Source: Bacteroidota bacterium (GTDB lineage: Bacteria; Bacteroidota; Ignavibacteria; UBA10030; SZUA-254). From it: a DNA stretch of 35,159 nucleotides. This document shows, piece by piece, positions 1 through 35,159 of this stretch. The stretch covers positions 1-35,159 of the forward strand of contig JASEHD010000017.1 of assembly GCA_030019075.1 (NCBI GenBank). The letters are read 5' to 3'. Positions within the stretch are counted from its first letter, which is position 1, and every line of letters begins with the position of its first letter. The position numbers were made by a program, and so were the translations under genes. The notes under the pieces are model-generated. The model saw only the letters and a program-made list of their open reading frames with translations. It searched no databases and was not told the origin of the DNA.

Positions 1-48
1 TACGGCAATGTAGTGATGAAGCATTATTAAAATAATCTTTGCGTAACA

Positions 49-867
49 TCAGTTACTCATTTTTTTATCTCTCCATGCATTCAAAATAATACCGCACGAG
101 ATTGCTGCATTAAGCGATTCGGCTTTCCCATATTTTGTTATTGTAACCGACTTATGAGCATGTTTCCGGACAATCTGAGACACGCCATGTGCTTCGTTAC
201 CAATAATTATTATTGACCTTTCGGGAAAGGAAAATTTATCCAGCGGTTCACCATCCTCAGGAACAGTCGTGATAACTTCAAATCCTAAATCCCTTCCTCC
301 CTGAATCATATCACCCAAATCAATCTCGGTGATTATTGGTAAATGAAAAATCGAACCCATCGTTGACCGAAGCACTTTCGGATTATATAACTCGACTGAA
401 TTCTTACTCAGCAGCACTCCATCCACACCAAACCAATCACATGTGCGGATAATCGTTCCAACATTTCCCGGATCAGCTACATCGTCAAGCACAACAATGA
501 TGGCGTGCTTTGGCAGCTTCTTCCAAAAATCCTGAGATGTGTATTCTTTGATCTTTACAACCGCTACAATTCCCTGAGGGGTAACTGTGTCCGAAAGCTC
601 TGTAAATTCCTTCTTAGAACATTCATACATAGGAATTCCTTCCTCCTTCACCATTTCCTTGACTCGCCCATTCTCCCATTCACCGAATCGCCCGCTCTCC
701 TCCTCATTCACAATCAGGCACTCCACCTCCCACTCCGACTTCAACGCTTCATCAACCAAATGCACCCCTTCAACCAAGAACTTCCGTTCGTTTTGTCGAT
801 ACTTTTTCTGCGTTAGCTTTAAGTAAGATTTCAAGCGGGATTGGGATATTTTTTCAAATGATTTCAT
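49..867 (-). CDS. TrmH/SpoU-family RNA 2'-O-methyltransferase
   Basis: 272-aa ORF; C-terminal SpoU signatures 'VVLDDVADPGNVGTIIRTCDWFGVDGVLL', 'IIIIGNEAHGVS' and 'SLNAAISCGIIL' fit the TrmH/RlmB fold; N-terminal substrate-binding-like region. Confidence 0.9.
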   Translation of the reverse strand: MKSFEKISQSRLKSYLKLTQKKYRQNERKFLVEGVHLVDEALKSEWEVECLIVNEEESGRFGEWENGRVKEMVKEEGIPMYECSKKEFTELSDTVTPQGIVAVVKIKEYTSQDFWKKLPKHAIIVVLDDVADPGNVGTIIRTCDWFGVDGVLLSKNSVELYNPKVLRSTMGSIFHLPIITEIDLGDMIQGGRDLGFEVITTVPEDGEPLDKFSFPERSIIIIGNEAHGVSQIVRKHAHKSVTITKYGKAESLNAAISCGIILNAWRDKKMSN

Positions 868-927
868 GGTGTAGGCAATATATAAAAAGTGGAACGAAAA
901 GACAAAAGTAAATTCTTCACCATTTTC

Positions 928-958
928 TTGCTTCTCTCACCGTATGTAGCTATATTTC
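928..958 (+). promoter_or_regulatory. candidate Bacteroidota-type promoter (TTG-N20-TATATTTC, cf. -33 TTG / -7 TAnnTTTG)
   Basis: TTG at 928-930, 20-nt spacer, TATATTTC at 951-958, in the divergent intergenic region upstream of the hldA-like gene. Confidence 0.3.
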
Positions 959-996
959 TATCGTAGATAACAATATATAATACAAGGAGTTTACGG

Positions 997-2013
997 TTGG
1001 TTACGATATCTGAAAAACGTTTGGAAGAACTGCTTAGAAGCATGAATGGAAAGCGCATCGCTGTAGTTGGCGATCTGATGCTCGACCGATATATATGGGG
1101 AAGTGTTAATAGAATATCGCCCGAAGCGCCTGTACCCGTTGTAGATATGGAAACTGAGCAGGTACGACTTGGAGGAGCGGCAAATGTTGCTAATAATATT
1201 AAGTCGCTTGGTGGGATGCCATTGTTGGTTGGTGTGGTTGGCAACGATAATAGCGGGAAACAACTCTCCGAATTAATATGTGAAAACAATTTTGAGAAGG
1301 ATGGGATTATCGTTGATAATTCAAGACCCACCACTGTAAAAACCCGCGTCATCGCTCACAACCAGCATGTCGTCCGAATTGATCGTGAACAAAAATCTGA
1401 TATTTCTGTTGATATTCAAGCGAAATTAATAGTTGTTCTTGAACGCAACATCGAAACTCTTGGCGGTATCATCATCGAAGATTACAACAAAGGTGTGGTA
1501 GCTAAAACATTAATTACATCTATCATTACACTGGTTAATAAATACAACAAGATAATTACAGTCGATCCAAAATTCAATAACTTCTTCGAATATAAGAACG
1601 TTACAGTATTTAAACCGAATCGAAAAGAAACGGAAGAAGTGTTAGGCGAACGCATCAGAACTCAAGAAGATATTGTAAAAGCCGGAAAATCACTGCTCGA
1701 AAAATCGAAGGCAAACAACGTTCTACTCACACTTGGTGAGCATGGTATGTCGCTTTTCGAGTCGAACGGTGACATTTCCCATGTACCAACGAAAGCTCTG
1801 AATGTTGCAGACGTTTCGGGAGCGGGCGATACTGTTATCTCGACATTAACGATGGTCCTTGCAGGCGGTGGTACGGTAAAAGAAGCTGCAACTCTTGCCA
1901 ACTTCGCAGGTGGCATCGTGTGCGGATATGTGGGAATTGTACCCATCAACATCGACGAATTAAAATTATCAATCCTTAACGATAACGATCATCAGGCACA
2001 AGGAAATTTGTAA
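997..2013 (+). CDS. hldA: D-glycero-beta-D-manno-heptose-7-phosphate kinase (RfaE1/HldA domain, PfkB family)
   Basis: PfkB/RfaE motifs 'VVGDLMLDRYIWGSVNRISPEAPVPVV', 'RLGGAANVANNIKSLGG' and 'DVSGAGDTVISTL'; apparent TTG start with AAGGAG about 8 nt upstream (983-988). Confidence 0.9.
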   Translation: MVTISEKRLEELLRSMNGKRIAVVGDLMLDRYIWGSVNRISPEAPVPVVDMETEQVRLGGAANVANNIKSLGGMPLLVGVVGNDNSGKQLSELICENNFEKDGIIVDNSRPTTVKTRVIAHNQHVVRIDREQKSDISVDIQAKLIVVLERNIETLGGIIIEDYNKGVVAKTLITSIITLVNKYNKIITVDPKFNNFFEYKNVTVFKPNRKETEEVLGERIRTQEDIVKAGKSLLEKSKANNVLLTLGEHGMSLFESNGDISHVPTKALNVADVSGAGDTVISTLTMVLAGGGTVKEAATLANFAGGIVCGYVGIVPINIDELKLSILNDNDHQAQGNL

Positions 2014-2018
2014 ATTTT

Positions 2019-2501
2019 ATGGGGAAAGTAGTTGCACTCGAAGCATTAAAAACTATTCGCACATCTCTTCATCAAGAAAAGAAGAAAGTAGTCTTCGCAA
2101 ACGGCGTTTTCGATATCATCCATAGGGGTCATATCGAATATCTTACCCAAGCTAAAACATTAGGCGATGTTTTGATTGTCGGCCTCAACTCAGACGCTTC
2201 TGTCCGCCGGATTAAAGGTGAAAAACGTCCCATCGTTGAACAAGATGATCGCGCATTTGTTCTTGCAAATATATTACCAGTCGATTATGTTTGCTTGTTT
2301 GATGAAGATACACCAAAGAACCTAATCGCTGCGCTTGTTCCGGATGTACTTGTTAAAGGTGCTGACTGGAACCTAAACGATATTGTCGGGAAAGAAATCG
2401 TCGAGAGCGCCGGTGGAATTGTTACAACCATCAATTATATTCCGGATCGATCGACTTCGTCTATTGTAGATCGTATTCTTACACGATTTACTAAGCGTTG
2501 A
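2019..2501 (+). CDS. hldC: D-glycero-beta-D-manno-heptose 1-phosphate adenylyltransferase (RfaE2/HldC)
   Basis: Cytidylyltransferase-like 'VFANGVFDIIHRGHIEYL...LIVGLNSDASVRRIKGEKRPIV'; follows the kinase gene by 5 nt. Confidence 0.9.
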   Translation: MGKVVALEALKTIRTSLHQEKKKVVFANGVFDIIHRGHIEYLTQAKTLGDVLIVGLNSDASVRRIKGEKRPIVEQDDRAFVLANILPVDYVCLFDEDTPKNLIAALVPDVLVKGADWNLNDIVGKEIVESAGGIVTTINYIPDRSTSSIVDRILTRFTKR

Positions 2502-2507
2502 TTTTTG

Positions 2508-5500
2508 ATGACTATGATTCTCAAACGAATTGGAAAGGCAATAGCATTCATCATCGGTGTAATAGCTGTCCTCTTGCTCGTTCTAATCGTTTTTACACAG
2601 ACACAATTCTTTCGAGATCGGCTGCGTGTGATACTTGTTTCTTCAATACAGACAAAAATTAACGGCTCTCTGAAAATCGGAACTATTGACGGAAATTTTC
2701 TCAATGGATTCACAGTCGATTCATTAGCAATTTACGACGGTGAGAACGTATTCCTGACAACAAGAAAAATCACCTGCCGTTATGAACCGTTACCGCTTCT
2801 TCGGAATAAATTGATTATGAATCATCTTATCATCGAGCAGCCGACACTGCATTTCAGTCGCTCGGTGGAAGGAGATTGGAATATCAATAAACTTTTCAAA
2901 CCCGATGAGGATACGTCACACATAAAATTCAACTGGGCACTATTTTTAAAAAACATAGAACTAAAAAATGCTACAGTAACTCTTTACGATTCTGCATCCC
3001 TTCTTTCACCGTCTCACTGGACTATGCCAGCATCGTATTTTGAATATCACAATTTTTCAATCAACGACTTAAACATTAAAATAAGTGCAATTATCAAAGA
3101 TAGCAGCTACAGTGTCAACATAAATCATTTGAGCTGCTACTCTCCACAATCGCAATTTGAGCTCTCATATTTGAAGGGGAACTTTGAACTAACCGACAGA
3201 GAAATCTCGGCAAAAAATTTGATCATACAAACAGGACGCTCATACATCGAGTGTGATGCAAGAATGAAAATCCACCCAAGTCGGATAAATATTTTTAACG
3301 ACATAAGATTAGAGGATATGAAACATGACTCGACCTCGCTAAAATTAAGAGCGCTGAACATCGATTTGAGTGAATTAAAAAGTTTCCTCCCTCAGGTTGC
3401 ATTCCTTGACGGCTCAGCATCAATAGATCTCACCACAGTCGGAGAATTTGGGAATCTTCGGATCAATAATCTTAATGTTAAAACGCTCGAAAGTACATTG
3501 AATATTTCGGGATATATTAAAAACCTCCATGATCCACAGAAGCTGTATCTCGATATCGTTATCGGGAACAGTAAAATTACCCCGACAAATATTTCTCAGG
3601 TCCTCCCTTTGTTCTCAATTCCAAAGTTTAGTGAAGTCGAGCCGTTTGATCTGTTTACAACTTATGTTGGTGAACCGTTAGATTTTAAAACACAAATTTC
3701 ATTGAAAGGAGCCACAAGCTCAATTAGCATCGAAGGTGAAATGAACCTGAAAAAGCATCCGGTTGCATATAGTGCTTCATTTCTCACCACGAATCTCAAT
3801 CTTGGAAAATATCTCAATAACGAAAAATTAGATGGATCCATTTCATCTTCAGGAACGATCGCCGGAAAAGGGTTCTCGATAAATGAAGTAGACTTAAAAT
3901 TGGACCTGAAAATCGATTCGGCAGAGATCTTCAATAATTATATCACAAATTCCAAGCTCACAGTAATCGCTACTCCATTCAATCTCGAAACATCTATGCG
4001 ATTGGCTTCCCAAAAAACAGAAGCACAGATTGGGATACATGGCGATTTTAGTAATAGATCAAATCCACAATTCGCAGGCGATTTCGAACTTACCTCATTA
4101 GACATTGCTGAACTTATATACAACCAAGAATACCGAAGCGATATTAATTTACAGGGAAAATTTTCAGGATCCGGGAATAATCTCGACGATGTATCTGCAC
4201 ACTTCAGGATTGCCTTACTTCCATCCACCTTTCAAGACCACGTTTTAAATCCAGAAACTATCGTCCTTAATTTGGACCAAAGTAATTCAGATGAAAAACA
4301 TTTTGAAGTTAAATCTCAAATTCTTGATGCAGACATCACGGGATCATTTAATCTCCAAAATAGTACGGACGTTCTTGCCGACCATCTAACCAATCTATAC
4401 GAATCAATTATCAGGCATGCGTCGCCCGAATCCATTTCAACCTTCTCTTCGGTAAAAAAATCGAAGGATGTTACACCAAACAAAGAAATGCCTAAGATTG
4501 ATTTACGTTATCAATTACACATCAAAGATCTTGACCCGATTTCATCGCTCCTCAGAAAAACTCCATTCAACGCACTTGCTGAAGTTCAGGGTTTTGTACA
4601 TGGTGATGCTGAAACCATCTCGTTTAGTTGTGAAGGAAATATTAACGAATTTTACTACGGCACCGCAAAAGGTGGTGTATTATTGAAAAACGGGACTATC
4701 AATTTTTCAATTGATTCTTTATATCAAAATGAAACTTTAGAACGACTTGGTAGTTCTCTTAATATAACCGCTGATTCCGGATTTATAAACTTGCTCCGCT
4801 TAGACGATATTAATTTCAGTATGGATTACGCACATCTACGAGGTAGATTATCTGGTGGATGCCTTTTTAATTCAAACATCCACATGAATGTTGTTGGCAA
4901 TATAAGTATTCAACCACAGACATATGTCATTGATCTTGATAGTTTTTTTATCGCGATGGGTGATTATATATGGCAAAACGATCAGGATGTCCAATTCCGA
5001 TTGAACAACGAGGAACTTCGCATCATGCGCGCGGTTATGAAAAGAAATAAAGAATATTTCTCAATCTCGGGTGCTTTGTCCCAAACAAAGGAATTTAATA
5101 TTACTGCATCACTCAGGGAATTCGATATAGCAGGACTTGGATATTGGATAAATGAAATAAACCTGACACATCCAAAAGAAAGGCTATCCGGAATTACGAA
5201 TACCGATATTCATTTAACAGGATCTGTATCAGCCCCGATAATTACTACAAAGACATCTATAAGAGATGCGTATTTTCGGGAAACAAAAATTGGCAACCTA
5301 AATGGTTTATTTGATTATCAGAATCAAACTGCATCAATCAATATCGAGGTACGGGTTAATCCTGATGATACAACTTCAATTCTCTCGTTGAAAGGAAAAT
5401 TGCCAATCGATCTGTCTTTTACTTCAGTGGATGATCGTTTCCCAGCCGAAACACAACATCTCAAACTGGAGTCGGATAGATTTGATATAAGTGTCCTTGA

Positions 5501-7073
5501 TCCCATTCTTCAAGATTTTGACAAACTTTCAGGTTCATTAAGTTGTCATCTGAACATCTACGGAACACCACGAAATCCTCAATACGATGGTTTGATTAAC
5601 ATCGAGGGTGCACAATTCCTTTTCATGCCAAATAATATTACATACACTTTTTCTGGTGGATTAGAAGCTCACGACAATCATTTCAATATAAAATCATTGA
5701 GAATAAAAAATGTGAAAGAAAAAGGACTGGAGGGAGAAACATCCGTTACGGGTTTGTTTACGATTAAAAATTTTAAATTCGATTCGTTTGATCTCACGGC
5801 ACACGGACAATTTCTTGTTATGACCGAAGCAACTAAGAGGACATCGCCGAGTATGTATGGTATTCTCTTAACTGAAACGGACGCTACTGGACTGAACCTA
5901 AAAGGAACACTTTTACACCCTTATCTTTCCGGCCAACTTTTTGTGCGAGAAGCAAATCTAACCTTCCCGCCATCAAAGACTACAGCACTGGCAAATTTAA
6001 ACCTTACATTGAATCATCAGGTAATTGATGACACCTCTAAAAGTATTGTCAGAGGGCAAAAGGTGTCTCGATATTATGCTGATGACGATAGTGTTTCAAA
6101 AATACGCGAACGGCAACAAGTTGAATCTTCAATCATTGATAGATTCCGTTACAACCTATTAGTGGAGACCCGTGGACCGACTGCCCTTACAATGATTTTC
6201 ACGCCTAGCACAGGCGAAGAACTTTATGCAGAACTTGACGGAAAGTTGAGCGTCATAAATGAACAAGGAACTCCGAATATATATGGCGATATCGAGGTAT
6301 CGCCGCGCTCGTATTATAATTTCTTTAAACGATTCGACGCAAAAGGAAAATTGAAGTTTGTTGGACCATGGAATAACCCTGAATTAGATATCCAGGCAAC
6401 ATATGAAGGATTTAAACAGGAAATAGCGCAAACCATTACAGAAACCAGCCCGATTGATCAAACTTCTCCTATTGAGAAGCAATCCCAGCAAGAAAAAAAA
6501 GTAATTGTCAACCTGAATATAACCGGAACCCGAACTGATCCTCTATTGAACATGTCGATGAAAGTTGAACTCAAACAAGGAGATGAGCTTACCGACTGGT
6601 CGACTCAGGCAAAGGGCGGCGACGTTCAATCGGACGCGATCTCGTTCATCATTACCGGAAAATTTAGAGAAGAACTGACTTCACGCGAACAACAAGAATT
6701 TACAGACATTGGTTCTGCAACCGGCACCTCTGTCGCTTCCAATCTGCTGTCCAGCATCTTTTCTGATGTACTTAAACGAGAGTTCCCTTATATCCGACGA
6801 GCTGAAGTAACTTATCGCGGTGGAACCATCCAAGAAGGAACGAGTATTAATGTTACGGCTACAGCATTTAAGGGATATTTACGATTCGGTGGAAAGATAT
6901 TCCAGGATATCGGAAACACAAATGTGAGTTACCAACTAAGTTTGGGGGATTTCTTCAACGCTCCATCTATCAGGAACTTATTCTTCGAGATAGAGCGGAA
7001 AGTCGAGAGTGAGAATCCTGAAGATAAAAAACTAACTAATGAAGCCCGTCTTATGTATCGTTTTTCGTTTTAA
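2508..7073 (+). CDS. TamB-like translocation/assembly protein (DUF490/TamB C-terminal domain)
   Basis: About 1520-aa protein: N-terminal TM anchor, AsmA/TamB-like beta-rich repeats, C-terminus 'GDIEVSPRSYYNFFKRFDAKGKLKFVGPWNNPELDIQATYEG...' typical of TamB. The track start at 2505 is a TTG; ATG at 2508 or 2514 is more likely. Confidence 0.85.
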   Translation: MTMILKRIGKAIAFIIGVIAVLLLVLIVFTQTQFFRDRLRVILVSSIQTKINGSLKIGTIDGNFLNGFTVDSLAIYDGENVFLTTRKITCRYEPLPLLRNKLIMNHLIIEQPTLHFSRSVEGDWNINKLFKPDEDTSHIKFNWALFLKNIELKNATVTLYDSASLLSPSHWTMPASYFEYHNFSINDLNIKISAIIKDSSYSVNINHLSCYSPQSQFELSYLKGNFELTDREISAKNLIIQTGRSYIECDARMKIHPSRINIFNDIRLEDMKHDSTSLKLRALNIDLSELKSFLPQVAFLDGSASIDLTTVGEFGNLRINNLNVKTLESTLNISGYIKNLHDPQKLYLDIVIGNSKITPTNISQVLPLFSIPKFSEVEPFDLFTTYVGEPLDFKTQISLKGATSSISIEGEMNLKKHPVAYSASFLTTNLNLGKYLNNEKLDGSISSSGTIAGKGFSINEVDLKLDLKIDSAEIFNNYITNSKLTVIATPFNLETSMRLASQKTEAQIGIHGDFSNRSNPQFAGDFELTSLDIAELIYNQEYRSDINLQGKFSGSGNNLDDVSAHFRIALLPSTFQDHVLNPETIVLNLDQSNSDEKHFEVKSQILDADITGSFNLQNSTDVLADHLTNLYESIIRHASPESISTFSSVKKSKDVTPNKEMPKIDLRYQLHIKDLDPISSLLRKTPFNALAEVQGFVHGDAETISFSCEGNINEFYYGTAKGGVLLKNGTINFSIDSLYQNETLERLGSSLNITADSGFINLLRLDDINFSMDYAHLRGRLSGGCLFNSNIHMNVVGNISIQPQTYVIDLDSFFIAMGDYIWQNDQDVQFRLNNEELRIMRAVMKRNKEYFSISGALSQTKEFNITASLREFDIAGLGYWINEINLTHPKERLSGITNTDIHLTGSVSAPIITTKTSIRDAYFRETKIGNLNGLFDYQNQTASINIEVRVNPDDTTSILSLKGKLPIDLSFTSVDDRFPAETQHLKLESDRFDISVLDPILQDFDKLSGSLSCHLNIYGTPRNPQYDGLINIEGAQFLFMPNNITYTFSGGLEAHDNHFNIKSLRIKNVKEKGLEGETSVTGLFTIKNFKFDSFDLTAHGQFLVMTEATKRTSPSMYGILLTETDATGLNLKGTLLHPYLSGQLFVREANLTFPPSKTTALANLNLTLNHQVIDDTSKSIVRGQKVSRYYADDDSVSKIRERQQVESSIIDRFRYNLLVETRGPTALTMIFTPSTGEELYAELDGKLSVINEQGTPNIYGDIEVSPRSYYNFFKRFDAKGKLKFVGPWNNPELDIQATYEGFKQEIAQTITETSPIDQTSPIEKQSQQEKKVIVNLNITGTRTDPLLNMSMKVELKQGDELTDWSTQAKGGDVQSDAISFIITGKFREELTSREQQEFTDIGSATGTSVASNLLSSIFSDVLKREFPYIRRAEVTYRGGTIQEGTSINVTATAFKGYLRFGGKIFQDIGNTNVSYQLSLGDFFNAPSIRNLFFEIERKVESENPEDKKLTNEARLMYRFSF

Positions 7074-7077
7074 AATT

Positions 7078-9234
7078 ATGGATGGAAAAAAAATAGAAGA
7101 TCTGAAAGAGAAAATCTTAAATTTCTTCGCAAAGTATCCGACGGAACAATTCAAGCCGAAGGTACTTGCGCGAAGATTAGCTATTAAAGGTGATGCTGAT
7201 TATAGATCGTTCCAACACATATTGAATGAACTCTATCAGGAAAAAGCCGTTCTGCGGGGAAAGGGAAAACGGTATTGTCGTGCAAATCCTCCCATATCCC
7301 ATAAATTGGCTGGAACTTTAAGCATTTCAAAATCTCGTAATGGGATTGTCTCATTACTGCCGCCTAATACTGGAACTGTGAATATATCTTCTCGTTTCTT
7401 ATCAACGGCTCTTGATGGAGATCTCGTAAATGTTGTTTTGTTTGCTCACCATAAATATGAAATAAATGAGGTAATCACTGAACAGGGATCGGATGGTGAA
7501 ATCATCGAAGTTATCCAGCGCAGCAAACGCCCCATCGTTGGTGTCCTCGATAAAAGTAAAAACTTTTTATTCGTGATACCCGATGATCAAAAAACAGGAC
7601 GTGATATTTATATCCCTCGCGGAAAAACATCGGGTGCAAAACCGGGTGAAAAGGTAGTCGTGCAAATAGAATCATGGGAATCTCCGGCGCTGAATCCTGA
7701 GGGTTTGATCATAGAACGCTTAGGAAAAGCGGGTGAGGTCCACTCTGAAATGTTAGCAGTTGTGCGTGAATTCCAGCTTCCCTTAGATTTCCCACATGAC
7801 ATTCGCTCCGAAAGCGAGTTAATAAATGAGACAATTCCAAAAGAAGAATATAAAAATCGATTAGACCTACGCGAACTAACTTGCTTCACAATCGATCCTA
7901 TAGATGCAAAAGATTTTGACGATGCTGTTTCAATTGAGACCCAAGAAAATGGAAATTTTAAGATTGGTGTTCACATTGCTGATGTGAGCCATTATGTTCG
8001 CGAGGATACCGCGCTCGACAAGGAGGCGCTCAAACGGGGTACGAGCGTTTACCTCGCCGACAATGTTATTCCAATGCTACCGGAGAAATTATCGAATAAT
8101 ATCTGCAGTCTCCGTCCGAATGAAGATCGTCTCACTTATTCTGTCTTTATTGATATTTCGGCTCGAGGAATTGTGAAGAAATATTCGATAGAGAAAAGTG
8201 TCATTAATAGTAAACGGCGATTCAATTATGAAGAAGTTCAAAAAATAATTGAAGGAGGACATGACCACTTTGCTGAACCCATCGGTGCGATGCATCGGTT
8301 AAGTCAATTATTGTTAAAGAAACGATTAAAAGAGGGAAGTATTGATTTCGAATCTATTGAGACAAAGTTCTTATTTAATAAAGAAGGCAAACCTACTGAA
8401 ATACTGAAAAAACCCCGCCTCGACTCTCATCGACTTGTCGAAGAGTTTATGTTGCTTGCCAATCAAGTAGTTGCAAAACACATTGGTTTAATTAAAAAAC
8501 ACCATAATATCTGTCCGTTCATTTATCGTGTTCATGATGCACCTCCGCCCGGAAAGTTAACCGATCTTGCATCATTTGTTGAACATCTTGGCTATTCTTT
8601 TAATGTTTCGAGCGGGATAACATCGCACGCCCTTCAAAAACTACTTTCTGACGCAAAGGGTAAGGAAGAAGAAAATGTAATTAACGAGGTCGCGATCCGC
8701 TCTATGGCAAAAGCTATTTACTCTGAAAAAAATATTGGCCATTTTGGATTAGGATTTAAATACTACTCACATTTTACATCTCCGATCCGTCGTTATCCCG
8801 ATTTAGTCGTCCATAGATTATTAAATGAATATACATCAAAGATACCACATCAGCGTAGTGAGCAGTTACAACAAAAAATCCCCTACATATGCGAGCAATC
8901 TTCTGAGAGAGAACGAATTGCGGTAGAAGCGGAAAGAGCATCAGTTAAAGTTATGCAAGTTGAGTACATGAAACGTCATCTCGGCGATACGTTCCACGCG
9001 ATCATTTCCGGTGTAACGAATTTCGGTTTGTTCGTAGAAATTACTGATTTACTTGTAGAGGGATTGGTCCGAGTTCGTGATATGGAAGATGATTACTACG
9101 TGTTCGATGAAAAAAAATACTCACTTACTGGCCGCAAAACAAAAAAAAGGTACCGGCTTGGGGATAAAGTAAAGATTCAAGTTGTCAGAGTTGATCCGGA
9201 AGAGAGAAGGATTGATTTTGTCTTGATTGATTAA
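7078..9234 (+). CDS. rnr: ribonuclease R (RNB exoribonuclease)
   Basis: RNB core 'LRELTCFTIDPIDAKDFDDAVSIE', 'GVHIADVSHYV', 'YYSHFTSPIRRYPDLVVHRLL' and C-terminal S1 domain. ATG at 7078, 4 nt after the tamB stop, is preferred over the ORF-track start at 7039. Confidence 0.95.
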   Translation: MDGKKIEDLKEKILNFFAKYPTEQFKPKVLARRLAIKGDADYRSFQHILNELYQEKAVLRGKGKRYCRANPPISHKLAGTLSISKSRNGIVSLLPPNTGTVNISSRFLSTALDGDLVNVVLFAHHKYEINEVITEQGSDGEIIEVIQRSKRPIVGVLDKSKNFLFVIPDDQKTGRDIYIPRGKTSGAKPGEKVVVQIESWESPALNPEGLIIERLGKAGEVHSEMLAVVREFQLPLDFPHDIRSESELINETIPKEEYKNRLDLRELTCFTIDPIDAKDFDDAVSIETQENGNFKIGVHIADVSHYVREDTALDKEALKRGTSVYLADNVIPMLPEKLSNNICSLRPNEDRLTYSVFIDISARGIVKKYSIEKSVINSKRRFNYEEVQKIIEGGHDHFAEPIGAMHRLSQLLLKKRLKEGSIDFESIETKFLFNKEGKPTEILKKPRLDSHRLVEEFMLLANQVVAKHIGLIKKHHNICPFIYRVHDAPPPGKLTDLASFVEHLGYSFNVSSGITSHALQKLLSDAKGKEEENVINEVAIRSMAKAIYSEKNIGHFGLGFKYYSHFTSPIRRYPDLVVHRLLNEYTSKIPHQRSEQLQQKIPYICEQSSERERIAVEAERASVKVMQVEYMKRHLGDTFHAIISGVTNFGLFVEITDLLVEGLVRVRDMEDDYYVFDEKKYSLTGRKTKKRYRLGDKVKIQVVRVDPEERRIDFVLID

Positions 9235-9318
9235 TTCATTGAAAATTAACTGCAACTAAGATAGGAAACTTATCTGATTAAAACTTTTATTTTATGGCTC
9301 CGTCATCTGAAAGAGTGG

Positions 9319-9879
9319 GTGGAAAATTTCGCACAAAAACCGTATGCATTATGGGCATTATTTTGGATAGCATTTATCGAAGCTTCTTTTTTCCCAATAC
9401 CACCGGATATTTTGTTAATCGCATTGGCTATCGGTGCACCAAAGAAATCGTTCAAAATCGCATTCATATGTACGATGGGCTCCGTAATCGGCGCCTATCT
9501 TGGTTACTTGATTGGTTATGCTTTTTTTGAAACTCTCGGAAGACCTATCCTCACTTTCTATGGGGTAATAGATCAGTTCCAAAGTATTTTGTTAAAATAT
9601 CAAGAGAATGGAATTATGGCACTCTTCATCGCCGGTTTCACACCGATTCCTTACAAAATATTCACAATCGCAGCGGGCTTCAACCAGACTATTGATTTAT
9701 TCACATTAACCATTGGCTCGCTCATCGGACGAGCCAGCAGGTTCTTCTTGGTAGGTGGATTGTTGTATCTTTTCGGTGCCCCTGTCAAATTATTTATCGA
9801 TAAGTACTTTGATAAATTATCCTTAGCTTTCGTAATACTATTAGTTTTGGGATTCATTGCAATTAAATGGTTAATATAA
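9319..9879 (+). CDS. YqaA/DedA-like (SNARE-associated family) membrane protein
   Basis: 'PYALWALFWIAFIEASFFPIPPDILLIALAIG' and 'GFTPIPYKIFTIAAGF' are family hallmarks. The GTG at 9319 is probably not the true N-terminus (see finding). Confidence 0.8.
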   Translation: MENFAQKPYALWALFWIAFIEASFFPIPPDILLIALAIGAPKKSFKIAFICTMGSVIGAYLGYLIGYAFFETLGRPILTFYGVIDQFQSILLKYQENGIMALFIAGFTPIPYKIFTIAAGFNQTIDLFTLTIGSLIGRASRFFLVGGLLYLFGAPVKLFIDKYFDKLSLAFVILLVLGFIAIKWLI

Positions 9880-9887
9880 ATGTGTAA

Positions 9888-10298
9888 CTATTTTTTTCCC
9901 CATTCAACAGTTGCAACAGTATGAATACCACCGCGCACCTTATAATCAGTGATAACCTGCATCCACTTTGGTCGACAACATTGAACCAAATCATTCAGAA
10001 TACGATTCGCAACATGTTCCTGATATATCCCGACATTACGATATGACTGTAAGTAGTACTTCAATGAACGAAGCTCGATTATTTTCTTTTTTGGGATGTA
10101 GTCAATTTTAATCATCGCAAAATCTGCCAATCCTGAAAACGGACAAACCGCTGTGAATTCATCTGTATCAATGTTGACAACAATATCTTTCCCTGGATAT
10201 TCATATTGGAGGGTTGTGAGAACTGTTTTATCAATCCTCTCAATTTTTTCAACATCGTACCTGCGATCCAATCCACTGAGTTTTATTTTTTTTCTCAT
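9888..10298 (-). CDS. queF: NADPH-dependent 7-cyano-7-deazaguanine reductase QueF (preQ0 reductase)
   Basis: 136 aa; 'EFTAVCPFSGLADFAMIKIDYIPKKKIIELRSLKYYLQSYRN', with the catalytic Cys and the 'ELRSLKYYL' motif of type I QueF. Confidence 0.95.
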   Translation of the reverse strand: MRKKIKLSGLDRRYDVEKIERIDKTVLTTLQYEYPGKDIVVNIDTDEFTAVCPFSGLADFAMIKIDYIPKKKIIELRSLKYYLQSYRNVGIYQEHVANRILNDLVQCCRPKWMQVITDYKVRGGIHTVATVEWGKK

Positions 10299-10444
10299 AA
10301 TATTAAATTGATAAAAATGTTATATGACTGGTAAATATACATTTATTTTTATTATTTTTCCAACATATTTAATGAAAAATGTTTGATATTTTAAACAAAT
10401 TCCGTATTTTTCATTGAGATAACGTGATAAATGTATAATGGGGT

Positions 10445-10473
10445 TTGACATTCCGCTTCTAATTCGATATATT
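10445..10473 (+). promoter_or_regulatory. sigma70-like promoter, TTGACA-N17-TATATT
   Basis: Perfect -35 (10445-10450), exact 17-bp spacer, -10 with 5/6 matches (10468-10473), 37 bp before the GTG start of the 819-aa gene. Confidence 0.6.
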
Positions 10474-10510
10474 TTGCCTGTTCAGTAATCAATATGATGA
10501 AAGGACTATA

Positions 10511-12970
10511 GTGGACGAATCTAGCGATCTAAAGCTTACAGAAGAACTGCTTAACCGCGGCTCAGCAGCAAGGCTTAAAGCCTTCGAAGAAGAATCTAAT
10601 CGTTTAGAGAACAAGGCAGTAAAAAACGCTGCTGAATTGTTTCAGGTTTATCAAAGAAAAGAACAGCAGAATTATAAAGAAAAACTGCGTCAAGTACAGG
10701 TTGAACGTGAACAGGAAGAGGCAAAACTTCGTGCACTTGAAAATAAATATTTCAGCAGATTAACTGAAGAGCTAAAAAATAAAATTGAAAAGCGACGACG
10801 CGACGAAGAGGAATTTAAACGCAAAGAAGAAGAAGAGCGGCAGCGACAAGAAAAACTTGCAAGACAGCGAGCCGAAGAAGAAGAACGACAAGCAAGGGAA
10901 GAAAAAGAACGACGACGTGCTGAGGAAGAACGGCGAAAATTAGAAGAAGACATACGACGACAAGAGGAAGAACGGCAAAGACGTGAAGAGGATGAACGTA
11001 GGCGACGGGAAGAAGAGCGAATTCGAATAGAGCGAGAGGAACAAAAACGTGAAGAAGATCGACGACGACAAGAAGAAGATCGTCGTGAACGTATCCTGAA
11101 CTTGTTAGCGAATGCGAATAATTTCTTTAGCAAAGGCGACCATGAACGCGCACTTGTTGAAGTTGCGAAAGCGCTTGTCAATGATCCAACTAATTCTGAA
11201 GCCCTTGAACTCGAAACGAAGATCAAGAGTGAACTTCGTGAGATAACTCCTGATGTACCACCCTCCATACCTGAAGAAAAAGTTAAAACTAAAAAACCCA
11301 GACATGTAGAATCTCACGAACCGATACAACCTGAAAAGAAAAGAAGGACATTCACTCTTATCGTTAGCGGTATTGTTATTATCGTAATCGTTGGCATCAT
11401 AATAATTCTGCAGTTAAAGAAACCCGCTATCGAGCTTCCGCTAACAATTGCTGTAATGCCATTTACAAGCGAAAATAACAATCTTGAAGACAACATACTT
11501 GGTGCATCCATTGCGAAAGAAATATATAATCGATTAGCAACGGTTCCACCAACTGTTGTACTTGGTTATTCATCATCTTATGGTTTAGCGAAGCATACTC
11601 TTGATCCACGAGGCGAACTAGTGAAAATAGGGTATGAATACACACTCAAAGGAACACTTACACGCAGGGCAGAGAATATCGAGTTCAATGTGCAATTAGT
11701 TGATTCTCTCGGAAAAGTAGAATGGAAAAATATTTATACAAAACCGGTCACAGACCTATACAAAACACCGGGAGAGATAGTACAAAACCTGGTAGAAGCG
11801 ATTGGCGTGCCGATCACAACGTTCAAAAATAGTTATGCTGTGAATCGCAACATACGAAATCCGGAAGCATATCTCATCTATTTAAGGGCAATAGAGCTAC
11901 TCAATCGTATGACACCACTGAGTCTTGCAAATGCCTACGAACTTTTAATTCACGCATCCCAGCAAGATCCGAAATTCGTTGAATGTTTGGCTGCGGCGGC
12001 AGACGTTCGCACTACTCAACTTGAAAAAGGATTCATTGTTGGAGATTCAATCGTGATGCAAGCTACACACTTGGCGGAAGCTGCAATTGCTGCTGAACCG
12101 TTATTTGATCGGGGTTATTATGTTCTTGGCAGAATTCTCTCTTACGAAAAAAAATATTACACCGCCCTTTCTATCCTCGATACAGCATTAGTTCGAGCTT
12201 CACACAATAGTAACTGCTATCTTGAAAAAGGAAAGATATACCTAAAAACAGGTAAATACAGTTTAGCATTAGATGAATTCAATCGAGCATTTAAGTTAAA
12301 TCCATGCGATCCTGAAATTTTACAAACCTTAGCTTATACATTTCAACTTACGGGTACACCTCGCCAAAGTCTTCAGTATCATAAGATGGCACTCAGATTT
12401 GTCGATGATTCACTTAAGTATCTCACTGGCCCTGTATCGGATGTGATCATTATCGACCCGGAACTTCGGTTAACTCAACATACGCGGATCGTAAATGCGA
12501 GTGAACGAAGGATATTAATAGACCCTAAGGATTATTTTGCCCACTACCAACTCGGCAGACTGGTTCAGGTTATGGGTTATGCCGATCCTGACAACATTCT
12601 AATGACTGCCGAAAAATTGTTATTAGACGAGCTTCGTCAAAATCCCACAGACACTAAGGCAATGATTTATCTTGCATTGACATTAACTCGCACGGGGAGA
12701 TATAACGAGGCAATCTCGATAGCTGAAAAAGCGGCAGCCATCGATCCTATTAACGCATTATTAAAATATAAGATTGCACAGATGTATACGATACAAATGT
12801 ATTCCCAGAAAGAGAAACAATACGACGAAAAGAAAAGAGACAACGCATTGAAATATCTGAGAGAAGCAGTAGCCCTGAACTATCAGCTTGAGGAAATAGT
12901 GAATGCTGACTTTTATAATTTATTAGGACGTCCCGAATTTTATGCCGCAATTCAAGGACCTTTACGATAA
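10511..12970 (+). CDS. membrane protein with Glu/Arg-rich coiled coil, TPR-like hairpin, single TM helix, TolB/FlgO-like assembly domain and C-terminal TPR array
   Basis: 819 aa, GTG start. Coiled coil 'RRRDEEEFKRKEEEERQRQEKLARQRAEEEERQ...'; TPR-like 'ILNLLANANNFFSKGDHERALVEVAKALVNDPTNSEAL'; TM 'FTLIVSGIVIIVIVGIIIILQL'; 'IAVMPFTSENNNLEDNILGASIAKEIYNRL...YTLKGTLTRRAENIEFNVQLVD' resembles the domain paired with TPRs in adenylate-cyclase-type proteins; then TPRs. Confidence 0.75.
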   Translation: MDESSDLKLTEELLNRGSAARLKAFEEESNRLENKAVKNAAELFQVYQRKEQQNYKEKLRQVQVEREQEEAKLRALENKYFSRLTEELKNKIEKRRRDEEEFKRKEEEERQRQEKLARQRAEEEERQAREEKERRRAEEERRKLEEDIRRQEEERQRREEDERRRREEERIRIEREEQKREEDRRRQEEDRRERILNLLANANNFFSKGDHERALVEVAKALVNDPTNSEALELETKIKSELREITPDVPPSIPEEKVKTKKPRHVESHEPIQPEKKRRTFTLIVSGIVIIVIVGIIIILQLKKPAIELPLTIAVMPFTSENNNLEDNILGASIAKEIYNRLATVPPTVVLGYSSSYGLAKHTLDPRGELVKIGYEYTLKGTLTRRAENIEFNVQLVDSLGKVEWKNIYTKPVTDLYKTPGEIVQNLVEAIGVPITTFKNSYAVNRNIRNPEAYLIYLRAIELLNRMTPLSLANAYELLIHASQQDPKFVECLAAAADVRTTQLEKGFIVGDSIVMQATHLAEAAIAAEPLFDRGYYVLGRILSYEKKYYTALSILDTALVRASHNSNCYLEKGKIYLKTGKYSLALDEFNRAFKLNPCDPEILQTLAYTFQLTGTPRQSLQYHKMALRFVDDSLKYLTGPVSDVIIIDPELRLTQHTRIVNASERRILIDPKDYFAHYQLGRLVQVMGYADPDNILMTAEKLLLDELRQNPTDTKAMIYLALTLTRTGRYNEAISIAEKAAAIDPINALLKYKIAQMYTIQMYSQKEKQYDEKKRDNALKYLREAVALNYQLEEIVNADFYNLLGRPEFYAAIQGPLR

Positions 12971-14114
12971 TAACAATTCTATAAGAACCGTGAAAAAAAA
13001 GAATTCATCAGCCGAAGACGCTGCCCGAAAAAGGCAAGCAAGCGATATGCTAAAAAATGCCGACAAATTATTAAAAGCCGGTGATTTTAAATCTGCACTC
13101 AAAGAAATTGATAATGCGCTGGAGATTGATCCGGGCAATTTTTACGCCCGTGCGTATAAAGATCGTATTCTCTCTGCTAAGCAGCACGGCACGGAAAAAT
13201 CTTCTGAAGTTTCCATATCTCAAGATGAGGAAGAATTCAAGAAAAAACTCCACGCTGAGCAGCAAAGAATTGAAGAAGAGACAAAACGGAATGAAGCTGA
13301 ACGCCAACGAGCTGAAGAAGAGTTGCGGCGGCGAGCTCTCGAAGATGAAACAAAACGTTCTCAAGAAGAGGAAAGCAAAAAGCGCAGAGAAGAAGAAACA
13401 AAAAAGAAACTCGACCAAGAACGGCAGCGGGTAGAAGTTGAAACACGAAAACGTATCGATGAGGAAAAACAACGACTCCAGGAAGAACTTCGGAAACGTG
13501 AAGAATTTGCCCGGCAGCATGCCGAAGAAGAAGCACTGCGAAAAGCAAAACAGGAAGAAGAATTCATCCGAAAAGAACAAGAGAAAGGCAGACAAGAAGC
13601 ATTAAACCAGAAAGTGGAGAGTTATTTAATCCGCTCTAAACAACACTTCGACTCGAAAGCGTATGAGGAATCGTTGACTGAAATATTTAAAATATATTCG
13701 CTTCTTCCAGAACACTTAGAAGCCCGACAGATCGAAACACTTATTAATAAAGAAAAGTTGCCTATTGAAGAAGAAAAACTGAAAGAGTTGAAAATAATTC
13801 CAAGGCAATCATATATAGAAAAATATAAACGCTTCTTAATTTTGGCTTGGAGTGAAGGGTTACCGTCCCAAGAAGAACAATCTTTAATTGTTGAGCTTGG
13901 TGCTGCATTGAATATCTCACCAGACGAACACCAGACAATTGAACCCTCAGTGAAGTCTGAAGCTTACGTCAACGCAGTTCGGAAAGCATGGCAGGATGGG
14001 ACTCTCTCCCCAGAAGAAGTAAAACACCTTGAACGTTTACGAGATGAATTGGACATTACAGCAGAAGAACATCTCTCAATAGAACAACGGATTCGAAAAG
14101 AGTTAGGATACTAA
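12942..14114 (+). CDS. TPR plus Glu/Arg-rich coiled-coil protein with two C-terminal about 45-aa TerB-like/EF-hand-like helical repeats
   Basis: 390-aa ORF overlapping the upstream gene by 29 nt (an alternative in-frame GTG start at 12990 removes the overlap). N-terminal TPR 'MLKNADKLLKAGDFKSALKEIDNALEIDPGNFYA', long E/R/K coiled coil, TPR-like 'LIRSKQHFDSKAYEESLTEIFKIYSLLPEHLEA', then two related helical repeats. Confidence 0.7.
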   Translation: MPQFKDLYDNNNSIRTVKKKNSSAEDAARKRQASDMLKNADKLLKAGDFKSALKEIDNALEIDPGNFYARAYKDRILSAKQHGTEKSSEVSISQDEEEFKKKLHAEQQRIEEETKRNEAERQRAEEELRRRALEDETKRSQEEESKKRREEETKKKLDQERQRVEVETRKRIDEEKQRLQEELRKREEFARQHAEEEALRKAKQEEEFIRKEQEKGRQEALNQKVESYLIRSKQHFDSKAYEESLTEIFKIYSLLPEHLEARQIETLINKEKLPIEEEKLKELKIIPRQSYIEKYKRFLILAWSEGLPSQEEQSLIVELGAALNISPDEHQTIEPSVKSEAYVNAVRKAWQDGTLSPEEVKHLERLRDELDITAEEHLSIEQRIRKELGY

Positions 14115-14115
14115 A

Positions 14116-14958
14116 TTAACTTCTAAATTTTGCATTATAACTAATGCAAGGGGGCTTAGGAAATTTAAATTGCGATTTCCCATTATTTGATACAGCTCTG
14201 AGCTGCACAAGAATAGTATTGGTATCGTCAAGGAATGAACACAGGTTAATATCACAATTTACGCGCTCGAAGCCGCGGAGTTTTTTAATCGATTTCTCGA
14301 AACAATATATTGCAGTGCCGGCTTTGCCTGTTTTTGCAAAATTGTATCCTTCTGCTGCTTGGACAAAAGCTTCGATAAAACACCTCCCATCACCCGTTTG
14401 ATCACGCCAAATCTCTTCCCACGCTTCATGGGCTTCCCAATAATAACCTTTGTTGAACATTTTTACCCCTTCAACAAACTGTTCTGCATGAAGAATGTCA
14501 GACACTTCAACAAGAAGATCCGGATTACAGGGTTTGTGGAAGTGTATTGTTGGGAGTAAATGATGCGATAAATTTCTGGAATCGTAATTATATTTATCAT
14601 CATTCCTGTTCGCGATTTGATCTAAAAAATCAAAGATTGGTTGAAGAGGGACTCCACAAAACTCGGGTTGGAACTGACGTAATTTCTCATTCGCTCGTTT
14701 GAAATCACTTGCCGCCCTATGATATACTTTTGTGTCAACCAACTTTTTACAACCCGATGCAAATTCCAACAAACCTCGTAAGAATCGCCGTTCATTTTTA
14801 TCACATCTCTCCCATAGCAACTCCCATGCTTCCTGCGCATGGTTGATTTGCCCATCGTTGAAATAGTTTACCGCACGCTCAAATTCTTCCCAATCTTCAT
14901 TGGTAAAAGCGACATCAATTGGGGCAGTATTATTATTGTTTTCTATTTTCCGTTTCAT
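14116..14958 (-). CDS. protein with two tandem DUF309-like domains
   Basis: Two internal copies: 'FERAVNYFNDGQINHAQEAWELLWERCDKNERRFLRGLLEFASGC...ANEKLRQF' and 'FVEGVKMFNKGYYWEAHEAWEEIWRDQTGDGRCFIEAFVQAAEGY...SIKKLRGF', matching the helical E-AWE-xW pattern of DUF309. Confidence 0.6.
   Translation of the reverse strand: MKRKIENNNNTAPIDVAFTNEDWEEFERAVNYFNDGQINHAQEAWELLWERCDKNERRFLRGLLEFASGCKKLVDTKVYHRAASDFKRANEKLRQFQPEFCGVPLQPIFDFLDQIANRNDDKYNYDSRNLSHHLLPTIHFHKPCNPDLLVEVSDILHAEQFVEGVKMFNKGYYWEAHEAWEEIWRDQTGDGRCFIEAFVQAAEGYNFAKTGKAGTAIYCFEKSIKKLRGFERVNCDINLCSFLDDTNTILVQLRAVSNNGKSQFKFPKPPCISYNAKFRS
14130..14149. repeat. perfect inverted repeat TTGCATTA-TAAC-TAATGCAA
   Basis: 8-bp stem, 4-nt loop, 16 nt after the stop of the 390-aa plus-strand gene and inside the 3' end of the convergent DUF309-like gene. 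Confidence 0.5.
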
Positions 14959-15124
14959 TTATCTACCATAACAAAAATAAGAAAAAGAATGTCGAGTTGC
15001 AATTCGTCTATTTGCTTTTTAAATATCTTCATATTATATTATTATGGTTCAACCGATCATAGAGAAAAACATAATCTAAATGTATCGAACAAAAAAACAC
15101 TATAATAATGAAAGGGGGATATTT

Positions 15125-16531
15125 ATGCTTTCCTACAAATTGTTCTTTTACACAATAATTTTAATATCTATTTTCTCGCTAACATGTAAAGAAACGGTTA
15201 TCGAATATCGAGACACAGACCAATTTGGCAAACCATTGACAAATGATCAATTCCATGGCGATATTGTTGGCCGAGTTCTACAGAAGCAAAGCGGTGCCGT
15301 TGTTTACTTAAGTCAGGTGAGTATTATAGATTCAGCAGCGATAAATTCAAATGACGGTTCATTCGCCTTCAAGGGTGTTCGGCTTGGAAACTACGATATG
15401 ACCATCCGTGCCGAAAACTACCGAATCTACAAACGATGCAACTTAGTTGTTCCAGGTGGTGGTGTGCTTTATGCAGGAGATATTGACCTTTCAACGGTTC
15501 CTGATCTCATAGCTCAACATTATCCTGCAAGAGACGATGAAATTGTCTATTCAAATAGATTTGCCCGAATTTCAATTTCTTTTCTCTTCACACAACCGAT
15601 GGATCGCTTGAGTATTGAAAAAGCTCTATCAACCAATCCTCCGAGTAAAGGTATATTTCAATGGGGAAGATATATTTATTCACCAACCCATAGATATTAT
15701 GATGGATATGTACAATCATCCCCCATCAACCCTGGGGCAGAAATAACAACCTTTAGCAAGATTACGGCTGTTACATACATATTATCTCCAAAGGATTGTT
15801 ATGTGGATACTACATATACTGTAACACTCTCTACTGAGGCGCACGACACTGCTGGGAATCATTTGCGTTTTCCACTCACATTTAGTTTTAAAACTGTTCA
15901 AGCAGGTTATACAATTTACGGTATTCAAACTGATCCGCTCGATGGTGATATTGATGTCTCTCCTATTTCGTACAGCAGTATTCGTTTAACATTCCCCCGA
16001 AGAATGGATCCCGTCTCAACTGAAGCTGCTCTTACCACCATACCCAATGACGATCGGATTGTGCTATGGCCTTCGGGTAATCAGATGACTATTTACATGG
16101 GCGGAATTTTCAGAACAGATACGTTGTATCAGATAACAATTGATTCGACCGCGAAAGATTTAGATGGTAATAAGTTGGGAGAACAATTTTCGTTCTCCTT
16201 CCGAACAGCACCGCTGAGGATTTCTTATACGAATCCGGGTAATGGACAACTATTCGTCGATAAATCAAAAAATATTTCCATGGGATTCAATACATACGTT
16301 TTAAAATCTTCTGTCGAGAGCGCATTTTCGATTAATCCTCAAGTGAGTGGCATCTTTCAATACGGTGATGGATATTACTATACACCAAAAAACAATGTAA
16401 TATTTGTTCCCTCAACACCTTTGATACCAAATAAGAAATATACGGTTACTTTAATTACCAGTGTAAAAGATATGTTTGGGAGTAATATGAAAACACCTTA
16501 TACATTCTCATTTGTGACGAGTCCTGAATAA
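15125..16531 (+). CDS. putative lipoprotein with carboxypeptidase-regulatory-like domain and repeated bacterial Ig-like (Big_5-type) domains
   Basis: ATG at 15125 preceded by AAAGGGGGA; signal 'MLSYKLFFYTIILISIFSLTCKE'; 'GDIVGRVLQ...NDGSFAFKGVRLGNYDMTIRAENY'; repeated '...YTVTLSTEAHDTAGNHLRFPLTFSFKT', '...YQITIDSTAKDLDGNKLGEQFSFSFRT', '...YTVTLITSVKDMFGSNMKTPYTFSFVT'. Confidence 0.75.
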   Translation: MLSYKLFFYTIILISIFSLTCKETVIEYRDTDQFGKPLTNDQFHGDIVGRVLQKQSGAVVYLSQVSIIDSAAINSNDGSFAFKGVRLGNYDMTIRAENYRIYKRCNLVVPGGGVLYAGDIDLSTVPDLIAQHYPARDDEIVYSNRFARISISFLFTQPMDRLSIEKALSTNPPSKGIFQWGRYIYSPTHRYYDGYVQSSPINPGAEITTFSKITAVTYILSPKDCYVDTTYTVTLSTEAHDTAGNHLRFPLTFSFKTVQAGYTIYGIQTDPLDGDIDVSPISYSSIRLTFPRRMDPVSTEAALTTIPNDDRIVLWPSGNQMTIYMGGIFRTDTLYQITIDSTAKDLDGNKLGEQFSFSFRTAPLRISYTNPGNGQLFVDKSKNISMGFNTYVLKSSVESAFSINPQVSGIFQYGDGYYYTPKNNVIFVPSTPLIPNKKYTVTLITSVKDMFGSNMKTPYTFSFVTSPE

Positions 16532-16551
16532 GTGAGAAAAGATTGGAATTG

Positions 16552-16582
16552 AAAACGGTGGTTTATCCAGCCACCGTTTTTT
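16552..16582 (+). terminator. rho-independent terminator between convergent genes
   Basis: AAAACGGTGG (16552-16561), 9-nt loop TTTATCCAG, CCACCGTTTT (16571-16580), then TT; perfect 10-bp stem, 20 nt after the stop at 16531. Confidence 0.85.
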
Positions 16583-16588
16583 ATTTGA

Positions 16589-17662
16589 TTACTTTTTCGG
16601 AGCTTTCCAAAAACCGGGGATTACCGACTGGCACGTAGGACAATGTCCGTCAATCAAACGATTCTTCAAAACCTTAAAACCCCACCGCTCGATGAGTAAC
16701 TCTTTACAAAAATGGCAGTAGGTATTCTCAAAATTTCGTGTCATACCGGGAAGATTACCAGCATATACATAGTGTAACCCTGAACTATTACCTATCTCCA
16801 CCGCTTTCATAATTGTTTGAATCGGTGTATAATTCACATCGGTCTTCTTATAGTTTGCATGATATGCAGTAACATGCCACGGGATATCTGGTGAAACCGA
16901 TTTAATAAAGTCAGCTACATCTCTCAATTCTTGATCGGAATCGTTAAAACCAGGGACAACAAGAGTTACAACCTCCACCCAAAATTTTTTCTCCCATACT
17001 ATCTTGATTGTATCCAATACATTTTGCAATACACCACCAAGCTCACGATATTTTTTGTCGTTGAATCCTTTAAGATCAATTTTGAAAAGATCGAGCCAAG
17101 GTTTGAGGTATTCAACTACTTCGGGTGTGCCATTTCCATTTGAGACATAAGAAGTAACAAACTTATAACGTTTTGCTAACTTAAAAATATCAACCGCCCA
17201 TTCACTCGTAATCAACGGTTCATTGTACGTGCTGGTAATAACTTGTGTGCGATGCTCTTGAGCAAGCATGATAATATCTTCGGGCGAAATCAATTCGATG
17301 GATGAAACCGCATGTGGATCTCTTAATGCTTGCGATGTGATCCAGTTCTGACAGAACGAGCAGTGATAATCACAGCCAAGCATTCCAAAGCTCATTGCCT
17401 TTGCCCCGGGCAACGCGTGAAAGAATGGTTTCTTCTCGATTGGATCGATCGCTAATCCACTGACATAACCCCATGGTACAAATAATTTCCCACCTTGGTT
17501 ATAACGGATTTTACAAATTCCATCTTTCCCATCTCCGATTTTACAACGATGACCGCAGGCATAACACTCGATTCGATTCTCCCCCGCATCACAGAAAAGC
17601 TGTCCAACTTTGGTATGCTTTTTCAGTAATTCTTTTAAATTAACTTCTTTGGTTTTCGACAT
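16589..17662 (-). CDS. amrS: AmmeMemoRadiSam system radical SAM enzyme
   Basis: Radical SAM 'GCDYHCSFCQNWITSQ' (CxxxCxxC); N-terminal 'CYACGHRCKIGDGKDGICKIRYNQGGKL'; 'STYNEPLITSEWAVDIF'; 'DLFKIDLKGFNDKKYRELGG'; C-terminal CxxC pairs. The MSKTKEV start at 17662 is preferred over 17698. Confidence 0.88.
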   Translation of the reverse strand: MSKTKEVNLKELLKKHTKVGQLFCDAGENRIECYACGHRCKIGDGKDGICKIRYNQGGKLFVPWGYVSGLAIDPIEKKPFFHALPGAKAMSFGMLGCDYHCSFCQNWITSQALRDPHAVSSIELISPEDIIMLAQEHRTQVITSTYNEPLITSEWAVDIFKLAKRYKFVTSYVSNGNGTPEVVEYLKPWLDLFKIDLKGFNDKKYRELGGVLQNVLDTIKIVWEKKFWVEVVTLVVPGFNDSDQELRDVADFIKSVSPDIPWHVTAYHANYKKTDVNYTPIQTIMKAVEIGNSSGLHYVYAGNLPGMTRNFENTYCHFCKELLIERWGFKVLKNRLIDGHCPTCQSVIPGFWKAPKK

Positions 17663-17710
17663 AACAATTCTTTCGATTGTTACATAAATATAAAACAAAT
17701 ATCGGAGATT

Positions 17711-18607
17711 TCATTTTTTAATGGCTAATTTCCTCAAGACGCATAAATTTACTTTATCCTCTTTCAAATCCTTACCCTTTGGTGTTTCAAGAATTTTGGG
17801 AATATGGATGAGTCGGGCATCTTGCACTAAGAGTCGAAAACCGTTTTTACCAATCATCCCTTTTCCAATATGCTCGTGCCGGTCAACCCTGGAACCTAAT
17901 CCTTTTTTCGAGTCGTTTACATGAATTGCCACTAATTTATTCAGCCCGATTATCCTATCAAATTCTTTTATTGTTTGTTCGTATCCTTCCTTTGTACTTA
18001 TCTCGTAACCTGCTGCAAAGATATGACAGGTATCAATACAGACAGCCATTCTTTCTGGTTCAGCAACTCCGTTGATAATTTCACTAAGCTGTTCAAATCT
18101 CCATCCAATTGAAGTCCCCTGCCCTGCTGTCGTCTCTAAAACACTAAGAACATTAAAACCGTTTGTTTGTTGATGAACCAAGTTGAGGGATTCGATGATT
18201 TTCTTAATTCCATCCTCCTCACCAACTCCCATGTGCGAACCGGGATGGAAATTAAGATATCTTATTCCTAACTTTTCACAACGCTTAAGCTCATCTTGAA
18301 AAGCGTCACGTGATTTCTTGAGGATCGTTATATCCTTGGCGCAGAGATTGATAAGATATGAATCGTGAGCGATAACATGTCTTATGCTTGATTTCGATGC
18401 TGCCGTTTTGTAGTTTGTAATGTCTTCATCGCTGAGTGGTTTTGCGTACCATTGATTACTGCTTTTTGTAAAGACTTGAAGTACGCTGCAGCCGATACTT
18501 TCAGCACGCTCAAACGCTTTATGGATGCCACCAGCGATTGATTGATGAGCACCAATTAACAGATTTGGTATAAGAGATTTGCGATATGAGTCTTTTCGCT
18601 TTTTCAT
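17711..18607 (-). CDS. nfo: deoxyribonuclease IV / endonuclease IV (AP endonuclease)
   Basis: 'LIGAHQSIAGGIHKAFERAESIGCSVLQVFTKSSNQW', 'YLNFHPGSHMG', 'LETTAGQGTSIGWRFEQL', 'VCIDTCHIFAAGYE', 'VHVNDSKKGLGSRVDRHEHIGKG'-type motifs. ATG at 18607 (MKKRKDSY) rather than the upstream ORF extension that overlaps anmK. Confidence 0.95.
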   Translation of the reverse strand: MKKRKDSYRKSLIPNLLIGAHQSIAGGIHKAFERAESIGCSVLQVFTKSSNQWYAKPLSDEDITNYKTAASKSSIRHVIAHDSYLINLCAKDITILKKSRDAFQDELKRCEKLGIRYLNFHPGSHMGVGEEDGIKKIIESLNLVHQQTNGFNVLSVLETTAGQGTSIGWRFEQLSEIINGVAEPERMAVCIDTCHIFAAGYEISTKEGYEQTIKEFDRIIGLNKLVAIHVNDSKKGLGSRVDRHEHIGKGMIGKNGFRLLVQDARLIHIPKILETPKGKDLKEDKVNLCVLRKLAIKK

Positions 18608-18647
18608 TTGTTGGATAATATTAAAAACTTTTAAATGAAGTGCAAAA

Positions 18648-19829
18648 ATGGAAACATTAGAAAAATTATTTAAGAAAAAAAAGAAGCTCGTTGTTGGATT
18701 GATGTCGGGAACATCTGCTGATGGTATCGATGCAGTGGTAGTGGAAATCAAAGGATCGGGGGACCGTACAAAAATCCGCCAACTTGCATTCGAAACATAC
18801 TCGTACCCAAAGGGCTTTAGAGAATTTCTCTTTAAGAATTCTAATTCGGAGACTGCCCGGCTCGATGATATTACTCGACTGGACATGCTGCTTGCTGTGT
18901 TCTTTTCAGAAGCGGCAAAAAAAATTGCTCGGAAAGCCGGAATGAATATTTCGCATGTCGATCTCATCGGTTCGCACGGACAAACAATTCACCATCTCCC
19001 AATTCCAATAAGTATGTTCGGGAAATCAATCCGTTCAACGATGCAAATTGGTAATCCATCTGCAATTGCTAAATTAACTGGTGTTGTAACTGTCGGTGAT
19101 TTCCGAAGCGGTGATGTCGCACTCGGCGGCTCAGGGGCTCCGCTCGTTCCTATCTTCGACTACCTTGTCCTTCGATCAACGACAGTTAACCGCGCTGCAT
19201 TAAACATCGGTGGTATAGCAAACATCACGATACTGCCACAAAATTGTTCTATTAAACAGGTCGTTGCTTTCGATACCGGACCAGGAAATATGATCATTGA
19301 TAACTTAATGCAACAGTATTATAACCTCCCTTTTGATAGAGATGGAAAAATTGCATCAAATGGAAAAATAAACCCTTCATTGTTAACGTGGTTGTTAAAG
19401 CACCCATATCTCAAAATAGAACCCCCTAAATCAACAGGCAGGGAAATGTTTGGTGAGGACTTTATTCAATCAATTATTAGTAAAACAAGAGGAAAAATAA
19501 ATCAAGATCTAATAACCACCATTTCTGAATTCACTGCCTTAAGTATTTATTTAAGCTACCTGAGGTTTGTTCAAAGAAAAATAAAAATCCAAGAGCTTCT
19601 AGTGAGTGGTGGCGGTGCTCATAATTACTACATCATGGAAGCTCTGAAGCGGTACTTCTCAGGCATCAAAGTTATCCCAATTGATGAGATTAATATTTGT
19701 TCCGATGCAAAGGAAGCCATTTGTTTCGCATTTCTTGCAAACGAAACAATCTCAGGAAATTACGGAAATGTTCCCAATGCGACCGGTGCGAAAAGACAAA
19801 CGGTACTCGGAACAATTTGTTTGCCGTGA
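18648..19829 (+). CDS. anmK: anhydro-N-acetylmuramic acid kinase
   Basis: 'VVGLMSGTSADGIDAVVVEIKG', 'DLIGSHGQTIHH', 'QIGNPSAIAKLTGVVTVGDFRSGDVALGGSGAPLVPIFDYL', 'NIGGIANIT', 'FDTGPGNMIID'. Confidence 0.95.
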   Translation: METLEKLFKKKKKLVVGLMSGTSADGIDAVVVEIKGSGDRTKIRQLAFETYSYPKGFREFLFKNSNSETARLDDITRLDMLLAVFFSEAAKKIARKAGMNISHVDLIGSHGQTIHHLPIPISMFGKSIRSTMQIGNPSAIAKLTGVVTVGDFRSGDVALGGSGAPLVPIFDYLVLRSTTVNRAALNIGGIANITILPQNCSIKQVVAFDTGPGNMIIDNLMQQYYNLPFDRDGKIASNGKINPSLLTWLLKHPYLKIEPPKSTGREMFGEDFIQSIISKTRGKINQDLITTISEFTALSIYLSYLRFVQRKIKIQELLVSGGGAHNYYIMEALKRYFSGIKVIPIDEINICSDAKEAICFAFLANETISGNYGNVPNATGAKRQTVLGTICLP

Positions 19830-19844
19830 AATAATCAACCATAC

Positions 19845-21026
19845 TTAAAAATCTCTTGTAAAAAAGAAGAAAAGAAAAACTCCGGCAATCACAAGCTGGA
19901 CGATCCTATAAAAGTTAAAGTGGTTCTCTTTCAAATAATTCCACATTAGCGCTGCAAGCAGCATCAATAAAAACAATCCTATAAACACAACCGAAGTTTG
20001 GATCAGAGAAAGATTCGTACCCAAATATACTTGAAGATTTTCAGTTGAATTCATTGCTGAGCCGTATAGAACTAATAGATGTAAAACATAAACGAATAAA
20101 GATTCAATCCCAAGCACTGTCCAGATTTTCTTTGGGGGCTTAAGGTATTTAGCAAAATACCAGAAACCAGCTACAATCACCATTAGTGATCCCATGCGGA
20201 CAAGAAAATAGTTCGGACTTGTAAACCAATAGTTGTATGTGGGGTAAATCTGGATCGGTATGATATCAAAAATATAACCGAAAATTATTAAAATCATCCC
20301 TGACACTGTAAGCCAGGACATAAACTTCTTCTCACGCTTACATTCCACAGCAACCAGAAACTCCCACGAAACTATCACACCCGCGTACAGGAATCCAACA
20401 TAAGGATAAAGTGGAAACGGAGAACCGTTATTCCCATTAAACATCTGTGCAAGAACGGGTGGGAGGAATTTTAAAAAATCTATCTCCCACATAATCGGTG
20501 TGGAAAAGCATACGAAAACAATAGTGCTAAATACGAGCAAGTAAAACCGAGATTCTTTTTTAAAAAAGAAGATTAATGCATGGAGAGAAAGTAATCCAAT
20601 GCCAATGCAGTGGAGAACATCGAGCTGGAATAGCTGGAGATATTCTGCCGATGTACCTTCGATGATAATTTTACGAAAGGAAAAATACGGGAGATGCAAA
20701 CTTAGTCCGAGCAGTATGACAAGCAGCAATCGTCGAAAACGCTTAGCAAGCGGCGGATCCCAGTGGTGATAATCTTCCCACCTCCGTTTCGTTGATATTA
20801 CAAAGGTCAATCCTGCACCGAATAGAAAGGCAGGCGCGCTCAAGCCATGGAAAAATTCGTGGAACTGAAACCATGGTGACCCCTGAAGGTTTAAGGGAAG
20901 AAATGCCCTGAATACATGACCTTCCAACATCAAGAAAATTACTGCACTCCGGTATAAATCGATAAAAACATATCGCTGTTTCCCACTCGATGTATTTTCC
21001 GGAGAAAGTATCCGATGTTCCGCCAT
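19845..21026 (-). CDS. multi-pass membrane protein, DUF1624 / HGSNAT-like putative acetyltransferase
   Basis: 'RYVFIDLYRSAVIFLMLEGHVFRAFLP...FHGLSAPAFLFGAGLTFVISTKRRW' (DUF1624/acyltransferase-3-like) and about 10 hydrophobic segments. MAEHRIL start at 21026 avoids overlap with pta. Confidence 0.7.
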   Translation of the reverse strand: MAEHRILSPENTSSGKQRYVFIDLYRSAVIFLMLEGHVFRAFLPLNLQGSPWFQFHEFFHGLSAPAFLFGAGLTFVISTKRRWEDYHHWDPPLAKRFRRLLLVILLGLSLHLPYFSFRKIIIEGTSAEYLQLFQLDVLHCIGIGLLSLHALIFFFKKESRFYLLVFSTIVFVCFSTPIMWEIDFLKFLPPVLAQMFNGNNGSPFPLYPYVGFLYAGVIVSWEFLVAVECKREKKFMSWLTVSGMILIIFGYIFDIIPIQIYPTYNYWFTSPNYFLVRMGSLMVIVAGFWYFAKYLKPPKKIWTVLGIESLFVYVLHLLVLYGSAMNSTENLQVYLGTNLSLIQTSVVFIGLFLLMLLAALMWNYLKENHFNFYRIVQLVIAGVFLFFFFTRDF

Positions 21027-21037
21027 TGCACTTTTAA

Positions 21038-22021
21038 CTATATTGCGAGTACACAGTTGATTGCCGTCGTGTTTACGATATCTTCCACACTGCATCCACG
21101 GGATAAATCGAATGCGGGTTTATTCAATCCCTGAACGATCGGACCAATCGCATCAGCACCGCCAAGCCGCTGCGCCATTTTGTAACCAATGTTTCCAGCA
21201 TTCAGATCAGGAAAAATTAATACATTCGCATTCCCTTCTATCGGACTTCCCGGAGCTTTCGATTTAGCAACTTTCGGTACGATGGCTGCATCCAATTGCA
21301 TCTCACCATCCACGATAAGGTTAGGCGCCTTACTTTTTATAATGGCGGTTGCCTGTTGTACTTTTTCAATAAACGGATGGTTCGCACTTCCCTTGGTTGA
21401 GAATGAAAGCATAGCAACACGCGGCTCTTCGCTTGTAAGCTTCTTATGATTCTCGGCGGTTGCAATTGCTATGTCGGCAAGTTGTTCAACTGTCGGATCG
21501 GGGACAACGGCACAATCAGCGAATGAAAATACTTGATGTGGAAAGATCATCACAAAGAAACTTGAAATGATACTTATTCCTTCTTTAAGACCGATGACCT
21601 GAATACCCGCACGCAGTACATCACCCGTAGTCGAGATTGAGCCGGCAACACTTCCGCTTGCCATTCCTTCGCGCACCATCATCGCACCGAAAAAGAGCGG
21701 ATGCTTCATCGTCTCTTCCGCCTCTGTAATTGTTATTCCCTTGTGCTTTCGAAGATTAAAGAAGATATGAGAAAAATCACTGAGCTTCTCCGATTTAAGT
21801 GGATCGATAATCCGAATCCCATTGATCGAGATTCCCTTAGACTTTGCTTCAGAGCGAATCTGCTCTTCATTTCCGATGAGGATGGGTATAGCAATTCCCT
21901 CATCCATTAAAATGCGGGCTGCCTTCATTACCCGCTCATCTATTGCATCCGGGAATACGACGGTTTTCTTGAATTTCTTTGCTTGTTCTTTGATTTGTGT
22001 CAAAAGTTGTGATGGAACCAT
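21038..22021 (-). CDS. pta: phosphate acetyltransferase
   Basis: '[33 protein letters not shown]', '[29 protein letters not shown]', '[17 protein letters not shown]', '[45 protein letters not shown]'. Confidence 0.93.
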
Positions 22022-22124
22022 AATTGCTCATTTATAAAATGTGACAGGAATTTTATTGTGTTATAAAGTTCGCTTTTTTTAGGAGAAAAAGCAAAAGCAT
22101 TAACATTTATTGGTTTGAATAATA

Positions 22125-22958
22125 TTACTGAACCTTTTTCACCCTCACAAAGCTTTGTATAATTTTAAAAATCATAAAAAATGGAATTGATAGCCAATGA
22201 TACAAGCGTGCATATCGAATCATCAATCTGACCTGACTTTTAAATTTATTCCAATTTTTAAACCATGAAAAATGACCACCCGCGCTTACAGAAAGTTTAT
22301 GCCATATTTTAGCAGATGGGACATAGAGCAACTTAAAGCCAGAACGCGATGCACGAATACACCAATCAGCATCTTCTCCATAAATATAAAATCTTTCATC
22401 AAGCACACCGATCTTCTGGATCACTTTTCTTTTGACAAGGATACAACACCCCGAAATATAATCAGTCTTTCGGATGCTATCGTATTGACCCTTATCCCGT
22501 TCGTGAACACCAACATGCGATACCCACCCCTTCCACCATTCAATCTTTCCGCCTGCATACCAGATATGATTGGGATCGTTATGATAGTATATTTTTGGTC
22601 CAACCATACCAATGCTATCATCCGATTCAGACGCTTCAATAAGATTTGAGAGAAAATCTTTTTCGATGATTGTATCATTGTTTAGAAGAAGAACGTACTC
22701 AGCCCCCTCAGCCAAAGCTCGCTTGATACCAATATTATTACCACCTGCGAATCGAAGATTAGAATTGTTTACAATTAACTCAACTGATCTGAACCGCTGC
22801 TGAATGATTTCAGCAGCTCCATCAACCGAGGCATTATCAACAACTATTATTTTAAAGTTTGGGTATGTCAGATGCTGAAGTGAATCAAGACAATCAAGTG
22901 TGTCTTGTTTGCCGTTCCAGGTTAGTACAATGATAAATACGTTAGGAGATTCTTTCAC
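22125..22958 (-). CDS. glycosyltransferase family 2 (rhamnosyltransferase-like)
   Basis: 'VFIIVLTWNGKQDTLDCLDSLQHLTYPNFKIIVVDNASVDGA', 'YVLLLNNDTIIEKDFL', 'DERFYIYGEDADWCIRASRSGFKLLYVPSAKIWH'. Confidence 0.9.
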   Translation of the reverse strand: MKESPNVFIIVLTWNGKQDTLDCLDSLQHLTYPNFKIIVVDNASVDGAAEIIQQRFRSVELIVNNSNLRFAGGNNIGIKRALAEGAEYVLLLNNDTIIEKDFLSNLIEASESDDSIGMVGPKIYYHNDPNHIWYAGGKIEWWKGWVSHVGVHERDKGQYDSIRKTDYISGCCILVKRKVIQKIGVLDERFYIYGEDADWCIRASRSGFKLLYVPSAKIWHKLSVSAGGHFSWFKNWNKFKSQVRLMIRYARLYHWLSIPFFMIFKIIQSFVRVKKVQ

Positions 22959-22961
22959 TGT

Positions 22962-24068
22962 TTAGTGTATCTTTTCAAGTAAAATATTTACGATGCGTTC
23001 AGAAGCTTTTCCATCACCGTACGGATTTGTTTTCGTTGCCATCTCAAGATATTTACTTTTATCGGAGAGTAGTTGCTGAGCTTCTTTAATTATTACATTC
23101 TTGTCTGTTCCAACCAACTTAGCAGTTCCAACTTCAATCGCTTCCGGCCTTTCCGTTGTTTTCCGTAAAACCAGCACAGGTTTCCCGAGCGTGGGAGCTT
23201 CTTCTTGAACACCACCTGAATCGGTTAGTATAAAATATGCCTTATTCATTACCTGAACAAAAGGTTTATATTCCATCGGCTCTATCAGATGAACTCTGGG
23301 GACGTTTGCTAATATCTCCTTTGCTTTCTTCTGAACATTCGGATTGGGATGCACAGGATATATCAATTCAACATCTGGATTGTGTTCAACTAAATACCTG
23401 CAAGCAGAAAATACTTGCTCCATAGGTTCACCAAAATTCTCACGCCGGTGAGAAGTCAAAAGGATAATACGATGGTTGATGAAATCAATACTACGGAGCG
23501 GTTCTTCTGGGAATTGGTACTTTGGGTCAACAATCATTAGGAGTGCATCGATTACTGTATTCCCTGTAACGAAAATATTATTAGGTTTAATTCCTTCTCG
23601 GACGAGATTATTTTTTGCCCACTCTGTGGGGGCAAAATGAAATTCAGCAATACGTGTGGTTAACTGTCTGTTGATTTCTTCAGGATATGGGTTGAACTTA
23701 TTCCACGTTCGCAAGCCAGCTTCGACATGACCCACAGGAATTTTAAAATAATATGCAGCTAAGCTTGCGGCAAATGTAGTTGTTGTGTCTCCTTGGACAA
23801 GGAGAACGTCCGGCTTTTCCTTCAGAAGTACTGGCTTGATTTCATTAAGCACCGCAGTTGTTACATAAAACAAATCCTGATCGTGCTGCATGATATCCAA
23901 ATCGTAATGCGGTTTGATATTGAACACTTCAAGCTTTTGATCGAGTATCTCACGATGCTGAGCGGTAACAATTATCGTATGTTCAATTTTCCTGCGATCC
24001 AGTTCTTTGATGAGTGGAGCCATCTTTATAGCTTCCGGACGCGTACCAAATACAATTGCAACTTTCAT
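22962..24068 (-). CDS. wecB: UDP-N-acetylglucosamine 2-epimerase (non-hydrolysing)
   Basis: 'VFGTRPEAIKMAPLI', 'VTAQHREILDQKLEVF', 'VLVQGDTTTTFAASLAAYYFKIPVGHVEAGLRTWNKFNPYPEEINRQLT', 'TDSGGVQEEAPTLGKPVLVLRKTTERPEAIEVGTAKLVG'. Confidence 0.95.
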   Translation of the reverse strand: MKVAIVFGTRPEAIKMAPLIKELDRRKIEHTIIVTAQHREILDQKLEVFNIKPHYDLDIMQHDQDLFYVTTAVLNEIKPVLLKEKPDVLLVQGDTTTTFAASLAAYYFKIPVGHVEAGLRTWNKFNPYPEEINRQLTTRIAEFHFAPTEWAKNNLVREGIKPNNIFVTGNTVIDALLMIVDPKYQFPEEPLRSIDFINHRIILLTSHRRENFGEPMEQVFSACRYLVEHNPDVELIYPVHPNPNVQKKAKEILANVPRVHLIEPMEYKPFVQVMNKAYFILTDSGGVQEEAPTLGKPVLVLRKTTERPEAIEVGTAKLVGTDKNVIIKEAQQLLSDKSKYLEMATKTNPYGDGKASERIVNILLEKIH

Positions 24069-24072
24069 ATTT

Positions 24073-25215
24073 TCAATCTCTCGATTGTTGAGCCATTTCT
24101 TCTATTGCCATAACGAGTCTATCCCAAGAATATTTTTTCTTTTCAATCTCTACATTTTTTGAAAACTCCTCTTCTCTTTTCTCACTGTAAAATCTTTGGA
24201 TGGCATCTGCTATTGCTGAAGGATCATCGGGTGGCACGACAAAACCGGTTTTCCCATCGAGTACTACTTCTGCAAGTCCACCTACGTTAGTCGCAATTAC
24301 GGATTTTTGAAAATTATAGGCGATCTGAATTATCCCGCTTTGTGTGGCTGATAAATACGGTAAAACGACAACATCCGCCGCACTGAAATAAACAGCGACC
24401 TGCTCGTTGGGAACATAATCAGATACAAAACGGATAAAAGGTCCTAGATTCAAATCTTTTACTTTTTGTCTATATTTTGATTCATCATCGTAAAACTCTC
24501 CGACAGCGAGTAACAAAATTTCCTCAGTCATTATACCTCTATCTTTTATCTCTTTCATTGCATCAATTAAAACCATCAATCCTTTGTATTTACGGATATA
24601 TCCAAAATACAGGATTACTTTCTTGTTACTTATTCCTAAAATTTCCCGAGCCGTGTTCTTGGGAATTAAAGAACCAAAATTTTCATATACTGGATGTGGA
24701 ATCTTCCGGTAAATTGAATTCGGGAAATGCTGCAATAAATCTTTCTCTACCGCATCAGACTGCACGATAAAATAATCTGCTTGGTGAAAAGCATATTTTG
24801 TTAAAGCAATATCTCCCAATCGTCGTTCATGAGGAATTATATTATCACAAATAAATAAAACCTTTGCACCCACCTTTTTCTTGACCCGTCTTGCTATTGT
24901 TCCAAAACAAGGACTAAAAAATGGCATCCAGTATTTAAAAATTAACAGATCTGGTTTGTGATTGCTAATTTCTTTTGCAACAGAAAACCAATTCAAGGGA
25001 TTAATGGAATCAATCAGTTCAGGTGCAGGTTTGATTTCTGAATGCTCACCAGTTTCCTCTTGTGTTTTACCGGGGAACAACAATTTCGGATATTGCCGCT
25101 TAAAAGTAATTGTTTCTACCTCGTGCCGTTTGCTAAGGTGATTAGCAAGAAGAGCATTAAAATGGGCAATACCACCACGCAATGGATATGCAGTACCGAT
25201 GATGATAATCTTCAT
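24073..25215 (-). CDS. glycosyltransferase family 4 (GT-B)
   Basis: 'GTAYPLRGGIAHFNALLANHL', 'VILYFGYIRKYKGLMVLIDAM', 'VVVLPYLSATQSGIIQIAYNFQKSVIATNVGGLAEVVLDGKTGFVVPPDDPSAIADAI'. Confidence 0.9.
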   Translation of the reverse strand: MKIIIIGTAYPLRGGIAHFNALLANHLSKRHEVETITFKRQYPKLLFPGKTQEETGEHSEIKPAPELIDSINPLNWFSVAKEISNHKPDLLIFKYWMPFFSPCFGTIARRVKKKVGAKVLFICDNIIPHERRLGDIALTKYAFHQADYFIVQSDAVEKDLLQHFPNSIYRKIPHPVYENFGSLIPKNTAREILGISNKKVILYFGYIRKYKGLMVLIDAMKEIKDRGIMTEEILLLAVGEFYDDESKYRQKVKDLNLGPFIRFVSDYVPNEQVAVYFSAADVVVLPYLSATQSGIIQIAYNFQKSVIATNVGGLAEVVLDGKTGFVVPPDDPSAIADAIQRFYSEKREEEFSKNVEIEKKKYSWDRLVMAIEEMAQQSRD

Positions 25216-25223
25216 GATAGCTA

Positions 25224-25982
25224 TTATGAAGGTTTATCAGCGGTAATTAAGATGAATGGAAGAATTCGCCGAAATAAAATTATTTTCTCTATCATATTTT
25301 GGATTTTCATAGAAGATGGAAATTTATCCAAAACTTGGGGTGGAAAAAAACCAAAACGTTCACGTTTTAAATTGACAAATCCTAACTCGTTTAAAATTTT
25401 CACCGTTTTGCTTGCACTAAATTTGAACATTCCTTTCTCAGCATCCCACGTCATTTCCGGATCAAAAATAGCCTGCGCAAGAAAGAGCGGATTCATTCGA
25501 TTCGGTTCAACGAATGATATTCGCCCGCCAGGTTTAAGCACCGTTTTTATTAAGCCAAACAATTTATCATGGTGAGGAAGATGGTGAAGTATGAAAAATC
25601 CACAAACAACATCGAGTGAAATCTTCTTAAAATGATCTAACAGATCAAATACACTTGCACACAAAACATCAATATTATTTTTTTCCGATTGCTGCGATTT
25701 CAAGGCATCCAGCAGAGCTGAAGAAGTGTCCAAAGCAACTAAATGCTTGCATACTTTGGCGAGGTGAATGCTGAATCTTCCTGCACCTGCACCTATTTCA
25801 AGAACTTCATCATTGGGAGATATTCTTGCTGCTTCGACGAGATGATCGGATAAATCTTTGGAATATAAACTATTGCGATTGAATGTTAAATGAGAATGTT
25901 GATCCGCATCTGAATAGAATTCATTCTGAACATCTTGCCATCCATCCGTCTTTTCATTTGAATGTGTTACACTGCTAAACAA
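25224..25982 (-). CDS. class I SAM-dependent methyltransferase
   Basis: 'NDEVLEIGAGAGRFSIHLAKVCKHLVALDTSSALL' (motif I) and 'DVVCGFFILHHLPHHDKLFGLIKTVLKPGGRISFVEPN'. Confidence 0.9.
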   Translation of the reverse strand: MFSSVTHSNEKTDGWQDVQNEFYSDADQHSHLTFNRNSLYSKDLSDHLVEAARISPNDEVLEIGAGAGRFSIHLAKVCKHLVALDTSSALLDALKSQQSEKNNIDVLCASVFDLLDHFKKISLDVVCGFFILHHLPHHDKLFGLIKTVLKPGGRISFVEPNRMNPLFLAQAIFDPEMTWDAEKGMFKFSASKTVKILNELGFVNLKRERFGFFPPQVLDKFPSSMKIQNMIEKIILFRRILPFILITADKPS

Positions 25983-25984
25983 GA

Positions 25985-26911
25985 TTAGTCCTCTTTGAAT
26001 CCAATTTTTTCTTTTATCACGTACAGCGGGCGATGCTTTACTTCATCATAAATCCGACCGAGGTATTCTCCAATTATGCCAAGTGTTAATAAAATTAGTC
26101 CGCCAATGAAGAGAATAGAAAACACAGGAGAAGCCCATCCTGGGGTGGCTTTATCTGTAAAGATTTTTGCATATAAAACGTAGATTATCCCAACAAATGC
26201 CAGAAACGATGTAATTACACCAATATATGTCGCAAGCCGGAGAGGGGCATTGGAAAAAGAAAAGATACCATCCAGAGCAAGATGGACAAGACGCATGAGT
26301 GTCATTTGCGGCTTACCGGCAAATCGAGCAGCCCGATCAAATTCAATTCCTGTCTGTGAGAATCCAGCCCAAGCACGCATGCCTGCAATATAACGGTTGC
26401 GCTCAGGCATCGCTTTGATGACGTTGAGAACCTTTTTATCCATCAGCGAAAAATTTCCCGCTTCCATGGGTATTTGTATTGCAGAAAATCTTTGCATTAC
26501 TTTGTAAAAAGAATGGAAGACAAATCTTTTTAAGAAGAATTCCTTACGGCTACGCTTAACCATATAAACAACATCATAACCGCTTCGCCATTTCTCGATA
26601 AGATTCGGAAGAATCTCGGGAGGATCTTGTAAATCACCATCCATTAAAATAACAGCATCACCTGCTGCATGATCAATGCCAGCGGAAATCGAAATCTGAT
26701 GACCAAAATTCCTTGCCATGTTGATCACTTTGATATTCGATGATCGAGCTGCATAGTGTCTAAGAACACCCGCCGAGTTGTCGGAGCTCCCGTCATTCAC
26801 AAAAAGAATTTCGTATGGCTCGTTCACACCTTCCATTGCTTCATTAATGAGCCGGCAGAGTTCGGGAATAATTTGTGATTCATTGAAAATCGGAATTACA
26901 ATTGTAATCAT
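25985..26911 (-). CDS. polyprenyl-phosphate glycosyltransferase, GT2 (GtrB/CsbB/DPM1-like) with two C-terminal TM helices
   Basis: 'ITIVIPIFNESQIIPELCRLI', 'ILFVNDGSSDNSAGVLR', 'ARNFGHQISISAGIDHAAGDAVILMDGDLQDPPEILP', 'LGIIGEYLGRIYDEVKHRPLYVI'. Confidence 0.92.
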   Translation of the reverse strand: MITIVIPIFNESQIIPELCRLINEAMEGVNEPYEILFVNDGSSDNSAGVLRHYAARSSNIKVINMARNFGHQISISAGIDHAAGDAVILMDGDLQDPPEILPNLIEKWRSGYDVVYMVKRSRKEFFLKRFVFHSFYKVMQRFSAIQIPMEAGNFSLMDKKVLNVIKAMPERNRYIAGMRAWAGFSQTGIEFDRAARFAGKPQMTLMRLVHLALDGIFSFSNAPLRLATYIGVITSFLAFVGIIYVLYAKIFTDKATPGWASPVFSILFIGGLILLTLGIIGEYLGRIYDEVKHRPLYVIKEKIGFKED

Positions 26912-26931
26912 CGTTAAATCCGTAAAATGTT

Positions 26932-29316
26932 CTAAATTGATTTTGACATCTGGAGATGGCTGCTGTTTGATTTGCGCCGCTTAACTATAGAAAAAAAGTA
27001 TCCCAGAATACATAATACCAATGTTCCCCCACTAATTGCGGCACCTCGATAAAAAGATTTTGGCTCATATTTCATTTCAACCGTATGATCTCCTGCTTCG
27101 ACAACCAATGCACGCAAACTCCAATCGGCTCGGTACACAGTGGCACGAAGATCATCGACATATGCATTCCAATCAGGATAATACATTTCACTCAATACAA
27201 GAATTCCCTTCTTCGGAGTTGAAACTTTCAAAGTAATCGAATTAATGGTGTACGACACGATCTTAGCGTTCCATTGACTTGTTGAAATGGTATCATCGAG
27301 AAAAATCTGTGGCGTTTCTAAAAATACTGCTTCATGCTTAGGATTAAATTGTGAACCTGCGATATAGAGACTTTCCTCTTTGACTGTCAAGAACGATTTG
27401 TAATTGTAAACAAAAAATGCTCGCGGTAAATATGTAGTATCGGTTACGAGATGGGCTTGAATTCGCGGCTGACCTCCTATTAAAACGGTATCAAGTTTCA
27501 TTCGATATTTAACATTCATCATATCGAGCGCATGCGGTGTCGGTGGATATCTTCTTTGCAATCCGAGCTGTGAATACCCCTCGATCAGGAAAATCCGATC
27601 CATCATCCCTTGGTTGCGGTCGACGAGCATCATTCCCCCCTGACGCATATTGATACGGAAAAATTCGGATTTACCTTCTTGTTTCCATTGTTCGATAATC
27701 TCTGATCGTTGTCGGAAATATTTCTCGGGATCGGTCGTACCATTATTCTGCTTATATCCGAAAATGTACATATCGAAAAATTGAACCAAGAAAATCAGAG
27801 CAAGTATCCAGCGTATATTTATAGATTTTTTAAAGAATAAATAAAGTACTATTAAGGATACAAATACAACAACCATCGAAATCAACGATTGAGTCCTTAC
27901 AATTTCATTAACTATCGGAAGAACTGCTCTAACGGGTTGATTTGAGAACGTGCCACTTCGCAACTGATCAGAAATGAATTGGTCGGCTAATTGAAGATGC
28001 ACAATAATTGTTAATAAGAGAGTAGTACCGCCAATTGCAAACAAAACTCTCTTGAAATATTTATCTTTGGATTTTATGTTTAGAAGATTTTGCAGACCAT
28101 ATCCACTCAAAAGTGCTACAGCAAAAATGAAAAAGAATCCCCACCGACCAAGAGATCTGAATTTATCAAATCCTGGCACATAATCATAGAACAATCTATG
28201 AAGAATAAAATTATCTCCGAGCGCATATAGAATAGCAAAAAGTGCAAACCATGCGGTAGCCATTAAGTGACGATTACTTTTTGCATATTTAAGGGCAAAT
28301 AATGCTAATATGAGCGCTGTTATGCCTGTATAAATACAAGTCTCCCAATAATTCCAGTACGATTCCGGTCCCCAGAAAGGATTTGGATTTTCTGAGCCAG
28401 GATGATTTGCTTCGCCAAAAAATTTCGGGATTAAAATTGTAATTAATTGCTGCCACCAAAGCTCACCCTCGGTTGATCTTGTAAACGATAATTCCTCACG
28501 GACTGAAAGTTTCGTCAACTCCATTGTCGGTAATAACTGGATTGCAGAAAGTGCAACGGCAATAACGACAACACCAGCAGCCAATAGGGAAAGTTTTGTT
28601 ATATTCATGATAGGATCATCTTTATTAACATCTCCCTTCTGTCGAATTCTATGATATATTTCTACGATGAATAAAATGAATAGGAAGATAAAAAAGTAGA
28701 ATGATATCTGGATATGCCCACCGCAAACTATTAAAAATAAAACGAATCCGCAGAGAATCATTTTCTGAATCGAAAACTCCCGCAATGTTTTCACAAATAG
28801 CAATACAGCCAATGGGAACCATGCAATCTGACAGATAATTACCAGATGAATCATATGGACAATCATAAAACCGGAGAGCATATAAGCAAGGGCGCTGAAA
28901 GTTGCCGGTATCTTTGATAGACTAAAATATTTCGCAAGGTAGTACATTGTTACGCCAGCAAGAACAACATGGGCAAGCAAATACATCTCAACATACCACA
29001 CGTGAAGTATTCCACCCGATGCAAAAGGTATTAATAACAAATGTGGAAGATAAAGTACTGTGCCTGTAATATCCGCAAGGAACGGCATACCAACAAATGT
29101 ATATGGATTCCACAATGGAATTTCTCCGTTCGCAAATGAGACACTTGCGAAATTCCGATACGGATAAAATTGGTAAATGAAATCTTCCCAGAAAAATGCC
29201 TGCTGAAAAATTATCTCACGAAAGAAGAATACAACGAAAGTTGTCAAGAGAATAATGACATGCCAATCTTTTATCTCAGGTACATAAATCTTCTGAATCA
29301 TCTTCTCTTTTTTCAT
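26932..29316 (-). CDS. YfhO-family multi-pass membrane protein (GT-C-like)
   Basis: 794 aa; 'FFREIIFQQAFFWEDFIYQFYPYRNFASVSFANGEIPLWNPYTFVGMPFLAD...' and C-terminal 'GILVLSEMYYPDWNAYVDDLRATVYRADWSLRALVVEAGDHTVEMKYEPKSFYRGAAIS' are characteristic; ATGA overlap with the upstream GT9 gene. Confidence 0.88.
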   Translation of the reverse strand: MKKEKMIQKIYVPEIKDWHVIILLTTFVVFFFREIIFQQAFFWEDFIYQFYPYRNFASVSFANGEIPLWNPYTFVGMPFLADITGTVLYLPHLLLIPFASGGILHVWYVEMYLLAHVVLAGVTMYYLAKYFSLSKIPATFSALAYMLSGFMIVHMIHLVIICQIAWFPLAVLLFVKTLREFSIQKMILCGFVLFLIVCGGHIQISFYFFIFLFILFIVEIYHRIRQKGDVNKDDPIMNITKLSLLAAGVVVIAVALSAIQLLPTMELTKLSVREELSFTRSTEGELWWQQLITILIPKFFGEANHPGSENPNPFWGPESYWNYWETCIYTGITALILALFALKYAKSNRHLMATAWFALFAILYALGDNFILHRLFYDYVPGFDKFRSLGRWGFFFIFAVALLSGYGLQNLLNIKSKDKYFKRVLFAIGGTTLLLTIIVHLQLADQFISDQLRSGTFSNQPVRAVLPIVNEIVRTQSLISMVVVFVSLIVLYLFFKKSINIRWILALIFLVQFFDMYIFGYKQNNGTTDPEKYFRQRSEIIEQWKQEGKSEFFRINMRQGGMMLVDRNQGMMDRIFLIEGYSQLGLQRRYPPTPHALDMMNVKYRMKLDTVLIGGQPRIQAHLVTDTTYLPRAFFVYNYKSFLTVKEESLYIAGSQFNPKHEAVFLETPQIFLDDTISTSQWNAKIVSYTINSITLKVSTPKKGILVLSEMYYPDWNAYVDDLRATVYRADWSLRALVVEAGDHTVEMKYEPKSFYRGAAISGGTLVLCILGYFFSIVKRRKSNSSHLQMSKSI

Positions 29317-30425
29317 TGGGTTACTTCAGAATTTCTTTCTTTGTTTGATAGAAGTTTCTGACATGCATTGAAAACTGTTTCAACCTTAAGATATTGCATA
29401 CAATTATTTTTACATATAGGTGAGTAGAAGCAATCACATTCGAAATCCGGCTCAAGAATCACGCCACGACCATAAAGCTCGAACTCGTGTTTATTGAAAA
29501 TATTGTTGAAGAGGACAATCTTCTTCCGGTACCCAACGGCAATATGCAGTGCCATCGTTACCGCTGTAACCACAAGATTACAATGATTGACTAAACTCAT
29601 AAACTGTTGAAGTGGAAAATGCCCAAGATAAATAGCATCGCTCTGTTTTGCAAGTATCAAATTCTTTTTATGTTCCTGCTCACCTCCAAGGAATAATGGT
29701 GCATAGCCAGATCTTTTCAATTTTTTCGCGAGAGTAATCCAATATTTATCGGGCCACAGACGAGAAGTCCACCTTCCCCCGCAACCAGTGTTTAATCCAA
29801 TAATCAGTTTCTTCTTTGGAAGCTTCCATTGATATTCAGATACCTCTGGCATAATATACTCCTCACCAGAAAATCTGAATCCGCAAATCTCAAATATTTC
29901 TTCCTGATAATTTTTCCTGTTCGCCTTACTCAAATTATCAAAGATCCCGGTTAGGTATTTATGTTCTGCTTCATTATCAATTGGGACACATTTACCCTCT
30001 CTCAGTGCGAATCCTTTCTTAACATCTGCTTTTACAATAGAACAGACTGCACATGCTTCTTTATCTTTATCAAGGTTATAAATATTATCGAAAGAAGTCA
30101 TCTGGAGAGTAACAAGACTCTGTGGAGTGAAGGGTAAAACAATATCGACCATATTGGGAATCACTTCCGGTGTTAATGTAAGCCACCATATCTCGGCTCG
30201 CGGTTCAATTTCTTTTAGCTTTCGGAGAAGTGGTGTCGTCCTAATAACATCACCTATAGCACCCAGCTTAATTATCAATACCCTTTTTGAAACCGAATCA
30301 TAATAAGAGCAATCGTTACCAATTGTATCAACACAATTGACACCTTGTTTTTTATGAGGTTTACAAGGAATATCTCCACGGAAATGGTGACAATTTTTTT
30401 TAATTTTATCTATCGTAAATTCCAT
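29313..30425 (-). CDS. glycosyltransferase family 9 (ADP-heptosyltransferase-like) with Cys-rich N-terminal extension
   Basis: 'KRVLIIKLGAIGDVIRTTPLLRKLKEIEPRAEIWWLT', 'IGLNTGCGGRWTSRLWPDKYWITLAKKL', 'LVVTAVTMALHIAVGYRKKIVLF'; N-terminal 'CHHFRGDIPCKPHKKQGVNCVDTIGNDCSYY'. Confidence 0.88.
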   Translation of the reverse strand: MEFTIDKIKKNCHHFRGDIPCKPHKKQGVNCVDTIGNDCSYYDSVSKRVLIIKLGAIGDVIRTTPLLRKLKEIEPRAEIWWLTLTPEVIPNMVDIVLPFTPQSLVTLQMTSFDNIYNLDKDKEACAVCSIVKADVKKGFALREGKCVPIDNEAEHKYLTGIFDNLSKANRKNYQEEIFEICGFRFSGEEYIMPEVSEYQWKLPKKKLIIGLNTGCGGRWTSRLWPDKYWITLAKKLKRSGYAPLFLGGEQEHKKNLILAKQSDAIYLGHFPLQQFMSLVNHCNLVVTAVTMALHIAVGYRKKIVLFNNIFNKHEFELYGRGVILEPDFECDCFYSPICKNNCMQYLKVETVFNACQKLLSNKERNSEVTQ

Positions 30426-30444
30426 AATGAGATATGCTTAATTC

Positions 30445-31569
30445 TTACTTCCAGATATCCCGAATAGAATATTCTTTTTCCGTCGAATGATATGTTTTTG
30501 TGATTAGCTCGCCAAGGAGTCCGATGGAAATAAACTGTATACCAACAATAATAAGTAAGATACCACCAAGAAAAAGGGGTCTGTTGCTTAAAGCCATTCC
30601 TTCGGCAAATTTCAGGTAGACAAGATATAGATCGATGATAAATCCTATTAAAAAGAACATTGAGCCCCAAAAACCAAATAAGTGTAACGGACGCTTCAGA
30701 TATCGAGTTGTAAAAAGTACTGTCAACAGATCGAGAAAACCCCTCCAAAATCTAACAACACCATATTTTGATTTTCCATATTTACGAGGTTGATGCTGGA
30801 CAACAATCTCTCCAACCCGATAACCGAGCCAGTGTGCGAGGGCTGGAATATATCGATGAAGCTCACCATATATTTTTACATCCTTCACAACTTCGTTACG
30901 ATACACTTTTAATCCACAATTAAAATCATGGAGTCTGATTCCTGTAAGTAAAGAAGTAACAAAATTAAAAAATCTTGACGGAATTGTTTTCGAAAGTGGA
31001 TCACGTCGTTTCTTCTTCCAACCTGAAATAAGATCGTATCCTTTTTTAAGTTCATTTATCAAGTTGGGTATCTCATCCGGATCATCCTGCAAATCGGCAT
31101 CCATAGTGATTACAACATCTCCCTCGGCATGGTCAAAACCGACAGAGAGCGCAGCGGACTTCCCGAAATTCCGCCTGAATCGGATTATCTTTATTCTTCT
31201 GTCCTTTCGTCTCAAATCGTGAAGAACCTTGTTCGAGCCATCACTACTGCCATCATCAACAAAAATAATTTCAAAACGCCCAAACCGATGTAAAACATTC
31301 CTTAATTTTTCATAGAGTTCTGGGAGTGATTGTTCTTCGTTTAAAAGTGGAATTACTACCGATACATCCTTCCTGCCTTCGCGATGTTTCTCCTGTTTGA
31401 ATCCATGAGGCCTTTGCCTTTGTCGCCTTACCCTTTGTTCGTTTGAGCGATCTTCAATACGACCAGAAGGTTGCTGTCTCGGTCCTTGTTCGATTTCCTT
31501 TGTTATAGTTTCAGGTATCGGTCTTTTTTCAGTTTCCGATAATTCCTGTTTTTTATCTTGCTCTTCCAT
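30445..31569 (-). CDS. polyprenyl-phosphate glycosyltransferase, GT2 (DPM1/GtrB-like) with charged N-terminal extension
   Basis: 'VSVVIPLLNEEQSLPELYEKL', 'IIFVDDGSSDGSNKVLHDL', 'FRRNFGKSAALSVGFDHAEGDVVITMDADLQDDPDEIPNLI', 'HDFNCGLKVYRNEVV', C-terminal TM pair 'GLLGELITKTYH'. Confidence 0.92.
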   Translation of the reverse strand: MEEQDKKQELSETEKRPIPETITKEIEQGPRQQPSGRIEDRSNEQRVRRQRQRPHGFKQEKHREGRKDVSVVIPLLNEEQSLPELYEKLRNVLHRFGRFEIIFVDDGSSDGSNKVLHDLRRKDRRIKIIRFRRNFGKSAALSVGFDHAEGDVVITMDADLQDDPDEIPNLINELKKGYDLISGWKKKRRDPLSKTIPSRFFNFVTSLLTGIRLHDFNCGLKVYRNEVVKDVKIYGELHRYIPALAHWLGYRVGEIVVQHQPRKYGKSKYGVVRFWRGFLDLLTVLFTTRYLKRPLHLFGFWGSMFFLIGFIIDLYLVYLKFAEGMALSNRPLFLGGILLIIVGIQFISIGLLGELITKTYHSTEKEYSIRDIWK

Positions 31570-31638
31570 GATTGTCTCACTTTCTTTGTGTCAAAATACG
31601 ATATTTTTTAATGATAATCAAAGAATTCATGAAAGTAC

Positions 31639-31667
31639 TTGACAATATATACAATATTTGGTAGATT
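31639..31667 (+). promoter_or_regulatory. candidate sigma70-like promoter, TTGACA-N17-TAGATT
   Basis: Perfect TTGACA at 31639-31644, 17-bp spacer, TAGATT (4/6) at 31662-31667, 47 bp before the protease ATG. Confidence 0.45.
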
Positions 31668-31714
31668 AAATATGAACTTCAATAATTATCCTAATCATCT
31701 TTTTGGAGATCCCC

Positions 31715-34700
31715 ATGCGAAAAGGATTACTCATTACATTGCTTGCTTTCGGAGGAATATGTTTAACACCATCATCTACCACCTCACAAACTTGGTTACA
31801 AGATTATGCGATTAAGCGAGGCATCGAATTAAGGGAGGAGCGTGCTTTTGCTGAATCGGTCGCAATTGCTAACAACTTGCCAATCCGGGTTGAATATGAG
31901 GATGGTCCAACAATAGAACTTCAACGGATTCGAAATAACATACCAGTTTATTACAAAACAGATAATCTCACCGCTGCTCGGACAATCTCGACACACAAAG
32001 TTTGGCCCAGTGGTGGAAGTGGATATTCTTTAACAGGAGAAAACATTATTCTCGGTATTTGGGATGCTGGAAGAGTACGTCCAACCCACCAGGAGTTTGG
32101 CTCAAGAGTCATTTTCACAGAAGGCAGTGATCACTACCATGCAACTCACGTTGGTGGAACGATGATAGCTACAGGGGTAATTGGTGCAGCTAAAGGTATG
32201 TCATATCAAGGATCATTAAAATCTTACAACTGGTCTAATGATGAAGCAGAAATGGCAACTGAAGCAGCAGCCGGTTTACGCGTCTCGAATCATTCATATG
32301 GAACAATAACAGGATGGTCTTGGAATTATCGTAGCGATAATCGCTGGGCTTGGTTTGGCGATGTAAATATTAGCGAAATTGAGGATTACAAGTTCGGATT
32401 TTATTCCGACCAAGCAAAAGAATGGGATGAAATAGCTTTTAACGCACCTAATTACCTAATTGTGAAATCTGCTGGAAATGATCGCGACGAAGGTCCAAGT
32501 GGATCAACTACACACTGGGCTATAATTGGAGGAGCATGGACTTTGGTTACAGCAGCGCGTAATCGTGATGGTAATTCAGGATACGACTGTATCAGCCATA
32601 ATTCTTTGGCGAAAAATGTTCTTACTGTTGGAGCTGTGAATGACATTTTTGGCAGTTATTCGACCCCAAGTAGTGTTGTTATGTCATCCTTTAGTTGTTG
32701 GGGTCCTATCGATGATGGCAGAATAAAACCCGATATCGTAGCAAACGGGGTGGATTTATATTCCCCAATTTCAACTTCAGATATAGCGTATGGCAGGTAC
32801 AGTGGAACATCAATGTCGGCACCAAATGCATCGGGATCGGTTGGTTTACTTCTCCAGCGTCAAAACATGTTGCAAGGCACTACACCATTACGAGCATCAA
32901 CACTTAAAGCAATTATTATTAACACGGCAGATGAATCAGGGCCAAATCCCGGACCTGATTATATGTTTGGTTGGGGACTGATGAATACACTTAAAGCCAT
33001 AGATATCATGACGCAAGATAGTATTGACGGATTCGGATCGCATATCAAAGAACTGGTTCTAAATCAAGGACAAACAATTCAGTTTGATGTAGGAAGTGAT
33101 GATATTCCACTAAGAGCAACTATTTGTTGGACCGATCCAGCAGGAACACCGGTCAGTCCAGCACTTGATCCACCAAACATCATGTTGAAAAATGATATCG
33201 ATCTTCGGATCATTAAAAAAATGAATCTCCAAACATATTCGCCATGGATACTCAATCCGGCATCACCCTCTGCCGCAGCATTAACCGGAGATAATTACCG
33301 TGATAATGTCGAACAAGTTCATATTGAATCACCTGAGAGAACAGTTTACACTGTTCGAATAACACATAAAGGAACATTAACGGGTGGCTCACAAAATGTT
33401 TCATTCGTCATTAGTGGAAATGCAGTTCCGTTAGGTCCGGTTTTCGTTGCTCAACCGAATAATTTCGAATACACACTTATTCCCAGTGCAATTACTAACG
33501 ACTCTATTAAAATTAAAAACCCCGGAGATTCACTGCTATTCTTCCAAACTTTCATCCCATCACCCGAAAATAGCTGGCTCTCAATTCAAGAAAATTTTGT
33601 TACAATAGATTCACTCGACTCAGGCATGGTGCATTTCACGGTTGATCCTTCAGGACTAACTACGTGGACAGATTATGCAGGAGCAATTTCTTTCTTACAT
33701 AACGATTCAACTCAAACTCCATCTTCCGTCAATGTAGTAGTTCATGTTCTCGGACCAACGATTACTCCTAAGACTACGAGCTATCTTATTGAGATTGATT
33801 CAGGTGATGTGGCGAAGGATACATTGATAATCCGGAACGATGGATATATTCCACTTCATATCTCAATAAATGACACAGGAAAATTAACACCAACTTGGAT
33901 GACCCATGAGTTGAATATCGGAACTATCCAACCAGACGAAACTCTTAAAGTACCTCTCACATTTGGAGAGGCAACGCTTGCAATTGGTGATTATTATACT
34001 AACCTGCTGATTGAGAGTAACGATAACAAGACAGGGAATATTGAAATCCCAATCGCACTCCATGTTGGAACAAAGAGAATCACATCAGTGCAAGTTGATA
34101 ATCGTTGGAATATGGTCTCGCTTCCGGTAAAATCATTTTTGTCCTTAAAAACCGACCTGTTCCCAACAGCAACATCTCACGCATTTTTATATAACGGTAG
34201 TACTTACGTCCAAAAAAATATATTAGAAGCAGGACAAGGTTATTGGTTAAAATTTGATGATGTTCAATCGATTCCCATCGAAGGTTATGTATTAAAAGCC
34301 GATACCATCACACTATTAGGAGGTTGGAATATGATTGGCGCCTTGTCGAATAGTATCCCCACAACTGCTGTAGTATCCGAACCTGATGGTAAGATTGCTC
34401 CGTATTTCTTCGGCTATGACCGAAGCTATATCATTGCCGATAATCTTCAACCCGGGAAAGGATATTGGGTAAAAGCTAAAGAGCCGTGTGATATCATTTT
34501 GAGTGGAACTTATCCTCCGCTGTCGAAACAATTGGCAAGCCAGATATTATCAGCGTTTAATAGCATAACGTTTAGCGATGGTGAAAACAGCCAAACACTT
34601 TATTTTACTATTGATCAGGGGATAAGCATTGAAGATTTTGCGCTTCCACCCACTGCACCAGAAGGAGATTTTGATGTACGGTATAGCTCAGGACGATTCC

Positions 34701-35159
34701 TCGAAATAGCCGGAGAAAACCAAAGTGAATATCCGATCGACATCCAGACGGTTTCTTCTCTGATTAAAATAAGCTGGAACATTCGAGAATTATCAACTAC
34801 TAAATTTGTGTTACGTGATGAAGAAGGTAAAACATATCCGTTAAACGAGAATGGGAGTATCACATTACACGGAGATAATGCAGGAATAAAAACACTAAAG
34901 TTAGTAACCGAAGGAAAAAATATTCCGATGGAATATGCACTCGAACAAAATTATCCCAATCCATTCAATCCAATTACAAGGATTGAATATGCACTGCCAG
35001 TGGAGGCACACGTAACGCTGAAGGTTTACGATATTCTTGGTCGGGAAGTCGCAACTCTTGTGAACGAAATGCAAGAAGCAGGATACAAATCAGTGAGTTT
35101 TTCCGCCATAGGCGGATCCGCCTCTGGCGGAGATGCAGTGAATTTACCCAGCGGCATTT
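31715..35159 (+). CDS. secreted S8 subtilisin-like serine protease with C-terminal T9SS-type sorting domain (3' truncated by window edge)
   Basis: Open reading frame read by eye from ATG 31715 ([25 protein letters not shown]) to the window end with no stop. Triad contexts '[10 protein letters not shown]', '[10 protein letters not shown]', '[13 protein letters not shown]'; C-terminal '[56 protein letters not shown]...NLPSGI'. Confidence 0.93.
35102..35131. repeat. 30-bp double-hairpin palindromic element TCCGCC-ATA-GGCGGA/TCCGCC-TCT-GGCGGA
   Basis: Two adjacent perfect 6-bp stems with 3-nt loops (35102-35116, 35117-35131) and a central GGCGGATCCGCC palindrome. Exactly 10 codons, in frame with the protease. 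Confidence 0.8.

Follow-up and report, generated by a model that had tools for sequence, protein, structure and literature searches.

The 30 bp at positions 35102–35131 of the window, that is, of the whole stretch of 35,159 nucleotides that was analysed, very probably belong to a dispersed family of non-autonomous DNA elements, this copy having been inserted precisely at an AT-rich TY^RA site with no duplication of the target. Elements of this kind are present in many copies, differ from the corresponding empty sites by a precise length, are read mostly in one frame, prefer certain targets and are spread patchily across phyla. Judging by this patchiness and by the precision of insertion, the copies probably arise by active mobilisation, and paired changes in the outer part of the stem suggest that the hairpin is the feature that is recognised.

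The element (TCCGCCATAGGCGGATCCGCCTCTGGCGGA as one string, with no strand assigned to it or its units) consists of TCCGCCATAGGCGGA followed by TCCGCCTCTGGCGGA, which form two adjoining perfect hairpins with 6-bp stems and 3-nt loops and together encode 10 amino acids. Unit 1 (35102–35116, TCCGCC-ATA-GGCGGA) has a loop of the NNA type and unit 2 (35117–35131, TCCGCC-TCT-GGCGGA), which is unit 1 inverted, a loop of the TYN type; the layout of two 15-bp units is self-complementary, a sequence A being followed by its reverse complement. The element was delimited from the sequence, a pattern search, its DNA fold and the same 30-bp pattern in other genomes, and its units from the sequence, the pattern search and the loop consensus. 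These two units are the only exact matches to TCCGCC-N3-GGCGGA in the window; with up to two mismatches allowed, 4 sites were found there vs 0.43 expected from shuffling. As single-stranded DNA, the region of the element has a fold z of -5.2.

The host gene (31703–35158, plus strand), defined by its open reading frame and by orthologues in relatives, encodes a secreted subtilase with a T9SS tail; its frame of 1152 codons, with which the element is in frame, is open at the contig end. The subtilase (peptidase S8) domain occupies 32126–32977 of the plus strand (PF00082, E=2.5e-30), and the T9SS type A sorting domain (Por_Secre_tail), recognised by a sub-threshold stretch of TIGR04183 (protein residues 1079–1118) and by alignment with paralogues, covers 34952–35159 of the same strand, where the contig end cuts it. 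The contig stops 28 bp past the element and the last strand of the domain is missing; because of this truncation the domain scores 17.6 bits against TIGR04183, under the cut-off of 23, and a complete paralogue carrying the same kind of insert scores 44.9 bits, above it. Around the element the protein reads GYKSVSF, then the 10 extra residues, then DAVNLPSGI. The original prediction of an in-frame 30-bp double perfect hairpin in the sorting domain of a subtilase, a domain with many paralogues, agrees with the sequence, the open frame and the pattern search, and at least 150 T9SS sorting domains were found in the 3.18 Mb of this genome, an unusually large set. The contig break at 35159 falls inside this domain and was probably caused by its repetition.

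Filled and empty sites differ by exactly the element. It lies at the codon boundary TTT^GAT (F^D; 35099–35134, plus strand), which was defined from empty paralogues with TTT/TTC GAT, from flank statistics and from the same boundary in other sorting domains. The codons of the window run AGT TTT (30 bp) GAT GCA GTG AAT TTA CCC AGC, and those of a complete empty paralogue (L264) run GGA TAT AAA TCA GTT AAT TTC ^ GAT GCG AGC AAT CTC CCA AGC. It had been claimed that removal of the 30 bp restores the canonical motif, and this is borne out: the deletion leaves a 16-residue stretch that agrees with paralogues (e.g., GYKSVNFDASNLPSGV) and with three subtilase orthologues (54%, 47% and 48% identity), all of which are without the insert. 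Among 42 sorting domains sampled (own genome 39, relatives 3), exact hairpin units were found in 5 and were absent in 37; most sampled paralogues are, like the orthologues, without the element, and the difference is exactly 30 bp.

Similar comparisons, all of them between species and not between strains, were possible for unrelated proteins of other phyla. In AtpD of a Kaiserbacteria genome (L122) the element stands between TTC and AAC, where relatives run from TTC to GAT or GAC; the difference is exactly 10 codons (30 bp) without duplication, and none of the 25 aligned relatives has the element. For CysS, TsaD, Mfd and DnaG of other genomes, alignment with proteins of solved structure leaves in each case a gap of 10 residues where the element lies. 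The insertions at homologous sites of other sorting domains and in unrelated essential genes of other phyla show that the family is a DNA element and not ordinary protein sequence. Two of the AtpD relatives (L228 and L220) contain other in-frame insertions in the same loop (PSKDSGQAS and DASTDSTGSRQAGSGQGQ), which possibly belong to other repeat families, and a second unaligned insertion in CysS (SPPYQGGDQRGGQ, residues about 200–216 of the gene L111) could likewise be an in-frame repeat; PSTSSG, a further repeat family read in frame, showed no enrichment in the samples. Single 15-bp copies are more ambiguous than the 30-bp tandems. Such a copy in PepA adds a net 9 bp, SAxGG replaces two residues in two sorting domains with single units, and IRLRR of HpnC aligns with native IRARR, so that some singles may, as far as such alignments go, be native sequence or of another origin.

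In the whole genome (3.18 Mb, 226 contigs; GC about 39% in a 400-kb sample) TCCGCC-N3-GGCGGA is not single-copy, a circumstance that the original prediction had named as decisive: there are 43 exact copies, and the reversed-pattern control gave 0 copies. These 43 units and the copies in essential genes of other phyla substantiate the proposal of an interspersed element that tolerates insertion into coding DNA. In the 400-kb sample and the window, GCC-N3-GGC stems have a second length peak at exactly 6 bp (20 cases vs 3 at 5 bp), and the outer arms of the 6-bp stems are mostly TCC, with TCA, CCC, TTC and TGA also present and the opposite arm matching. Three tandem pairs account for 6 of the 43 units, and each pair interrupts a sorting domain at one and the same codon boundary. 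At the loci from the host's class, T9SS sorting domains contain 14 of the 16 distinct tandems; the insertion point is F^D/N ahead of the LPSG strand in 10 of these, NPF^N in 3 and a different position in the remaining one. The insertion boundaries in these domains are mostly TTY followed by RA codons, and the hotspot is attributed to this target preference together with tolerance; at least 150 domains per genome, each with two F^D/N (TTY^RAY) boundaries, would offer many suitable sites. In one sorting domain (L025), the double is followed by DA-SANGG-LPSG (encoded by TCTGCCAACGGTGGA), in which SANGG resembles a third unit that has decayed.

The anatomy of the family was derived from 124 doubles among the matches listed in the collection scan. 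The loop of the first unit follows the pattern NRA, with A as third base in 94%, and that of the second unit TYN, which is why the second unit is considered to be the first inverted; 31 of the 124 are perfect 30-bp palindromes. In the flanks, T is preferred at -2 and A at +2, and 25.6% of 160 distinct doubles have TTY^RA flanks vs 0.7% at random positions; the window site TTT^GAT agrees with this TY^RA preference. A symmetric TTTAAA target was rejected, as the flanks do not prolong the palindrome, and TY^RA is the safer wording. No general target duplication was seen in the 160 distinct doubles, direct repeats in the flanks being mostly at the shuffled level with a sole small excess at 7 nt (3 vs 0.14). 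All three outer pairs are kept in 10 of 15 variant units, i.e., neighbours of a perfect unit chosen by inner GCC/GGC alone, which points to the hairpin, rather than its sequence, as the thing probably conserved. Single 15-bp copies have TNA loops and flanks unlike those of doubles and may be a separate sub-kind.

Among 65 intragenic doubles located well inside open frames of at least 200 codons, 60 are read as SAxGGSAxGG, 3 as LRxRRIRLxRK and 2 as PPxADPPxAE, and this bias is most simply explained by selection against the readings that are charged or rich in proline. A precise 30-bp unit entering an AT-rich TY^RA site without target duplication would preserve the frame, and in one frame it would provide a small flexible linker, SAxGGSAxGG, likely to be tolerated in protein loops. 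The structure predicted for a complete sorting domain that carries the same insert places residues 52–61 in a loop between two strands; the strands are well predicted, and confidence in this part of the model is lowest at the insert.

The distribution of the family is wide and uneven. Forty relatives contain from 0 to 52 single units each. Of 296 genomes of the phylum, 7 contain the 30-bp tandem, each of them from the host's own class, and so do 17 of 287 Patescibacteria genomes, with up to 9 per genome; tandems of the reversed control numbered 0 in all 583 genomes. A scan of named genome contigs gave at least 118 stretches with a 30-bp tandem in many phyla, including, among the matches listed, Patescibacteria lineages, Omnitrophota, Kiritimatiellae, Lentisphaerae, Ignavibacteria, Auribacterota, Chloroflexota and others, every named match among those listed being a metagenome-assembled genome. 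The many sorting domains and the presence of Ignavibacteria among the matches suggest, tentatively, that the host of the window belongs to that class as well. Phages and plasmids were considered as vectors and rejected: 2.9 million viral contigs contained 1 match, phages and plasmids gave no convincing one, and E. coli had none.

Genes of a small GIY-YIG family are prominent among those recurring beside doubles. In the own genome, a 303-bp unit repeated in tandem (L048, contig C204, 294–957) consists of a split tRNA T-arm-like fragment and a GIY-YIG gene, the fragment being split at TTC^GAA by TCAGCC..GGCTGA-TCCGCC..GGCGGA. Another locus (L372, 1172–1891) has a 361-bp tandem unit made of the 5' half of tRNA-Ser, split in the D-loop by a double hairpin, and a GIY-YIG gene, with an intact tRNA-Ser adjoining. 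A similar array with a partial tRNA bearing a double hairpin and a small GIY-YIG gene was noticed beside an intact tRNA-Ser in a third locus (L039, 1308–2112). The three arrays look like a tRNA-linked mobile gene. The tRNA T-loop as a general target was tried and rejected, true T-arm flanks being found in 2 of 172 doubles vs a shuffled mean of 0.39 and a maximum of 3; tRNA loops are occasional insertion sites at most, and taking the element out restored no intact tRNA at the insertion point.

A survey of 123 distinct small GIY-YIG genes in 17 hairpin-bearing genomes (L399–L508) showed a tRNA of many kinds within 150 bp of 49 genes, on the same strand in 49 of 49, and these tRNA-linked small nucleases are a family in their own right. 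A hairpin lies within 200 bp of 23 of the 123 genes and is absent at that distance from the other 100. Thirteen genes have a hairpin in the 100 bp upstream, with about 3 expected from the density outside open frames (Poisson 1.3e-5, a value that overstates the case, since the genes include tandem duplicates and a number of the loci were known beforehand). Hairpin density beside the genes is 1.65 and 1.14 per kb vs 0.11 per kb farther off at the same loci. The small tRNA-linked GIY-YIG nuclease is the best candidate for the mobiliser, the link being correlative; partial copies of tRNAs also offer neutral sites for insertion.

As the likeliest of the mechanisms considered, we propose tentatively, on suggestive data, that a small tRNA-linked GIY-YIG nuclease, whose gene is often bordered by the same hairpins, cuts at or near such TY^RA sites, where the hairpin would then be copied or captured. 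Somewhat more doubtful is the broader version, in which solitary tRNA-linked GIY-YIG nucleases would drive a cross-phylum mobile element, with the 30-bp double hairpin as its minimal form, adding SAxGGSAxGG linkers and spreading horizontally to Patescibacteria, Omnitrophota, Kiritimatiellae and Ignavibacteria.

It may also be supposed that the hairpins are REP-like and are moved by a Y1 tyrosine transposase (TnpA_REP, RAYT). The size, the inverted hairpin dimers and the intragenic copies resemble REPs (PMC3733652), and Y1_Tnp genes are present in the own genome (7) and in 22 of 25 element-bearing genomes. However, none of the 7 own Y1 genes has a GCC-N3-GGC hairpin within 1.5 kb, 30 other Y1 genes are surrounded by 6 hairpins in 87 kb (in 4 of 30 loci), two genomes with 36 and 39 units (G042 and G048) have no Y1 gene, and GTAG/CGTC tags are absent from the doubles. 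Linkage to RAYT/Y1 is unsupported in the own and 25 other genomes, and we consider this explanation improbable.

Slightly less probable still is that quasi-palindromes were perfected and duplicated by template switching or slippage during replication, without a mobile element. Variable loops with perfect stems, compensated stem changes and the net 9 bp of the PepA single would suit such errors, but they hardly account for the same 6-bp stem in many phyla, the precise gain of 30 bp at TY^RA in unrelated genes and the strong patchiness; moreover, the empty sites in AtpD relatives and sorting-domain paralogues have no seed palindrome. Template switching could explain the upkeep of stems after insertion. 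That SAxGGSAxGG is simply a selected protein linker with codons palindromic by chance is highly improbable: small flexible residues do suit loops and 60 of 65 internal copies use this frame, but the other frames, the compensated stems and, above all, the intergenic copies and those in tRNA fragments rule this reading out. A sequencing or assembly artefact, suggested by the metagenomic origin of all named matches and by the position of the window copy near a contig end, is the least credible explanation, since the projects and assemblers are independent, the loops vary, and copies stand in frame and at internal positions of long contigs.

A mobile 30-bp element is our preferred reading, and it has several consequences. 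In-frame palindromic elements have so far been described as peculiar to a few lineages, e.g., Rickettsia and Wolbachia, and here a far smaller in-frame palindrome is common to distant uncultivated phyla and lies inside essential proteins. Its copies provide natural experiments on 10-residue insertions, the T9SS sorting domain, with at least 150 copies in the genome, is a natural reporter of target choice, and caution is needed, as such inserts may be misread as functional domains. The question is also raised of which enzyme moves a 30-bp hairpin. No description of the element, its DNA or its peptide was found, by sequence or by topic, in the open-access papers searched, most subscription journals being outside the scope of the search.

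RPEs, the palindromic elements known from Rickettsia, are about 100–150 bp long. Together with the Wolbachia palindromic elements, they are palindromic, occur in and between genes, in frame in conserved proteins and in RNA genes (PMC2229807, PMC10969869). The present family is likewise a dispersed palindrome found in frame in AtpD, CysS, TsaD, Mfd, DnaG and sorting domains, and also in tRNA fragments; its unit, however, is 15 or 30 bp, untagged and distributed over many phyla. RPEs of R. conorii are tagged with CGTC (PMC3733652), whereas this tetranucleotide occurs within 8 nt of the left end in 2 of 160 distinct doubles and of the right end in 0 of 160. The analogy with Rickettsia elements drawn originally therefore holds as a likeness and fails as membership, by length, end tag and host range.

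REP/BIME sequences of the GTAG and CGTC super-families are short hairpins with paired stem changes and head-to-head dimers, some of them intragenic (PMC3733652). Short hairpins, doubles made of a unit and an inverted unit, and paired stem changes are common to both, but our doubles have no GTAG/CGTC tag (GTAG stands at the hairpin foot in 1 of 160 distinct doubles on each side) and no RAYT linkage, and they are mostly intragenic in one frame. Mitochondrial double-hairpin elements and yeast GC clusters consist of GC-rich hairpins, tens of bp long, that lie in AT-rich DNA and change mainly in their loops (PMC4478555). A role of intron-encoded endonucleases has been proposed, which parallels the GIY-YIG hint obtained here. 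Two GC-rich hairpins in tandem and dispersal are shared features; those elements are organellar, mostly intergenic and have putative target duplications, whereas the copies considered here are in bacteria, lie mostly in coding DNA and show no duplication.

Bacterial MITEs such as Correia/NEMIS, ERIC and RUP reach the order of 100 bp or above, have terminal inverted repeats and are usually accompanied by a target duplication. They are non-autonomous inverted-repeat elements, some of which are fused in frame with genes (PMC2229807), and in both respects our element is similar to them. As to an autonomous relative encoding a mobilising enzyme, GIY-YIG genes bordered by hairpins were found, their enzymatic activity being putative. 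The differences are that no target duplication was seen and that 30 bp stand against the order of 100 bp or more; in our opinion, the element appears to rank among the smallest dispersed DNA elements observed to date that alter proteins.
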